64,000 bases of DNA from an uncultured Clostridia bacterium (GTDB lineage: Bacteria; Bacillota; Clostridia; Lachnospirales; CAG-274), in assembly GCA_947632615.1 (NCBI GenBank), contig CANRPW010000005.1, positions 1 through 64,000 on the forward strand. The letters run 5' to 3'. The position numbers and the translations under genes are program-made. The notes beneath the pieces were generated by a model. The model had not been told where the DNA came from and did no database searches. It was given only the letters and a program-made list of their open reading frames with translations. The stretch's first letter is position 1; each line of letters begins with the position of its first letter. Below, in pieces: positions 1 through 64,000 of this stretch.

Positions 1-97
1 AGGGGGCGAACAAGGGGAAAACGTGACCCATCCGGGTCACGTTTTCCCCTTGTTCGCCCCCTGCCTCGCCCCCGCAAATCCGCGGGTCGGACTGGCA
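1..97. repeat. Large intergenic hairpin element A (core plus tail)
   Basis: Perfect inverted repeat with arms 1-29 and 34-62 and a 4-base loop, followed by a GC-rich tail (63-97) that ends in GGGTCGGACTGGC and contains a small CCCGC/GCGGG hairpin. The 5' arm is G-rich and the 3' arm C-rich, as in the other elements. The window edge may cut off a partner hairpin to the left. It begins 6 bases beyond the lgt stop codon and may end that transcript, but copies elsewhere sit in places where termination makes no sense. Confidence 0.85.
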
Positions 98-102
98 ATT
101 CT

Positions 103-969
103 TTAATTTTTATTATGGTTTATGCAAATTATTACTATGCCGACTATAACGAAAAATAATGACAAAAGCATAGATATGGGGAGTCCCATAAACTTAAGCT
201 GATCCGTTCTTAAATTTTCTATCCAAAATCTGCCTATGCCATAGCCTATAAAATATATAGCCGTAAAACGTCCTTTAAAATCTTTGCTTTTTTTATATAA
301 TATAGTGAGCAGCAACAGAAGTCCGAGATTCCACAGGGCTTCATACAAAAATGTAGGATGTACCTGTATGTATGAAGTACCCTCCCAGTCTATAATGGGA
401 TATTTAGCACCGTTATATATATACATTCCCTGCTCTTTTATAACATTTCCCACTATTTTTACCTGATCAAGCTTCATTCTCATGGCAAAAAGTCCGTCTG
501 TTGCCCTGCCGAATGCCTCTCTGTTAAAGAAATTACCCCATCTGCCTATTATCTGACCCGTAAGAAGACCTCTTATACATATATCCGTAAATTCTAAAAA
601 GCCAACCTTTTTTATTTTGGTATACACAAATATACATATTATACCGCCTACTATAGAGCCATATACCTGAAGCCCCCCGTTTCTGAATAACAAAAAATCC
701 AAAATAGTGAGGTCGGGGTCAAAAATAATATAGCCAAGCCTTGCAAAGCAAAGTGAAACGACCACCCCGGGCAGCACAAAATCGTGTACCAGATTGGGGT
801 CATAGCCTCTCATTTTAGCATCATGCACAGCAAAGGCATAGCCTGCCATTATAGCAAGCGCCATAAATATGCCATAAAAATAAACGTCAAAACCACCTAT
901 TGAAAAAGCGACATTCCTCACATGTTCTATTTTTATACCTAAATTATAAAACCATATATCAGGTGACAT
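103..969 (-). CDS. lgt: Prolipoprotein diacylglyceryl transferase
   Basis: Membrane enzyme that moves the diacylglyceryl group of phosphatidylglycerol onto the lipobox cysteine of prolipoproteins, the first step of lipoprotein maturation. The 288-residue length is usual and the protein is hydrophobic throughout, with several membrane segments. The Lgt signature GRWGNFFNREAFG is at about residues 142-154, and the downstream HPTFLYEALWN block is present. The ATG start follows a GGGGG ribosome site. It is the last gene of a minus-strand run sigG-yfmF-yfmH-lgt. Likely substrates in this window are the lipoproteins at 25515 and 40330. Identification is secure. Confidence 0.96.
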   Translation of the reverse strand: MSPDIWFYNLGIKIEHVRNVAFSIGGFDVYFYGIFMALAIMAGYAFAVHDAKMRGYDPNLVHDFVLPGVVVSLCFARLGYIIFDPDLTILDFLLFRNGGLQVYGSIVGGIICIFVYTKIKKVGFLEFTDICIRGLLTGQIIGRWGNFFNREAFGRATDGLFAMRMKLDQVKIVGNVIKEQGMYIYNGAKYPIIDWEGTSYIQVHPTFLYEALWNLGLLLLLTILYKKSKDFKGRFTAIYFIGYGIGRFWIENLRTDQLKFMGLPISMLLSLFFVIVGIVIICINHNKN

Positions 970-1002
970 AATTTTCCCCCTATGTAAAGGGCATAAGCCC
1001 TA

Positions 1003-2196
1003 TCAAGGCTCTACAAGACTAAGCGCATAATTGTCTTCGGAAAAAAGCGAAAGCCTGTTTAAAACCTCGTCCTTTGTTATATTATTATATTTGTTATATA
1101 CATCGGCAAATTCAATGTCTTTAAAGGCATAATCAGTCTGAGCTGCGGCAATACCGTCTATTGAATTAAAACCCTTTAAAAAAAGCCCCTTGAGCTTACT
1201 TACCGTTCTTTCAAAGTCGCTGTCGTTTATGCCCCTTAGCTTTATTTCATTTACCCTTTTCATAATGCTGTCTATAACAGCAAAGGCATTATCGGAAACT
1301 CCCGAAAATATAGCCGCCCCAAAGGAGCCGCCCAAAAGATATTCCATAGAAAAATCTCTGTCCAACACACCCTTAGAATAGAGATCGCCATAAAGCTCGG
1401 TGCTCTCCCCTATTATAAGGTCTAAAAGTATTCTGGACGTACAAAGCCTGTCCGCCGGAGAAAGGTTTAAGTCGTTTTCTCTGAAGCCTATATTGAAAAT
1501 GGGCTTTGATATTTCCATATTTACGTCTATAAGCTTTTTGTCTATCTCATCCGCAGGAGGCGGAGTTTTCATACGCCTTTTCCCCTGCTTTATTGTTATA
1601 AGGTCATCGGCAAGATAAAAGGCTTTTTCAGGCTCTATATCGCCGCAGATAACAAGGGCAGAATTTTCTCCGCAGTAAAATTTATGATAGCAGTCCATAA
1701 GCATATCGCGGTTTATCTTCCTGATATCCTCCACCGTGCCCGCAATACTGTTTTTCACAGGATTTTCGGAATACATTGCCCTTATAAGGTTGAAATAGAC
1801 CTGCCACCAAGGGTCGTCGTCATACATTTTTATTTCTTCGCCTATAATGCCCTTTTCCCTCTCCACGCTTTCCTCATCAAAATAAGGATTTGCCGTAAAG
1901 TCAAGCAAGGTTTTGAGATTTTCCTCAAATTTATCGCAGCAATTAAAATAAAATGCCGTTGTATTAAAATTAGTGAAGGCGTTTACATCGGCGCAGCGGC
2001 TTGAAAAAGCATCAAACACATTAAGCTCTCTCTGCTCAAAAACCTTGTGCTCCAAAAAATGAGCAAGCCCGGGAACAAACCCCTTTTCAGCCGCTCCGAA
2101 ATTGACCGAAAACATAGCCTGCTTCATTACATAGCCCTTTTTATAGATTATATAACACTTGGTTCCGTTTTTCAACCTTCTTTCAAGAATTTTCAT
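1003..2196 (-). CDS. yfmH: M16 zinc peptidase, YfmH type
   Basis: Insulinase-family (M16) metallopeptidase of the YfmH type, 397 residues. The inverted zinc motif HFLEH is at residues 46-50, and a downstream EREKGIIGEEI block supplies the third zinc ligand. M16 enzymes of this class act as pairs of one catalytic and one inactive chain, and the partner here is the gene just upstream, which overlaps by 14 bases. In Bacillus-type genomes the pair is annotated as associated with elongation factor P modification, but substrate and role are not shown by the sequence. The ATG start has GGAG six bases upstream. Downstream is lgt. Confidence 0.88.
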   Translation of the reverse strand: MKILERRLKNGTKCYIIYKKGYVMKQAMFSVNFGAAEKGFVPGLAHFLEHKVFEQRELNVFDAFSSRCADVNAFTNFNTTAFYFNCCDKFEENLKTLLDFTANPYFDEESVEREKGIIGEEIKMYDDDPWWQVYFNLIRAMYSENPVKNSIAGTVEDIRKINRDMLMDCYHKFYCGENSALVICGDIEPEKAFYLADDLITIKQGKRRMKTPPPADEIDKKLIDVNMEISKPIFNIGFRENDLNLSPADRLCTSRILLDLIIGESTELYGDLYSKGVLDRDFSMEYLLGGSFGAAIFSGVSDNAFAVIDSIMKRVNEIKLRGINDSDFERTVSKLKGLFLKGFNSIDGIAAAQTDYAFKDIEFADVYNKYNNITKDEVLNRLSLFSEDNYALSLVEP

Positions 2197-3415
2197 CAGT
2201 GTCTCCTGCCTCTCTCAAAAAGTATATTGTTTCCAGCTTCTTATCCTTAAAGGTCTTTCTTATGTCCTCGTTGCTTACTGCCTTTATGCCTGCCGCAGCC
2301 TCTGCGCTGTCAAGTCCTCCGCCCCATAATATGCCGCCTAAGCAAAGGTCCATAATGCTCTCGGGTCTGTCGTCTGTCAGCTCATAATTCTTTATAATAT
2401 TCGCCTTAGCCGTGTTTATCTCATCGTCGGAAACCTTCCAAAATTCACTAAGCTCCTTTTCCACAAGCTCTGTCACTCTGTCAAGATTATCCTTAGATAT
2501 GCCGGCCTGCAGCAAAACAGCATTGTTGCACCTAAGGGCAGAGGTAGTTATATAATAGCACAACCCCTCCTTTTCACGCACATTTGTAAAAAGTCGGCTG
2601 TTTGCGCTTCGTCCCAAAATTTCATTTGCGCACACAAGTGTATAATAGTCGCCCCCACAGCGAAATCCCGCGCAGAGCTTACCCTGAGTGACGTCCATAT
2701 CCTCTGTTATGCGCCCCGTTTTGCCTTCGCCCGGGTTTTCCTTCTCTTTTAAATCCGCCTTTCTTCCTCCTATATCAAATTGCTTTAAATACTCCTTTAT
2801 TTTTTCACTGTCAAAGTTTCCTACCACAATTATATCTATCCCCGACTCGCCTATTATACGCCTGTAATGCTCAAACAGCTTAACGGGGGTTATTTTATCA
2901 ATGTCATCTTCATAGCCGTCGCCGTATATGCCAAAACTCTCCCCTGCAAACATCTCGCTTATCAGCCTGTTTTTGGCATATTCTCTTTTGTCGTCCTTCA
3001 TTGCCTTTATAGCCGCTCTGAGCTCGGTTTTTGCTCTGTCAACATAAGCCTTTTTAAATCCGCCGTCCTCTTTCAGTGGGCGCAGCACAAGCTCGCCTAC
3101 AAGGTCGACCGCTCTTCTTAAATTGTCATTGTTGTTTAGCACCTCTGTATAAAAGTCCAACAGCTGAACTCCGCCCTTTTTCATATTTACTATGTCTGTC
3201 TTTGCCCCGTCAAGCTCTGCCGCTGCCTTGTTTATATCCGTTATTTCGGGATATTTTTCACACCCCTGCCTGAGCACCCCCGCAAGCAGGGCGTTCATTG
3301 TCACTTCTCCCCGATCTAACCTTCGCTTTACAAGCACGCTCATACAGCACACCGAAAACTTGTCCTTCGGTATGAGATATGCCCTTATGCCCTGGTTTAT
3401 ATCATATATTTCCAA
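2183..3415 (-). CDS. yfmF: M16 peptidase-like protein, YfmF type (no zinc motif)
   Basis: A 410-residue M16-fold protein of the YfmF type. It lacks HXXEH: the equivalent N-terminal stretch (around residues 38-55) has no zinc ligands, so it is presumably the non-catalytic partner of the YfmH-type peptidase, with which it overlaps by 14 bases. The start is TTG at 3415, six bases after a strong GGGGAGGAG ribosome site; no in-frame ATG fits. It begins 13 bases after the sigG stop codon, so the two genes could be co-transcribed, though sigG is normally forespore-specific. Confidence 0.85.
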   Translation of the reverse strand: MEIYDINQGIRAYLIPKDKFSVCCMSVLVKRRLDRGEVTMNALLAGVLRQGCEKYPEITDINKAAAELDGAKTDIVNMKKGGVQLLDFYTEVLNNNDNLRRAVDLVGELVLRPLKEDGGFKKAYVDRAKTELRAAIKAMKDDKREYAKNRLISEMFAGESFGIYGDGYEDDIDKITPVKLFEHYRRIIGESGIDIIVVGNFDSEKIKEYLKQFDIGGRKADLKEKENPGEGKTGRITEDMDVTQGKLCAGFRCGGDYYTLVCANEILGRSANSRLFTNVREKEGLCYYITTSALRCNNAVLLQAGISKDNLDRVTELVEKELSEFWKVSDDEINTAKANIIKNYELTDDRPESIMDLCLGGILWGGGLDSAEAAAGIKAVSNEDIRKTFKDKKLETIYFLREAGDTDENS

Positions 3416-3428
3416 GCAAACTCCTCCC

Positions 3429-4199
3429 CTACATATATTTTCTCATATTTTTAAGTGCGCTTTTTTCAAGTCGCGAAACCTGCGCCTGACTTATGCCTAT
3501 TTCCTTAGCCACTTCCATCTGGGTCTTACCCTTGAAAAATCTCAGGTCTATAATATGCCTCTCCCTTGCTCCAAGCTTTTTAAGCGCCTCGCTTAAGGCT
3601 ATGCTTTCCACCCAGGTATTGTCGCTGTTTTTCTCATCACTCACCTGATCCATCACAAACAAAGCATCCGCACCGTCATGATATACGGGTTCAAACAGCG
3701 AAACGGGATCTTGTATGGCATCAAGCGCCGTCACCACCTCGGTTTTATCCACATTCATTTCCTTTGCTATCTCTTCAATGGTTGGCTCTCTTGACAAAAC
3801 ATTGGTCAGCCTCTCCTTTGCCTGCAAAGCCTTATATGCCGTGTCCCTTAGCGACCTGCTTACCCTTATGCTGTTGTAATCACGCAGATGCCTCCTGACC
3901 TCTCCTACGATCATGGGCACGGCGTAAGTGGAAAATTTTACCATTAAGCTGTCGTCAAAATTGTTGATCGCCTTTATAAGCCCTATACAACCCACCTGAA
4001 AAATGTCGTCTATAGACTCTCCCCTGTTGTTAAAGCGCTGTATAACGCTTAACACCAGCCTTAAATTGCCATATATATATTGCTTTTTGGCTTCCTCGTC
4101 CCCCTGCTTTATAAGATCAAAAAGCCGCTCCTTTTCCTCTTCTTTAAGTATGGGGAGCTTGGAAGTATTCACCCCGCAAATTTCTACCTTCTGCCGCAT
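3429..4199 (-). CDS. sigG: Forespore sigma factor SigG
   Basis: Sigma factor for late forespore gene expression during endospore formation. The 256-residue product starts with the SigG-specific segment KVEICGVNTSKLP (the anti-sigma interaction region in Bacillus) and contains region 2 (NLRLVLSVIQRFNNRGE, FSTYAVPMI), region 3 and region 4 (GKTQMEVAKEIGISQAQVSR). An upstream in-frame ATG would add 15 residues, but GGAGGG six bases before 4199 and homology to known SigG favour the start given. In Bacillus sigG follows spoIIGA-sigE; here it stands first in front of yfmF-yfmH-lgt. No convincing forespore promoter was identified upstream. Confidence 0.95.
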   Translation of the reverse strand: MRQKVEICGVNTSKLPILKEEEKERLFDLIKQGDEEAKKQYIYGNLRLVLSVIQRFNNRGESIDDIFQVGCIGLIKAINNFDDSLMVKFSTYAVPMIVGEVRRHLRDYNSIRVSRSLRDTAYKALQAKERLTNVLSREPTIEEIAKEMNVDKTEVVTALDAIQDPVSLFEPVYHDGADALFVMDQVSDEKNSDNTWVESIALSEALKKLGARERHIIDLRFFKGKTQMEVAKEIGISQAQVSRLEKSALKNMRKYM

Positions 4200-4275
4200 A
4201 AATATCCCTCCGAAAATTCTGTTTTCATAACTAAGCATTTCCAAAGTAATAAAATTTATTCGGCACTTTATAAAC

Positions 4276-4304
4276 TTGCCTTTTTTACATAATTGTGATA
4301 TATT
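4276..4304 (+). promoter_or_regulatory. Putative sigma-A promoter for metY
   Basis: TTGCCT (4276-4281), 17-base spacer, TATATT (4299-4304), about 40 bases before the metY start. Both boxes are imperfect. No SAM riboswitch or T-box fits in the short gap. Confidence 0.4.
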
Positions 4305-4344
4305 TGTATAAATGATATTAGCTTATACGAAAGGAGAAATAAAA

Positions 4345-5610
4345 ATGAAAGACGAAACAAAATGCCTCCACGCAGGCTATACGCCCAAAAACGGCGAGCC
4401 AAGAGTTTTGCCTATAGTGCAGAGCACAACTTATGTATACGATTCCGCAGCAGAGGTAGCAGCCATATTTGACGACCCCACAAAGGGACTTTGCTATTCT
4501 CGCTTTGGCAACCCCACCGTTATGGCAGTGGAAGAAAAGATAGCGGCCTTAGAGGGCGGCGTTGGCGCAATGTGCACCACCTCGGGTCAGGCAGCAAGCC
4601 TTCTTTCAATACTCAACATCTGTAAGGCAGGCGACAGCATTATAAGCGCCCCCACCATCTACGGCGGAACAATAAACCTTTTTTCATTCACCCTTAAAAA
4701 ATTAGGCATAGAATGTATTTTTGTAGACCCCGACTCATCCGATGATGAGATAAGAAAAGCCTTCAAGCCCAACACAAAGCTTGTTTTTGGCGAAACTATA
4801 GCAAACCCTGCTCTTAGGGTATTTGATATAGAAAGATTTGCAAACTTAGCTCACGAGGCAGGTGTTCCTCTCATTGTAGACAACACCTTTGCAACACCCA
4901 TTCTCTGCAAGCCCTTTGAATTTGGCGCAGACATAGTAATACACTCAACAAGCAAATATATGGACGGTCACGCTCTACAGGTAGGCGGCGTTATAGTAGA
5001 CAGCGGCAAATTCGACTGGACAAACGGCAACTTCCCCGAGCTTACAGAGCCTGACGAATCATACCACGGCATTTCATACACCAAAAGCTATGGCAAAATG
5101 GCTTACATTATAAAGGCAAGAATGCAGCTTATGAGAGATTTTGGCGTTTACCCTGCCGCACATTCTGCATTCCTTCTTAATTTAGGCTTAGAAACTCTTC
5201 CCGTGCGTATGAAGCAGTATTGCGAAAATGCCCAGAAAGTTGCCGAATATCTTGAAGACTCCGACGTTGTGGAAAGCGTTATTTACCCCGGACTTCCTTC
5301 AAGCCCCGACTATGAGCTTACAAAGAAATATTTAAAGGGCGCAAGCGGAGTTATATCCTTTATAATTAAGGGCGGAAGAGAAGCAGCCGCAAAATTTATG
5401 GACTCTCTTAAGCTCGCTTCAAATGAGGTGCACGTAGCAGATATAAGAACTTGTGTACTTCACCCTGCAAGTGAAACTCACCGTCAGCTTACGGATGAGC
5501 AGCTTGAAGCAGCAGGCATAAACGGCGGTATGATACGCTTCTCGGTAGGTCTTGAAAATGTAGACGACATTATAGAAGACCTTGCAGCTGCCCTTAAAGC
5601 GGCAAAATAA
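4345..5610 (+). CDS. metY: O-acetylhomoserine sulfhydrylase, PLP-dependent
   Basis: PLP enzyme of the Cys/Met metabolism family that makes homocysteine from O-acetylhomoserine and sulfide in methionine synthesis. At 421 residues it has the MetY length, longer than most MetB/MetC types. The PLP lysine is K204 in [11 protein letters not shown]; the substrate and phosphate-binding block YSRFGNPT and the TTSGQAA segment are present. The start at 4345 is preceded by AAGGAG; an in-frame ATG at 4312 lacks a ribosome site. A methionine gamma-lyase activity cannot be excluded from family membership alone. It diverges from sigG and appears to be a single-gene unit. Confidence 0.88.
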
Positions 5611-5641
5611 AAATTAATATATTATATTTTTTAAAAAAGTA

Positions 5642-5670
5642 TTGAAATAATATATAAAAACCTTTATAAT
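5642..5670 (+). promoter_or_regulatory. Sigma-A promoter of the secreted repeat protein gene
   Basis: TTGAAA (5642-5647), exact 17-base spacer and consensus TATAAT (5665-5670), 40 bases before the start codon, which has its own AGGAGG site. Confidence 0.8.
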
Positions 5671-5710
5671 AACAGAGAACTACAAATTAATATTTTAGGA
5701 GGAAAACAAA

Positions 5711-7033
5711 ATGAAAAAGATTTTATCATTGGTTGTTGCAACTGTTATGGCTGCTTCATCATTAACAGCAGTTTCATTTGCAGCTGAAACAGCTCCCGAA
5801 GTTACTGTAATAGTAAACGATGCAGAGCTTACATCAGATCAGCCCGCAGTTATAGTTGAAGACAGAACAATGGTACCTATCCGTGCCATCGCTGAGGCTC
5901 TTTTAATCGATGTAGCTTGGGATGCTGTTACAAAGACAGTTACATTTGAAAACACAGACACAAAGGTAACTCTTACCGTAGGCGCACCTACACTTTCAGT
6001 TGAAAAGACTGATGCAGAACCTGCAACGGTAGCTATCGACTCACCTGCTATTATTTTAAACAGCAGAACACTTGTTCCCGTAAGATTTGTTTCCGATGCT
6101 TTCGGCGCAGAAGTTGACTGGGACGGAGCAACAAGAGTTGTAACTATCACATCAGAAACAGAGAGCACACAACCTGAGGGTATGGCTGACAGAGAGCTTA
6201 AAGACCAGGTTGAACTTATTGACAGCTATGTTGCAATACTTAACGACTATGTAGACGACATGAGCGAAGAAGATGCAGAAGCATTTGCAAAGTTATGCGA
6301 TAATGTAGCAACAGTTCAGAACTACCTTGATACAGGAAAGTATACACAGGACGAATTTACAGCAAGCGTAACAGTTGTAACAGAAGCCCTTGACAAGCTT
6401 GCAGAAATAGCTTCAAACCTTGGTGTAGAACTTGATAATTCTGAAGAAACAGAAGCCTCAGATCAGCCCGAAGGCATGGCTTACAGAGAGCTTCAGGATC
6501 AGGCTGACCTTGCAGACTATTACATAGGTCAGCTTAACGAATATGCAGACGACATGGCAGAAGCTGATGCAGAAATATTTGCAGAGGTATGCGACGACGT
6601 TGCAACAGTTCAAACCTACCTTGATACAGGAAAGTATACACAGGACGAGCTTACAGCAAGCGAAAAGGCTGTAACGGAAGGTCTTGACAAGCTTGCAAAG
6701 ATCGCTTTAAACCTTGGTGTAGAGCTTGTTGATCCCGAAGACGACAACTCAGGTGTAGAGCTTGAAGGTCCTACCGTAGAAAAAATAAAGGAGCTTTTTG
6801 AAAGAGCTGACAAGGTTTGCGGTATAATCAACGATGCAGACGTAGAAGTAAACGAAGACTTAGCAGAGGCTTATGCAGAAGACTGTGACACTATCGCAAC
6901 AGTAGGCAGCATCATCGGCACAACCGATCTTGACGAAGAAAAAGAGATCAGTGCAGCTTATGACGAGCTTAGCAAGGCTTACAAAAACATATGTAAGTTT
7001 GCAGATGACAACGGCATTGACATCGAGTTTTAA
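5711..7033 (+). CDS. Secreted protein with copper amine oxidase N-like domain and helical repeats
   Basis: 440 residues beginning with a Sec signal peptide (MKKILSLVVATVMAAS..., cleaved near residue 24). Residues about 30-150 form two stalk-like units of the copper amine oxidase N-terminal domain family (DRTMVPIRAIAEAL and SRTLVPVRFVSDAFG), a common cell-surface module in Clostridia that needs no copper. Three acidic helical repeats follow, at about 157-244, 252-340 and 350-440. The first two are near-identical tandem copies (each with YLDTGKYTQDE); the third is degenerate. There is no enzyme motif, membrane anchor or sorting signal. Promoter and terminator flank it as a single transcript. 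Function is unknown. Confidence 0.85.
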   Translation: MKKILSLVVATVMAASSLTAVSFAAETAPEVTVIVNDAELTSDQPAVIVEDRTMVPIRAIAEALLIDVAWDAVTKTVTFENTDTKVTLTVGAPTLSVEKTDAEPATVAIDSPAIILNSRTLVPVRFVSDAFGAEVDWDGATRVVTITSETESTQPEGMADRELKDQVELIDSYVAILNDYVDDMSEEDAEAFAKLCDNVATVQNYLDTGKYTQDEFTASVTVVTEALDKLAEIASNLGVELDNSEETEASDQPEGMAYRELQDQADLADYYIGQLNEYADDMAEADAEIFAEVCDDVATVQTYLDTGKYTQDELTASEKAVTEGLDKLAKIALNLGVELVDPEDDNSGVELEGPTVEKIKELFERADKVCGIINDADVEVNEDLAEAYAEDCDTIATVGSIIGTTDLDEEKEISAAYDELSKAYKNICKFADDNGIDIEF

Positions 7034-7051
7034 TATTTAAAACATACACAG

Positions 7052-7082
7052 GAGCGGAGGAGATATCCTCTGCTCTTTTTTT
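7052..7082 (+). terminator. Intrinsic terminator of the secreted repeat protein gene
   Basis: Ten-base stem GAGCGGAGGA/TCCTCTGCTC (one G-U pair) with a GATA loop and a run of seven T. Confidence 0.88.
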
Positions 7083-7124
7083 CTCCCATAAAGCATAGTA
7101 TAAAAAAGCATAATATTTTAAATA

Positions 7125-7153
7125 TTGACAATTAAAAAGTTGTAATGTATAAT
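7125..7153 (+). promoter_or_regulatory. Sigma-A promoter of the MATE exporter gene
   Basis: Consensus TTGACA (7125-7130), 17-base spacer and TATAAT (7148-7153). Transcription would begin near 7160, just before the structured leader. Confidence 0.85.
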
Positions 7154-7161
7154 TTATTTTG

Positions 7162-7247
7162 TTCATCGGAGGGTGATTTGTTCGTGCAGAAACAATAGCC
7201 GGATAAGATGGCGGGCTGAAACGTCTGCTGCTTATCCGGCTTTTTTA
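7162..7247 (+). ncRNA. Probable guanidine-IV (mepA) riboswitch with terminator
   Basis: The leader between the promoter and the MATE gene holds CGGAGGGTGATTTG, a first hairpin TTGTT/AACAA with loop CGTGCAG (about 7178-7194), and an intrinsic terminator with 11-base stem AGCCGGATAAG/CTTATCCGGCT (7197-7207/7231-7241) followed by six T. The ribosome site AGGGGG comes straight after. GCAG in the first loop could pair with CTGC in the terminator loop. Guanidine-IV riboswitches are short clostridial transcriptional switches upstream of mepA-type MATE exporters and use such a loop-loop contact. Assignment is from gene context and architecture, not a covariance search; the attenuator itself is plain. 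Confidence 0.6.
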
Positions 7248-7257
7248 GGGGGATAAA

Positions 7258-8622
7258 ATGAAAGTCGATAATAATTTTACAGAAGGAAAAATATTACGTC
7301 CGCTTATTATGTTTGCCTTTCCCGTTATGTTTGCCTTGTTTTTACAGGCTATGTACGGGGCTGTAGACTTACTTATAATAGGCAAATTTGCCACTTCGGC
7401 AGATGTTTCCGCAGTGTCAACAGGGTCTCAGATAATGGCTTCTCTTACCAATTTAGTCAGCAGCTTTGCCATGGGTACGACCATACTTTTAGGTCAGCTG
7501 ATAGGCAGCGGCAAGCGTGACAAGGCAGGACAGACTGTAGGCACAGCCATAATTATGTTTGGGGCAATTGCCGTTATAATGTCTGTTGTTTTGGTGATAT
7601 TTGCGCCAAATATAAGCAGGCTTATGAACGCACCCGCGGAAGCCTTTGACAAAACAGTGGCTTATGTAAGAATATGCGGCGGCGGTATGGTGATAATTGT
7701 GGCATACAACCTTATAGGCTGCATATTCAGAGGGCTTGGGGACTCCAAAACTCCCCTTGTCACTGTGGCTGTTGCCTGTGTATTCAATATTGCGGGAGAC
7801 TTTATTTTGTGCGCGGTTCTTAATATGGGTACAGCCGGCGCTGCCATCGCCACAGTATTTGCTCAGATAATAAGCGTTGTGGTCTCTTTTGTTTTGATAA
7901 GCAAAAAAGACCTTCCCTTTACTATGCACAAAAGCAATATAAAGATAAACAAAACATATCTTAAAAAAATGGCAGGCTTTGGAGCGCCTATAGCTTTGCA
8001 GGATATTTTGGTAAGCATTTCATTTCTTATAATTCTTGCCATAGTAAATGCTATGGGAGTCACCGTTTCCGCAGGAGTGGGCGTTGCCGAAAAGGTCTGC
8101 GTGTTTATAATGCTTATTTCGGTTTCATTTATGCAGTCAATGTCTGTTTTTGTAGCCCAGAACTACGGCGCAGGGCGTATAGACAGAGCCAAAAAAGCAT
8201 TGTACTGCGGGACTTTTGTGTCCTTTGCCATCGGCGTAGTTATGTTTGGGGTGACGTTTTTCCACGGTGATATACTGGCAGGTATTTTCACCCCTGAGGG
8301 TGATGTAATAGCCGCAGCAGCAGATTATCTTAAGGCTTATGCCATAGACTGTATGCTTACTGCCATATTCTTCTGCTTTACAGGCTTTTATAACGGCATG
8401 GGAAAGACAAGGTTTGTTATGCTTCAGGGCATTATAGGCGCATTTTGCGTAAGAGTGCCTGTGTCATACATAATGAGCATACAGCCCAATGCTTCCCTTT
8501 TTAAAATAGGGCTTGCAACCCCTATGTCATCTGTTGTTCAGATAATACTTTGCATAGGCTTTATGCTCTATCTTAGATCTAAGGGAATTCTCAATGAAAA
8601 AAATCCATATTCAAAGGCTTAA
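7258..8622 (+). CDS. MATE family efflux transporter, MepA-like
   Basis: Inner-membrane multidrug exporter of the MATE family, 454 residues with about twelve membrane helices in two homologous halves. Typical N-terminal segments are present (FPVMFALFLQAMYGAVDLLIIGKF in pieces, and the later LGDSKTP-like GLGDSKTPL around residue 160). Cations are exported against Na+ or H+ in this family. The preceding leader resembles a guanidine-IV riboswitch, which would make guanidinium the likely substrate; without that, the substrate is open. Single-gene transcript. Confidence 0.9.
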   Translation: MKVDNNFTEGKILRPLIMFAFPVMFALFLQAMYGAVDLLIIGKFATSADVSAVSTGSQIMASLTNLVSSFAMGTTILLGQLIGSGKRDKAGQTVGTAIIMFGAIAVIMSVVLVIFAPNISRLMNAPAEAFDKTVAYVRICGGGMVIIVAYNLIGCIFRGLGDSKTPLVTVAVACVFNIAGDFILCAVLNMGTAGAAIATVFAQIISVVVSFVLISKKDLPFTMHKSNIKINKTYLKKMAGFGAPIALQDILVSISFLIILAIVNAMGVTVSAGVGVAEKVCVFIMLISVSFMQSMSVFVAQNYGAGRIDRAKKALYCGTFVSFAIGVVMFGVTFFHGDILAGIFTPEGDVIAAAADYLKAYAIDCMLTAIFFCFTGFYNGMGKTRFVMLQGIIGAFCVRVPVSYIMSIQPNASLFKIGLATPMSSVVQIILCIGFMLYLRSKGILNEKNPYSKA

Positions 8623-8700
8623 AAAAAATCCCCTGCTTTTTTCTGTTTTCCAAAATAAAATAATTTTAATAAAAATTAATAATAATATCTTTTGAATGTA

Positions 8701-8729
8701 TTGAAAAGCTGTCTGATTTGGTATAGAAT
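8701..8729 (+). promoter_or_regulatory. Sigma-A promoter of the cell-shape operon
   Basis: TTGAAA (8701-8706), 17-base spacer, TAGAAT (8724-8729), 48 bases before the first gene of the operon. Confidence 0.72.
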
Positions 8730-8776
8730 AGTAATAAGTGAAATTTTCGCTTTCTTTAAATTATGGAGGTTTTGTT

Positions 8777-9028
8777 ATGAAAAGCAAGAACATTATTTTT
8801 ATTATTGTAATGATGTCAGGGCTTGTTATAGGCGGTTTTTTAGGCGAGCTTGCATCAAACATGTCGGCGCTCAGCTTTTTAAGCTATGGCAAATCAGTAG
8901 GGCTTACCTCCCCTGTTGTCCTCGACCTTATTATAATAAAACTCCAGCTTGGGTTTACCCTTAAATTTTCTATTGCGGGGATAATCGGTATGATAATTTC
9001 AATATTTGTATACAGAAAGCTGTGGTAA
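8777..9028 (+). CDS. DUF4321 small membrane protein
   Basis: 83-residue protein with two hydrophobic segments (about residues 5-24 and 56-78), matching the DUF4321 family found ahead of maf-mre in many Clostridia. The ATG at 8777 has GGAGG upstream; a longer reading from 8738 lacks a site. Its stop is one base from the maf start, so it is translationally linked to the cell-shape operon. Function unknown. Confidence 0.78.
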   Translation: MKSKNIIFIIVMMSGLVIGGFLGELASNMSALSFLSYGKSVGLTSPVVLDLIIIKLQLGFTLKFSIAGIIGMIISIFVYRKLW

Positions 9029-9029
9029 T

Positions 9030-9599
9030 ATGAAATATATACTTGCTTCTGCCTCTCCAAGACGAAAGGAGCTTATAAAAAATCTGGATGTAGATTTTGA
9101 AGTCTGTCCCTCGGGCTGTGACGAGGCTTTGGAGGCCGGGCTTAGCTTTTCGGAAACCGTGGAAAGGCTTGCAGAGCTTAAAGCCTACGACATTTTTGAA
9201 AAATTTAAGAATGAAGAGGATATTTTAGTTGTGGGCGCAGACACGATAGTTGTTTTAGACAACCTCATTTTAGGCAAACCTAAAGATAAGGAGGACGCTT
9301 TTGCCACACTTAAAGCCCTTAGCGGACGGTCTCATTTTGTATATACGGGAATGTGTCTTATAAGCAAGGGGCAAAAAATTCTCTGCCATGACAAAACCGA
9401 AGTATTTATGACGGATATTTCAGACAGCGAAATTATAAGCTATATAGAGTCAGGCGAGCCTATGGATAAAGCGGGATCTTATGGCATACAAGGCAAAGGC
9501 TCATTGTTTATAGAAAAGATCAAAGGAAATTATAACACCGTTGTGGGGCTTAATATATCTCAGCTCTACAACATAATGAAAAGGAACGACTTACTATGA
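9030..9599 (+). CDS. maf: Maf nucleoside triphosphate pyrophosphatase
   Basis: 189 residues beginning [15 protein letters not shown], the Maf signature that binds the nucleotide, followed by the [11 protein letters not shown] segment and the Maf-type [12 protein letters not shown] block. Maf proteins hydrolyse modified or canonical dTTP/UTP/CTP to monophosphates and are linked to septum formation in Bacillus. The start is the ATG at 9030, one base after the DUF4321 stop, rather than the upstream ATG at 9006 inside that gene. It overlaps the mreB leader, as in the common maf-mreBCD arrangement. Confidence 0.93.
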
Positions 9600-9616
9600 A
9601 ATTCGGAGGTACGACA

Positions 9617-10651
9617 ATGTTTACAAAGGATATGGGAATTGATTTAGGAACAGCCAATACCTTAGTCTTTTTAAGAGGCAAGGGTATTGTAGTGAACGAA
9701 CCGTCGGTAGTAGCAATAAACACGGAAACAAAGCAGGTTTTGGCAGTAGGCGACGAAGCCAAGGAAATGATAGGCAGAACTCCCGGCAGCATTGTTGCCA
9801 TTCGCCCTATGAAAGACGGAGTTATTGCAGACTTTGAAATAACTCAGGCTATGCTTAAATATTTTATAAATAAGGCATATAAAAATACACTTTTCGGTCC
9901 TAAACCAAGAATAGTCATCTGCGTTCCCTCGGGAGTAACAGAGGTAGAAAAAAGAGCCGTTATTGAGTCGGCGCTTGCAGCAGGCGCAAAAGACAGATAT
10001 GCCTATTTGGTAGAAGAGCCCATGGCAGCGGCTATAGGCGCAGGTCTTCACGTAGAAGAGCCTGCGGGCAATATGGTAGTAGACATTGGCGGCGGCACCA
10101 GCGAGGTTGCTGTAATTTCACTTGGGGGCATAGTCACAGCCATTTCGGAAAGAATAGCAGGAGATGCCTTCGACCAAGCTATATCAGCTTATGTAAAAGA
10201 CACCTACAAGCTGGCAATAGGAGACCGTACAGCCGAAGACATAAAATTAAACATAGGCTGCGCCTACCTTGACGACGACTCGGAAATACTTGCTATGGAG
10301 ATAAGAGGCAGAGATTTAGTCACAGGTCTTCCCAAAAATATAGAAGTAACCTCAGAGGACATTTTAAAGGCGCTTGAAAACCCCGTTTCAAGGATAATTT
10401 CCGCCATAAAAACCACTCTTGAAAAGACTCCCCCGGAGCTTTCCGCAGACATTATGGAGTGCGGAATTTATCTTACCGGCGGCGGCGCCCTTCTCAAGGG
10501 GCTTGACAAGCTCATATCTCTTGAAACAGGTATGCCCGTGCATATAGCAGACGAGCCTCTTAACTGTGTTGCAAACGGCACAGGCGCTGTGCTTGAGCAT
10601 ATAGATACTCTTAAAAATGTTCTTATAACCTCACAAAAGCTGAGAATGTAA
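9617..10651 (+). CDS. mreB: Rod shape-determining actin homologue MreB
   Basis: Bacterial actin that polymerises under the membrane and directs lateral wall synthesis. 344 residues, normal length. ATP-binding motifs of the actin fold are present: phosphate-1 GIDLGTANT (about 8-16), phosphate-2 [13 protein letters not shown] (about 155-167) and adenosine [10 protein letters not shown] near residue 290. The start [11 protein letters not shown] is preceded by CGGAGG at 9602-9607; an in-frame ATG at 9596 lies before that site. It is followed directly by mreC and mreD. Confidence 0.97.
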
Positions 10652-10664
10652 AGAGGGACTGAAA

Positions 10665-11540
10665 ATGAATTTTTTTGACAATCATAAAAGGATCTTTTTC
10701 CTTATACTCAGTCTTATTTGTCTTGCTCTTGCAGGCTGGTCTACCCACAGGTTTGCTCCCTCCTTTTTTGAAAAGACGGTTGGCACTGTGCTTACACCTA
10801 TTGCAGGGGGCATAAATAAAGCGGGCAGCTTTGTTTCCGCAAGGTTTAAGGCTATTACAAATACAAACTCCATTATAGATGAAAACGAAAGCCTTAAGGA
10901 AGAAATAGAAAAGCTCAAATTAGACAATTCAAGACTTGCTCTTTTAGAGCAGGATAACGCCGACCTTATGGGGCTTCTGAACATACAGGGTAAATATTCC
11001 GCCTTTGACACTGAGGGCGCAAGAATAATCGCCAAAGACCCGGGCAACTGGTATGACGTATTTATAATAGACAAGGGCACAAACAACGGTCTTACCGAAA
11101 ATATGGCAGTAGTGTCAGGGGGAGGACTTGTTGGGCGCATAAAAGAATGTGGCTTTAACTACTCAAAGGTAGTTTCCATTATAGATGATGCCGATGCGGT
11201 AAGCGCCACAGCCATGCGTACAGGCGATGTGGGCTATGTAAAGGGCGACTACTACAACAACGGCATGTGCAGAATGGAGCTTATAGATATGTCTTCTAAA
11301 ATGGCAGAGGGCGACGAAATAATCACCTCGGGCTTTTCAAGCGTATACCCCGAGGGCATAGTTATAGGCAGAGTAACGGAAATAGAAAATGCCGACAAAA
11401 CATCCACAAAGACAGCACTTATAGCGCCTGCGGCAGATTTCAAGCATTTAAGCAGCGTTCTTGTGGTAAAAAACACACCTAAAAACGCCGAATATAACTT
11501 TGATGAAACAACAGAGACCACTACGGAGGCAGAGGGTTGA
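10665..11540 (+). CDS. mreC: Rod shape-determining protein MreC
   Basis: 291-residue bitopic membrane protein that links cytoplasmic MreB to the periplasmic-side wall synthesis enzymes. N-terminal membrane helix at about residues 9-28, a coiled coil at about 65-100 (ENESLKEEIEKLKLDN) and the beta-barrel MreC core including NNGLTENMAVV and GLVGRI. The C-terminal tail is Thr/Glu rich. GAGGG ribosome site. The stop overlaps the TTG start of mreD. Confidence 0.95.
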   Translation: MNFFDNHKRIFFLILSLICLALAGWSTHRFAPSFFEKTVGTVLTPIAGGINKAGSFVSARFKAITNTNSIIDENESLKEEIEKLKLDNSRLALLEQDNADLMGLLNIQGKYSAFDTEGARIIAKDPGNWYDVFIIDKGTNNGLTENMAVVSGGGLVGRIKECGFNYSKVVSIIDDADAVSATAMRTGDVGYVKGDYYNNGMCRMELIDMSSKMAEGDEIITSGFSSVYPEGIVIGRVTEIENADKTSTKTALIAPAADFKHLSSVLVVKNTPKNAEYNFDETTETTTEAEG

Positions 11541-12049
11541 AATATATAGTATATACTTTACTGGCAATTTTTAATATAATACTTCAGACAACTATATTTG
11601 AGAGCTTTGCTATAATAGGCATAAAACCCAACACGGCTCTTATAATAGTCGTTTCCGTTGCGTTCATACAGGGCGAGGCAGACGGCATATTTATGGGGCT
11701 TATGGCAGGCTTTCTTCAAGATACCCTCTTTTCGGTATATCTTGGCTGCAATATGTTTATATATGCCCTTATAGGCATGGTATGCGGATATTGCTTTAAG
11801 GCATTTTTTAAAGAGAGCTTTCTTCTTCCTCTTGCAATAGTTGCAGGGGCAGACATATTCTACAGCTTAATATATTTTACACTTAATATACTGCTTATGG
11901 GATATTCTAACTTTCTTGCCTTTCTTTTGCCTAAGGTATTGCCTGAGCTTGTGTACACCGTTCTGATATCGGCATTTTTATACAGAATAGTTTATATAAT
12001 AACGGAATTTCTCAACAATCGTAAAAGCAGCAGACGCAGACTTTTCTGA
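11537..12049 (+). CDS. mreD: Rod shape-determining protein MreD
   Basis: 170-residue integral membrane protein with about five to six hydrophobic helices, the usual MreD size and position after mreC. It starts with TTG at 11537, overlapping the mreC TGA, with GGAGG at 11525-11529. Part of the elongasome with MreB, MreC, PBP2 and RodA, all encoded in this operon. Confidence 0.9.
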   Translation: MKYIVYTLLAIFNIILQTTIFESFAIIGIKPNTALIIVVSVAFIQGEADGIFMGLMAGFLQDTLFSVYLGCNMFIYALIGMVCGYCFKAFFKESFLLPLAIVAGADIFYSLIYFTLNILLMGYSNFLAFLLPKVLPELVYTVLISAFLYRIVYIITEFLNNRKSSRRRLF

Positions 12050-12067
12050 GAACGAAGGTAACTTATC

Positions 12068-14566
12068 ATGGATAAAATAAGGGAATTTTTAAATAAATAT
12101 TCTGACACAACGGTTTTCAGAATGGGTGTGGTTCTGGGAGGTACGTTTTTGCTTTTTTTCCTGCTTTTGTGCAGGCTTTACAACCTTCAGATAATAAACG
12201 GCGATTACTTTAATACCCAAATTTCGGGTACGACCACAAAAGAGATCTCCGTAAGCGCTCCCAGAGGAAACATATATGACAGAATGGGACGTCCCCTTGC
12301 CGTAAACTACTCCTCTTGGGTAGTAAAGCTTGACCCCAGCGTAAGCATGGATGACCCTAATGCCGTTCTTTACAGACTCATACAGCTTTTGGAACAAAAC
12401 GGAGAAGAAATAGAAGACGACTTCCCCATTTCAGAGGAAAAGCCCTATGCCTTTCTTCTTGACGGCTCGGAAACCCGTGAGGTCAGGTGGAAAAAGGATA
12501 TGGGGCTTAAGGAAGGGCTTAATGCCTCAGAGTGCTTTTATACTCTGAGAGATATGTTTGAAATAGACCCCTCTATGAGTGACGAAGAGGCAAGAAAACT
12601 CCTTTCTCTTCGCAGCACTATGTACAGACAACGCTATTCCAAATATATGCCTATAGTAATATCAAAAGAGGTCTCTCAGAAGACCATAGCCTACCTTGAA
12701 GAAAATTCCTCAGCCTTTCCCGGCATATATATAGATGCCGAATATTTAAGGAGATATCCCGACGGAGAGCTTTTCTCCCATTTGCTGGGCTATATAAGAA
12801 CCATCTCCGACGAAGACCTTAAAGAATATGAAAAATATGGCTATGATATAAACGACATCATAGGTCAGGACGGAATTGAAAAAGCCTTTGAGCTGGAGCT
12901 TAAGGGCACAGACGGTGCAGAGCTTGTAGAGGTCGACAGCGTGGGCAGACGTATACAATCTCACTCCGAGGGCTCACAAGCCCCCGTTCCCGGAAACAAT
13001 GTTTTCCTTACCATAGACTCCGAGCTTCAGAAGGGAGCGTATGCCGACCTTAAAGAGGTGCTCAAAAACACTCTTATAAGCCGCCTTACAGGCAGAAGCA
13101 AAAACTATAACTTCACTACCTCCAAAATGGGTGAAGCCATGGCAAAGGGCGGTTCGGTAGGCATAGAGGAGCTTATGTCAGCCACAGGCGGCTATAGCCT
13201 TAAACTGGCAAACTATATAAAAAGCAAAGACAAAAACGCTGAGAACGACCCTTCCCTTGGGGCAGACATACTCTCAGAGGGCTTAAGCTCGGGAGATGTA
13301 TCTTTAAGAGAGCTGCTTCTGTGTATGTTTGAACAGGGCACACTTGATAAAAACAGCAGCTGGTATGAAAGGATAGAAGCCGGCACGGTAAGCCCGGGCA
13401 GCGCTGTAATAGGTATGCTTGATGACGGCACAATGGAGCCTTCACTTACTAAAATGGATCCCTGCACAGGTTCTGTTGTGGTAAGCGATGTAAACACCGG
13501 CGAAATTTTGGTTTCCGTTTCATACCCTTCATACGACAACAATCAGCTTGTAAATAAATTCAACAACGACTATTACAACAGGCTTCGTCTTGACAGCTCT
13601 ACCCCTCTTGTAAACCGTCCCTTTACCGAGCCAAGAGCCCCGGGCTCTACATTTAAGATGATAACCCTTTTTGCAGGGCTTGAGGGAGGCTATATAAACA
13701 GAAATTCCACCATTTATGACGAGGGCGAATTTACAAAAGCAGGCGAACCCTACGCCCACTGCTGGATAGGCGGCGGCAACGGTTCTCACGGCAGAGTAAG
13801 CCCCACAAGGGCGCTTGAAGTGTCGTGCAACTATTTCTTCTACGAGCTTAGTTATCGTATGGGTATTACAAAGCTCAACGAATATATGGAGAAGTTTGGT
13901 CTTAACGACCCTACAGGGGTAGAAATATACGAGCTTTACGACTCAAGAGCCGACTACCCTTCCAACATAGCCTCTCCCGCATATAAAAAATATATATACG
14001 AAAGCCGCTATCCCGATGCTCCCGAGAGCGAAGCTAACTGGTATGACGGCGACACTATAAGAACGGGTATCGGTCAGTCTTACAACAACTATACCAATGC
14101 CACACTCAATAAATATGTAGCCACAGTAGCCAACGGCGGAAAGAGATATTCTCTCCACCTTTTAGACAAAATAACCAACTACGACGGCACAAAAACAGTA
14201 TATGACAAAGAGCCTGAGTTGGAGACAGACCTTCAGCTAAGCCCCGAAAATGTAGACACAGTCCATCAGGGTATGTATCAGGTAACACACGGTTCGTCGG
14301 GTACTCTGAGAAATTATTTTTCAGGCTATGAAGTGCCTGTGGCTGCAAAATCAGGTACGGCGCAGGAAAACCTTAAGCGTGCGGAGCATACTATTTTTGT
14401 AGGCTTTGCCCCTTACGACGACCCCGAAATAGCAATTTCTATAATAATACCCTTTGGTGACGACTCAACAGGGCCTGCCCCAAATCTTGCCAAGAAAATA
14501 ATATCACGCTATGTAGATATGAATTCAACATCTGACAGAGAATATTACAACACCTTGACAAGATAA
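12068..14566 (+). CDS. mrdA: Penicillin-binding protein 2 (elongasome transpeptidase)
   Basis: 832-residue class B penicillin-binding protein that crosslinks lateral peptidoglycan together with RodA. One membrane helix at about 20-42, then the PBP dimerisation domain (SAPRGNIYDRMGRPLAVN around 80) and the transpeptidase domain. Active-site motifs: S527-T-F-K530, S586-C-N588 and K761-S-G-T764. A stretch of about 130 residues (roughly 335-465) enlarges the protein between the dimerisation and catalytic parts; similar insertions occur in clostridial PBP2. It lies between mreD and minD in the cell-shape operon. Confidence 0.95.
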   Translation: MDKIREFLNKYSDTTVFRMGVVLGGTFLLFFLLLCRLYNLQIINGDYFNTQISGTTTKEISVSAPRGNIYDRMGRPLAVNYSSWVVKLDPSVSMDDPNAVLYRLIQLLEQNGEEIEDDFPISEEKPYAFLLDGSETREVRWKKDMGLKEGLNASECFYTLRDMFEIDPSMSDEEARKLLSLRSTMYRQRYSKYMPIVISKEVSQKTIAYLEENSSAFPGIYIDAEYLRRYPDGELFSHLLGYIRTISDEDLKEYEKYGYDINDIIGQDGIEKAFELELKGTDGAELVEVDSVGRRIQSHSEGSQAPVPGNNVFLTIDSELQKGAYADLKEVLKNTLISRLTGRSKNYNFTTSKMGEAMAKGGSVGIEELMSATGGYSLKLANYIKSKDKNAENDPSLGADILSEGLSSGDVSLRELLLCMFEQGTLDKNSSWYERIEAGTVSPGSAVIGMLDDGTMEPSLTKMDPCTGSVVVSDVNTGEILVSVSYPSYDNNQLVNKFNNDYYNRLRLDSSTPLVNRPFTEPRAPGSTFKMITLFAGLEGGYINRNSTIYDEGEFTKAGEPYAHCWIGGGNGSHGRVSPTRALEVSCNYFFYELSYRMGITKLNEYMEKFGLNDPTGVEIYELYDSRADYPSNIASPAYKKYIYESRYPDAPESEANWYDGDTIRTGIGQSYNNYTNATLNKYVATVANGGKRYSLHLLDKITNYDGTKTVYDKEPELETDLQLSPENVDTVHQGMYQVTHGSSGTLRNYFSGYEVPVAAKSGTAQENLKRAEHTIFVGFAPYDDPEIAISIIIPFGDDSTGPAPNLAKKIISRYVDMNSTSDREYYNTLTR

Positions 14567-14693
14567 GGCAAATATAAAAGCTTTATGGAAACAGTATGCG
14601 GAATTTGCTTTTGAATTCTGATGAAAACCCGAGAGAATTCTGTTAAAATACTTTTTAGAAGGACCTTGGAAAATTACATTAGGAGGAAATATA

Positions 14694-15485
14694 ATGGGAA
14701 ATATACTGGTAGTGACTTCAGGTAAGGGCGGAGTTGGCAAAACCACCACCTCTGCCAACATAGGAATGGGACTTGCCCAAACAGGCAAAAATGTGCTTCT
14801 TATAGATGCAGACATAGGCCTTAGAAATCTTGATGTGGTAATAGGTATGGAAGACAGAATAGTCTACGATCTTGTAGACGTAATAGAAGGCAGCTGCCGC
14901 TTAAGCGAAGCTCTTATAAGAGATAATAACCACGAAAATCTTGCCCTTTTGCCTGCGGCTCAGACAAAGGATAAAACAGCTGTCACCCCCGAGCAGATGG
15001 TGAAGCTGTGTACCGATCTGAAGGCAAGCTATGACTTCATTATAATCGACTGCCCCGCAGGCATCGAGCAGGGCTTTAAAAACGCCGTTGCGGGGGCTGA
15101 TATGGCAATAGTAGTGACAGTCCCCGAGGTCTCTGCAGTAAGAGATGCCGACAGAATAATAGGTCTTTTAAAAGATGCGGGCATAAGCTCACCTAAGCTA
15201 ATTCTTAACAGAGTAAGGGCAGAAATGACAAAACAGGGGGATATGCTGGGGCTTGAAGACATAAAAGAAATTTTAGGAATAGATGCCATAGGTCAGATAC
15301 CCGACGATGCCAGCATAATAATCTCTCAGAATAAGGGCATACCGGTGGTGCTTGGCGACTCACTTGCGGCAAGCGCCTATAAAAACATAGTAAGAAGGCT
15401 TTTAGGCGAGGAAGTCCCCTTTTTAGACCTAAACAAAAAGGAAAAAGCGGGGCTTATAGCCCGTCTTAAAAGAATATTTGAGTAA
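14694..15485 (+). CDS. minD: Septum site-determining ATPase MinD
   Basis: 263-residue ParA/MinD-type ATPase that recruits the division inhibitor MinC to the membrane and so places the septum. The deviant Walker A KGGVGKTT is at residues 11-18, with DADIGLRNLD and the DCPAGIEQGF Walker B region following. The C-terminal amphipathic tail (AGLIARLKRIFE) is the membrane-targeting helix. AGGAGG ribosome site. A gap of 127 bases separates it from mrdA and shows no clear promoter. No minC is found in the window. Confidence 0.96.
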   Translation: MGNILVVTSGKGGVGKTTTSANIGMGLAQTGKNVLLIDADIGLRNLDVVIGMEDRIVYDLVDVIEGSCRLSEALIRDNNHENLALLPAAQTKDKTAVTPEQMVKLCTDLKASYDFIIIDCPAGIEQGFKNAVAGADMAIVVTVPEVSAVRDADRIIGLLKDAGISSPKLILNRVRAEMTKQGDMLGLEDIKEILGIDAIGQIPDDASIIISQNKGIPVVLGDSLAASAYKNIVRRLLGEEVPFLDLNKKEKAGLIARLKRIFE

Positions 15486-15497
15486 GGGGAAGCTTAT

Positions 15498-15758
15498 ATG
15501 AATTTATTTAAAAGATCCGACTCAAAGGAGATAGCTCTTGAAAGGCTTAATAAAGTAATTTTAAAGGACAGAACAGACTTTTCCGCCGACATAATGGAGA
15601 AGCTCTCTAAAGACCTCATTAAAACTATTTCAAATTATATGGAGCTTGACAAAGAAAAAGCTGAAATACATATAGACACGCCCTCAGAGGGAGATGTTCC
15701 CATTCTTACTGTAAAGATACCTATTACAAATATATTTAAAGAAACACAGGTTGACTGA
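15498..15758 (+). CDS. minE: Division topological specificity factor MinE
   Basis: 86 residues, the usual MinE length, with the anti-MinCD region near the N-terminus (SKEIALERLNKVILKDR) and the C-terminal topological domain ending in PILTVKIPI. It stimulates the MinD ATPase and so drives the Min oscillation. It lies 12 bases after minD, with a GGGGAAG ribosome site. Confidence 0.93.
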   Translation: MNLFKRSDSKEIALERLNKVILKDRTDFSADIMEKLSKDLIKTISNYMELDKEKAEIHIDTPSEGDVPILTVKIPITNIFKETQVD

Positions 15759-15760
15759 AT

Positions 15761-16891
15761 ATGTATAATAAAAACAGATTTCCATCATTTGACATATTTT
15801 TAACAGCCCTTGTCATAGCTCTTACCTGCTTTGGCATTTTAGCCATAGGCAGCGCAACAAGAATAAACATAAACGGCTTTAAGGGCGAAAGTGTAAATCA
15901 GATAATATGGCTTACAACAGGTCTTGTGCTGCTTGTTATAACGGCATTTATAGACTACCACACCATATGCCGATTTTGGATACCTATTTATGTGATAAAT
16001 ATCATTCTTTTGATAGCTGTTCTGCTGTTTGGCACGGGTGACGGAGTATCACGCTGGTTGTTCGGCATACAGCCATCAGAGTTTGCTAAAATATTTATTA
16101 TAATTTCTTTAGCAAAATTTATTGACAAATCGAAAGAAAAGATTGATAATATAAGTATAGTGGCTATAGTTTTTGCAATGACCTTTATACCCTTTATACT
16201 TATAAAGGTTCAGCCCTCCCTATCGGCGAGCTTGGTCATATTGGCAATTATGTTTATACTCCTATTTTGCGGAGGCATAAGCTATAAATATATATTTATT
16301 TGTCTTGCCGTAATTGCGCCCATAGCCTTGATACTCTTTTTAGACATAAAATCAGAAGAGCATATAATTTTGGGCAAATTTTTAAACCAATATCAGATAA
16401 ACCGTCTGGTAACAGGTTTTTCGGCAGACATATCAAATACAGACCCATCCTTCTATCAGACAAAAAACTCCATCTGGGCAATAGGCTCAGGGGGGCTTAG
16501 AGGTAAAGGGCTGTATAACGGAACTATAAATCAGCTTAACTACCTACCCGAGTCACACAACGACTTTATTTTCTCCGTTATAGGCGAGGAGTTTGGTTTT
16601 ATAGGCTGTATAGGCGTTCTTGCCGCCTTATTTATAATAATAGCAAGATGTATAACTACAGGTATGAAGTCACACGACGATTTGGGTAAGCTGCTGGCGA
16701 GTGGGGTCGCAGGTATGCTTGCTTTTCAGACCTTTGTCAATGCAGGAGTTGCCACGGGGCTGCTTCCCAATACGGGTATGCCGCTGCCTTTTGTAAGCTA
16801 TGGAGGAAGCTCTCTGTGGATAAATATGATAGGCATAGGTCTGGTTATCAATGTGGGGATGAGAAGGCAAAAATCAATGTTTGAGGGGTGA
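15761..16891 (+). CDS. rodA: SEDS peptidoglycan glycosyltransferase RodA
   Basis: 376-residue polytopic SEDS protein with about ten membrane helices, the glycan polymerase partner of PBP2 in elongation. Signature blocks near the C-terminus include GSGGLRGKGLYNG, the LPESHNDFIFSVIGEE block and PLPFVSYGGSS. FtsW belongs to the same family; RodA is preferred because of mreBCD and mrdA in the same operon. The gene starts 2 bases after the minE stop with a weak ribosome site, suggesting translational coupling. Confidence 0.93.
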   Translation: MYNKNRFPSFDIFLTALVIALTCFGILAIGSATRININGFKGESVNQIIWLTTGLVLLVITAFIDYHTICRFWIPIYVINIILLIAVLLFGTGDGVSRWLFGIQPSEFAKIFIIISLAKFIDKSKEKIDNISIVAIVFAMTFIPFILIKVQPSLSASLVILAIMFILLFCGGISYKYIFICLAVIAPIALILFLDIKSEEHIILGKFLNQYQINRLVTGFSADISNTDPSFYQTKNSIWAIGSGGLRGKGLYNGTINQLNYLPESHNDFIFSVIGEEFGFIGCIGVLAALFIIIARCITTGMKSHDDLGKLLASGVAGMLAFQTFVNAGVATGLLPNTGMPLPFVSYGGSSLWINMIGIGLVINVGMRRQKSMFEG

Positions 16892-16897
16892 TAAAAA

Positions 16898-17293
16898 ATG
16901 AACATAGCTTTAGTCGCACACGACAACAAAAAAATTCTGATGGAAAATCTTTGTATAGCTTACCGCCATATATTTGCTAAGCATACGCTTTTCGCAACAG
17001 GCACTACAGGTACGCTTATAGAAGAGTCTTCGGGTCTTCCCGTAAACAAATATCTCGCGGGTCATTTAGGCGGAGAAGAGCAGCTTTCGGCTCAGATAGC
17101 AAGCAATGACATAGACCTTGTTATTTTCCTCAGAGACCCTGTAGCACCAAAAAACTACGAGCCTGATATTCACAGTGCGCTCAGGCTTTGCGATATGCAC
17201 AATATCCCTGTAGCAACCAATCTTGCCACAGCGGAGGTACTTTTACTTGCTTTAGAGCGAGGCGATCTTGATTGGAGGAACATTGTAAGATAG
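16898..17293 (+). CDS. mgsA: Methylglyoxal synthase
   Basis: 131-residue cytosolic enzyme that converts dihydroxyacetone phosphate to methylglyoxal and phosphate, an overflow route around lower glycolysis. Family motifs: ALVAHDNKK at the N-terminus with the catalytic His-Asp, [10 protein letters not shown] phosphate loop, GHLGGEEQL, the LRDP segment and the C-terminal VATNLATAE. Strong GAGGGGTG ribosome site. Its place downstream of rodA recurs in many Clostridia, but the link to wall growth is not explained by sequence. Confidence 0.95.
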
Positions 17294-17298
17294 GCATA

Positions 17299-17559
17299 AT
17301 GATATACTATTTGACTATAAACCTACTGCTTTTTCTGGCAATGGGCACAGATAAATTAAAGGCAATTTTACATAAGCGGCGTATTCCTGAAGCCACCCTG
17401 TTTTCTCTTGCCCTTTTAGGCGGAGCGCCGGGTGGCTTTTTAGGTATGTTTTTATTCAGACATAAAACAAGAAAGCCCAAATTTTATGTTATATATTCAT
17501 TTTCACTTATATTCCACATAGCCCTTATACTCATTCTTGACGCATATTATAAAATATAA
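17299..17559 (+). CDS. DUF1294 small membrane protein
   Basis: 86-residue protein with three hydrophobic segments and the DUF1294 pattern MGTDKLKAILHKRRIPE followed by LALLGGAPGGFLGMF and FRHKTRKPKF. Function unknown. A start at 17272 would overlap mgsA; the ATG at 17299 gives the standard family N-terminus, though only a weak ribosome site is seen. Last gene of the cell-shape operon, with a terminator 50 bases on. Confidence 0.78.
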   Translation: MIYYLTINLLLFLAMGTDKLKAILHKRRIPEATLFSLALLGGAPGGFLGMFLFRHKTRKPKFYVIYSFSLIFHIALILILDAYYKI

Positions 17560-17607
17560 TTATTTATAAACAGACGTATACCGACAGAAGCAGTCGTATA
17601 CAAATTG

Positions 17608-17641
17608 GGGCAAATGAAATAATTTCATCTGCCCTTTTTTT
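17608..17641 (+). terminator. Intrinsic terminator of the cell-shape operon
   Basis: Stem GGGCA-ATGAAA/TTTCAT-TGCCC with one internal mismatch and a TAA loop, followed by seven T. It lies between converging transcripts. Confidence 0.88.
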
Positions 17642-17645
17642 AATT

Positions 17646-18107
17646 TTATAAGCCGGTTTCAGCCCCCGAGTGCTTGTCTGTATATTCCCCAAGAGCCTTA
17701 ATTATTTTGTTATGTACACGGTAGCATTGGCGCACACTCATATACACATTCATAGAAATGTTGTCCCAGCCCTTTTTTCTCAAATATCTGAGACTTATAA
17801 GCCGCCTGTCAAAAGTATCTAAGGTAAGCAAAAATCCGTCTACAAATTCCTTATTTTGTTTTATATTTCTTATTCGCATTTCAAGGTCTTTTATTTCTGC
17901 CTCATACACCTCAATGTTTTTTATAGCTATATTTTCCGTAGGCTTAGAAATATCGGAGGAGGACATCTCATTGTAAGACATAGCCTTCAGCTGTCTGTTA
18001 TAGCCTATCAGGCGGCGTATTTCTAAAATATCGTCGTTAAGACGTGAAGTAATGCGTACAAAGTCTCCCCAGCTTTTAAACATTCTGACACAGTCTTCTT
18101 TATTCAT
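17646..18107 (-). CDS. Phage-like regulator with sigma region-4-like C-terminus
   Basis: 153 residues. The N-terminal half is helical with a coiled-coil stretch (IEVYEAEIKDLEMRIRNIKQ). The C-terminal half (about residues 100-145: DTFDRRLISLRYLRKKGWDNISMN in parts, then a helix-turn-helix ending YRVHNKIIKAL) resembles the sigma-70 region 4-like small proteins of Firmicutes phages (ArpU/RinA-like or DUF1492 type). It overlaps the end of the SMC-like ATPase gene by 8 bases, so the two form one operon. Likely a DNA-binding regulator of phage origin; the target is unknown. Confidence 0.6.
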   Translation of the reverse strand: MNKEDCVRMFKSWGDFVRITSRLNDDILEIRRLIGYNRQLKAMSYNEMSSSDISKPTENIAIKNIEVYEAEIKDLEMRIRNIKQNKEFVDGFLLTLDTFDRRLISLRYLRKKGWDNISMNVYMSVRQCYRVHNKIIKALGEYTDKHSGAETGL

Positions 18108-19959
18108 ACCAACATCTCAGCTCCCTTTCATCTGTGACTTTAAGCTCGAATATCTGACTCTTAGGCAGTGACAGCGACGTAAGACTTTCTCTGTTGTCTA
18201 TAAACACAGGCACATATATGCCAAAATAGTCGGAAAGTCCCTTTATAAGCTCCAGCCCCGCCTCTGTTTTTCCTCCACGATTAAGGTCCGCATACCCAAC
18301 CCCGTCTATTTCGGCTATGCAGCAATTTTCGCTTCCGCCCTTTATAAAATCTCTGTACATTTTAAAATACACCCTTTCAAAATGGGAGTTTATTTTTAAA
18401 GAGCTGTACTCCATAGTCCTTTTAATAAGCTCGTCAAGCAGGCTGTCACGATATTTAAGCTCCTTGAGCTTGTTTTTAAGTCCTTTTTCTTCCCCGTCCA
18501 GCTCACTAAGCCTTTTTTTCGCATTTATGTTTGCAATGACCTTGTTTTTTGCCTCGTAGAGGGTTTCAAGCCTTTCGTTCAGGTTTGAAATATAGTCTTC
18601 AAGTCTGCCAACCTCATCTGTCAAAGGAGCAATACGGAGTTTAAGCTGATCTATAGACTTGTCGACCTCCCCTTTTTCATACCTTACAGGCTGCACCTTG
18701 GCAAGCGCCCCGCTTATATGCGAAGCCTCGTCCTTCAGCTTATTTATATGATGTGAATTTTTCTCCAGCTCGTCCTTTAAAGAGCTTATTTCAAATAATA
18801 TAAGCTCATATTTGCCATACATAGCCTCAAGCTCAGCCTTTTTTTCTTCAGCCATCTTTTCAACCATAGCATTTATCTGCCCTTTTTTTAGCTTGTTGCC
18901 GCAAAGAGAGCAATACTCGCTTACCTTAATTTCGGCATTTTCTCTTTCGGCAATTTTCACATCCAGCTCCTCCGCCCTTCTGTTAGCCCGAGTCAGCGTA
19001 TTTTCAAGCTTTTTAGCCTCGTCAGATAAATGTTTGATTTCTGAATTTTTATCTCTCAGCTGTCTTTCAAGCTCGCATAACTTGTTTTTTGTTTCAAGCT
19101 CCTTTTCCTTAAGCCTTAGCAGTGTCTTTTGTCTTATGCCCTCTAAGCGGGATAGCTCCCGAATATCTGCGTTAGGCTTTTTCTTTACGGCTATAAGGTT
19201 CTGAGCTTCTTTTATTTCTTCTTTTATGCCCTTTATTTTTATGTCTATTTCCTCAATATCTCCCTCCTCCCCTATATTAAGAAGCACCTCTCCCCTCTTT
19301 ACGGGTATTTCTTCAATAGCTGATTTTATTTCACCTATTTCCATAGCCAACCTGGGCTTAAGCTCCTCAGGCGCAGCCTCATCCAAAAGTCCCACAAGCT
19401 CCTTAAGCCTCTCCGACTCCTCCGCAACAGCCCTGTAGGGCGCTGCGGGACTAAGCCTGTTAAGTATCTGCCTTAGCCTTCCCCAAGGTATAAATTCCAT
19501 AGCGCAGGGATTAGTAAGTATTTTAAAAATATCTGTTTCGCAAATATCTTCAATAACCTCTGCATATTCCTCTTTATTAACTGCCCTGTCGTTTACCCAT
19601 CTTTTTATTTCAAAGCCCTTAAATTTAGGTATTCTTTCAGAATGATCCCACCTTTTTGACATCTTCACACAGAGCCTAAGCTCACATCCGTCTATATCAA
19701 ATACTCCCTCCACATAAGGGTCGCCGCTGTCGTCTGCGGGATAAGCCTTAAAATCCGGTCGGTCTGATGAGTTTCTGCCAAAAAGCAAAAAGCAATAAGC
19801 ATCAAAAACGCAGGTTTTGCCTGTGGCATTTCTGCCGCTTATATAATTATGTTCACCGGGGCTTAAATCAAAGCTTTTTATTCCCTTAAAATTCCTGATC
19901 GAAAACTGCTTAAGAAATAATTTTATAAAAATTCCCCCTATATAAATATATTGTTTCAT
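18100..19959 (-). CDS. SMC/Rad50-like AAA ATPase, phage type
   Basis: 619-residue ABC-type ATPase of the SbcC/Rad50/SMC group. Residues about 18-50 carry FSIRNFKGIKSFDL and the Walker A GRNATGKT; the middle (about 215-530) is a long coiled coil interrupted near 355 by a zinc-hook-like C-X-X-C (YCSLCGNK); the C-terminus has FIDNRESLT in the Walker B region. Such proteins occur in Firmicutes phages next to recombination genes. The ATG at 19959 has AAAGG in front, but the family-like start is at residue 12, where an ATA codon follows a GGGGGA site. Role in DNA ends or recombination is inferred. Confidence 0.75.
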   Translation of the reverse strand: MKQYIYIGGIFIKLFLKQFSIRNFKGIKSFDLSPGEHNYISGRNATGKTCVFDAYCFLLFGRNSSDRPDFKAYPADDSGDPYVEGVFDIDGCELRLCVKMSKRWDHSERIPKFKGFEIKRWVNDRAVNKEEYAEVIEDICETDIFKILTNPCAMEFIPWGRLRQILNRLSPAAPYRAVAEESERLKELVGLLDEAAPEELKPRLAMEIGEIKSAIEEIPVKRGEVLLNIGEEGDIEEIDIKIKGIKEEIKEAQNLIAVKKKPNADIRELSRLEGIRQKTLLRLKEKELETKNKLCELERQLRDKNSEIKHLSDEAKKLENTLTRANRRAEELDVKIAERENAEIKVSEYCSLCGNKLKKGQINAMVEKMAEEKKAELEAMYGKYELILFEISSLKDELEKNSHHINKLKDEASHISGALAKVQPVRYEKGEVDKSIDQLKLRIAPLTDEVGRLEDYISNLNERLETLYEAKNKVIANINAKKRLSELDGEEKGLKNKLKELKYRDSLLDELIKRTMEYSSLKINSHFERVYFKMYRDFIKGGSENCCIAEIDGVGYADLNRGGKTEAGLELIKGLSDYFGIYVPVFIDNRESLTSLSLPKSQIFELKVTDERELRCWYE

Positions 19960-19984
19960 ATATGCAACCTTTTAGCCAAAAAAT

Positions 19985-20039
19985 ATGGTTGCATTTATAC
20001 AACCATACTCAGTGTAACATTCAAATTGTTAAAAGTCAA
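19985..20039 (-). promoter_or_regulatory. Promoter and operator palindrome of the phage-like operon
   Basis: Minus-strand promoter TTGACT (20034-20039), 17-base spacer, TACACT (20011-20016). Just downstream, over the expected transcription start, lies the inverted repeat ATGGTTG/CAACCAT (19985-20006, 8-base centre). A further half site GGTTGCATA overlaps the ribosome site of the ATPase gene. This is a typical layout for repressor control; the repressor is not identified. Confidence 0.6.
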
Positions 20040-20116
20040 CACAATTACCATAATATGTCAGTAGTTTTTGTTTCCATTTATCACCTGATTTCTCACTTTA
20101 AATGCTAAAATCTACT

Positions 20117-21220
20117 CTATTCGGGAATTATTATAACGCTTCCCTTAATAAGCCCCTCAGGCGAAGCTATATTATTTGCCTGCATTATATCGTCTACCCT
20201 CTCCTCTGTGCCATAAAAATTTTTTGATATGCCAATAAGCGTATCCCCCGTCTTTACAGTATATGTTTTATACTTTTTTTCTGCCTGCTTGTTTTCACTT
20301 TCGCCCTCCGTTTCAGCCTCCTCTATAGCTTGGGCTTCACTCACGGCAGAAACACCTTCCTCCTTGGCATTTGCCGAAGCAAAAACAGCCTTTGTCTCGG
20401 AAAAATCCTCCTGCAAAAGCAAATAGTTTTCACCCAATGAGTTTACCTGCTTTTCAAGATACTCTATGCGTGAATTGCTTTTTAACAAACCTCCGCCTAT
20501 TATAAGAGTAACAAACAAAAGAGCAAAGCTAATACCGCCCAGAAGGTTTACCAGCTTGTTGGGGTCTTTTAGGGTAAAATCCGGTTTTTTCACAGGCACT
20601 TCTTTTCTTAGCTTTTTATTTATATAGCTGTCAACATTCTCCGTGAGATTTTCCTTGGGTTGTTCTACCGACATCCTTTTTTTACATTCAAGCAGATATT
20701 CGTGCATTGGCTCATTTTTGTCATAATATATAAAATATCCGTTTATGGGCTTAAGCTCCATACTGTTTGGCTTTCGCCTGTAAAATGCACATGACTTGTC
20801 CAAAGGGTCGGTTATGTACAAAACATGATGGTCTTCCGTAAATGTGTTTATGTGATAGGTTATGTGGGCTTCGTTTAAAAAATCTCCATACCCCGGCTGA
20901 ACATAAGCCCACCCTTCTATGTCAAGACCTGCAAAGAATTTTTCCTTTACATCTTCAATATGCTTATGGCTTTTGTCTGAAAAAATCTTTATGCCGTCGC
21001 TATCATCTAAGTCAATGCCCTCTATGGCACCGCTTATAAATAATACATCCTCATCTTCCTCTTTTTTGAGCTTGCCCAAAAGCACAAAAACAAGCTCTTC
21101 ACAGACAAACCTATCCTCCATATATTTAATAAATGTCATCACATAGTCTTCAATATAAATTTTAGAGCCTTTGCTTATTGTGCCTATCTGCTTTATGTTA
21201 GTCTGTAAATCATTTTCCAT
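20117..21220 (-). CDS. Membrane protein with inactive JAMM/MPN domain and LysM
   Basis: 367 residues. The first ~170 residues look like a JAMM/MPN isopeptidase fold: VLLGKL near residue 48, and GWAYVQPGYGDFLNEAH at about 103-119, which lines up with the GW-H-S/T-HPG...S..D metal motif. The two histidines are replaced by Tyr and Gln and the Ser/Asp by Asn/His, so it should be inactive. Then comes a charged linker, one membrane helix (about 224-247), a short coiled coil, a Glu/Ala-rich stretch and a C-terminal LysM (about 320-366, YTVKTGDTLIGISK). This suggests a cytoplasmic sensor or binding domain tethered to peptidoglycan outside. ATG at 21220 follows GAGGTG; an in-frame GTG lies 9 bases upstream. 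Confidence 0.7.
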   Translation of the reverse strand: MENDLQTNIKQIGTISKGSKIYIEDYVMTFIKYMEDRFVCEELVFVLLGKLKKEEDEDVLFISGAIEGIDLDDSDGIKIFSDKSHKHIEDVKEKFFAGLDIEGWAYVQPGYGDFLNEAHITYHINTFTEDHHVLYITDPLDKSCAFYRRKPNSMELKPINGYFIYYDKNEPMHEYLLECKKRMSVEQPKENLTENVDSYINKKLRKEVPVKKPDFTLKDPNKLVNLLGGISFALLFVTLIIGGGLLKSNSRIEYLEKQVNSLGENYLLLQEDFSETKAVFASANAKEEGVSAVSEAQAIEEAETEGESENKQAEKKYKTYTVKTGDTLIGISKNFYGTEERVDDIMQANNIASPEGLIKGSVIIIPE

Positions 21221-21251
21221 TAATTTCACCTCATCTTTAGTTTTTATTAAT

Positions 21252-21281
21252 ATAACACAAACCCTATATGTAAATTGTCAA
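21252..21281 (-). promoter_or_regulatory. Putative promoter of the JAMM-LysM protein gene
   Basis: Minus-strand TTGACA (21276-21281), 18-base spacer, TGTTAT (21252-21257), about 32 bases before the start codon. Confidence 0.55.
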
Positions 21282-21331
21282 AAACAGTTTTCCATTATAA
21301 TTTTTAATCGACTTATATTACCAAATTAAGA

Positions 21332-21360
21332 TTGAAATATACCCTTATGTGCAATATAAT
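21332..21360 (+). promoter_or_regulatory. Promoter of the polysaccharide deacetylase gene, upstream of hairpin B
   Basis: TTGAAA (21332-21337), exact 17-base spacer, TATAAT (21355-21360). The expected start near 21367 places hairpin element B inside the 5' leader of the deacetylase mRNA. Confidence 0.75.
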
Positions 21361-21375
21361 AGATATATAGATTTA

Positions 21376-21541
21376 AGCTGACCGACTTTCGGGGCTGCTC
21401 GGGGCGAGGGAACGGGTGAGCGTGTGGGCGTGACAAAAGGCTCACGGGTGAGCCTTTTGTCACGCCCACACGCTCACCCGTTCCCTCGCCCCGACCCGCG
21501 GGTCGGTCCAAGCCAACCATCTGCGATGGTTGGCTTGGACC
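21376..21541. repeat. Large hairpin element B
   Basis: Tail in reverse orientation at 21376-21399 (GCTGACCGACTTTC...), then a perfect 46-bp core hairpin (21400-21445/21448-21493, 2-base loop), the palindrome GACCCGCGGGTC (21493-21504) and a perfect 16-bp second hairpin (21505-21520/21526-21541). It lies between divergent genes, within the predicted leader of the deacetylase gene, whose ATG is 40 bases further on. Confidence 0.9.
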
Positions 21542-21581
21542 GAGCACACAATTCTTAATCAATACACAAGGAGGTATTTAT

Positions 21582-22385
21582 ATGATAAACTTTGACAGAT
21601 TTCCAAACAACACAAGAAAAGCCCTTACAATGAGCTATGACGACGGAAAAACACCCGACAGACGACTTGTTTCAATTTTCAACAAATATGGCATAAGAGG
21701 AACATTTCACATAAATTACGGACTCCTTCCTCGCCCCGAAAGAATAGAAGCAGAAGAGCTTAAGGAGCTTTATAAGGGTCATGAGGTCTCCGCGCATGGT
21801 ATTACTCATCAGTCCCTTTCAATTACACCTAAGGAAAATATGATATATGAAATTATAGAGGACAGAAAGGGTCTCGAAAGCTTAGTAGGCTATCCTGTAA
21901 GAGGTATGTCATATCCCAACGGACTTTATGACGACAGAGTTATAGCCGCACTTAAAGCCTGCGGCATAGAATATTGCAGAGCGGTAGAAACCACCCACGA
22001 CTTTAAAATTCCCGAGGACTTTCTGGTATGGAAAGGCACTTGCCACCATAACCAAAACCTTTTAGAGCTTGGCAAAGCCTTTTTAGAGCAGCCCTATAAA
22101 AACCGTCCTCATTTAATGTATGTGTGGGGGCATAGCTATGAATTTGACAGAGATGACAACTGGGAGCTTATAGAGGACTTCTGTAAAATGATGGCTCACA
22201 AGGACGATATATGGTATTGCACCAATATAGAATTTGTAGACTATGTAAACGCATGGAAAGCTCTCAGATTTTCCGCGGACTGCTCTTTGGTTTATAACCC
22301 TACAGCTATAGACGTATGGATCTCTAAAGACGAAAAGCCTATAGTTATACCCTCGGGATCGACCGTAACTCTTTCCGATAAATAA
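21582..22385 (+). CDS. Polysaccharide deacetylase family protein
   Basis: 267-residue NodB-fold protein without signal peptide, so probably cytoplasmic. Motif 1 is SYDDGK (about residues 18-23), motif 2 the HGITH metal triad (about 73-77), and a third motif SYPNG near 110; an HSYEFD segment near 184 may contribute. The family removes N- or O-acetyl groups from carbohydrates or hydrolyses related C-N bonds; the substrate here is not evident. AGGAGG ribosome site. It is expressed from a promoter separated from the gene by hairpin B. Confidence 0.82.
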   Translation: MINFDRFPNNTRKALTMSYDDGKTPDRRLVSIFNKYGIRGTFHINYGLLPRPERIEAEELKELYKGHEVSAHGITHQSLSITPKENMIYEIIEDRKGLESLVGYPVRGMSYPNGLYDDRVIAALKACGIEYCRAVETTHDFKIPEDFLVWKGTCHHNQNLLELGKAFLEQPYKNRPHLMYVWGHSYEFDRDDNWELIEDFCKMMAHKDDIWYCTNIEFVDYVNAWKALRFSADCSLVYNPTAIDVWISKDEKPIVIPSGSTVTLSDK

Positions 22386-22392
22386 ACCTTGA

Positions 22393-22547
22393 GCCAAACC
22401 CGACTGCGGCACCGCTCGGGGAAGGGTGAGGTCTGCGCTTCGTCAATGGAGCGGACGGGTCCGCTCCATTGACAAAGCGCAGACCTCACCCTTCCCCGAC
22501 CCGCGGGGTGGCATTTTCAAACAGCCTGTGGCTGTTTGAAAATGCCA
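22393..22547. repeat. Large hairpin element C
   Basis: Reverse-oriented tail (22393-22416, containing GACTGCGGC), a 40-bp core hairpin with one C-A mismatch (22417-22456/22459-22498, 2-base loop), linker ACCCGCGGGG and a perfect 18-bp second hairpin (22509-22526/22530-22547, loop TGT). It lies between two plus-strand genes. Confidence 0.9.
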
Positions 22548-22580
22548 CGCAACCTTGTTTATAATAAGGACTGATAATAA

Positions 22581-23627
22581 ATGAACGACATAATTAAATT
22601 AAGAAAAAAACTCCACACCCTTGCAGAACCCTCACGCAAAGAATATAAAACAGCAGAGGCTATAAAAGATTTTCTGCGTAAAAACACATCACTTGAAATA
22701 ACAGAATGTGACGGCTGGTTTTATGCCCTGCATTATGAAGGAGCGAACCTAAAAAACATAGCCTTCAGAGCCGATATGGATGCCATTTACGGCAAAAACG
22801 GCTATTTTCACGGCTGTGGACACGACGGGCACAGCGCAGCCCTTTGCGGGCTTGCTTTAGCCCTCGAGGGAAAAACCACAGGCAAAAACATATACCTTAT
22901 TTTTCAGCTTGCGGAAGAAATAGGCACAGGCGCCAAGCTATGCAGCCGTATCATAAAGGAAAAATACATAGAAAAAATATATGGCTTTCACAATATACCA
23001 GGTTTTAAAGAGGGGGTCATTCTTTTAAAAAAGAATATATTTGCTATGACTTCTGTTGGCATGACAATAAGGCTAAAGGGTCGCCAATGCCACGCAGCCT
23101 ATCCCGAAACAGGCATAAACCCGGCGTATGCAATAGGCGAGCTTATATCATCATTTGAAAATATAAAAGGCAATACAATAATATCTGTTGTCAACATAGA
23201 CTTAGGCAAAAAGAATTTTGGTATATGCCCCGGGGATGGTGAGGTTTCACTTACATTCAGAGCCGAAACCGAAAACGAGCTTATGACATTCAGAAATAAG
23301 CTGAAAGATATTGCAGAAAAAACAGCCGCAAAATATGGTTTAGAGCTAAATATAGATTATTTCGACTTTTTCCCCGAGACTGCCAACAGCGAAAAGTCAT
23401 TTTCAGAGGTGTTAAAGGTTATAGATAATAACTTTGAATATGAAATTCTAAAAGAGCCAATGCGTTGGTCTGAAGATTTCGGATATTACTTAAAGGAATG
23501 TGAAGGAATGTTTTTCGGCATAGGCGACGGCGAAGAATATCCCGGACTTCATACAGAAGAATTTGAATTTAACGACAACATATTAAAAACAGCCATAAAA
23601 CTGTTTTTAAAGCTTACAGAGGTATAA
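22581..23627 (+). CDS. M20 family amidohydrolase/peptidase
   Basis: 348-residue zinc hydrolase of the M20/amidohydrolase type, cytosolic. Metal motifs: ADMDAIYGK near 64-72, CGHDGHSA near 80-87, QLAEEIGTGAK (catalytic Glu pair) near 111, and the C-terminal HTEEFEFN. The central lid domain lies at about 155-260. Relatives remove acyl groups from N-acyl amino acids or cleave small peptides; shorter than typical carboxypeptidases (about 390). AAGGA ribosome site. It is followed 3 bases later by dgt. Confidence 0.82.
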   Translation: MNDIIKLRKKLHTLAEPSRKEYKTAEAIKDFLRKNTSLEITECDGWFYALHYEGANLKNIAFRADMDAIYGKNGYFHGCGHDGHSAALCGLALALEGKTTGKNIYLIFQLAEEIGTGAKLCSRIIKEKYIEKIYGFHNIPGFKEGVILLKKNIFAMTSVGMTIRLKGRQCHAAYPETGINPAYAIGELISSFENIKGNTIISVVNIDLGKKNFGICPGDGEVSLTFRAETENELMTFRNKLKDIAEKTAAKYGLELNIDYFDFFPETANSEKSFSEVLKVIDNNFEYEILKEPMRWSEDFGYYLKECEGMFFGIGDGEEYPGLHTEEFEFNDNILKTAIKLFLKLTEV

Positions 23628-23630
23628 TTT

Positions 23631-24962
23631 ATGGAATGGAAAAAACTTATATGCCCGGAAAGAATAAGAAAAAGCCACCAAACCACCGACGACCTGCGAA
23701 CGGAGTTTGAAAAGGACTATCACCGCATAATAGGCAGCGCCTCATTCAGACGGCTTCAGGATAAAACTCAGGTTTTTCCTTTAGACAAAAGCGATTTCGT
23801 GCGCACAAGGCTTACTCACTCGTTGGAGGTATCATCCTTTGGCAAGTCCTTGGGACAGAGCGTTTCTAAAATAATAATAAGAGATAAAAAGGACGATAGC
23901 TTTCTGTCTGAATACAGCGCACACATTTGTGATATTCTCCAATGTGCAGGCCTTATACATGACATAGGCAATCCTCCGTTTGGTCATTTTGGTGAAGATG
24001 TAATTAAAAATTGGTTCAGAACCAATCTTGCAAACTTTAATTATAAGGGCAAAAGCGTTGCAGAGATATTAAAGCCAGAAATGCTCTCTGACTTTTACAA
24101 TTTTGACGGCAACGCCCAGGGCTTCAGGCTTGTGACAAAGCTCCATCACATTATAGACGAGCACGGCATGAACCTTACCAAAGGACTTTTATCGGCAATT
24201 ATAAAATATCCTTGTTCTTCTTACGAAGCAGACAAGCACAGTCTGGATATACGCAGGAAGAAAACAGGCTATTTTTATGCAGATAAAGACACCTATTACG
24301 AGGTAGACAAAGCCTGCGGCACACAGGGCAGGCGCAATCCCCTTGCGCTTCTTTTAGAAACCGCCGATGATATAGCATATAAAACAGCGGATATTGAGGA
24401 CGCATTTAAAAAGGGACTTATAAGCTTTGAGAGGCTTTGTGAAGAGCTTGGAGATGACGGAGCTGCCTTGCAGCGCTATTACAGAGGAAATGAATATAAC
24501 GCCGTACAGAATTGGCTTATAGAGGTTCAGAGAAATGCTTTAAGAGCAGCTGCCATAAGCTTTGGAGAAAACTATGACGATATTATGTCGGGCAGCTTTA
24601 ACAAAACACTTATAGAGTCGGGAACAATGGCAAAAACTATGGATAGCTTAGACAGCATTGCTTATAGACATGCCTTCACAACCCGTCCTATATACCTTCT
24701 TGAGCTTGGCGGAGAAAGCGTGCTTTCATTCCTGCTTGATAAATTTGTGACCGCCCTTATAGACCCCTCCGAAACAGACAGCATAGGCGAGAGAATTATT
24801 GTTCTTATTTCCGAAAATTATATAAACAGTTATAAGTTCTATTCTAAAGATGCCGACGAAACCTATAAGCTTTATCTGCGGCTTATGCTTGCCATGGATC
24901 ATATAAGCGGTATGACCGATAGCTACGCACAGGGGCTATATAGACAAATGAAGGGCATTTGA
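23631..24962 (+). CDS. dgt: Deoxyguanosinetriphosphate triphosphohydrolase-like protein
   Basis: 443-residue HD-domain enzyme that splits dNTPs into nucleoside and triphosphate, keeping nucleotide pools in check. HD metal motif: RLTHSLEVSSFG (about 64-75), HDIGNPPFGH (about 109-118) and a further DDIAYKTADIED segment near 245. AGAGG ribosome site and a 3-base gap after the M20 gene imply co-transcription. The next promoter overlaps its stop codon. Confidence 0.92.
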   Translation: MEWKKLICPERIRKSHQTTDDLRTEFEKDYHRIIGSASFRRLQDKTQVFPLDKSDFVRTRLTHSLEVSSFGKSLGQSVSKIIIRDKKDDSFLSEYSAHICDILQCAGLIHDIGNPPFGHFGEDVIKNWFRTNLANFNYKGKSVAEILKPEMLSDFYNFDGNAQGFRLVTKLHHIIDEHGMNLTKGLLSAIIKYPCSSYEADKHSLDIRRKKTGYFYADKDTYYEVDKACGTQGRRNPLALLLETADDIAYKTADIEDAFKKGLISFERLCEELGDDGAALQRYYRGNEYNAVQNWLIEVQRNALRAAAISFGENYDDIMSGSFNKTLIESGTMAKTMDSLDSIAYRHAFTTRPIYLLELGGESVLSFLLDKFVTALIDPSETDSIGERIIVLISENYINSYKFYSKDADETYKLYLRLMLAMDHISGMTDSYAQGLYRQMKGI

Positions 24963-24987
24963 CAAACTTTCAAAATTATTATAAAAT
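24959..24987 (+). promoter_or_regulatory. Sigma-A promoter of the Rrf2 regulator operon
   Basis: Consensus TTGACA (24959-24964) overlapping the dgt stop codon, 17-base spacer, TAAAAT (24982-24987), 45 bases before the Rrf2 start. Confidence 0.8.
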
Positions 24988-25032
24988 ATAGTATAACAGT
25001 AGGAAAATGGGGTTTACAAATGAGGTGTGATT

Positions 25033-25470
25033 ATGAGGATTTCTACAAAGGGCAGATATGCCCTCAAGCTAATGCTTGATCTGACTATAAATAATACAGG
25101 AGAGTACATTCCGCTTAAGCAAATAAGCGAAAGACAGAATATATCTGTAAAATATTTGGAGCAAATAATAACAACCCTTGTCAAATCAGGGTATATAAGC
25201 GGTCTGAGAGGCTCTAAGGGCGGCTATAAGCTTTCAAAAAAGCCTAAGGAATTTACTGTTGGCATGATACTCAGAGCCACAGAGGGCAGTTTAGCGCCTG
25301 TAGCTTATCTTGACGGCAGCGAACCGATGCCTGCGGATGAAGCTAACAGTGTCATCACAGACGTCTGGAAGGAGCTTTATGCTGCCATAAACAATGTTGT
25401 CGATAATATCACCCTTGAAGATCTGGCAGAAAGACACAACGAAAAAATGGGCTTTTTCTACAGCATATAA
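25033..25470 (+). CDS. Rrf2 family transcriptional regulator, no cysteines
   Basis: 145-residue winged-helix regulator. The Rrf2 signature is complete: MRISTKGRYALKLMLDL, a helix-turn-helix ISVKYLEQIITTLVKSG, and the wing GLRGSKGGYKLSK. The iron-sulfur ligand cysteines of IscR/NsrR are absent; the protein has no cysteine, so it resembles CymR-type members that act by protein contact or another signal. The ATG at 25033 has GAGGTG; a GTG two codons earlier is less likely. First gene of a unit with the MBL and NUDIX genes. Confidence 0.9.
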   Translation: MRISTKGRYALKLMLDLTINNTGEYIPLKQISERQNISVKYLEQIITTLVKSGYISGLRGSKGGYKLSKKPKEFTVGMILRATEGSLAPVAYLDGSEPMPADEANSVITDVWKELYAAINNVVDNITLEDLAERHNEKMGFFYSI

Positions 25471-25514
25471 TATAAAATAAAGGAGGAAGGGAGCCACTGC
25501 TTCCGCAAAAGCAT

Positions 25515-26219
25515 ATGAAAACCAAAAAAATATTTTCTCTTGCGGCAGTTTTGACCGCAGGACTGCTTGCAGCCTGCAGTCCCACAATAAACGAACCAAA
25601 GACTGAAAACACTAAGGAGAGTGAAAATATGGCAGAGCTTTTATATCAGGGACACGCCAGCTTTAAAATGACCCTATCTACGGGAGAGGTAATATATATC
25701 GACCCGTATGCAGGTGAAGGCTATGACGACCCTGCCAACCTTATTTTAGTAACACATGAACATCCCGATCATAATCAGACAGACATTCCGCCACATGCAG
25801 AAGGCTGCATAATATATCGAAGCTCCGATGCTCTTAAAAAAGGTGTTTATCAGACATTTGATTATGCCGGCATAAAAATCGAGGCTGTTCAGGCATATAA
25901 CAACAACCACCCTAAAAATAAATGTGTAGGCTATATAATTACAGTAAACGGCAAAACCCTATACTTCGCCGGCGACACTTCCACGACTGAGCAAATGGAG
26001 ACATTTGCAGCAAGAGATCTTGACTATGCCTTTTTACCCATTGACGGAAAATACAATATGAATATACCTGAGGCAATAGAGTGCGCTAAACTTATAGGCG
26101 CAAAAAACAATGTGCCCATCCATATGTCACCGGGAGAGCTTTATGATGAAGGCAGATCAGCTCAGTTTACCGCTCCCAATACGCTTATTTTAAAACCCGG
26201 AGACACTATAAGCCTTTAA
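25515..26219 (+). CDS. MBL-fold metallohydrolase lipoprotein (possible second start at 25629)
   Basis: 234 residues. A lipoprotein signal peptide with lipobox LAAC (Cys21) leads into a YtkP/UPF0173-like metallo-beta-lactamase fold: HEHPDHNQ (about 75-82) supplies metal ligands, then AGDTSTT and HMSPGEL near the C-terminus. The AGGAGG site lies 27 bases before the ATG at 25515, with a small hairpin in between, which is unusually far. Inside the gene, AAGGAG at the correct distance precedes ATG 25629 (residue 39), exactly where cytosolic family members begin. Two products, one exported and one cytosolic, are therefore possible. Substrate unknown. Confidence 0.82.
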   Translation: MKTKKIFSLAAVLTAGLLAACSPTINEPKTENTKESENMAELLYQGHASFKMTLSTGEVIYIDPYAGEGYDDPANLILVTHEHPDHNQTDIPPHAEGCIIYRSSDALKKGVYQTFDYAGIKIEAVQAYNNNHPKNKCVGYIITVNGKTLYFAGDTSTTEQMETFAARDLDYAFLPIDGKYNMNIPEAIECAKLIGAKNNVPIHMSPGELYDEGRSAQFTAPNTLILKPGDTISL

Positions 26220-26234
26220 AGCGGAGGTATTATA

Positions 26235-26723
26235 ATGAAATTCACTTATTGTCCTCATTGCGGCAGCAGACTTATAAAAAAGGAAATAGGCGACGAAGGA
26301 CTTATACCCTATTGCGACAAATGTAAAACACCCCTGTGGGATATGTTTACCACTTGCATAATATGCGCTGTAGTAAATGAGGAAGATGAGGTTGCTCTGA
26401 TATGGCAGGGTTATGTTTCGCAAAATTCTTATGTATGCGTTGCGGGTATAATGAAGCTCGGAGAATCTGCAGAAGATGCAGCCAAAAGAGAAATTTCAGA
26501 AGAAACAGGGCTTGAAGTAATCAAGCTTGAATACATAAAAAGCTATCCCTTTGAAAGAAAGGAAATGCTTATGCTGGGTTATAAGGCAACCGTAAAGAAG
26601 GCTGATTTTAAGCTTTCCGAAGAGGTAGACAGTGCAAAGTGGTTTAAATTTGACGATGTTTTAAGTCATATAAAGGAAGGCAGCATAGCCTGGCAGCTTG
26701 TTAAAACAGCTATAGAAAAATAA
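26235..26723 (+). CDS. NUDIX hydrolase with zinc ribbon
   Basis: 162 residues. An N-terminal zinc ribbon (CPHC at 6-9 and CDKC near 27-30) precedes a NUDIX domain with a full box: G, five residues, E, then the REISEETGL core (about 75-97). The layout resembles NADH pyrophosphatase (NudC-like) but lacks the larger N-terminal domain. It hydrolyses a nucleoside diphosphate linked to some other group; substrate unknown. GGAGG ribosome site, 15 bases after the MBL gene. Confidence 0.85.
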   Translation: MKFTYCPHCGSRLIKKEIGDEGLIPYCDKCKTPLWDMFTTCIICAVVNEEDEVALIWQGYVSQNSYVCVAGIMKLGESAEDAAKREISEETGLEVIKLEYIKSYPFERKEMLMLGYKATVKKADFKLSEEVDSAKWFKFDDVLSHIKEGSIAWQLVKTAIEK

Positions 26724-26731
26724 TACTTGCC

Positions 26732-26887
26732 CCCTTCTTACATACCATTGAAAATGGTATGTAAGAAGGGACCGTCGGGGGAGGGACGCTCGGCAGAGGC
26801 AAACAAAAAAGGACAGCGGAGTCTGTCCTTTTTTGTTTGCCTCTGCCGAGCGTCCCTCCCCCGACGGTGCCGCAGGCCGGTAGGCTA
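26732..26887. repeat. Large hairpin element D
   Basis: Second hairpin first (18-bp arms 26732-26749/26753-26770, loop GAA), then a perfect 46-bp core (26771-26816/26823-26868, 6-base loop), then the forward tail GCCGCAGGCCGGTAGGC (about 26870-26886). It sits between converging genes (NUDIX and thiE). The apex GGACAG/CTGTCC with flanking A/T runs resembles elements E1 and E3. Confidence 0.9.
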
Positions 26888-26892
26888 AAGGT

Positions 26893-27474
26893 TTATAAAA
26901 ACTCGCCGCAGGCGTTTTTTAAATACTCTATAAGCTTTTCAGGCTCAGGGGTTTTCATTAAGCCCGACATCACACATATGCCGCTTATGCCGCTGTCTTT
27001 AAGCAGTGTGACCGTCTCTTTTGTAATGCCGCCTATGGCATATACAGGAATATCCACCGCTGAGGATATATCCTTTATATAATCTACACCTCGTGGAGGC
27101 AGTCCTTTTTTACAGTCGGTAGAAAAAATATGCCCTGCTATAACATAATCTGCACCTAAGATCTGAGCTTTCAAAGCCTCATCTTTACTGTGAACAGAAA
27201 CGCCCGCGCAGTCAAAGCCCTCTTTCCCTTTAAAAAGTCTTATGGGCATATGTATATTTTTAACCCCAATTTCTTTGGCGATAGCTGCTCTTGAATTTAT
27301 ATAAAGCTTATCACCACATATTTCACGGCATTTTACAGCCATATTTATATATTCTTCGTCACTAAGGTCTTTTTCCCTTAATATTATTTTATCTACTCCC
27401 GACCTATAAATTCTTTTTATTCTTTTATAAAAATCCTCAATGCAGGAGTGCCTGTCAGTAACCGCTATTATCAT
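26893..27474 (-). CDS. thiE: Thiamine phosphate synthase (ThiE/TenI family)
   Basis: 193-residue TIM-barrel protein that should join hydroxymethylpyrimidine pyrophosphate and thiazole phosphate into thiamine phosphate. Family segments: ILREKDLSDEEY near residue 31, YINSRAAIAKEIG near 58, GVSVHSKDEA near 91, GHIFST and the C-terminal YAIGGIT. It is short, and TenI (thiazole tautomerase) is closely related, so the exact activity is less sure. The start is 1 base from the thiH stop, with AAGGG upstream. Last gene of thiSGHE. Confidence 0.85.
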   Translation of the reverse strand: MIIAVTDRHSCIEDFYKRIKRIYRSGVDKIILREKDLSDEEYINMAVKCREICGDKLYINSRAAIAKEIGVKNIHMPIRLFKGKEGFDCAGVSVHSKDEALKAQILGADYVIAGHIFSTDCKKGLPPRGVDYIKDISSAVDIPVYAIGGITKETVTLLKDSGISGICVMSGLMKTPEPEKLIEYLKNACGEFL

Positions 27475-27475
27475 T

Positions 27476-28636
27476 TTATACCCTTACATAATCATTATAA
27501 ACAGGCTGGCAGCCGTGTTCTGTTATTGCCTGATGCACCTCTTCTACGCTTCTGGGATCGGAGATATCAAACTGCTCGTCGCCCTTTTCCTCTCCTATAT
27601 GTCCGCCTACACCTGTGCTGACTCCTGCTGACATTTTTGTGGCACAAATGCCTATTACATTATCACGGAAGCCCGCTCTTTCACGGGTTGAAATTGTTAT
27701 TCCCGCAAACGGCATAAAAAGCCTGTAAGCCGTCATCACCTGCAGAAGCTGTGGCTCGTGTACGTCATTGGGATTAACGCTTGCATCATTTATAATAGGA
27801 CGAAGTCTCGGCGGTGAAAATGATATTTCAGCATGTGGATATTTTTTCTGTATAAGATAGGCATGAAGTCCCGTTGCAAAGGCATCCTTTCTAAAATCGT
27901 CAAGCCCTAAAAGAGCCGCAAAGGAAACAAGGCGCATACCGCCTAAAAGTGCCCTCTCCTGTCCATTAAATCTGTATGGGAATATCCTTTTATGTCCTCT
28001 TAAATGAAGGGTCTCATATTTATCAGGATTATATGTTTCCTGATATATGCAAACGTAGTCCGCTCCACACTCATGTATGTAACGGTATTCGTCTGTATTC
28101 ATAGGATAGACCTCTATTCCCACAAGCTTAAAATATTTTGCTGCAAGCTTTACAGCCTCGCCTATATATTCAACACTTGTTTTACTTCTGGTTTCTCCCG
28201 TAAGTATAAGAATATCCTCAAGTCCTGTGGCTGCTATTGCCTTAAGCTCTGTTTCTATTTCCTCCATAGAGAGTTTTGCTCTTTTGATTTTATTATAGCA
28301 GTTAAAACCGCAGTAAACACAGTGATTTTCACAGTAGTTTGCAATATAAAGAGGTGTGAACATAGTCACCGAGTTTCCAAAATATCTTCTTGTAATGCCC
28401 TTAGCCTTCTGCGCCATTTCCTCCAAAAAAGGCATAGCGGCAGGCGAAAGCAGAGCCTTAAAATCCTCCACGTCCGCAAATTCTTTGTTAAGCGCTCTCC
28501 TTACATCATTTTCTGTATATTTGTTGTAATCATATTCGGCTCTTTCTTTTAAAACCGTATCCATTATATCGTGAGGGGTCTGCTCCATACCCTCAACATA
28601 TTCCATGTGGCTAAAGCTTCTGTCAACCTTAATCAC
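27476..28636 (-). CDS. thiH: 2-iminoacetate synthase ThiH (radical SAM)
   Basis: 386-residue radical SAM enzyme that splits tyrosine to dehydroglycine (2-iminoacetate) for the thiazole ring of thiamine. The cluster motif CENHCVYCGF (CX3CX2C) lies near residue 82. The dehydroglycine route is typical of anaerobes, which use ThiH instead of the oxygen-dependent ThiO. The start is GTG at 28636 after GGGAGG. It lies 13 bases after thiG. Confidence 0.95.
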   Translation of the reverse strand: MIKVDRSFSHMEYVEGMEQTPHDIMDTVLKERAEYDYNKYTENDVRRALNKEFADVEDFKALLSPAAMPFLEEMAQKAKGITRRYFGNSVTMFTPLYIANYCENHCVYCGFNCYNKIKRAKLSMEEIETELKAIAATGLEDILILTGETRSKTSVEYIGEAVKLAAKYFKLVGIEVYPMNTDEYRYIHECGADYVCIYQETYNPDKYETLHLRGHKRIFPYRFNGQERALLGGMRLVSFAALLGLDDFRKDAFATGLHAYLIQKKYPHAEISFSPPRLRPIINDASVNPNDVHEPQLLQVMTAYRLFMPFAGITISTRERAGFRDNVIGICATKMSAGVSTGVGGHIGEEKGDEQFDISDPRSVEEVHQAITEHGCQPVYNDYVRV

Positions 28637-28649
28637 AAATAAAACCTCC

Positions 28650-29417
28650 CTAATCTCTCAAAAATCCCGTAAGAGGACTTGATGCCTCTGCCTTATATTC
28701 AAGAACTCTGCCAAGCCCCGCAAGATATGCCTTTCTTCCTGCCTCAATAGCAAGCCTGAATGACGTTGCCATAAGCCCCACATCAGAAGCCGTAGCAACA
28801 GCTGTATTTGCCATAATAGCATCAACGCCCATTTCCATAGCCTCGCATGCCTGGGATGGTCTGCCTATACCTGCATCTACGATTATAGGCACATCTATTT
28901 CCTTTACAAGTATTTTTATAAAATCTCTGGTGGAAAGACCCTTATTGCTGCCTATAGGAGCTGCAAGAGGCATAACAGCAGCCGCCCCGGCATTCACCAT
29001 ATCCCTTGCTGCGTTAAGGTCGGGATACATATATGGCATAACAATAAATCCTTCCTTAGCAAGTATCTCGGTAGCCTTTACAGTTTCATAATTATCCGGC
29101 AACAGATATTTGCTGTCGTGTACGACCTCTATTTTTACAAAATCACCGCAGCCAATGGCTCTTGCAAGTCTTGCTATTCTTACTGCCTCCTCAGCATTTC
29201 TTGCTCCCGAGGTATTTGGCAAAAGAGTTATGCCCTCAGGCATATAGTCAAGAATGTTCTCCGAGCCTCCCACATTTGCGCGTCTTAATGCAAGAGTAGC
29301 CATTTCAACACCGCCATTTTTAATTACCTTGTCGGTCATTTCAAGTGAAAATTTACCGGAACCAAGTATAAATCTTGAATTAAATTCGTGTCCGCCTATA
29401 ATAAGCTTGTCATCCAT
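28650..29417 (-). CDS. thiG: Thiazole synthase ThiG
   Basis: 255-residue TIM-barrel enzyme that assembles thiazole phosphate from deoxyxylulose phosphate, dehydroglycine and ThiS thiocarboxylate. The Schiff-base lysine region VKIEVVHD is near residue 94, with [11 protein letters not shown] and [10 protein letters not shown] downstream. GGAGG ribosome site. It lies 17 bases after thiS. Confidence 0.96.
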
Positions 29418-29434
29418 AATAATTTCCTCCTTTA

Positions 29435-29629
29435 TCAGCCGCCACCCATGAAGGTAACGACCTCCATAACGTCCGCCTCTGTCAATGTTATTTCCTTGAA
29501 TTTTTCTCTTGGTATTATTTCATAGTTGAGCTCTACAGCGATCCTATTAATATTATAGTCAAGTCCGCATAAAAAATCATATACAGTCTGCCCTGCCTTA
29601 AGCTCGACCTTCTCGCCGTTTAAGATCAT
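29435..29629 (-). CDS. thiS: Sulfur carrier protein ThiS
   Basis: 64-residue ubiquitin-fold sulfur carrier ending in the required Gly-Gly (FMGGG), activated as adenylate and thiocarboxylate by a ThiF-type enzyme and used by ThiG. The start [13 protein letters not shown] has AGGAGG seven bases upstream; an open frame extending to 29725 runs through promoter and leader and is not coding. No thiF is in this operon, but a ThiF/MoeB-type gene is at 52619. Confidence 0.93.
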
Positions 29630-29653
29630 ATCGCACCTCCTAAAAATAAGCGC

Positions 29654-29682
29654 AAAAAGGACACACCCGCGGTGGTGTGCCC
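29654..29682 (-). terminator. Leader terminator (attenuator) before thiS
   Basis: On the minus strand, stem GGGCACACC/GGTGTGTCC (one G-U pair) with loop ACCGCG, followed by five T, lies between the promoter and the thiS ribosome site. This suggests attenuation. A TPP riboswitch does not fit in the roughly 80-base leader and its signature sequences are missing. Confidence 0.65.
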
Positions 29683-29715
29683 CATTACTTACGATACCTC
29701 TATATGTTTTATATA

Positions 29716-29744
29716 ATAATATCATTTCTGCCCCATTTTGTCAA
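29716..29744 (-). promoter_or_regulatory. Sigma-A promoter of thiSGHE
   Basis: Minus-strand consensus TTGACA (29739-29744), 17-base spacer, TATTAT (29716-29721). The transcript should begin near 29709. Confidence 0.82.
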
Positions 29745-29761
29745 GCAGAAGATAGCGGTTC

Positions 29762-29928
29762 GGGCATGAACAGGTGACGAGTTGACTCTGTCAACTCGTC
29801 ACCTGTTCATGCCCCGTGGGGAAGCCGACAAAAGGGGGACAGCGAAGCTGTCCCCCTTTTGTCGGCTTCCCCCACGGGCGGGCGGCAATAATGCTATCGC
29901 AAAGCGATAGCATTATTGCCGCCCGCCC
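29762..29928. repeat. Hairpin element E1 (three hairpins)
   Basis: First of three tandem copies. Hairpin a: 24-bp arms 29762-29785/29791-29814. Core: 29815-29843/29847-29876 with one bulged C, bounded by CGTGGGG and CCCCCACG. Hairpin c: 25-bp arms 29876-29900/29904-29928, loop AAA. It lies upstream of the thiS promoter. Confidence 0.92.
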
Positions 29929-29948
29929 AACTTCAGCGTTAGCTGTAT

Positions 29949-30120
29949 GGCAGTCGCAGGCAGGGGCAATCTGACAAATGTCAGATTGCCCCTGCCTGCG
30001 ACTGCCCGTGGGGGAGCTCGGCAAAATGGGGACGGCTTCGCCGTCCCCATTTTGCCGAGCTCCCCCACGGGTCAGGCGGTGATGATGTTATCGCAGAGCG
30101 ATAACATCATCACCGCCTGA
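29949..30120. repeat. Hairpin element E2 (three hairpins)
   Basis: Second tandem copy with the same order. Hairpin a: 27-bp arms 29949-29975/29980-30006. Core: perfect 30-bp arms 30007-30036/30040-30069, loop TTC. Hairpin c: perfect 23-bp arms 30072-30094/30098-30120, loop AGA. Compared with E1 and E3, changes in the core and in hairpin c occur on both arms and keep pairing. Confidence 0.92.
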
Positions 30121-30179
30121 GCAAGCCCAAAATATAAGCAATCACCCCTTTCTTAACAGTGAAAATCTTGGCAGGAATA

Positions 30180-30335
30180 GTCAGGTATAATCTGACTATC
30201 GTCAGATTATACCCGACCCGTGGGGTGAAGCCGGCAAAAAGGGGGACAGCTGCGCTGTCCCCCTTTTTGCCGGCTTCACCCCCACGGGTCGGGCGGCGGC
30301 AATGCTATCGCAAAGCGATAGCATTGCCGCCGCCC
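30180..30335. repeat. Hairpin element E3 (three hairpins)
   Basis: Third tandem copy. Hairpin a: 17-bp arms 30180-30196/30201-30217 with one A-C mismatch. Core: 30215-30250/30254-30290 with one bulge, bounded by GACCCGTGGGG and CCCCCACGGGTC. Hairpin c: perfect 21-bp arms 30291-30311/30315-30335, sharing the GCTATCGC-AAA-GCGATAGC apex with E1. About 60 bases of plain sequence separate it from E2. Confidence 0.92.
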
Positions 30336-30342
30336 GGGCAAA

Positions 30343-30366
30343 CCCGACAGGTCAAAGCCTGTCGGG
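30343..30366 (-). terminator. Hairpin at the 3' end of the giant surface protein gene
   Basis: CCCGACAGG/CCTGTCGGG, 6-base loop, 15 bases past the stop codon. On the minus strand it is followed by TTTG only, so it is a weak intrinsic terminator, or the end piece of element E3. Confidence 0.5.
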
Positions 30367-30381
30367 ATAAATTTATAATAC

Positions 30382-33300
30382 TCAGCTTAGTTTATCATCG
30401 ACCAAGGCAAAGATCGTTGCTATTTCTGCTCTGGTCGCTGTTTTCTTAGGAGCAAATGTGCCATCAGGCATACCGCTTATAAGCCCTGTTTTCTGCATAT
30501 AATATACAGCCTCATAAGCCCAGGTGCTTATGTCCTTATCGTCCTTAAACTCAGTGTTATCCTTTTCGTCAAGTTTAACATCTTTTGTCTTAAGATAGTT
30601 ATAGAATATAAGTGCTATCTGCTCACGTGTTATTGCGGTTTCGGGAGCAAATTCTGTATCGGAAATTCCCTTTACAATGCCTTCTTCCGCTGCCCAAGCC
30701 ACATATTCAGCATAATATGCTTTAGGATCGACATCTTTGAATTTATTGTCAGGTGTTCCCTTTGCGTTTTCAAATCTTCCAAGAACTGTTACAAACATTC
30801 CTCTTGTAACAACTCCATTGGGCGCAAACAGCTTGTCGGTAGCTCCTGCAAACCACTTGTTGTCATATGCCTTCTGAACAGCATCATGATACCAAGCTGT
30901 TTTTACAACGTCTGTGAATATTTCAGAAACATCCAAAGTCTTTTCTCCGAAAGATGCTGCAGACTCATCTGCACTATTAGAAGTTTCATCGCCTGTGTTT
31001 TCGTTCTCAACAACAGTTGTGCCCTCCGAAACTATTTCTTTGGTGGTATTTTCGGCAGAGGTTTCTTCTATAACGGAAGAAGAACCGCTGTGTCTGTGTC
31101 CACCACCACCGCCACCGCTGCCGCCTGAAGACGTGCTGTGTGTAGTTGTTTCTGTAGGTGCTTCTGTTGGGCTTTCCGTAGGTGCATCCGTAGTAGCCTC
31201 TGTCGATTCTTCTGTTGGTTTCTCTACAGGAGGATCTATCATTGTAAATAATATTCCTCCGTCAACATCATCTGATGGCATTGACAGTGTCTTAAAGTCA
31301 CTTGAAAGTGTAATTACAGAATCTTTGTCAAGTGTAAGAAGTATCTCTCTTGCGCCCTCGTCAGATGTTACCTTTATGCTGCCAAGTGTTATAACACCGT
31401 TTTCAATGAGGTTTTCATCGGCTACTACAAACATATAAAGCTTGCCTGTTTCTCTGTCATAGTGTATTTCATGAAGAGCGCATCTCTCAGGGTCATTTAA
31501 TATGTCGGTCCACTCTATTTGAACATCTGCCGAGTCCACGGGAGAAATATCAAAGGCCGCCTGGAAGGCAATTATATCGGTTATTGTTTCATCACCTATT
31601 CCCCACTGCATGCCTGCCTTTCCCTTTACCTCATCATCAGGAGTAAATATAAACTGATTTGCAGGTATGTCAGGCTCTTCCTCAGTATTATAGGCTGTTA
31701 TATATGCATCGCCCTCTTCAGAAACGGTATATGACTGCATATCGTCAGAAGCCTCGCCTGCTTCTTCAGCCAAGCCCTCGTCAGATGCTGCATTAACAAC
31801 CTCAGACTCCTGCTCGGTGACAGGCTCTTCTATCGCAGTAGTCTGCGCCTCTGTATTTTCTTCAGATGTATTCTCTGAAATAACCGCTTCAGTGCTTATC
31901 TCGGTAATATTTTCACTTATTTCTTCGGTAGATGCCTCTCCGCCTGTGTCTTCGGGAGGTGCAGCTGATATAACAATGTCCTCAAGGTCTGAAGGCACAT
32001 CAAGATAGAGAGAATTACTTACAAGTCTTTCGCCTTCAAGAGTATGGGCATTATCTACACGATAAAGCTCTGCCTGTACTTTTGCCGGAAGTGAATTATA
32101 GTTGTCATCATCAGGTTCTATCCAATAGATCCAAATGCCATCGTTTACATTACCAAGCTCTCCATTTACAGGTTCTTCTGCAAGTGTTATCTGAGTACCA
32201 TCTATAATATTGCCATTTTCGTCAAGAAGCTTAACAACATTATATGCCGGGTTACCCGTATATTCACCTGTGAATATAATAGAGCCCTCGGGGATGGAGT
32301 CGTTTGTATTTGTGTCGAATACATATTCTGTTTTAAGCTTACCTATACCCGACTCTATAAGGTCTACATTGTCACCTGTAGGACCAAGTATTTCAATGTC
32401 GTTTATAGATGCAGAAGTTCCCCCAAATACTACCTTTACATACGCCGCACTGTAAATGTACATATATCCGGGTTCTTCAGGCTTATTGAAGTAAACGGTG
32501 TCATCACCTGTGAAGCTGCCCGTCTTGGCTTCTGTCCAGTTTGTATTATCTTCACTTACAAATATAGTATAGCTTGCTGCCTCTCCCTTATATTTAAGGG
32601 CAACTACCTGCTCGGTTCCGCCTAAATTAACAGTAAATTCAGCAGCATCCCCGTCAGTCTTGCCTACATAGCCACTGCCGTCGCCCTTGCCTATAATGTT
32701 GGCTATGGCTGAAATATAAGTATCCTCACAATATCCGTTTTCACCATCGGCAACTATATCCTGGTCAGCATCAGATCTCATATTTGTTTCTATGCTCCAG
32801 TCATCTCTGCCAATAGAGCCGTCGTGCCTTACCTTAACAGGTGTAAGCAGAACAGGATTTGTAGCATTAAGAAGCTTATCATAGCCGACTACCTGATATT
32901 GATATACCATATTGTTGCCTGTTGTAATTGTGTCTGTATAAGAAGTCTTATCTGCCGTAACAAAAGCAACTGTCTTGCCGTTTCTTGTTATCTCATAACC
33001 CAACATAGCATCGCCGCCTGTGTTGTTTAATGATATTGTTACCTCATTATCATTTATAATATTGCCGGGATGATCTGTTGTTATATTTGCACTGACAGTC
33101 GTTCCTGTAGGCATAGAAGCTCCGCCCTCAAGTCTGTACTCCCAAGCATTCGGGTTTATATATTGTATTTTCTTTGTTTCCTTATCAAACTGAGAGGTAT
33201 ATATCCTTGTGTCTTCTGTAGGAGCAAAACCCCAAGCCTCAAAGAAATCCGTAAGATCCTTCTGTGCTGCTGCACTTGCAAGTCGTATAAGATTGTCTAT

Positions 33301-36300
33301 AGGATAGTCTGTAAGTGTAAGAGCTGTTTCTCCCGGAGCAGAAGACGGATCTCTTGAATAGCTGTCCATACGCGCAAAGAAAAGATTTTCTAACCGGTCT
33401 TCTGCTGACTCATATGTCTTAAAATCATAATATTTGTCATAGAACATATGAAGCTGCAAATACATAGCAAGAGCCGTTGCCGGGTCGAGAGTCTGTCCCG
33501 TTACTCCCTTTACAACTGCATCATATACCTTATTATAGTCTGAACGGTTATAATCCTGGGTCGAAAGGGTTGCAAAAACATTGTTTGTTATTTCGGCTTT
33601 TACATAGTTCTTGTTGTTTATAACATGACCTATTTCATGAGCTATACCCCAGCCTGTAAGTTGACCTGATATCTTTTTACCGTTTTCATCAGCCTCTACG
33701 GGGGTAATATTCATAAGCTCAGGCACGCTGCCGTACTCAATACCTATATGCTTGCCGCCGGCATACATAAATGCTCCTGCAAACATTTTATGATAGCGGA
33801 TGTTGAGCCTTTGCTTAGGATATCTGTTTTTGCTGTCGCTTTCCGCATCCTTATTAAGTCCTTTAAATGTATAGAACAGGTCTATCTCCTGCTCCATAGC
33901 CTTAATGGCGTTTTCAAGCTTTTCTGCTCCACCGTTGCCTATTCCTTCATATATCTGTGTAGCCGGAACCGAATACATCATATTGTTCATAACTATTTCG
34001 GTATAGTCTGCTATACAGCTTTCTCCGTATGCAACGCTGCCATGGTCTGCATTGTGCTTGTCTTTGATTGTAGGAACATACTCATTAAGCTCTGCCATAT
34101 AATTTTGTATTGCATGAGTACGTTCTTGTCCCTCTTTACCTGCTACATTGAGCACAGGTATTTTTTCGCCGCCGCTTACTCTCACGCTGTACTCACGGGT
34201 ATTAGCGCCTCCGCTCCACTCTACATACAGTGCGCCGCCATTCTCGGTCTCTCCTGAGGTGGCAATGTAAGGGATCTGTATTTCATTTCTGCCTATTTTG
34301 AGATTTCCGCAGTTTTGATACCATTTTGTTGACTCGCCGTGATTTTGTGTGGCTATAAGGTTGACGTCTGTTCTTGTTCCTTCAGCTTCATAGGGGCTTC
34401 CAAGATAAACAACTAACTTCTCCCCTGCCTTAGCTACAACACCCAGAGGCTGGAAGTTTGTAAGACTCATTGCAAAGTCAATGTTTCCGTCAGCTTTTGG
34501 AGTAATTCCCGTATCTACTATAACTATGTCTTCAAGTGCCTGTGTATTAAGAAGCTCTCTTGCATATTCAAGCTCTCTCTTTAAAATGTCATAATCGGGA
34601 TGAAGCTCTCCGCAGGCAGGGTCAGGCTCTTCAAGCTCATCTTCAAGCTTTTTAATATCATCTTCGCCTACTTCGCTTCTGAGCTTAAGATGCATATTGT
34701 CTTCATAAAGAGCATCTATTCTGTCTGCAATATCATCATAATTATAGAACTTCATTTCAGAAACGGATGCCAGACGATTATTGCCGCCCACAGCTATACA
34801 AAGCTGGAAGGTATTTGAGGTTATAGGCTCGTCAACCGTTACCGAATAATATATGCCGCCCGCTTTATCCATTCTTCTTGAAAGAGAAGCCTTTGGCGCT
34901 TTTACCATTTCTCCTGTCGCAGAATCTTTATAGCGTATGGTTGCATCGGTATAATAATAAGGCTGGCTTGCGCTGGGCGCAAAGCAAATTGTATCTATTT
35001 TATATTCACGGTCAAGTGTAACTATAGGAAGGGCATAGTTGGTGTAATGATAGCCCGTGTCCCAGTCGTCCTCAACAGCATAAGTTGCCTGAGAATTATC
35101 TACAACAATGTAGTTTTCTCCCACATACGAATAAAGACCGTTAGGAAGCTCCTCAGAAACAACATGATTTGTCAGCTGTCCTACGCCGTTTGAAGTATTT
35201 ATAAGCATATATTCAGGCATTACAACACCCTGAGATGCAAGGACCTTAGCTGTATTTACAGGTGAATTGTTACTCATGCCAAATTCATTATGGCCTACAA
35301 TATATATCTCATATGTGGCTTCTGGCACAAGATTAGGTATGAGATAGCTGTTTGTAGTGAGGTCAGGCACTTCGATATAGTTATCTGCGCCCTGTTGACG
35401 ATAGAACAGAGAATATTTCTGAGTATCTCTCATGTTCTTCCATGTTACTTTTATAGACTCTGTAAGTCCCGTTGCATTTATGCCTTCAGGCACAGGCGGA
35501 ACTCCATTGGGTTTCAATATAACAACGTAAGGCTCGGAATAAGGACTCTTCCAATCTCCGCTTACAGAGCGTACCTTAACGGTATAAGGCACATAGGTTG
35601 AAAGGTCGGCTCCTGCGAGATCTATAACAGAGGCTTTATTTGTCTTTGTATTTATCTTAGCCTCACTGCCGTTAGAGCTTACAGAAACCTCATATCCGTC
35701 AACATTTGTCTGATTATCCCACGTTATATCAAAAGCGGGATATAAGCCCCAAGCAGTCTGAGTCCAGCCGCTTATGGTGGGAATATTAAGCTCCGGCTCG
35801 CCTATACGGCTTTCCATATTGTTAAGGAACTCAACCTTGGCAATATCAACAAGCTTTGTGCTGGAGCCTGTTACCTTTATAGTTACCTTCTTAATGGCTA
35901 TCTTGCTGCCTATGTCAATAACTATAGTACCGTCGCTTTCCGTTTTAGCCTTCTGACTTCCGGCGATAGGCTTTATACTATTTAACGAAGCTGCACCGGC
36001 GATAAGGCTTAGGCCTCCTGAATAAGCCCTTATAACGGACGAATCGCCTATGGTATAGTCATAAGTATTGCCATCCTCGTCCTCTACAGTGACCGTGCCC
36101 CTTTCAATAAGGTTTGCAGAGCCTGACGGTGGTCTGATAACAATTCCGTCTATTTTCTGCTCCTCGGGAAGAGCTGCATCAGGGTCAAGGTCTGTTGGGT
36201 CGGAAATATTAAGTGCAATCTCTACGGGGTTTTCCTCAGAAATAGCCCCACTGTTTGCAGGAGCAAGCTGTACAACAGCATCAAGGCTGCCCATAATGTC

Positions 36301-36993
36301 TTCAATATTACCTATTACTTCTGTGCCTTCTATAGCTTCTATAGCCACATTTTCAGCGGAAACAAGGCTAAGAGGTGTTGCCTTTACAGATTTTCCGTAG
36401 TTAAGGGATATATAAGCCAAATCGGCAATATTTACTAATTTATCATTGTTAAGATCAAGAGTGAGATCGTTGCTGCCGGCTTCAATGGCCTGCATAAGTA
36501 TCCCGGCATCTGCCTCGTCGACCACTCCGCTGCCGTCAACATCGCCTATGGGAATAACACCGTAAACATCCGAGCCTATAATGGTATTTTTCTCCTTACT
36601 GTTGTTAAGCTCTATCTGTGTAGTGCTTCCCTTTTGAATATCAATTTGCTGATCGTATACTGCATAGCCCTCAGCAGTCACCGAAAGATCATATTTGCCT
36701 ACGGGTATGTTCTTTAAAATTCCCGAAGCAAGTGTGCCCTTTTCATTACTGATGAGTTCCATGCTCTGAGTGTTGCTGCTGTTATCTGCCGATGTAAGTT
36801 TAGCCGCAAAAGCATCTCCCGGCGCAGGCAGATCAAGATCAATATCAAGCTCAAAGCTGCCAACTTCGGAAATACTTATAGGCATTATGCCATATCCTGC
36901 AGAAACAACAGATGTGAAAGCGTTCTGTGACAAAAATGCAGTCGCAAGCGCTATGGCGAGTGCCTTTTTGCCAACTTTTAGATTACTTTTCAT
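30382..36993 (-). CDS. Giant cell-surface M60-like metallopeptidase with dockerin and SLH domains
   Basis: 2203 residues. Order: signal peptide (about 1-33); a carboxypeptidase-regulatory-like beta unit; dockerin type I repeats (about 150-205, DVDGSGVVDEAD and LDLNNDKLVNIAD); a discoidin-like region; two fibronectin III-like units (about 405-590); a second sugar-binding-like region; the peptidase with HEIGH at 1119-1123 and a Glu about 10 residues on, the M60/enhancin gluzincin pattern; a further F5/8C-like unit; a Glu/Thr-rich linker; a cohesin-like beta domain (about 1780-1920); a Gly/Ser/His linker; three SLH domains (about 2020-2203). M60 enzymes cleave mucin-type glycoproteins; SLH domains bind the wall. 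ATG 36993 has AAGGAG; an in-frame TTG 18 bases upstream is not the start. Boundaries are estimates. Confidence 0.85.
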   Translation of the reverse strand: MKSNLKVGKKALAIALATAFLSQNAFTSVVSAGYGIMPISISEVGSFELDIDLDLPAPGDAFAAKLTSADNSSNTQSMELISNEKGTLASGILKNIPVGKYDLSVTAEGYAVYDQQIDIQKGSTTQIELNNSKEKNTIIGSDVYGVIPIGDVDGSGVVDEADAGILMQAIEAGSNDLTLDLNNDKLVNIADLAYISLNYGKSVKATPLSLVSAENVAIEAIEGTEVIGNIEDIMGSLDAVVQLAPANSGAISEENPVEIALNISDPTDLDPDAALPEEQKIDGIVIRPPSGSANLIERGTVTVEDEDGNTYDYTIGDSSVIRAYSGGLSLIAGAASLNSIKPIAGSQKAKTESDGTIVIDIGSKIAIKKVTIKVTGSSTKLVDIAKVEFLNNMESRIGEPELNIPTISGWTQTAWGLYPAFDITWDNQTNVDGYEVSVSSNGSEAKINTKTNKASVIDLAGADLSTYVPYTVKVRSVSGDWKSPYSEPYVVILKPNGVPPVPEGINATGLTESIKVTWKNMRDTQKYSLFYRQQGADNYIEVPDLTTNSYLIPNLVPEATYEIYIVGHNEFGMSNNSPVNTAKVLASQGVVMPEYMLINTSNGVGQLTNHVVSEELPNGLYSYVGENYIVVDNSQATYAVEDDWDTGYHYTNYALPIVTLDREYKIDTICFAPSASQPYYYTDATIRYKDSATGEMVKAPKASLSRRMDKAGGIYYSVTVDEPITSNTFQLCIAVGGNNRLASVSEMKFYNYDDIADRIDALYEDNMHLKLRSEVGEDDIKKLEDELEEPDPACGELHPDYDILKRELEYARELLNTQALEDIVIVDTGITPKADGNIDFAMSLTNFQPLGVVAKAGEKLVVYLGSPYEAEGTRTDVNLIATQNHGESTKWYQNCGNLKIGRNEIQIPYIATSGETENGGALYVEWSGGANTREYSVRVSGGEKIPVLNVAGKEGQERTHAIQNYMAELNEYVPTIKDKHNADHGSVAYGESCIADYTEIVMNNMMYSVPATQIYEGIGNGGAEKLENAIKAMEQEIDLFYTFKGLNKDAESDSKNRYPKQRLNIRYHKMFAGAFMYAGGKHIGIEYGSVPELMNITPVEADENGKKISGQLTGWGIAHEIGHVINNKNYVKAEITNNVFATLSTQDYNRSDYNKVYDAVVKGVTGQTLDPATALAMYLQLHMFYDKYYDFKTYESAEDRLENLFFARMDSYSRDPSSAPGETALTLTDYPIDNLIRLASAAAQKDLTDFFEAWGFAPTEDTRIYTSQFDKETKKIQYINPNAWEYRLEGGASMPTGTTVSANITTDHPGNIINDNEVTISLNNTGGDAMLGYEITRNGKTVAFVTADKTSYTDTITTGNNMVYQYQVVGYDKLLNATNPVLLTPVKVRHDGSIGRDDWSIETNMRSDADQDIVADGENGYCEDTYISAIANIIGKGDGSGYVGKTDGDAAEFTVNLGGTEQVVALKYKGEAASYTIFVSEDNTNWTEAKTGSFTGDDTVYFNKPEEPGYMYIYSAAYVKVVFGGTSASINDIEILGPTGDNVDLIESGIGKLKTEYVFDTNTNDSIPEGSIIFTGEYTGNPAYNVVKLLDENGNIIDGTQITLAEEPVNGELGNVNDGIWIYWIEPDDDNYNSLPAKVQAELYRVDNAHTLEGERLVSNSLYLDVPSDLEDIVISAAPPEDTGGEASTEEISENITEISTEAVISENTSEENTEAQTTAIEEPVTEQESEVVNAASDEGLAEEAGEASDDMQSYTVSEEGDAYITAYNTEEEPDIPANQFIFTPDDEVKGKAGMQWGIGDETITDIIAFQAAFDISPVDSADVQIEWTDILNDPERCALHEIHYDRETGKLYMFVVADENLIENGVITLGSIKVTSDEGAREILLTLDKDSVITLSSDFKTLSMPSDDVDGGILFTMIDPPVEKPTEESTEATTDAPTESPTEAPTETTTHSTSSGGSGGGGGGHRHSGSSSVIEETSAENTTKEIVSEGTTVVENENTGDETSNSADESAASFGEKTLDVSEIFTDVVKTAWYHDAVQKAYDNKWFAGATDKLFAPNGVVTRGMFVTVLGRFENAKGTPDNKFKDVDPKAYYAEYVAWAAEEGIVKGISDTEFAPETAITREQIALIFYNYLKTKDVKLDEKDNTEFKDDKDISTWAYEAVYYMQKTGLISGMPDGTFAPKKTATRAEIATIFALVDDKLS

Positions 36994-37047
36994 TTCCCTC
37001 GCTCCTTTCAAGGGGGGAACCCTTAATAAAAAATTTTATATAGATTT

Positions 37048-37076
37048 ATTATAGCATTTTTTGACAAAATTGTATA
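37048..37076 (-). promoter_or_regulatory. Putative promoter of the giant surface protein gene
   Basis: Minus-strand TATACA (37071-37076), 17-base spacer, consensus TATAAT (37048-37053), 55 bases before the start codon. The -35 box is weak. Confidence 0.5.
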
Positions 37077-37135
37077 TAGGTATTCAAAAATTTCTTTAAA
37101 ATTTACGATAATGTAATATTTGTAATATTGCCATA

Positions 37136-37281
37136 AGCGTAACTCTGCTCAGACCGCTTGGCGGTCTGAACAGAGTTACGCTGCGGGGGCGGACGGGGCG
37201 TGGGAAGCGGAAGGGGCGACTTCGCGCCCCTTCCGCTTCCCACGCCCCGTCCGCCCCCGCAGCTACGCAGTCTGGTCAGCT
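37136..37281. repeat. Large hairpin element F
   Basis: Second hairpin (22-bp arms 37136-37157/37161-37182, one C-A mismatch, loop TTG), perfect 36-bp core (37183-37218/37225-37260, 6-base loop) and forward tail ACGCAGTCTGGTCAGC (about 37265-37280). It lies in the divergent space between two promoters and would be in neither transcript. Confidence 0.92.
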
Positions 37282-37315
37282 TGATTTTGAGGCTGCCACT
37301 CCTTGTTTAAAGGTA

Positions 37316-37344
37316 TTGTATTTTAAGCCCGGTTATGATAAAAT
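37316..37344 (+). promoter_or_regulatory. Putative promoter of the RNase E/G gene
   Basis: TTGTAT (37316-37321), 17-base spacer, TAAAAT (37339-37344), 25 bases before the start codon. Confidence 0.55.
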
Positions 37345-37369
37345 ATCAAAAAAACACGGGAGGAAGCCC

Positions 37370-38560
37370 ATGAGAAGAGTAATAACAGACTTTAGCGAAG
37401 ACGTCATCAAAACAGCCCTCACAGAAAACGGCGAACTTATAGAATTAATAGCTACCCTAAGAAACCAATCCTTTAAAATAGGCAATATATATGCAGGAAA
37501 GGTCAAGCGCATACTTAAAAGCGGCTTTTCATTCATAGATATAGGAGATGATAAAAACGCTTTTTTATATTTTACGGATAAAAAAGAAGCAGCTCTCTTT
37601 AAAAACGGAAAATTAAGCCTGAAGGAAGGCGACGATATTATCGTACAGATAACAAGAGAAGCTATAAACGACAAGGGTGCCGCTGTAACCACCGCTCTTT
37701 CTTTAAGCGGAGACTACTCAGTATTAATGGTTGGAAGCGGTGAAATAAGAATATCACGCAAAATTGCCGATCCTGACTCTCGTGCAGGTCTTAAGCAAGC
37801 CGCCGAGGCAGTCGGTATGTCCCAATTTGACATAATTGTCAGAACAAAAGCGGAAACGGTTTCTTCTGAGCTTATAAGTGCAGAGCTTAATACTCTTAAA
37901 AATAGACTTGAAAATATTTGCAGAGCCGGCAAATATATAAAGACTCCTGCCCTGCTCTACTCCGCAGACAACGAAGCAATGGCAGCAATAAAGTCTTTTA
38001 TCAGAGAAAATGACTTTGAAATAGTTGTAAATAATGAAGATGAATACTTTAAATATATAGATACTGAAAAAATAACCAAGCCAATATGCTTGCCTACCCA
38101 GTCGCCTATATTCAGAGAATACTTTTTAGAGGACAAAATAAAAAAAGTGCTATATCCGAAGGTCTGGCTAAAAAGCGGCGGCTGGATAATGATAGAAACC
38201 ACAGAGGCTATGGTTGTGGTGGATGTTAATACAGGGAAGTTTAATTTGAAAAATCACGAGGACAATGTATTTAAAACCAACAAAGAGGCAGCCGTTGAAA
38301 TTATGCGGCAGCTTCGTTTGAGAAATTTATCGGGTATAATAATAATTGACTTTGTAAATATGAATAACCCCGAATATAATAAAGAGATATTAAGCATTTT
38401 AAATGAGGAAGCAAAAAAAGACAGAATTTCAGTGTCAATAGTCGGTATGACTAATTTGGGACTTATAGAGCTTACAAGAAAGAAAACCGGGCTGCCTATA
38501 GCAGATCGTCTTTTAAAAACCTGCCCTCAATGTATGGGCACGGGAAAAGTTTTGGGTTAG
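37370..38560 (+). CDS. rng: Ribonuclease E/G family protein, short form
   Basis: 396-residue endoribonuclease of the RNase G type for rRNA and mRNA processing. An S1 RNA-binding domain lies at about 37-120 (GNIYAGKVKRILKSGFSFID); catalytic metal Asp residues sit in VVDVNTGK (near 283) and IIIDFVNM (near 328); the zinc-link CPQCMGTG is at the very end. E. coli RNase G (about 489 residues) continues with a small domain after this motif, so this protein is C-terminally short. The start MRRVITDF follows GGGAGG; an upstream in-frame ATG at 37316 lies inside the promoter. Confidence 0.9.
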   Translation: MRRVITDFSEDVIKTALTENGELIELIATLRNQSFKIGNIYAGKVKRILKSGFSFIDIGDDKNAFLYFTDKKEAALFKNGKLSLKEGDDIIVQITREAINDKGAAVTTALSLSGDYSVLMVGSGEIRISRKIADPDSRAGLKQAAEAVGMSQFDIIVRTKAETVSSELISAELNTLKNRLENICRAGKYIKTPALLYSADNEAMAAIKSFIRENDFEIVVNNEDEYFKYIDTEKITKPICLPTQSPIFREYFLEDKIKKVLYPKVWLKSGGWIMIETTEAMVVVDVNTGKFNLKNHEDNVFKTNKEAAVEIMRQLRLRNLSGIIIIDFVNMNNPEYNKEILSILNEEAKKDRISVSIVGMTNLGLIELTRKKTGLPIADRLLKTCPQCMGTGKVLG

Positions 38561-38562
38561 CT

Positions 38563-38840
38563 CACAAAAAACGCTGTTTGGCTCTGCCAAACAGCGTTTT
38601 TTGTGCCCTCGCGGGCGGACCGGGTCAGGGGGAAAAGGGGCGGCTTTGCCGCCCCTTTTCCCCCTGACCCGGTCCGCCCGCGAGGGCACGCCCCGCCCAG
38701 CCCCAACAAGCCCCGCCCGAAACGCCTTTAGGCGTTTCGGGCGGGGCTTGTTGGGGCTGGGCGGGGCGGCGAGGGGCGAAAAGCAGCGGCTCCTACGTCG
38801 CCGCTGCTTTTCGCCCCTCGCTTAAGCCGCTGTGGTTACC
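38563..38840. repeat. Compound hairpin element G (four hairpins)
   Basis: Four adjacent perfect or near-perfect hairpins: a, 19 bp (38563-38581/38587-38605); b, 39 bp (38606-38644/38648-38686); c, 39 bp (38689-38727/38730-38768), with the C-rich arm first, unlike other cores; d, 22 bp (38769-38790/38800-38821). The tail GCCGCTGTGGTTACC (about 38826-38840) follows. Hairpin a has a T-rich 3' arm and begins 2 bases after the rng stop, so it may terminate rng. Converging genes flank the element. Confidence 0.92.
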
Positions 38841-38845
38841 CGGCT

Positions 38846-39574
38846 TTATAATACCTTTTCTAAAAATGATTTTGTTCTTTCATTCTGCGGATCTCCAAAA
38901 ATCTGTTCGGGCGTGCCCTGTTCTACAATATAGCCGCCGTCCAAAAACAGCACTCTGTCAGCAACCTCTCTGGCAAAGCCCATTTCATGAGTTACTACGA
39001 CCATAGTCATACCCTCTTTTGCAAGCTCCTTCATAACGTCAAGCACCTCTCCTACCATTTCAGGATCCAGCGCTGAGGTGGGCTCGTCAAAAAGCATAAC
39101 ATCAGGACCCATGCAAAGGGCTCTTGCTATAGCCACTCTCTGCTGCTGTCCGCCGGAAAGCTGAGCAGGAAACTGATCTCTTTTATCTGCAAGACCCACT
39201 CTTGCCAAAAGCTCCATGCCCTTCTTTTCAGCCTGCTCTTTAGTCATTTTCTTTCTGTCAACAGGCGCAAGCATAATATTTTTTATGACTGATAAATGCG
39301 GAAAAAGATTAAACTGCTGAAAAACCATTCCTATGTTCTCTCTTGCCTTGTTTATGTCTGTTTTTTTATCGGTAAGCCTTTGTCCATCAACAGTCACTTT
39401 GCCTTCTGTAGGATGCTCAAGACAGTTTATACATCTTAAAAGCGTGCTCTTTCCCGATCCGGAAGGACCTATAAGGCATACAACTTCTCCTTCTTCCACA
39501 TTAAGGTCTATTCCTTTTAAAACCTCTAACTTGCCAAATTTCTTTACAAGTCCATTAATTTCTATTTTTGCCAA
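38846..39574 (-). CDS. glnQ: Polar amino acid ABC transporter ATPase
   Basis: 242-residue ATPase of the GlnQ/HisP class. Walker A GPSGSGKS (near 36-43), Q-loop FQQFNLFPH, signature LSGGQQQR (near 138) and Walker [15 protein letters not shown]. It powers uptake of a polar amino acid, probably glutamine, with the permease and binding protein upstream. The start is TTG at 39574 with GGAGG seven bases before; it overlaps the permease by 20 bases. Confidence 0.92.
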
Positions 39575-40214
39575 CGGAAAGCCTCCTCTCTATAAGTTGA
39601 GAAATCTTTGATAACGTATAGCATATAACAAAATATACAAGACCAACAAGTATCCATACAAAAAATGACTTATATGTTCTGGCAATTACCTGCTTAGCCT
39701 GCATTACAATATCCATAAGACCTATAACAGAAATGATCGACGTATCTTTAAGAGTTATAATAAACTGATTTACAACTGAAGGTATTACTATTCTGAATGC
39801 CTGTGGGAGTATTACCTTGCCCATTGTGCTTGAATATGGCATACCAAGGCTTCTTGCCGCCTCAGTCTGACCAATGTTTACAGCCTGTATGCCGCCTCTG
39901 AATATTTCCGAAAGATAAGCGCCTGCATTCATACTCAGAGAAATAACACCTGCCGTATATGCCGTCATTCTTATTCCCAAAAACTGAGTCAGACCAAAAT
40001 ATATGAAAAATACCTGTACTAATATAGGCGTTCCTCTGATTATGGCAATATATATGTTGGATATAAATTTTAAATACTTTGTCATACCGAGCAAACAGGA
40101 AATAAGACCCAATAAAACTGCCAACGGAAGAACTACTACGGTAAGCTCAAGGGTAATAACCGCACCTTTTAACAGCAATGGCATTGTCTGCTGAAATATA
40201 TCATAAAATGTCAT
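39555..40214 (-). CDS. Polar amino acid ABC transporter permease
   Basis: 219-residue HisM/GlnP-type permease with about five membrane helices and the EAA loop ([21 protein letters not shown]) that contacts the ATPase. AGGGGA ribosome site. It forms the membrane channel with the ATPase encoded downstream and receives substrate from the lipoprotein encoded upstream. Substrate class by family only. Confidence 0.92.
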
Positions 40215-40238
40215 TATTCATTCCCCTATTCTTATCTT

Positions 40239-40290
40239 AAAAAACGCTCCCGATCAATCAAACCTTATCGTCTGATTAATCGAAAGCGTT
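40239..40290 (-). terminator. Intercistronic terminator between binding protein and permease
   Basis: Minus-strand imperfect stem beginning AACGCT and ending AGCGTT, with inner CGAT/ATCG and AATCA/TGATT pairs, followed by six T. Partial termination here would give more binding protein than permease. Confidence 0.7.
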
Positions 40291-40329
40291 AAATTTAATT
40301 CAACTTATTTTATAATAAAACAATTTCCA

Positions 40330-41130
40330 TTATTCAGAGATATATGTGTCTAAAATTTCCTGATATGTTCCGTTATCCTTAATATTCTGAAGACCTGCGT
40401 TGAACATTTCAAGAAGTTCGGCATTTTCTCCCTTATGAACAGCAAAGCCATAGCTTGAGCCCTGTTCCTTATCTGTTACTGTCTTAAGTCCAAGACCCTG
40501 ATTGATGGCATAGCCAAGTACAGGATAGTCTTCAAAACAAGCAACAGAATTACCTGCAATAACATCTTCATACATCATTGAAGAGTCTGTAAATGTAACC
40601 ATTTCAAAGCCGTACTGATCTGCAATAGACTCTGCAAAGTCAGCGCCTTCTGTACCCTGCTTAACAGCAACCTTCTGACCTTCAAGGTCTTCATAGCCTG
40701 TGATGTCCGAGTCAGCTGCAACACCCATCATAACGCCTGAGTCGAAGTAAGGCTCTGAGAAGTCAAAGCTTTCTTTTCTTGCATCTGTAATTGACATACC
40801 TGCAATAACACCGTCAACCTGTTCTGACTCAAGTGCCTGTACAGCTGCATCAAAACCAAGTACGTTTACTTCATACTTAAATCCCTGATCCTCAGCTACA
40901 GCAGCAAGTATATCCATATCAATACCTACCTGGTCGCCGTTTTCATCCTGGAATTCAAATGGAGCGAATGTTGTATCAGTACCGATTACATAAACCTTGT
41001 CGCTTCCGCCGTCTTCTGTGGCTGCAGCCTCGCTGTCGCCGGATACTGCATCACTGTCACTGCTTGTTGAACATGCTGCAAGACTGAATGTCATAGCGCC
41101 TATCATAAGTGCGCATAAAAATTTTTTCAT
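40330..41130 (-). CDS. Polar amino acid ABC transporter substrate-binding lipoprotein
   Basis: 266 residues with a lipoprotein signal and lipobox SLAAC (Cys20), then a Ser/Asp/Glu-rich linker and a type 2 periplasmic binding fold: GTDTTFAPFEFQDENG (about 50-65), the DGVIAGMSIT hinge and VKQGTEGADFA. It is the GlnH/FliY type, for glutamine, arginine or cystine-like ligands; the ligand cannot be fixed from sequence. AGGAGG ribosome site. First gene of the transporter operon. Confidence 0.93.
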   Translation of the reverse strand: MKKFLCALMIGAMTFSLAACSTSSDSDAVSGDSEAAATEDGGSDKVYVIGTDTTFAPFEFQDENGDQVGIDMDILAAVAEDQGFKYEVNVLGFDAAVQALESEQVDGVIAGMSITDARKESFDFSEPYFDSGVMMGVAADSDITGYEDLEGQKVAVKQGTEGADFAESIADQYGFEMVTFTDSSMMYEDVIAGNSVACFEDYPVLGYAINQGLGLKTVTDKEQGSSYGFAVHKGENAELLEMFNAGLQNIKDNGTYQEILDTYISE

Positions 41131-41180
41131 TTTAAAATCTCCTCCTTTGGTATATATAAGTATATAAACAATTCCCTATT

Positions 41181-41209
41181 ATTTTAACATATAAAACGGT
41201 TTATTTCAA
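41181..41209 (-). promoter_or_regulatory. Sigma-A promoter of the amino acid transporter operon
   Basis: Minus-strand TTGAAA (41204-41209), 17-base spacer, TAAAAT (41181-41186). Confidence 0.75.
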
Positions 41210-41238
41210 TCACTAAATTATTAAATTTTTATAAAATG

Positions 41239-41643
41239 TTAAATATCATAGTCTTTTTCTTCTTTCCTGAACCTCACAAGCTCCTTTATAAAATATGTAA
41301 CGAAATCCAACTCGTTATCAGTAAGATTTTTCAGCAGAGTTTCAACCGCAGCGAGCTTTTTTTCTTCAGAAGTACGATCAACGGTTTCACATATTCCAAG
41401 TACATCCCTTTTTATAAGCTCATCAACAGTAATAGAGAAAAAATCGGCTATATTACAGAGGTTTTTAATGGTCGTACCTCTATTTCCCCTCTCTATAAGC
41501 CCTAAGGCGCTGGGTGAAATATCCAAAAAATAAGAAAGATCCTCAAGAGTAAAATTTCTGAGCAGTCTTTCATACCTTATATTAGCACCTATAATTTTAT
41601 TATAGTCAACATCGCGCCCTGCACGGTCAAGCTTTTCACCCAT
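41239..41643 (-). CDS. XRE family helix-turn-helix regulator
   Basis: 134 residues. The helix-turn-helix is at about 20-70 (IRYERLLRNFTLEDLSYFL in parts, then ISPSALGLIERGNRG), followed by a helical C-terminal part (EEKKLAAVETLLKNLTDNELDFV) likely for dimerisation. The GGGGG ribosome site lies 10 bases before ATG 41643; an ATG 9 bases earlier is too close to the site. It lies just upstream of the amino acid transporter on the same strand and may control it, but that is only neighbourhood inference. Confidence 0.8.
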   Translation of the reverse strand: MGEKLDRAGRDVDYNKIIGANIRYERLLRNFTLEDLSYFLDISPSALGLIERGNRGTTIKNLCNIADFFSITVDELIKRDVLGICETVDRTSEEKKLAAVETLLKNLTDNELDFVTYFIKELVRFRKEEKDYDI

Positions 41644-41678
41644 TACAAACATGCCCCCATAAAAACTATATTTTATAT

Positions 41679-41707
41679 ATTTTATCATATATGTTCAAAT
41701 TTTTCAA
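41679..41707 (-). promoter_or_regulatory. Sigma-A promoter of the XRE regulator gene
   Basis: Minus-strand TTGAAA (41702-41707), 17-base spacer, TAAAAT (41679-41684). Confidence 0.72.
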
Positions 41708-41733
41708 GCCCATCTGCGACCCTATATATAAGC

Positions 41734-41763
41734 AAAAAAAGACCGAGGGAAAAACCCTCGGTC
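41734..41763 (-). terminator. Intrinsic terminator of nifJ
   Basis: Stem GACCGAGGG/CCCTCGGTC with a short loop and a run of seven T on the minus strand, 20 bases past the nifJ stop. Confidence 0.92.
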
Positions 41764-41782
41764 TGAATTATTTTTTTTGCAA

Positions 41783-44700
41783 TTATTTTGCTGCAAGTTC
41801 CTTATATTTACCAAGTCTTCTCTTAGCATCAGCTTCGCACTGTTCAAAGAGTTCTGCTGCGGTATCCGGGAACTGGCGTGCAAGTGAGTTATAACGTACT
41901 TCACTCTTGATGAAATCCTGGAATGATTCTGTAGGTTCTTTAGAATCAAGTGAGAACGGATTTTTGCCTTCAGCTTCAAGAGCAGGGTTATAACGATAGT
42001 TCTGCCAATATCCACATTCAACGGCTCTCTTAGCTTCCTTCTGTGAGAAGTTCATCTTGATACCGTGGTTGATACATGGAGCATAACCGATGATAAGTGA
42101 AGGTCCTTTATAGCTTTCAGCCTCTACGATAGCCTTGATAAGCTGGTTCTTGTCATAGCCCATATTTACCTGTGCTACATATACATAGCCATAGCTCATA
42201 GCCATCATACCAAGGTCCTTCTTACGGATCTTCTTACCTGATGCAGCAAACTTAGCAATAGCTGATCTTGGTGTTGACTTAGAAGCCTGACCACCTGTGT
42301 TTGAATATACTTCTGTATCGAATACGAATACGTTTACGTCTTCGCCTGATGCAAGTACATGGTCAAGTCCGCCGTAGCCGATATCATAAGCCCAGCCGTC
42401 GCCGCCGAAGATCCACTGGCTCTTCTTAACGAGATGATCCTTAGCTGCAAGAATTTCGTCAGCAATAGCCTTAGCATCGCCGCTTACAGTGCCAAGAGCC
42501 TCAACAAGAGCTGCTGATGTAGCCTTAGAAGCTTCGCCGTCGTTCATTGAGTCGATCCAAGCTGCGCAAGCTGCCTTTACAGCATCGCTTACATTAGCTT
42601 CCATAAGAGCTTCAGCCTTCATCTTAACAAGCTCTCTCTGCTGCTTAACTGATGTATACATACCAAGACCGAATTCTGCGTTGTCCTCGAAGAGTGAGTT
42701 ACACCAAGCAGGACCCTGTCCCTTGTCGTTTGTTGTATAAGGTGTTGAAGGTGCTGAGCCGCCCCAGATTGATGAACAGCCTGTAGCGTTTGCAATGTAC
42801 ATTCTGTCACCGTAAAGCTGAGTGATGAGCTTAGCATATGGTGTCTCGCCGCAGCCTGCGCATGCGCCTGAGAATTCAAATAATGGCTTTTCAAACTGGC
42901 TGCCCTTAACTGTATTCTTATTCATAGGATTCTTCTTTGTAGGAAGAGCTGCAAGATAATCCCATACAGGTATCTCACCATGCTGAGAATCGATAGGAGC
43001 CATTGAAAGAGCGCTTTCCTTAGCAGGACAAATGTCAGCACAGTTTCCGCAGCCTGAGCAGTCAAGTACGTCAACCTGAATCTTGAACTTAAGACCCTTA
43101 GCGCCAACAGCATCCTTAACAGCGATAGGTGAAGGAGCAGCAGCTACTTCCTCGTCTGTAAGAAGGAACGGTCTTATTGCAGCGTGTGGACATACATATG
43201 AACACTGGTTGCACTGTATACACTTGTCGATATCCCATACAGGAACGTCTATAGCAATACCGCGCTTTTCATAAGCAGCAGTACCGGGTTCAAATGAACC
43301 GTCTTCGATGCCTGCGAATGCAGAAACAGGAAGTAAGTCACCCTTCTGAGCATTCATAGGATCTACTATGTTCTTTATAAATGCAGGTCTTTCAGCTACA
43401 GCAGCGGCCTCGTCGTCAGCAGCGTTTGCCCAGCTTGCGGGAACTTCTACCTTCTTAACCTTTGCTATACCTGCATCTACTGCCTGATAGTTCATATTAA
43501 CGATAGCGTCACCCTTACGTCCGTAGGTCTTCTTGATAGCCTGCTTCATAAAGTCAACAGCATCGTCAATAGGAATAATGTTTGCGATCTTGAAGAACGC
43601 AGCCTGTAATACAGCATTGAACTTGCTTCCGAGACCAAGCTCTTTACCTATATCTACGGCATCAATAATATAGAAATTGATATTCTTCTTAGCTAAAGCT
43701 CTCTTAACATCTGCGGGAAGATTAGCATCAAGCTCGTCCTCTGACCAGATTGTGTTAAGAAGGAAGCTTCCGCCTTCCTTAATGTCAGAAACTACGTCAT
43801 ATTTTGTAAGGTATGACTGCTGATGACATGCTACGAAGTCAGCAGTTGTTACAAGATATGGGCTTCTGATAGGATCTTTACCAAAACGAAGGTGAGATAC
43901 AGTGATACCGCCGGACTTCTTTGAGTCATATGAGAAGTAAGCCTGAGCGTACATGTCTGTATGGTCGCCTATGATCTTGATAGAGTTCTTGTTAGCACCT
44001 ACAGTACCGTCAGAACCAAGACCCCAGAATTTACATGAAGTTGTATGCTCGCCGGTAACGTCAACTTCCGGACCTGCATCTAATGAAAGATTTGTTACGT
44101 CGTCCTTGATTGCGATTGTGAACGGATTTTTCGGCTTGTCAGCATCAAGGTTTTCATATACGGAAATGATATGAGCAGGAGTAGTATCCTTAGAACCAAG
44201 ACCGTAACGTCCGCCAACGATCTCTCTTGTGTCACCCTTCTGGAAGAAGGCTGTACATACGTCTAAGTAAAGAGGTTCGCCCTGTGCGCCGGGTTCTTTT
44301 GTTCTGTCAAGAACAGCGATCTTCTTAGCTGTCTTAGGTATAGCAGCAATAAATTTGTCTGCTACGAACGGTCTGTAAAGGTGTACGTTTACAAGACCTA
44401 CCTTTTCGCCCTTAGCTGTTAAGTAGTCAATAGTCTCTTCGATACAGTCGCATACAGAGCCCATAGCTACGATAACCTTTTCAGCATCGGGTGCGCCGTA
44501 ATAGTTGTAAAGCTGATAATCTCTGCCTGTAAGCTTAGAGATCTCTGCCATATATTCCTCAACTATTGCAGGAACATTGTCATAATATGGGTTACAAGCT
44601 TCACGAGCCTGGAAGAAGATATCCGGGTTCTGTGCTGTACCTCTTGTTACAGGATGTTCAGGATTGAGCGCATGATCCTTAAAGGCTTTAACTGCGTCCC

Positions 44701-45286
44701 AGTCAACGATCTTAGCAAGGTCGTCATAGTCAAGAAGTTCGATCTTCTGAATTTCATGAGATGTTCTGAAGCCATCGAAGAAATGAAGGAAAGGAACCTT
44801 TCCCTTAATAGCTGAAAGATGAGCTACTGCTCCAAGATCCATAACCTGCTGAACGCTTGATGAAGCAAGCATAGCAAAACCTGTAGCACGGCATGCCATA
44901 ACGTCGGAGTGGTCACCGAAGATATTAAGTGCATGAGAAGCTACGCATCTTGCTGAAACGTGGATTACGCAGGGAAGAAGCTCACCGGCGATCTTATACA
45001 TATCAGGGATCATGAGAAGAAGACCCTGTGAAGCTGTATAGGTAGTTGTAAGAGCACCTGTGGAAAGTGAACCGTGAACAGCGCCTGCTGCGCCTGCTTC
45101 TGACTGCATTTCCACAACCTTAACAGTCTGACCGAAAAGATTCTTCTTACCTCTGGCAGCATCCTCGTCTACGTGCTCAGCCATAGGTGATGAAGGAGTA
45201 ATAGGAAAGATACCGGCAACTTCCGTAAAAGCATACGAAATTTCGGCAGCAGCCTGGTTACCGTCCATTGTTTGCATTCTAGGCAT
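41783..45286 (-). CDS. nifJ: Pyruvate:ferredoxin (flavodoxin) oxidoreductase
   Basis: 1167-residue single-chain enzyme that oxidises pyruvate to acetyl-CoA and CO2 and reduces ferredoxin, the central catabolic step of many anaerobes. Order: pyruvate-binding domain I (TPSSPMAEHVDE near 31), gamma-type domain (from about 415), two 4Fe-4S motifs (CIQCNQCSYVCP near 690 and CSGCGNCADICP near 745), and the TPP-binding domain with GACAGCGETPY and GDGWAYDIGYGGLDH. AGGGGG site before the ATG. Its own promoter and terminator make it monocistronic. Codon usage looks more biased than in its neighbours, as expected for high expression. Confidence 0.97.
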   Translation of the reverse strand: MPRMQTMDGNQAAAEISYAFTEVAGIFPITPSSPMAEHVDEDAARGKKNLFGQTVKVVEMQSEAGAAGAVHGSLSTGALTTTYTASQGLLLMIPDMYKIAGELLPCVIHVSARCVASHALNIFGDHSDVMACRATGFAMLASSSVQQVMDLGAVAHLSAIKGKVPFLHFFDGFRTSHEIQKIELLDYDDLAKIVDWDAVKAFKDHALNPEHPVTRGTAQNPDIFFQAREACNPYYDNVPAIVEEYMAEISKLTGRDYQLYNYYGAPDAEKVIVAMGSVCDCIEETIDYLTAKGEKVGLVNVHLYRPFVADKFIAAIPKTAKKIAVLDRTKEPGAQGEPLYLDVCTAFFQKGDTREIVGGRYGLGSKDTTPAHIISVYENLDADKPKNPFTIAIKDDVTNLSLDAGPEVDVTGEHTTSCKFWGLGSDGTVGANKNSIKIIGDHTDMYAQAYFSYDSKKSGGITVSHLRFGKDPIRSPYLVTTADFVACHQQSYLTKYDVVSDIKEGGSFLLNTIWSEDELDANLPADVKRALAKKNINFYIIDAVDIGKELGLGSKFNAVLQAAFFKIANIIPIDDAVDFMKQAIKKTYGRKGDAIVNMNYQAVDAGIAKVKKVEVPASWANAADDEAAAVAERPAFIKNIVDPMNAQKGDLLPVSAFAGIEDGSFEPGTAAYEKRGIAIDVPVWDIDKCIQCNQCSYVCPHAAIRPFLLTDEEVAAAPSPIAVKDAVGAKGLKFKIQVDVLDCSGCGNCADICPAKESALSMAPIDSQHGEIPVWDYLAALPTKKNPMNKNTVKGSQFEKPLFEFSGACAGCGETPYAKLITQLYGDRMYIANATGCSSIWGGSAPSTPYTTNDKGQGPAWCNSLFEDNAEFGLGMYTSVKQQRELVKMKAEALMEANVSDAVKAACAAWIDSMNDGEASKATSAALVEALGTVSGDAKAIADEILAAKDHLVKKSQWIFGGDGWAYDIGYGGLDHVLASGEDVNVFVFDTEVYSNTGGQASKSTPRSAIAKFAASGKKIRKKDLGMMAMSYGYVYVAQVNMGYDKNQLIKAIVEAESYKGPSLIIGYAPCINHGIKMNFSQKEAKRAVECGYWQNYRYNPALEAEGKNPFSLDSKEPTESFQDFIKSEVRYNSLARQFPDTAAELFEQCEADAKRRLGKYKELAAK

Positions 45287-45410
45287 TTTTAAAGTCCCCC
45301 TTATTTTTTTATTTGGCTTTCGCCATTGATTTGGCTATTATGCCATTAGTGAGATATATTGTTTATTCCCACACGCAAAAAGAGCGCAAGAATAAAATAC
45401 CCTTAAAATA

Positions 45411-45438
45411 ATTATAACACAATATTTAAAATAGTAAA
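45411..45438 (-). promoter_or_regulatory. Putative promoter of nifJ
   Basis: Minus-strand TTTACT (45433-45438), 16-base spacer, consensus TATAAT (45411-45416). This leaves a leader of about 120 bases before nifJ. Confidence 0.5.
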
Positions 45439-45671
45439 TAAAAACTTCAAATTTTTTTCAAAAAAATTAAAATTTTACTGTATAAAGCTCTAATTCCAAC
45501 CAAAGTGCTAAGGTTATTTTGTTAAAAATCAACAAAAATCAGGCTCTGTTTTTGTATATCAAATATAAAGCATGATTTTCAGGCAAAGCCTATTATATAT
45601 CCGCCGAAACAAAAAATCAATCGGTAAATATATCAATATAAGCATAAGGCTTGTCCCGACAAAAATACTCT

Positions 45672-45708
45672 CCGCCCTAAGGGACGTAAGCCGTAAATTC
45701 AGGGCGGA
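45672..45708 (-). terminator. Weak hairpin after spoIIID
   Basis: CCGCCCT/AGGGCGG arms with a 22-base loop; on the minus strand a short T-run follows after several bases. A possible but poor terminator. Confidence 0.35.
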
Positions 45709-45719
45709 TAATATAAAAT

Positions 45720-46001
45720 TTATAATTTTTTACGTATAGGCGCACTGCCGGGCAGGGCGTGGAGATATTTGGCTTTGGTCGCCATGCCTCCCCTTATGTG
45801 GCGCTCGGATTTGTTTATTTCAAGAACCTTTCTCGCCTCTTTAGCAAGGGCAGGGTCTATTTTTTGCAATCTTTCGGTAATATCCTTATGAACGGTGCTT
45901 TTGGATATGCCAAACCTTTTGGCAGTCTCTCTCACTGTGGCATTGCTTCGCACAATATACCTTGCGACCTCCTCCGCTCGTCTTTCAATATATTCCTTCA
46001 C
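45720..46001 (-). CDS. spoIIID: Mother-cell sporulation regulator SpoIIID
   Basis: 93-residue DNA-binding protein that adjusts SigE- and SigK-dependent genes in the mother cell during sporulation. The helix-turn-helix TVRETAKRFGISKSTVHKD (about 22-40) and the basic C-terminal stretch are as in Bacillus. The start is GTG at 46001, seven bases after GGAGG. Together with sigG it shows endospore genetics in this organism. Confidence 0.94.
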   Translation of the reverse strand: MKEYIERRAEEVARYIVRSNATVRETAKRFGISKSTVHKDITERLQKIDPALAKEARKVLEINKSERHIRGGMATKAKYLHALPGSAPIRKKL

Positions 46002-46055
46002 TACTTATCCTCCATATAAATAAGCCTAACTATTTATATGAAGTAAAAATTGCTA

Positions 46056-47102
46056 TTATGAAAAAATTTCCGAAGGGTCAGCCCATATTTCAAGCCCCGA
46101 CTCTGCCGCCTCTATCATTTTAAGGGCAGTGAAGCTGTCGGTGAGGGCATCCTTTACGCTGTAAATTTCCTCACCCGTTTTTATATATTTTTTCATACCC
46201 ATAAGCATTTTGGCAATAGCTGTTTCGTCCTCGGGCATAAGGGCAGAAAACTCATTTTTGTAAAGCTCTCTGCCCTTAAAGCATATGCTGCTTACGCCGC
46301 CATTTTCCTCGGTTATCTCAAGGCTGTCACGGTGGGGCAAAAAGTCCCTGTCAAGGTAAATATATGTACGGTTGGTACATTCGCCCTTTACCCCCTGTAT
46401 GTTTATATATCTGTCTCTTATAAAAGAACGGTATTGCACGGAACAAAAGTCATAAAAGCCGCATTTTTTGCCATAATCAAGAGTGAGCCTTGTTCTGCCC
46501 TTATCTGCCGTTCTTCCGTCATAAAATTTCTCATAGCGGCTCATGGTCTCCACTACGGGAAAAATATGCTCCCTGCCGTATATCTTAAAAGGTTCTTGAT
46601 TTATTCTGAGAACTTTTCGTATAATACTTACCCCATGGTAGTCGTGTATTGCGCTAAGGGTAATATTGTAAGGCTCTCCCATAATGTTTTCCCCAAGCAG
46701 GGCAAGCATAGCCGAATAAGTGGGGTAGAGATGATATTGCTCTGCCGTCTGAATAAGCGCCCCGTCCTTATGAAGCTGCCATATATGCCTTATTTCATCA
46801 ACGCTCGACCCCAAAGGCGTTTCGCACAAAACGGGAATACCCCTGTCAAGCCATTCCTCCGCCACCTTGAATATATCGCCCTTACTTACTGCAATAACGG
46901 CAAAATCAGGCTTGCAGGCAATACACTCCTCAATAGATGTAGTAGTATGCGCCCCTGTTTCTTTAAATACCTTATCTGCCTTTTCACGGCTGCGGCAATA
47001 CAGGGCGCAAAGCTCAAAGTCTTCAGGCAAGGCGGCGGCTATACGCGCATAAAACATAGCCCTCCAGCCCGAGCCAATAACTATATATCTTATTTTACTC
47101 AT
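46056..47102 (-). CDS. Gfo/Idh/MocA family oxidoreductase
   Basis: 348-residue NAD(P)-dependent dehydrogenase-fold protein. Rossmann motif IVIGSGWRAMFY near the N-terminus replaces the usual GxGxxG; the catalytic EKP block is CETPLG (about residue 93), so the Lys is missing. The C-terminal sheet domain follows. Substrate, probably a sugar or inositol derivative, unknown; the lost Lys raises doubt about classical activity. It overlaps the transporter gene by 4 bases. Confidence 0.82.
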   Translation of the reverse strand: MSKIRYIVIGSGWRAMFYARIAAALPEDFELCALYCRSREKADKVFKETGAHTTTSIEECIACKPDFAVIAVSKGDIFKVAEEWLDRGIPVLCETPLGSSVDEIRHIWQLHKDGALIQTAEQYHLYPTYSAMLALLGENIMGEPYNITLSAIHDYHGVSIIRKVLRINQEPFKIYGREHIFPVVETMSRYEKFYDGRTADKGRTRLTLDYGKKCGFYDFCSVQYRSFIRDRYINIQGVKGECTNRTYIYLDRDFLPHRDSLEITEENGGVSSICFKGRELYKNEFSALMPEDETAIAKMLMGMKKYIKTGEEIYSVKDALTDSFTALKMIEAAESGLEIWADPSEIFS

Positions 47103-48031
47103 AAAAACCTCCCCATAAAGCTCACCAGAATAGGTATAGTCACCACAGAAAGAGCCGTTGTTACAACAATATTTTTAATAATAATTTCAGGCTCTGCCTT
47201 GCAGTCGTTTGCCACCATAAGCACCAGCGCCGCCACAGGCATACCGTTACTCACGGTGATAATTCCCGTATACATAGGCGGCACATTAAGCAGTCTGCAT
47301 ACCCCAAATGAAATAACAGGCAGTATGATAAGCCTGATTAAAGAGAATTTATAGCTGTTTATATCCGTAAGAGACTTTTTAAGAGGATAAAGCGCCAAGG
47401 TAGACCCAAGCACAAGCATAGACAGGGGCGAGGTGGTGTTGCCCACCATATAGATAGTTTCATAAACGATCCCCTGAGACCTTATTCCCGACACATAAAT
47501 TATAAATGCCAAGACTGTCATCACAAGCCCGGGGGTAAAAAGCTTCTTAAAGGTAAGCCCCTCTCCCTTTTCCCCTGAAAGCAGAGAAAATCGCCCTACG
47601 GCATAGGTGTATATGTATATGTTGAAGGCAAAATTTATCATAGAAGCATAAAACACAGCCTCCGTGCCAAAAAGCATCTGAAATACGGGATATCCCATAA
47701 AGGCATTGTTTGAGAAAACAAGCATACACTCATATATGGGTCGGCTGTCTTTAGGAAAGCGGAACAAAAACGCCATCAGCCGCCCGAAAAATATAAAGGC
47801 AGTGTACATAATAAAGCCCGCTCCCACAAGCAGCACAACGCTGCCCCTATTTTCAGCCGAAGAGCTAAGCGCAGCCGACACCACAAGCAAGGGCGCCGTC
47901 ACCTTTGCCACCAACCCCGAAAGCTTCTTGCCCGTATGCTCGTCAAGTATGCCCACCTTGTTGAGTACAAAGCCCAATATAAGTATGGAAAACAGCTTTA
48001 CCATTATTCCCAAAACAACTCCGCCGCTCAT
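47099..48031 (-). CDS. AEC family transporter
   Basis: 310-residue auxin-efflux-carrier-type permease with about ten membrane helices in two inverted repeats. Family members move organic acids or related anions; the substrate here is not known. It lies between two Gfo/Idh/MocA dehydrogenase genes with 4-base overlaps on both sides, so the three are translated together and probably handle one compound. Confidence 0.85.
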   Translation of the reverse strand: MSGGVVLGIMVKLFSILILGFVLNKVGILDEHTGKKLSGLVAKVTAPLLVVSAALSSSAENRGSVVLLVGAGFIMYTAFIFFGRLMAFLFRFPKDSRPIYECMLVFSNNAFMGYPVFQMLFGTEAVFYASMINFAFNIYIYTYAVGRFSLLSGEKGEGLTFKKLFTPGLVMTVLAFIIYVSGIRSQGIVYETIYMVGNTTSPLSMLVLGSTLALYPLKKSLTDINSYKFSLIRLIILPVISFGVCRLLNVPPMYTGIITVSNGMPVAALVLMVANDCKAEPEIIIKNIVVTTALSVVTIPILVSFMGRFL

Positions 48032-49140
48032 TTAACTTCCTCCTGTTTTGCCCTCTCCAAAAGAAGCTCGTCATAAAGCTTGCCGTCTATAGGCAAACTG
48101 ACCCTCTTGCCAAGCCAAGCCGACATATATGCTCCATTGGTGAGCATAAGTGTATTAAGTCCGTCAATGCCCCCTGCTATAAGCTCCTTGTCATACAAAA
48201 CGGCATCTCTGAAATTTTCAAGCATTTCAATATAAGGCTCTTTAGCCTCCTCACAGACGATTTTTTCCCTTTTGATCTCTATTCCCTCACGGCTGAAGGT
48301 CGGGGCAGTTTTGCCGTATTCCCCTGAGTCTGCGTGGTTCTCCACTGTTATAACATCTCCCGACAAGGTTATTTTGCCCTTTGAGCCTGTTACGGCAAGC
48401 TCCTCCTTTACGGGCGCTTCTCCCGTTGTCAATATAAATATGCCGCTTACGTTGTTTTTATAGTCCATAACGATCGTCACTTCATCGTCCACCGTAAAAT
48501 CGTTGTATTTGCCAAACTTCACATCTGCAAATATGCTTTCGGGCATACCGAAAAGCCACTGCCAATAGTCTAATATGTGCTGACCCTGATTTATAAGAGC
48601 GCCGCCGCCCTCCCCCGTCCAGCTGCTGCGCCAGCTGCCCGAGTCGTGGTAAGCCTTTGTTCTGAAGTAAATGGTATTTTCAAGTATTATCCTCTTAACA
48701 TCACCTATTCTGCCGCTTAAAAGGAGCTCCTTGAGTTTTTTAAGCACGGGATAAGTCCTGTTGTGAAACATCATACCGTATTTTTTGCCGGAAGCCCGGG
48801 CAGCCTTTAGCATTTTTTCAGCATCCGTCACGCTTATGCCCGCAGGCTTGTCGCACATAACGTGCTTGCCCGCTTCAAAAGCCTTAATGGCTATCTCAGG
48901 ATGCGCCCTGTGAGGCGTAACGATGAGCACGGCATCAAACAGAGCCCCATTTTCAAAAAGCTCATCAACGCTTGCAAACGCCTTGCACTTTGTATTTTCG
49001 GCTATCCAATTTCTGTTGGCTTCACTTCTTGCCACGGCTGCGGCAAGCTCAAGCCCCTCTATGCCCTTCTCCAGCATTTCGGCATATCTTTTGCCCATTG
49101 TGCCAACACCGATAAGAGCTAATCTTACACTGTTTTTCAT
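48028..49140 (-). CDS. Gfo/Idh/MocA family oxidoreductase
   Basis: 370-residue dehydrogenase. N-terminal Rossmann motif ALIGVGTMGKRYAEM, the canonical catalytic CDKPAG (about residues 95-100), and the C-terminal domain with WTGEGGGALINQGQHILDYW, the histidine block near 195. ATG 49140 follows AAGGAAAGGGG; an in-frame extension to 49221 has no site and overlaps the promoter. It probably oxidises a sugar-like substrate handled with the AEC transporter and second dehydrogenase. Confidence 0.88.
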   Translation of the reverse strand: MKNSVRLALIGVGTMGKRYAEMLEKGIEGLELAAAVARSEANRNWIAENTKCKAFASVDELFENGALFDAVLIVTPHRAHPEIAIKAFEAGKHVMCDKPAGISVTDAEKMLKAARASGKKYGMMFHNRTYPVLKKLKELLLSGRIGDVKRIILENTIYFRTKAYHDSGSWRSSWTGEGGGALINQGQHILDYWQWLFGMPESIFADVKFGKYNDFTVDDEVTIVMDYKNNVSGIFILTTGEAPVKEELAVTGSKGKITLSGDVITVENHADSGEYGKTAPTFSREGIEIKREKIVCEEAKEPYIEMLENFRDAVLYDKELIAGGIDGLNTLMLTNGAYMSAWLGKRVSLPIDGKLYDELLLERAKQEEVK

Positions 49141-49182
49141 ATAAAAAACCCCTTTCCTTATAAGTCCCCCACCGTTTTTTAT

Positions 49183-49211
49183 ATTATAACACATTATATT
49201 ACCCACTTCAA
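49183..49211 (-). promoter_or_regulatory. Sigma-A promoter of the dehydrogenase-AEC operon
   Basis: Minus-strand TTGAAG (49206-49211), 17-base spacer, TATAAT (49183-49188). Confidence 0.8.
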
Positions 49212-49224
49212 CAAAATGCAATTA

Positions 49225-49253
49225 TTGACGAAAAAGGCAATAAAATATATAAT
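49225..49253 (+). promoter_or_regulatory. Sigma-A promoter of the FAH-comEC unit
   Basis: TTGACG (49225-49230), 17-base spacer, TATAAT (49248-49253), 30 bases before the start codon. It is back to back with the divergent promoter of the dehydrogenase operon. Confidence 0.8.
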
Positions 49254-49283
49254 TAAATAAATATTACCAAAAAGGAGTAAAAG

Positions 49284-50153
49284 ATGAAGCTTATAACCTA
49301 TAAATATAAAAATAAAGAAGCCATCGGCGCACTTTCTGCCGACGGAAAATATGTATATACCATATCAGAAAGTAAGTCTATGAATGACTTTGTTTCCACA
49401 ACATCACAAGCCGACATAAAAAGGCTTGAAAAGGAGCTTTTCACCTCGGATAATGTCATAAGCTATGACGAGGTAACAAAGTGTTCTCCCATACCCACCC
49501 CAAAGCAGGACATAATCTGTCTTGGCGTAAATTATATGGCACACGCCGAAGAATCAGCCAGATATAAAAAGGAGCTTTTTGACGGAAAGCGTGAATATGC
49601 CGTTTATTTTTCAAAAAGAGTGAACGAGGCTGTCCCCGACGGCGGAGTAATTCACCTCAACGACAAAATAACAAACAGTCTTGACTATGAGGCAGAGCTT
49701 GCCGTAATTTTAGGTAAGGATGCAAGAAATGTAAAGGCAGAGGATGCGGAAGACTACATTTTCGGCTACACCATACTAAACGACATAAGCGCAAGAGACA
49801 TACAAACACGCCATAAGCAGTGGTATATGGGAAAGAGCCTTGCAGACTTCTGCCCCATGGGCCCTTGGATAGTCACCAAAAACGAGCTTGGCAAAGCCCC
49901 GGTTCTTAAAATTACCTCAAAGGTAAACGGAGAGCTAAGACAAAACAGCTCTACCGACCTTATTATATTTAAACCCGACTATGTAATAGAGGAGCTTTCA
50001 AGCTACACCACTCTTAAGGCAGGCACAATAATATCAATGGGCACTCCCTCGGGTGTAGGCATGGGCTTTACACCGCCAAAATTTTTAAAAAGCGGCGATG
50101 TGGTAGAATGTGAAATAGAAAAAATAGGCAAACTCAAAAATATAATTAAGTAA
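49284..50153 (+). CDS. Fumarylacetoacetate hydrolase family protein
   Basis: 289-residue FAH-fold enzyme. Core motifs: ICLGVNYMAHAEE (near 72), LDYEAELAVILGKDA with metal-binding acidic residues (near 133), YTILNDISARDIQ (near 160) and the C-terminal IISMGTPSGVGMG. Relatives hydrolyse, hydrate or decarboxylate 2-oxo and acylpyruvate compounds; the substrate is unknown. It diverges from the Gfo/Idh operon and may serve the same pathway. AAGGAG ribosome site. Confidence 0.88.
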   Translation: MKLITYKYKNKEAIGALSADGKYVYTISESKSMNDFVSTTSQADIKRLEKELFTSDNVISYDEVTKCSPIPTPKQDIICLGVNYMAHAEESARYKKELFDGKREYAVYFSKRVNEAVPDGGVIHLNDKITNSLDYEAELAVILGKDARNVKAEDAEDYIFGYTILNDISARDIQTRHKQWYMGKSLADFCPMGPWIVTKNELGKAPVLKITSKVNGELRQNSSTDLIIFKPDYVIEELSSYTTLKAGTIISMGTPSGVGMGFTPPKFLKSGDVVECEIEKIGKLKNIIK

Positions 50154-50167
50154 AACGGTGGTTTAAA

Positions 50168-52447
50168 ATGAAAAGACCTATGGTAATATTTTTGGCATTT
50201 CTCATATTCGGCATAATATGGGGCGGACTTAACTTAGACCCCGCTTGGTTTATAATAATATCCGCCTCAGCTCTTGCTGCGGGCATAATATTTTCCCTTT
50301 TCTTTAAAATGAAGGGGCTTGTTTTGCTGTCTGTATTTTTCATTCTCGGCTTTGTGCTGTCTTATTATAAGACTCACCCAATGAATTACATATGCGACGG
50401 CATAGCCGAGAGCAAAATAAACTGCACCTTTACAGGTGACGTAACGGACGTAAACCTTAAATACATAACAGTAAAAGCCGACGATTTTGGCGTATACGGC
50501 AAAACAGACCGCAAAGTAAAAATAATATGCTATACAAATGAGAGCTTTTCCATAGGCGACACACTGCAAATACACGGCAGGCTCAACACCCTGTCGCCAA
50601 AATACAATCCTTCCGACTTTGATGAAATGCAATACTACGGCTGCAAGGGCATACGCTATAAGGTGTTTGAGCCTAATATAAGCCTTATAAAACACAACAA
50701 CACATTTTTCTATTATATGTATAAGCTCAGAAAAAGCATAGAAAACTCGTTAGACTCTATGTACAATGCCGAAAATGCAGGCATACTAAAAGCAATGCTT
50801 TTAGGCAATAAGGAGTATCTCACAGACGATATAAAAACACTTTATAAAAACGCAGGTATTTACCATATACTTGCAATATCGGGCTTACACATATCTCTAA
50901 TAGCCGCTGCTCTTATGCTGATTTTCAGAAAACGCAGCCAAAGCATAATTATAATATGCCTGCTGTTTGCCTATAGCTTATTTACAGGTCTTAGTCCTTC
51001 CGCCGTAAGAGCCGCCCTTATGATGAGCATACTTATAATAGGCAGACTTTTAGGTCGGCGCTATGACATATTGTCGTCAATATGCTTTTCGGCGTTTATA
51101 CTGCTGATTTTTAATCCTATGTATATTAGCGACTGCAGCTTTTTATACTCCTACGGCTCCGTAATAGGCATAGCCCTATTTGCCAAACCATTTAGTGATC
51201 TGTTTAATAAAATACCCGGCAAATCACGTATAAAAACCTACATAGCGATATCTGTAGGCACAAGCCTTTCGGCAGTCATAATCACTAAAATAATGAATAT
51301 GTGGTTTTTCTACTCATTTACGGTGTACGACTGCATAACAAATCTATTTGTGATACCAACAGTATTTATAGCAATATTCTGCGGCGTATTTTCCATTTTG
51401 TTCTACGCCTTAGGCATAAAGCTATATCTCATATTTACATTCGGTGCAAACCTCGTGCTTTCGTATTATAAATTGATAGCAAGCATAGTATTAAAAATAC
51501 CCTTCGGCGTAATAACCACAGGCAAACCCACCTTCGCCTTTGCCGCACTTTACATAATGGCAATTATAGCCTTGGGTCTTGCACTTTACAATAAAAGAAA
51601 ATCTGTTGCCCTGCTTTCACTTGCTCTGTTTTCCTTAGGCATAATATTAAACACACTGCCAAAGCTGTCAACAGAAATAGCCTATCTCTACGTAGGTCAA
51701 GGTGATGGCGTTATAGCAAGAGCAGGCGGAAAGATATTTGCCGTTGACGGCGGCGGAACCAAGGAAGAAATCGAAGAAGCCGATGAGGGCACATACACAA
51801 TGCTTACATATCTTAACTACATAGGTGAAAACAAAATAGACTGTGCCTTTGTAAGCCACATAGACAACGATCACATGAAGGGCATATACGAGCTGATAGG
51901 TCAGACAGATATCGGTGAGATATATCTGCCCGCAGGCGACTACACCTCAGAGCTTTACACCGCATTTCTCGAAAAAGCAGAGAAATACAATGTCCCAATA
52001 ACATACTTATCAAAAGGTGACAAAATAGAGTTTAACAAAAATATGTATCTTGAATGTCTCTCCCCTTCTGAAAATGCAGATGCAGAGAACGTAAACGACA
52101 CAAGCATGGTAATAAAATTCTTTGACGGAAACAACTCCTTCCTTTTCACAGGCGATATTTCCGCCGAAACAGAAAAAGGACTTTTAAATGAAGATCTGAA
52201 AGCCGATGTACTCAAGGTAGCCCACCACGGTTCAAAATATTCATCATCAAAAGCCTTTCTCGCAGAGGTCTCTCCTTCGGTCGCCGTTATATCCTGCGGC
52301 AAAAATAACGTCTACGGCTTCCCCTCTGAAGAAACCGTTAATAACCTTGACTCTTTCAACATCCCCTACTATGTCACCTCAGAAACGGGTGCCGTAATAG
52401 TAAAATCAGCCAACAACAAAATAAAAGTACAACATGTCATAAAATAA
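50168..52447 (+). CDS. comEC: ComEC/Rec2 DNA uptake channel
   Basis: 759-residue membrane protein for passage of single-stranded DNA in natural transformation. An N-terminal membrane part and soluble OB-like segment (CTFTGDVTDVNLKYITVKA in parts) are followed by the competence domain (LAISGLHISLIAAAL near 237; LFTGLSPSAVRAALM near 272) with many helices, and a C-terminal MBL-fold nuclease-like domain (YVGQGDGVIARAG near 508, SHIDNDHMKG, FTGDISAETE). It lies 14 bases after the FAH gene. No other competence genes are in the window. Confidence 0.93.
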   Translation: MKRPMVIFLAFLIFGIIWGGLNLDPAWFIIISASALAAGIIFSLFFKMKGLVLLSVFFILGFVLSYYKTHPMNYICDGIAESKINCTFTGDVTDVNLKYITVKADDFGVYGKTDRKVKIICYTNESFSIGDTLQIHGRLNTLSPKYNPSDFDEMQYYGCKGIRYKVFEPNISLIKHNNTFFYYMYKLRKSIENSLDSMYNAENAGILKAMLLGNKEYLTDDIKTLYKNAGIYHILAISGLHISLIAAALMLIFRKRSQSIIIICLLFAYSLFTGLSPSAVRAALMMSILIIGRLLGRRYDILSSICFSAFILLIFNPMYISDCSFLYSYGSVIGIALFAKPFSDLFNKIPGKSRIKTYIAISVGTSLSAVIITKIMNMWFFYSFTVYDCITNLFVIPTVFIAIFCGVFSILFYALGIKLYLIFTFGANLVLSYYKLIASIVLKIPFGVITTGKPTFAFAALYIMAIIALGLALYNKRKSVALLSLALFSLGIILNTLPKLSTEIAYLYVGQGDGVIARAGGKIFAVDGGGTKEEIEEADEGTYTMLTYLNYIGENKIDCAFVSHIDNDHMKGIYELIGQTDIGEIYLPAGDYTSELYTAFLEKAEKYNVPITYLSKGDKIEFNKNMYLECLSPSENADAENVNDTSMVIKFFDGNNSFLFTGDISAETEKGLLNEDLKADVLKVAHHGSKYSSSKAFLAEVSPSVAVISCGKNNVYGFPSEETVNNLDSFNIPYYVTSETGAVIVKSANNKIKVQHVIK

Positions 52448-52448
52448 A

Positions 52449-52610
52449 AACCAAACCGACCAACCAGCAAGGGGCGAGGCGCGCGGGGAGCAAGCGAGGC
52501 AGAGCAAAGGGCGGCGTATGCCGCCCTTTGCTCTGCCTCGCTTGCTCCCCGCGCGCCTCGCCCCTGCGGCGTCGCCCAAAATAATCGATTTTCAATCGAT
52601 TTTTTGGGCG
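52449..52610. repeat. Large hairpin element H
   Basis: Reverse-oriented tail (52449-52469; reverse complement contains GCTGGTTGGTCGGTT), a perfect 46-bp core (52470-52515/52520-52565, loop GTAT), linker GCGGCGT and a second hairpin (52573-52590/52594-52610, one bulged T). It lies between converging comEC and thiF-like genes. Confidence 0.9.
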
Positions 52611-52618
52611 TGCGCAAA

Positions 52619-53368
52619 TTATTTTTCGCTGCAAACCTTGCATCCGCTAACGGAATTAGGTAACCTGACCGTCCTGAAGGTCTGCTTTAAGCCATCATAA
52701 GTAAGCAGTCTGCCTGTAAGAAGCTCCCCTATTCCGGCAATATACTTTATAGCCTCCATAGCCTGAAGACAACCAATAACCCCCGGGGCAGCCCCAATAA
52801 CACCAATGGGCTTAGGCTCGCCCTCTTCTTCGGGTACATCTCCGAAAATACATCTATAGCAAGGTCCTTCACCGGGCACATAGGTCATAAGCTGACCCTT
52901 AAAGCCCAATATGCCGCCATGACAAAAAGCCTTGCCGCCTCTTACACAGCCATCATTGATCATAAACTTAGATGAAAAATTGTCGGTAGCATCAATTACA
53001 AAATCATAGCCTGCTATAAGCTCGCCTATATTATTTTCATCAACTGTCATTTCGTATATATCCACCTGCACATCGGGATTAAATTCATTCAGCTTCTCCT
53101 TTGCAGAAACCACCTTATGCTTGTCTATATCCCTTGTCATATGGAGGATCTGCCTGTTAAGGTTGGTAAGCTCGACCTTGTCACGGTCGACAATGCCTAT
53201 TCTGCCGACCCCCGCAGCGGCAAGATAATATGCCGCAGGAGAACCCAACCCCCCTGCGCCTATTATAAGCACACTGCCTGCAAGAAGGCGCTTCTGTCCT
53301 TCCTCGCCTAATTCATCAAGTATAATTTGTCTTGTATATCTTTTTTTCTGAATATCGCTAAGTTCCAT
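52619..53368 (-). CDS. thiF: ThiF/MoeB/HesA family adenylyltransferase
   Basis: 249-residue E1-like enzyme that adenylates the C-terminal Gly-Gly of a small sulfur carrier (ThiS or MoaD). ATP-binding GAGGLGSPAAYYL is near residue 37, the DATDNF block near 127, and the zinc cysteines in CYRC (near 168) and CKVC at the end. No rhodanese domain is attached. As thiS here lacks a linked thiF and no moa genes are in view, service to ThiS is the best guess, with MoeB as alternative. It lies 20 bases after but, probably in the same transcript. Confidence 0.82.
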   Translation of the reverse strand: MELSDIQKKRYTRQIILDELGEEGQKRLLAGSVLIIGAGGLGSPAAYYLAAAGVGRIGIVDRDKVELTNLNRQILHMTRDIDKHKVVSAKEKLNEFNPDVQVDIYEMTVDENNIGELIAGYDFVIDATDNFSSKFMINDGCVRGGKAFCHGGILGFKGQLMTYVPGEGPCYRCIFGDVPEEEGEPKPIGVIGAAPGVIGCLQAMEAIKYIAGIGELLTGRLLTYDGLKQTFRTVRLPNSVSGCKVCSEK

Positions 53369-53388
53369 AACAGCCTCCCAAAAATGTA

Positions 53389-54726
53389 TTATCTTTTATT
53401 GCTGTTTTTCCATATCTTCATGCTCTCGGCCTCTTTTATAAGCTCGCTTCTAAAGTCAGGGTGAGCTATTGAAATAAGGGCTTCGGCTCTTTCCCACGTT
53501 GTTTTGCCCTTAAGACAAACCTTGCCGTATTCTGTGACAACATATTGAGTGTTGGCTCTTGTGTCGGTGACTATGCTTCCTTCGGTGAGAGTAGGTCTGA
53601 TTCTGCTCTTAAGCTCTCCCGTTTTGGTTTTAAATGTGGAGGAAAGGCAAATAAAGCTCTTGCCGCCCTTTGAAAGATAAGCTCCCAAAACAAAGTCAAG
53701 CTGTCCGCCTGCGCCGCTTATGTGCTTTGTGCCAGAAGATTCTGCACTTATCTGCCCAAAAAGGTCTACATCCACAGCATTATTTATGGATATAAAATTG
53801 TCAAGCGCCGACACTGTTCTTATATCATTTGTATAATCAACAGGCGCACTCATACATTCGGGATTATTGTTTAAATAGTCATAAAGCTTCTGTGTACCTG
53901 CACCGAATGCATAAACCTGTCTGCCCTTGTCTATATTCTTCTTTGCTCCCGTTATTTTGCCTGCCTTTGCAATATCCACAAAGGCATCAACGTACATCTC
54001 GGTATGCACACCTAAGTCTTTGAGGTCTGACTCTGCTATCATAGAGCCGACAGCATTGGGCATGCCACCTATACCAAGCTGCAAGCAAGCGCCGTTTGGT
54101 ATTTCTTCAACTATAAGCTTAGCAACTGTCCTGTCCACCTCTGTAGGCGCAGCGCCGCCGCCCATAATGCCTATAGCGGGGTCATCGCCCTCGACTATCA
54201 TATCAACATCCTTAATATGAATACCCTCCTCAAAGCCGCCAAGACATCTTGGCATATTTTTATTTACTTCAACAATAACCACCTTGCTCTTTTCGCAAGC
54301 CGCTGCAAGGTGTGAAGCATTAGGACCAAAGTTGAAAAAGCCATGCTCGTCCATAGGTGTCACCTGTATCATACAAACATCATTTTCAACACTGTCTCTG
54401 TAATATCTGGGCAGCTCCGAATAGCGTATAGGCGCATAATAGCCAATACCCTCATTTATGAGCCTTCTGCCTATACCGCTCATGTGCCATGAATTCCACG
54501 AAAAATGCTCGGGCGCATTTTCTACATCAGCAAAGGCAGGTCTCCAAAGAAGTATGCCGCCTCTTATTTTAACATCATAAAGCTCGGGGGCTCTTGCAGC
54601 GAGGGCTTTATCTAACTTTACAGGTGTGCCCGTCGTCCAGCCGTAGTCTACCCAATCTCCGCTTTTAACTACTTTTACAGCCTCTTCGGCAGTTGTAAGC
54701 TTTGCATTGTACATCTCTTTAAACAT
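53389..54726 (-). CDS. but: Butyryl-CoA:acetate CoA-transferase
   Basis: 445-residue family I CoA-transferase of the acetyl-CoA hydrolase/transferase group, closely like gut butyrate-producer enzymes as I remember them: [10 protein letters not shown] near the N-terminus, [21 protein letters not shown], the catalytic Glu in [14 protein letters not shown] and the [18 protein letters not shown] oxyanion block. It makes butyrate and acetyl-CoA from butyryl-CoA and acetate. 4-hydroxybutyrate or propionyl-CoA specificity is possible. ATG 54726 has GGAGG; an extended frame to 54855 runs through hairpin I and is not coding. Only 32 bases separate the start from hairpin I. Confidence 0.85.
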
Positions 54727-54758
54727 AATTAATACCTCCGTATATGTAAATATATCTC

Positions 54759-54922
54759 GCCCCACCCCAAGCTCCGCCGTAAAGGCGGAGTCTTGGGGTG
54801 GGGCCGCGGGGCAGGGGCGGAGAACGGCAGGAGGAAAGAAGCCAAGAAAGCCCAAGGGCTTCCTTGGCTTCTTTCCTCCTGCCGTTCTCCGCCCCTGCCC
54901 CGCTGCCGCAGTTTGGTCAGCT
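54759..54922. repeat. Large hairpin element I, directly upstream of but
   Basis: Second hairpin (54759-54778/54784-54804, one bulge), a 48-bp core with one A-C mismatch (54806-54853/54856-54903, loop AA) and forward tail GCCGCAGTTTGGTCAGC (54905-54921). It fills the gap between the Lon-like gene and but, both on the minus strand. No convincing promoter was found between it and but. Confidence 0.92.
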
Positions 54923-54929
54923 CTGTCTT

Positions 54930-57275
54930 TTATTTTTCGGCATTTTCAGAATACCTTTTCAGCCGCTTATATACCCGTGAGTGTATCTCATCCGCAGGGC
55001 ATCCCATAAGAATTTCTATGGCTTCATCTATAGTTTCAACGGCGTATATTTTAAACCTGCCTTCTCTTACACCCTCGGCAACTTCATCCTTTACCACAAG
55101 CTCCTTTATATTCTGCTTTGGTATTATAACTCCCTGAGTGCCGCTTAAACCTCTTTTTTTACAGACGTGATAAAAACCTTCTGTTTTATATGTGACTCCG
55201 CCTATAGGCTGTATTTCGCCAAATTGGTTCATACTGCCCGTTATGGCAATATCCTGCCTTATGGGAGTATCGGAAAGTCCCGAGAGTATAGCTATTACCT
55301 CAGCCGCCGAAGCGGAATCGCCGTCTATGCCGCCGTAATTCTGCTCAAAACATATCCTCGCGGAAAACGAAAGAGGGAATTTCTTGGCATATTTGCTGCC
55401 TAAATATCCGCAAATAACATTTATGCCCTTTGTATGGATGTTCCCCGAAAGTCGGCTTTCCTTCTCTATATTCACAACTCCTGCCTCTCCCATATATGTG
55501 GTGGCAGTGATACGCGAAGGTCTGCCAAATGCAGCTCCGTAGGCCTCCATAACGGAAAGTCCGTTTATCTGCCCTACTTTTGCCCCTTGGGTGTCTATAA
55601 GCATATCCCCTTCTTCATACATTTCATCAAGCTTATTTTCATAAAATGAAACTCTCTCCCAAATCTTGCCTATGGCCTTTTTTATATGGCTCTTATCCAC
55701 TGCTTTTGCTCCGTCAAGCTCCGCCCAGCCGTCGGCTTCGATCAATACATCGTTAATTTTGGAGAAAACTCCCGTGAGTCTGTCTTTTCTGCCGGCTATT
55801 CTTTTTGAATATTTGATTATTTCAGCCGCCGCTGCTGCCGTAAATTCTCTTGTGTTGTTTTTACCCGGGAAGTCCTTTATATATCCCATCAGCCTGCCTA
55901 TGTTTTCATCACTGCTTTTCATTTCGTAGTCAAAAAAGGCAGTTATTTTAAACAGCTTATCAACGTCATCGTCATAGGCTCTTATAAGCTCGTAATAATA
56001 GTCTGTGCACACAAGGGCTATTTTAGCACTGAATTTGACCGGTTCAGGCTTTAGGGTGGTTATGGATATGCCAGAAAACTGGAAATCCTTTAAAGACTCT
56101 ATCTCGATTTCACCTGTTTTCAAGACTTTTTTAAGTGTTTCCCACACAAAAGGCGCTGTAAGCACATCATAAAGCTGAAGTATGAGTATGCCCCCGTTTG
56201 CCTTATGAAAAAGCCCCGGTATTATTTTGGTAAAATCTGTGGTATAATTGCCAAATTCGTTGTCAAACTCTACCTCGCCCACAAGCCCCGAATAGGTTGG
56301 GCTATAGCTGCATATTACCGGCACGCCCTTGGTTTTGGAATTATCAATAAAAAGATTTACCTCATATTTTCTGAGGGCTTCGCCATTGTTCTTTTTATAT
56401 GCCCAAGGCATAACCGCCGTCATAAAATCCTCGCCTTCGTCGTTTTCACTTTCTGAAAAAACGTCTAAATTTGAGAGTATGTCTTCCTTAAGACACATTA
56501 TATATTCCGCCGCTTTTATATTGTCGCAATATTTTTCCTGTAGGGGCGAAAAAAAGCGTCCTATGGTAAAAAGTCCTACATTGTAGTCGATCTCATAAAT
56601 TTCCTGCTTTATATTGTTTTCTGCATCTCTTATGTCTTTTATATACTCGTCAGCCGACTCCATTATAAGCTCTGTTTTTTTGTTGAAATCATCTCTTTCC
56701 TCATTGCTGAGACCTTCGTATTCCTCATCGGTGAGTATCTTGCCGTCCACTATGGGCTTGAATGTAAGTCCTCCGCTTTCGTTTTTTACAGAAAAGCCCT
56801 GCTCTCTGGCTCTGTCGCTTATGCCTTTTATAGCCTCGTCCCTTTTATTCTGCATTTCCTTAAGCAGAACTTCCTTCTCGCTTTCATACTGATCGGTATT
56901 ATACGCCTTAGGCAGCTCTACGGTAAGGGTGTGTATAAGCTCTGCTATCTCATTTTTAAACACAGCCCCCTGCCCCGCGGGAAACCTTAAAAGCATGGGC
57001 TGTTTGGGATTTTTAAAATTGTAAACATAGCAAAGATCATCGGGAGTCCGCTTATTTTCGCCTATCTCCTTAGCAAGGCTCTCGGTAAAATAGGTCTTGC
57101 CGCTGCCGGGGCTGCCCACTACAAATATATTATATCCGGGCTTATTTATACCCAGTCCGAATTTTATCGCCTCAACGGCTCTTTCCTGCCCTATGGCAGA
57201 AGTCTCGCCGCCGCTTTCCTGCTCTTTTGGCTCTATATCGTATAAAAGATCTTCATATTTTAGTTCTCTGACCAT
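54930..57275 (-). CDS. Lon-related ATP-dependent protease
   Basis: 781-residue AAA+ serine protease of the Lon-related (AAA_32/LonC-like) group rather than LonA. Walker A GSPGSGKT at 54-61, a large insertion with coiled coil (about 120-270), the second part of the AAA module, and a C-terminal S16 domain with the Ser in [10 protein letters not shown] and the catalytic Lys in GGVTYKTEG (about 650-700). It degrades unfolded or specific proteins in the cytosol. It starts 6 bases after the TsaB-RimI stop, in one operon. Confidence 0.88.
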
Positions 57276-57281
57276 AGGTTT

Positions 57282-58421
57282 TCACCCCTCAACCAACAAT
57301 TTTTTCCACATAATAAGGGCATTTTCGTGAGTATCCTCGTAATATCCCTTGCGCACTCCCTCTGTTTCAAAGCCATATTTTTCATAAAGCCCTATTGCTT
57401 TTTCGTTAGACTCTCTCACCTCAAGGGTAAGCCCTATCATTTCCTTACTGTTTGCAAGATTTATCATTTCTTCCATAAGTCTGCCGCCATAGCCCTTGCC
57501 CTGATGATCGGGAGATATGGCTATGTTTGTAATATGCCCTTCATTTATAACGTGCCACAAACCTGCATAGCCTATTATCTCGCCCTCAAGCTCGCATATA
57601 ATATGGTATGAAAGCTTATTATTGTAGTCTTCTTCTATCATCTGGGGACTCCAAGGCGATGAAAAGCACTTTTGTTCTATTTCTGCCATAGCCTCTATAT
57701 CGTCTTTTGTCATCTCGCGGAAGCTAAGCTCTTTGATCCTTGCTTCGCGCTCTCTTTCCGCCTGAGGCTTTCTGAGATATATAAGCTCTGCCTCGTCACC
57801 CTTTACAAGCCTGCCCTCTTTTGCAGCCTTTATAGCAAGCCCGCCTAGGCATGAAGCCCTTTGAAGCCTTGAAGATATGGGAGATATCTCAAAGCCCGCT
57901 TCTTCTATCTTCTCTCTGTATACCTCTACACCGTCACCAAAAAATACGGCATCATCGGATATTTCGCCAACCTGTGTTAAGACATCTTCTATGGGCAGAC
58001 AGCCATAGTCACAAAACCTCTCAACAGAGCTGCCGTCTGAAGAATATATACTGTAATACACCCTGTCACGCCTTGCATCCATAACGGGCACAATGAGCTT
58101 ATTTGACAGAAGTCCGTTATAAGCAATGGCATCAAGTGTAGGTATTTGTGCCACCGGCTTGTCAAGCGCCTTTGCAAGCCCTTTTACACATGCCATACCT
58201 ATGCGCAGCCCTGTAAATGAACCGGGTCCGTTTGTAATGGCAATAATGTCTATGTCCTTCTTATCAAAATTTATCATTTTAAATAAGTTATCAACAAGGG
58301 GCATAAGTGTCTGAGAATGAGTCATTTTGCAGTTTAAAAAATACTCTCCCAAAACCTTGTCCTCATTTACAAGAGCCACGCTTGCTGCAAGTCCGCTGGA
58401 ATCAAGCACCAAAACATTCAT
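57282..58421 (-). CDS. tsaB: TsaB-RimI fusion protein
   Basis: 379 residues. Residues 1 to about 228 are TsaB (YeaZ), the partner of TsaD in making the t6A37 modification of ANN-decoding tRNAs: VLVLDSSGLAASVAL, the NGPGSFTGLRIGMACVKGLA block and VMDARRDRVYY. Residues about 232-379 are a GNAT acetyltransferase of the RimI type (acetyl-CoA loop DHQGKGYGGRLM, C-terminal YEKYGFETEGVRKGYY). The separate genes are often adjacent in Firmicutes; here they are one frame. tsaE follows the same strand upstream by a single base gap; tsaD is not in the window. Confidence 0.93.
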   Translation of the reverse strand: MNVLVLDSSGLAASVALVNEDKVLGEYFLNCKMTHSQTLMPLVDNLFKMINFDKKDIDIIAITNGPGSFTGLRIGMACVKGLAKALDKPVAQIPTLDAIAYNGLLSNKLIVPVMDARRDRVYYSIYSSDGSSVERFCDYGCLPIEDVLTQVGEISDDAVFFGDGVEVYREKIEEAGFEISPISSRLQRASCLGGLAIKAAKEGRLVKGDEAELIYLRKPQAEREREARIKELSFREMTKDDIEAMAEIEQKCFSSPWSPQMIEEDYNNKLSYHIICELEGEIIGYAGLWHVINEGHITNIAISPDHQGKGYGGRLMEEMINLANSKEMIGLTLEVRESNEKAIGLYEKYGFETEGVRKGYYEDTHENALIMWKKLLVEG

Positions 58422-58844
58422 TTATCTCACCTCTATCCTTCTGTAGTCCTCTCCCTTTTCTATATCCTTAAATATTTCAATCCATACTGCGTTTTCGGGT
58501 ATAGCCTCTCTTACAAGCTCCGCCCATTCTATTATGCACACGCCGTCGGAGAAGAAATATTCGTCTGCCCCTATGGCATAAAGGTCATCCTCTCCCTCAA
58601 GCCTGTAAACATCAAAATGATAAAGAGGCAGCCTGCCCTCATATTCGTTTACTATTGTAAAGGTGGGGCTTGTAATAACATCCTCAACGCCAAGCCCTTT
58701 GGCAATGCCCTTTGAAAGATAGGTTTTTCCCACTCCAAGCTCGCCGCTGATGCAATATATATCGCCCTTTTTGGCATTTTTGCCTATTTCCTCGCCTATT
58801 CGTCCCGTTTCCTCGGGGCTGAGGCTTTCTATTATTTTTTTCAT
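58422..58844 (-). CDS. tsaE: tRNA t6A synthesis ATPase TsaE
   Basis: 140-residue P-loop protein required for t6A tRNA modification with TsaB and TsaD. Walker A GELGVGKTY (near 35-43), SPTFTIVNEY and FDVYRLEG follow the family pattern. It abuts the tsaB-rimI start and overlaps the SGNH gene by 4 bases, so all are co-translated. Confidence 0.95.
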   Translation of the reverse strand: MKKIIESLSPEETGRIGEEIGKNAKKGDIYCISGELGVGKTYLSKGIAKGLGVEDVITSPTFTIVNEYEGRLPLYHFDVYRLEGEDDLYAIGADEYFFSDGVCIIEWAELVREAIPENAVWIEIFKDIEKGEDYRRIEVR

Positions 58845-59896
58845 TTTAAACTGATACCCTCTTTTTCAAGCAAACCCAAAAAGTGCCTGTCTATTATCTG
58901 CGCACCGCTGTAGTTAAGGTGAGCATCATCTCTGAAGTTTTCGTTTGTCACAAGATCTTCCTCTGCATTAATTATATTATAGTCAAAATAAGGAATATTG
59001 TGCTTTTCCGCAAAGTCGTTTATACAGGCGTTTATAAGGTCGTAATTTTTAATATAGCCCATTGATACAGGGGCAATGGGAGATGTCACAAAAATAAGCT
59101 GCGCTCCGTTTTCATTACAAAGGTCTGCTATTTTTTCCAGATATTTCATCTGAACATCAGAAGGCTTATAGTCCTTTCCGTCCATTTCCTTATACTGGTT
59201 TGTAAGGTCGTATTCGTCGGGCAGCATATTATAATCGCAATATATAAAGCCCTTTGTGCCGTACTCTTCAATTCCCTCCTGCTTTGTGTCAGGGGTTCTG
59301 TAGACCTTTATGAAGTTTCTTATCTTTTCGTCATACTCGTTGCTTTTATATGCAAAATAATCCCCCTGATATCTGAGCACATCGGTGGAATATTTCACCT
59401 TTTCGGCAAAGGGAAAAACGTCTGTTATATACTCTTCTTTAAGCCCGTCATTCTTAAGCACCTGAAAGAGCTGATTTGCCTGATTAAGCTCAAAGTCCTC
59501 TCCCAATACTCCCCAATATACCTCCATAACTACGGTTTTGGGCTTTTGATAACCAAATATCTCCTTAAGCTCATAATAGGTAGATGCGGGAAGCTGCAGG
59601 GGCATACCCATCTGAAAGCTGTCTACACCGGCATTTTCGTCAAAAAATGCAGGGTCGAAGGTACAATATGAGTGAGAGCTTCCCACAAATATGAGGTCGC
59701 AGGTGTTTTTTTCTTTTTTATAAAAATCACCAAATCTCTGCTCGTTAAATTTGTTTATAATGTTTTCGGTAGAGGCAGCCTTATATTTATTGCCCAAAAA
59801 AGCAGCCACAGCAGTAATTACGCTTAAAAAAGCCAATATCTTAAGTAAATTGACAGCTACAGCTTTAAAATTGAAAATATATAAACGCTGAACCAT
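58841..59896 (-). CDS. SGNH-like membrane-anchored protein, O-acetylation partner
   Basis: 351 residues: one N-terminal membrane helix (about 12-35) and an extracellular DltD/AlgX-like SGNH domain. GSSHSYCTFDP near residue 73 carries the nucleophile-type Ser, and the C-terminal DDAHLNYSGAQ supplies the Asp-His pair. It is encoded just after an MBOAT acyltransferase with a 32-base overlap, the common arrangement in which MBOAT passes an acetyl group across the membrane and the SGNH protein puts it onto a wall or surface polymer. ATG 59896 follows GGGAGG; two earlier in-frame ATGs overlap that site. Confidence 0.8.
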   Translation of the reverse strand: MVQRLYIFNFKAVAVNLLKILAFLSVITAVAAFLGNKYKAASTENIINKFNEQRFGDFYKKEKNTCDLIFVGSSHSYCTFDPAFFDENAGVDSFQMGMPLQLPASTYYELKEIFGYQKPKTVVMEVYWGVLGEDFELNQANQLFQVLKNDGLKEEYITDVFPFAEKVKYSTDVLRYQGDYFAYKSNEYDEKIRNFIKVYRTPDTKQEGIEEYGTKGFIYCDYNMLPDEYDLTNQYKEMDGKDYKPSDVQMKYLEKIADLCNENGAQLIFVTSPIAPVSMGYIKNYDLINACINDFAEKHNIPYFDYNIINAEEDLVTNENFRDDAHLNYSGAQIIDRHFLGLLEKEGISLK

Positions 59897-61310
59897 TGTC
59901 ATACCTCCCTGCACCTATTAAGAATATAGCAAGTAAAGCATAAAATGCAAATCTTACAATAAAGGGCTTTTTATCGAGAATTTTTACAATGCTTTCCTTA
60001 TAGCTCACAAGCTCCATAATGAAAAGAATTATTATTGCCAAAATTACAATAGCAAGGGGGAAGAGCCCCAGCCCCCAACTCAATACGGTTTCATAAACAT
60101 AAGCCTTGTCGGTTATTCGGAACAGATCGCTTGTAAGATGAGAAACTATGTAAAAAGCATCTCCCACTGTATTGGCTCTGAAAAAAATCCATGCGAAAAC
60201 CACAAGTCCATAGGTAACAACTATCCCTGCGACCTTAAATATAAAGCCGCCAAACTCGGGGATAAACTTTCTCTTGAACTTTCCTATAACCTGATAGATA
60301 CCATGGAGCGCTCCCCAAATAATAAAGGTCATATTTGCGCCATGCCACAGTCCGCTGACTGTAAATGTTGTCATAATATTGAATATCCAGCGCCCCTCGC
60401 TGACTCTGCTGCCGCCTAAGGGTATATATAAATAGTCCTTAAACCATGTGGAAAGAGAAATATGCCATCTCCTCCAAAACTCCCTTATAGACCGTGAAAA
60501 ATATGGGCGGTCGAAGTTGGTCATAAGCTCTATACCAAACATTCTGGCGCAGCCTATGGCTATGTCTGAATAACCCGAAAAGTCGCAGAATATCTGTATT
60601 GAAAAGAGTATGGCGCCGACAATAAACGAAAAACCGCCGAAATTCGTAGGATTTTCAAACACAGTATTTACAACAGTGCATACTCTGTCGGCAATTACCA
60701 CTTTTTTAAAATAGCCTATAAGCATTATTTTTGCACCCAGAACAATGTTGTCCCACTTAAAGGGATGATATTTGAAAATTCTTCCCATGAGATTTTTCGC
60801 TCTTTCAATAGGTCCTGCCACAAGCTGAGGAAAGAAGGTTATAAAAAGCGTAAATTTCAGATAGTTTTTCTGTGGCTTTATGTCCCCTCTGTACACGTCA
60901 ATGGTGTATGCCGCTGCCTGAAAGGTGTAAAACGAAATTCCCATAGGCAGTATAATATCAAACTCGTTTATGGGGTAGTGTAAGTTGGCAAAATTAAACA
61001 CCCACATCAGGCTGTTGTTTATAAATACAAGATATTTGAATATAAACAATAAGCCAAAGTTTATTATCATACTGATTATGAGCAGTCTTTTCCTTATCAG
61101 CTTATCCTTTTTGCCATATATTGCCAGTGACAGGGCATAGTTGGAAAAGGATGAAAACAGTATAAGAACCACAAGTGACGGCTCCCATGCCATATAAAAA
61201 ATAAGACTTGCCCCAAGCAGCATGACCCACCTCACCCTATGCGGCAGGATGTAATACAGCAAAAGAACTATTATAAAAAATACAATAAAATCAGCGGAAT
61301 TAAAAAGCAT
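59865..61310 (-). CDS. MBOAT family O-acyltransferase (AlgI/DltB-like)
   Basis: 481-residue polytopic membrane protein. Motifs: FDIILPMGISFYTFQA, the DFSGYSDIAIGCARM block, the FWRRWHISLSTWFKDYLYIPLGG block and the catalytic His in SGLWHGANMTF. It probably delivers acetyl groups across the membrane for O-acetylation of peptidoglycan or a surface polysaccharide with the SGNH protein downstream. It has AlgI length; DltB is possible, but no dltA or dltC is near. The ATG at 61310 has GGAG. Confidence 0.9.
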   Translation of the reverse strand: MLFNSADFIVFFIIVLLLYYILPHRVRWVMLLGASLIFYMAWEPSLVVLILFSSFSNYALSLAIYGKKDKLIRKRLLIISMIINFGLLFIFKYLVFINNSLMWVFNFANLHYPINEFDIILPMGISFYTFQAAAYTIDVYRGDIKPQKNYLKFTLFITFFPQLVAGPIERAKNLMGRIFKYHPFKWDNIVLGAKIMLIGYFKKVVIADRVCTVVNTVFENPTNFGGFSFIVGAILFSIQIFCDFSGYSDIAIGCARMFGIELMTNFDRPYFSRSIREFWRRWHISLSTWFKDYLYIPLGGSRVSEGRWIFNIMTTFTVSGLWHGANMTFIIWGALHGIYQVIGKFKRKFIPEFGGFIFKVAGIVVTYGLVVFAWIFFRANTVGDAFYIVSHLTSDLFRITDKAYVYETVLSWGLGLFPLAIVILAIIILFIMELVSYKESIVKILDKKPFIVRFAFYALLAIFLIGAGRYDNGSAFIYFQF

Positions 61311-61342
61311 AACATTCTCCAAATTTCCAAGTAGTTTTTTAT

Positions 61343-61371
61343 ATTTTAAACCACATAACCGAATATTGCAA
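61343..61371 (-). promoter_or_regulatory. Putative promoter of the MBOAT-tsa-lon-but operon
   Basis: Minus-strand TTGCAA (61366-61371), 17-base spacer, TAAAAT (61343-61348), 33 bases before the MBOAT start. Confidence 0.6.
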
Positions 61372-61432
61372 TGCTTTTTTTATTTACTTGTCACAAAAAT
61401 ATTCATTCGTGGTTAAAATAACCTTTAATCTA

Positions 61433-61461
61433 TTGATTTTTTCAAAAAAAATAAGTATAAT
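61433..61461 (+). promoter_or_regulatory. Promoter of the potA operon, upstream of hairpin J
   Basis: TTGATT (61433-61438), 17-base spacer, TATAAT (61456-61461). Transcription from here would carry the whole of element J in the 5' leader of potA. No better promoter lies between J and the gene. Confidence 0.6.
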
Positions 61462-61479
61462 ATCAATTAACACTATAAT

Positions 61480-61650
61480 AAGGTCAGACCGACCCGGCCA
61501 CGGAGCCGCGGGGCGCAGGGCAGGCAGTCAGCATACATACAGCGGCGTATGCCGCTGTATGTATGCTGACTGCCTGCCCTGCGCCCCGCGCCCCCGCCCC
61601 CTCCCTGTCTGAAACCACATTCGCGGTTTAAGGCAGGGAGGGGGCGGGGG
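61480..61650. repeat. Large hairpin element J
   Basis: Reverse-oriented tail (61480-61506, GGTCAGACCGACCC...), a perfect 40-bp core (61507-61546/61551-61590, loop GTAT) and a second, less perfect hairpin (61591-61617/61623-61650). The core apex AGCGGC-GTAT-GCCGCT is like that of element H. It lies in the divergent space between the MBOAT and potA genes. Confidence 0.9.
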
Positions 61651-61717
61651 CAATCGCACTTTTTTTAGAGGCTGAAATTATTATAAAAATCGGGCGTTTG
61701 CAAATAAGGAGGCTAAA

Positions 61718-63286
61718 ATGAACAAGCTAATCTGTTTGAAAAATCTTGTAAAGGACTTCGACGGCCAAATAGTTTTAAAGGGCATCAATCTTGATATATA
61801 TGAAAATGAGTTTGTGACGCTTTTAGGCCCTAGCGGCTGCGGAAAAACCACCATTTTAAGAATTATAGGCGGCTTTTTATCACAAACACAGGGAGAGATC
61901 TATTTTGCCGATAAGGAAATAAGCGAAGTCCCTCCTTATAAGCGTGAGATAAACACCGTATTTCAGAAATATGCTCTGTTTCCGCATATGAATGTCTACG
62001 ACAACATCGCCTTCGGGCTTAAAATAAAAAAAGAGCCGAAGGATATTATAGAGCAAAAGGTAATGAGAATGCTTAAACTGGTAGGTCTTGAAGGCTTCAG
62101 AAAACGCAGCATAAACGAAATGTCAGGCGGTCAGCAGCAGCGTGTGGCTTTAGCCCGTGCTCTTGTAAACGAGCCGAAGGTATTGCTTCTCGACGAGCCT
62201 TTAGGCGCGCTGGATTTTAAGCTCCGCAAGGAAATGCAGTACGAGCTTAAAAAGATACAGCAGGAGGTAGGCATAACCTTTATATATGTAACTCACGACC
62301 AAGAGGAAGCCCTCACAATGTCCGATAAAATAGCCGTTATACGAGAAGGGGAAATTCAACAGATCGGCACTCCCGAAGAGATATACAACGAGCCAAAAAA
62401 TCGCTTTGTAGCCAACTTTATAGGCGGAAGCAATATTATAGACGGCGTAATGCCAAAAGACAAGGTCGTTTCTTTCGGGGACAAAACCTTTGAATGTGTA
62501 GACTCGGGCTTTTCTGAAAATGAAAAGGTAGATGTTGTTATACGTCCCGAAGACATAAAAATAGTGCCCAAAAATCAGGGCAAATTCAACGGTGTAGTAA
62601 AGTCAGCCCTTTTCAAAGGCATATTCTACGAAACAGAAGTAGAAATAAGACGAGGAACAGAAATAAAAGTAAAAATGCAGGTTTCTGACGAAAAGCCCGT
62701 ATTCAATGCCAAGGCTAACGAAAAAATGAGCGCTAACAATTTCTATCTGGATATCGAGGACGTTCCCGAGCTTACCAAAGCCGACATAATAGCAAGGGCC
62801 GATGCTCAGGCGTGGAATCCCGACACCGATGAATGGATATCAATAAGCAAGGTGGAATACTCCATAGAAGCCAAAAACGGCGTCTACCCCGTTACATTTT
62901 TTACAAATGCAGGCACAAATATAACCGTCAATATGATAGTTGACGAGGTAAACAAGGTAGTCAGCGAAAAATACGGAGAAGAAATTTATGCCGTAAACTT
63001 CTACAAAAACATAGACGAAATAAAGGAAAGCGTGGCATTAGAAACAGACCTCAAAACATGGGCAAACGCCTCTGCATGGGTTTTGGATGGCAATACGTCC
63101 GTAGAAATAACAGAGGTAGCCTACGACTTCGACCCCGAAAATATAGAAACGGGGGTATATGATGTCACCTTCAGAACAGACGGATATACCTTTGTTGTAA
63201 CTACCACTGCAGAACATATGCCCGGAGATGAGGTGGCAGTAGACTTCGGGCCTAACGACCTGCATATCATGCGAAAGGGGGTATAA
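61718..63286 (+). CDS. potA: Spermidine/putrescine ABC transporter ATPase with inserted beta repeats
   Basis: 522 residues, versus about 350-380 for ordinary PotA. ATPase domain: Walker A GPSGCGKT at 37-44, signature MSGGQQQR near 135, Walker [12 protein letters not shown] and VTHDQEEAL. The TOBE domain starts near 270 ([10 protein letters not shown]) and its last strand ([18 protein letters not shown]) is at 501-519; between them, at about 320-500, lie some 150 extra residues. These form two related units (about 355-408 and 437-497, each with V-Y-x-V-T-F and a preceding Trp) like bacterial Ig-type repeats. AGGAGG ribosome site. The permease gene follows after 2 bases. Confidence 0.88.
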
Positions 63287-63288
63287 CA

Positions 63289-64000
63289 TTGAAAAGCTTT
63301 AAATCAATGGTCTACCCTTACATCATATGGTCGACAATTCTTATAATAATACCTATGCTGATGATAGCAGGCTATGCCTTCACGGTAAAGGGCAACAGCG
63401 TTCTTACATTCAGATTTACACTTGACAATTTCAAAAGCTTCTTTGTAGACAGTGTATTTATAAATGTTCTCAAACGCTCACTGTATATAGCTGTTATAAC
63501 AACTATACTTTGCATACTTTTGGGCTATCCCGCGGCATATATAATAGCAAATCTTGCAAGAGAAAAAAACAAGGTAATGATGGTTCTTTTCATAACCTTC
63601 CCTACATGGATAAATATGCTTGTAAGAACATACGCATGGCTGGGAATACTTCAGGACAACGGTCTTATAAACACCATACTCCAGACAGTAGGGCTTCCGG
63701 CTCTGAAGCTTATCCACACAGATTTTGCAGTTATATTGGGCATGGTATATAACTTCATACCCTTTATGATATTGCAAATATACACATCACTTACGAAAAT
63801 GGATAAAAGCTATCTTGAAGCGGCACAGGACTTAGGAGCAAGCAAGCTGCAGAGCTTTTTAAGAATAACTCTGCCTCTCTCCCTTCCGGGAATAATAAGC
63901 GGCATAACCCTTGTGTTCCTTCCTGCTGTTTCCAGCTTCTTCATACCGAAGCTTCTTGGCGGCGGACAGTATGTGCTTATAGGAAATGTTATTGAAAATG
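63289..64000 (+). CDS. potB: Spermidine/putrescine ABC transporter permease, partial (window end)
   Basis: The start is TTG at 63289, seven bases after AAAGGGGG. The frame is open to the end of the window (237 codons). Product: a membrane segment (about 10-32), extracellular loop, further helices and the EAA loop EAAQDLGASKLQSFLR, followed by LPLSLPGIISGITLV, typical PotB/binding-protein-dependent permease. It pairs with the PotA encoded upstream; potC and potD presumably follow beyond the window. Confidence 0.92.
   Translation, partial: MKSFKSMVYPYIIWSTILIIIPMLMIAGYAFTVKGNSVLTFRFTLDNFKSFFVDSVFINVLKRSLYIAVITTILCILLGYPAAYIIANLAREKNKVMMVLFITFPTWINMLVRTYAWLGILQDNGLINTILQTVGLPALKLIHTDFAVILGMVYNFIPFMILQIYTSLTKMDKSYLEAAQDLGASKLQSFLRITLPLSLPGIISGITLVFLPAVSSFFIPKLLGGGQYVLIGNVIEN

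Follow-up and report, generated by a model that had tools for sequence, protein, structure and literature searches.

The window, i.e., the whole stretch of 64,000 nucleotides that was analysed, harbours at positions 29762-30336 an array of nine hairpins, which is organised in three tandem units (E1, E2 and E3, with spacings of 194 and 217), each comprising a hairpin a, a core and a hairpin c. The stems of the array are perfect over 13-32 bp and are closed by loops of 2-4 nt. The array is situated between the stop codon of a surface protein gene and a promoter-like site of the thiS operon, and this region comprises the following features:

29716 to 29744, minus strand: promoter-like TTGACA-17-TATTAT for the thiS operon, directly beyond the array
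29762 to 29814: E1 hairpin a, 25-bp perfect stem, loop TCT
29811 to 29879, including a slipped foot: E1 core, 26-bp perfect stem at 29818-29872, loop GAA, apex AAAAGGGGGACAGC/GCTGTCCCCCTTTT
29876 to 29928: E1 hairpin c, 25-bp perfect stem, apex GCTATCGC, loop AAA
29949 to 30006: E2 hairpin a, 28-bp perfect stem
30005 to 30071: E2 core, 32-bp perfect stem, loop TTC, the reverse complement of the E1 core loop
30072 to 30120: E2 hairpin c, 23-bp perfect stem, apex GTTATCGC, loop AGA
30180 to 30217: E3 hairpin a, 17 pairs with one A/C mismatch
30212 to 30293, including a foot with a 1-nt G-run slip: E3 core, 29-bp perfect stem at 30222-30282, loop TGC
30290 to 30336: E3 hairpin c, 22-bp perfect stem, apex GCTATCGC
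30382 to 37011, minus strand: surface protein gene of 2,209 amino acids (three SLH, peptidase M60, fn3), stop codon 45 nt from the array

The three tandem units had been placed at 29762-30335 by the initial annotation; they are present, and the apices quoted there for the cores and the c hairpins proved correct. The proposed sharing of foot bases between adjacent hairpins, which may bring them into competition, is likewise real, with slightly shifted coordinates (30005-30006 in E2 and 30212-30217 in E3), and further shared foot bases are located at 29811-29814, 29876-29879 and 30290-30293. As stated there, the two arms change jointly in the cores and c hairpins that were compared: the core pairs E1/E2, E2/E3 and E1/E3 display 4, 5 and 1 two-sided changes, respectively, and no one-sided change. 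The joint change does not extend to the few breaks in the mirror matching of the array, namely the slips in G/C-run length that affect the foot of the E1 core (GCCCCGTGGGG vs GCCCGTGGGGG) and that of the E3 core, and the single A/C mismatch in E3 a. Between units, the a hairpins agree in the apex alone (..TGAC). Within the window, 25 hairpins reach a stem score of at least 14, whereas 30 local Markov shuffles gave 0.03 on average, and all nine hairpins of the array form in the RNA fold predicted for this region (z = -42). No Rfam family matched the window at gathering threshold, sub-threshold hits being generic hairpin models.

A scan of 29400-30600 for canonical terminators found none, because the stems of the array run through the T-tracts. 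The array sits where read-through from the surface protein gene into the thiS operon would need stopping, and no other terminator-like site was found there. The thiS loci of the sister species and of other relatives are devoid of the array. Ahead of thiS, the leader GGTATCGTAAGTAATGGGGCACACCACCGCGGGTGTGTCCTTTTTG (29643-29700, minus strand) shows almost no variation among seven genomes of the genus and matches no Rfam family; with its terminator-like hairpin, it is a candidate for a regulatory leader.

E1-E3 belong to a family of intergenic palindromic elements that is specific to the lineage and numbers several hundred. The initial annotation missed both this genome-wide family and the bidirectional-terminator form of the core apex. 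The family is found in two species of the genus, represented by the source genome of the window (G000) and one sister species (G005, which agrees in contig numbers and match positions with the rabbit-gut MAG Lapin-023__bin39), both of which are known here from assemblies alone. In 833 kb of contig stretches, some of them centred on hits, an ungapped hairpin finder detected 219 hairpins, 194 of which are perfect, with stems of up to 53 bp and loops of mostly 2-3 nt; mismatches amount to 31 among 6,875 stem pairs (~0.45%). Extrapolation to the whole genome yields a total of ~400-600 hairpins: the 400 kb of stretches that were not chosen by hits hold 67, corresponding to ~400 in 2.42 Mb, and hit-centred stretches would extrapolate to more. 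Bulged stems are rare (3/239), and a loose scan for decayed hairpins added few degenerate stems and uncovered no decayed class.

The observed anatomy of the elements is recurrent. In the common two-hairpin form, the tail GCCGACC..CTGCGG precedes a large hairpin P, whose 5' arm is purine-rich; a CCCGCGGG-like junction then leads to the small hairpin Y, which ends in AAACCGCC and is followed by GCAA. The three-hairpin form (E type) reads, from the c side, TTGCC, a hairpin with a TATCGC apex, a core with a AAAAGGGGRCRGC apex and a third hairpin. Tandem copies of this form exist at other loci as well, and G005 has it at two syntenic sites, which adjoin the same epimerase-like and AzlD-like genes (names judged from the protein start only). 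Read from Y to P, the loops of Y are mostly GNA (20 vs 4 TNC, p = 0.0015); cGNAg loops are unusually stable in DNA. The sense of P-Y relative to genes is not consistent, with 10 elements in the same and 15 in the opposite direction in codirectional intergenes. Other family members in the window are:

21399 to 21543: P-Y two-hairpin element (stems of 47 and 19 bp) with a G005 orthologue that shows mirrored changes
22416 to 22548: P-Y element with a G005 orthologue, the P stem showing 9 two-sided changes and no one-sided change
26732 to 26868: P-Y element with a G005 orthologue, flanked by convergent genes, apex AAAAAAGGACAG/CTGTCCTTTTTT
37136 to 37263: P-Y element upstream of the surface protein gene
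38563 to 38821: four-hairpin cluster (20-42 bp), one hairpin with the recurrent 9-nt loop TCCTACGTC
52470 to 52565: 46-bp perfect family hairpin
54806 to 54903: 48-bp hairpin with one mismatch
61507 to 61651: P-Y element with 40- and 27-bp stems

The 9-nt loop TCCTACGTC marks a hairpin subfamily and is kept on different stems in both species (38769-38821 of the window; stretch L076, 1303-1355; stretch L172, 6578-6620).

Short stretches sampled from the remaining seven genomes of the genus and from four further genera contained no such long GC-rich hairpin, and 46 other genomes of the taxonomic family lack the apex pattern. A wide taxonomic spread, as might be read from the matches of the Y apex pattern in many genomes, was rejected: among the 33 matched loci scanned, long perfect hairpins occurred in G005 loci only, and the matches outside G005 are isolated short ones, with none in viral contigs.

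Family hairpins appear to break or fold back short-read assemblies. Contig C1 of G005 (131,780 bases) is a perfect fold-back palindrome turning at a midpoint hairpin near 65,890 (L115, 5889), which is an assembly artefact caused by family hairpins, and some G005 counts are therefore doubled. Several contigs of G000 start or end in family hairpins (window, 1-62; L070, 17233-17296; L079, 1-43; L085, 3-56). The fold-back of C1 demonstrates that the hairpins do disturb assembly, but the notion that the elements themselves are products of assembly or amplification is scarcely credible, since the same elements occupy syntenic sites in two independent assemblies, where they differ in sequence, and since their flanking motifs are conserved and their location is non-random.

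From the loop outward, P hairpins and cores feature a G-rich segment of ~9 bp, beyond which the 5' arm turns A-rich (peak 0.55 at 11-12 bp) and the 3' arm accordingly carries a T-tract, and the cores of E1-E3 show the succession of A-tract, GC stem and T-tract by inspection. A first run of at least three A residues starts 6-12 bp from the loop in 77/148 P/core hairpins, compared with 10.9 +/- 2.7 when the arms are shuffled; about half of the P hairpins lack such a run at the expected distance. Judged by its sequence, the core is a GC apex of 8-10 bp flanked by an A-tract (5') and a T-tract (3'), i.e., it has the form of a bidirectional intrinsic terminator, which is displayed by about half of the large hairpins. 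With respect to the observed position, hairpins are present in 32/73 convergent, 31/509 codirectional (OR 12, p = 9e-16) and 12/69 divergent intergenes according to ORF-based, approximate gene calls. The presence of elements in divergent intergenes, which need no terminator, counts against a terminator role. One or more A-tract hairpins occur in 35/41 hairpin-bearing convergent intergenes vs 33/57 others (p = 0.004), and separate U-tract terminators tend to be fewer in element-bearing convergent regions (20/64 vs 38/82, p = 0.09, a trend only).

From this form and position we infer that the family cores may terminate transcription. In such a mechanism, the apex of P or of the core would act as a terminator inside a much longer GC-rich outer stem, flanked by the smaller hairpins Y, a and c. 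The elements would end transcription arriving from either side, and the E1-E3 array would insulate the promoter of the thiS operon from the surface protein gene. Were the inner terminator functional, transcription would seldom reach the outer 3' arm, and the long outer stem would thus be left unexplained by termination. Known bidirectional Rho-independent terminators (PMC1852404) similarly comprise an A-tract, a short GC hairpin and a T-tract, are symmetric and are enriched between convergent genes. In contrast, the elements described here attain a total of 26-53 bp through their outer stems, form arrays with other hairpins, possess conserved flanking motifs and are putative terminators. The recurrent hairpin apices between convergent genes also resemble a case described in the same study (PMC1852404), which would suggest inverted pairs of DNA-uptake signals serving as terminators, as in Neisseria. 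For the present family this is very improbable, since several variable apices occur instead of one word of 9-11 nt and the stems are far longer.

Three loci carry an element in G000 while the syntenic site in G005 is empty, and therefore the elements come and go as units. These filled and empty sites, the recurrent layout in many copies (tail GCCGACC..CTGCGG, P, CCCGCGGG, Y and GCAA) and the limitation to two species of the genus would be expected of a non-autonomous mobile family, REP/BIME- or MITE-like, whose folded DNA is recognised by a transposase. Such a nature is somewhat unlikely in view of several findings. Near-identical dispersed copies are lacking, the best stems being about 0.9 identical, and REP tags at the palindrome foot are confined to a few of the 219 hairpins (GTAG 6, CGTC 5). 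The sole Y1 transposase genes of G000 are two IS200-like copies with a stop in frame, and a Y1/RAYT transposase with matching ends was rejected as a candidate because the ends of both copies differ from those of the elements. Moreover, a further genome of the comparison (G008) has Y1 genes yet shows no hairpins in the 40 kb sampled, and a transposase linked to the elements was not found. REP/BIME/REPIN and other stem-loop repeats (PMC3733652, PMC2267715) likewise number in the hundreds, are extragenic, often lie downstream of or between convergent genes and form composite arrays. The present family differs from them in that it is devoid of a GTAG/CGTC tag and of a linked RAYT, as far as found, and in that its stems are long, perfect and variable in sequence. 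The two IS200-like copies of G000 (L009, C15:41073; L010, C26:17538) are identical, and their transposase frames carry the same in-frame TAG.

The initial annotation had suggested a covariation check on more copies. For this purpose, 20 cores of both species were aligned without regard to structure and evaluated by a covariation score other than that of R-scape, against shuffling within columns and slid partners as controls. Two-sided changes were observed at 21/31 predicted pairs of the 20 aligned cores, and covariation exceeded both controls, with a score of 0.428 vs 0.144 +/- 0.013 for shuffled columns and at most 0.120 for slid partners. Orthologous hairpins of G000 and G005 (ten hairpin comparisons, two of which involve the same G005 hairpin) differ by 45 two-sided and 0 one-sided substitutions plus mirrored indels, and tandem copies by 86 two-sided vs 4 one-sided changes, the indels again being mirrored; these counts refer to hairpins from an ungapped search, and the alignments of the low-complexity, purine-rich arms are uncertain in places. 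Related copies also carry loops in both orientations, as exemplified by GAA in E1 and TTC in E2 as well as by TT and AA in stretch L085. The mismatches that remain in isolated P-Y elements of G000 and G005 show a strand bias (A/C 16 vs G/T 4 when read from Y to P, p = 0.012).

As to the observed rates, four-fold degenerate sites are 44.5% identical between G000 and G005, which indicates an old split and elements under some constraint, the arms at orthologous loci being 78-93% identical in aligned columns. The apex is better conserved between the species than the outer stem (p = 0.007). Three tandem duplications have flanks that can be aligned, one of them in part, and their divergence in arms vs flanks was 0.10 vs 0.22 (the partly alignable case), 0.20 vs 0.18 and 0.21 vs 0.11; overall, the arm rate approximates the flank rate in these three duplications only.

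Selection for the fold alone, be it of RNA or DNA, implies that broken pairs are later compensated one by one. It would account for the strong covariation, for the higher conservation of the apex relative to the outer stem and for the constraint on orthologous arms, which are 78-93% identical vs 45% at four-fold sites. However, stepwise compensation would predict arms evolving much more slowly than flanks, as the crossing of fitness valleys should slow them, along with frequent one-sided G-U intermediates, and neither is seen. One-sided intermediates are almost absent (0/45 and 4/90), the excess of A/C over G/T mismatches in the orientation of the GNA loops argues against G-U as a tolerated intermediate on that strand, multi-base indels are mirrored and tandem arms diverge at flank speed. 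Hence, fold selection as the sole cause is rather improbable. The initial annotation regarded the joint change of both arms as direct evidence of selection for, or gene conversion preserving, the fold. Its copying option fits better, while the covariation is not direct evidence of selection, because mismatches are rare, G-U pairs are not specially tolerated, indels are mirrored and the arm rate of tandem copies approximates the flank rate.

Under template switching, block-wise mirrored changes are expected, with loop inversion as a described signature (PMC8794818). Putative arm-to-arm copying by template switching fits the tandem-copy data better than stepwise compensation under selection, and we infer the following course of events. 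The palindrome would become single-stranded during replication, whereupon the nascent arm may snap back or switch template and copy the other arm. Quasipalindrome correction or template-switch mutation of this kind would keep the arms complementary: a change in one arm would be either erased or passed to the other arm, and whole blocks and indels would be mirrored. Selection for the structure probably acts alongside copying, though mirroring does not require it. Loss of the palindrome nuclease SbcCD was rejected as a cause, SbcD being present in both hairpin-bearing genomes.

Taken together, the reading that we favour, if by a slight inclination, is that of lineage-specific, giant bidirectional-terminator-like palindromes whose arms evolve in concert, with termination and copying as their presumed activities. 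A more far-reaching scenario holds that unusually active arm-copying in this lineage turned ordinary terminators into a genome-wide class of self-correcting palindromes, which are seeded at the apex, grow outward and are free in sequence, pairing never being lost; this scenario we consider unlikely. If true, such self-correcting palindromes would represent structure that is inherited without sequence.

Hairpins corrected by template switching or quasipalindrome mechanisms (PMC8794818, PMC3820800) share with the present elements perfect stems, multi-base mirrored changes and loops in both orientations. They were described as single events in rRNA or reporter genes, whereas here a whole dispersed intergenic family of one bacterial lineage is concerned. 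The coding palindromes of Nematomorpha mitochondria (PMC6649704) similarly comprise many long perfect inverted repeats with arms evolving in concert and no decaying class; unlike these, the present elements are extragenic and bacterial and possess recurrent apices and a defined multi-hairpin layout.

The origin of long RNA stems and the upkeep of their perfect pairing are an old puzzle, and two-sided changes are usually taken as proof of structural selection. The family constitutes a natural set of several hundred palindromes whose unpaired flanks serve as internal controls and whose mirrored changes proceed at approximately neutral pace. It would thereby allow the rate of copying to be measured, and it carries the caution that covariation by itself can arise from mutation.
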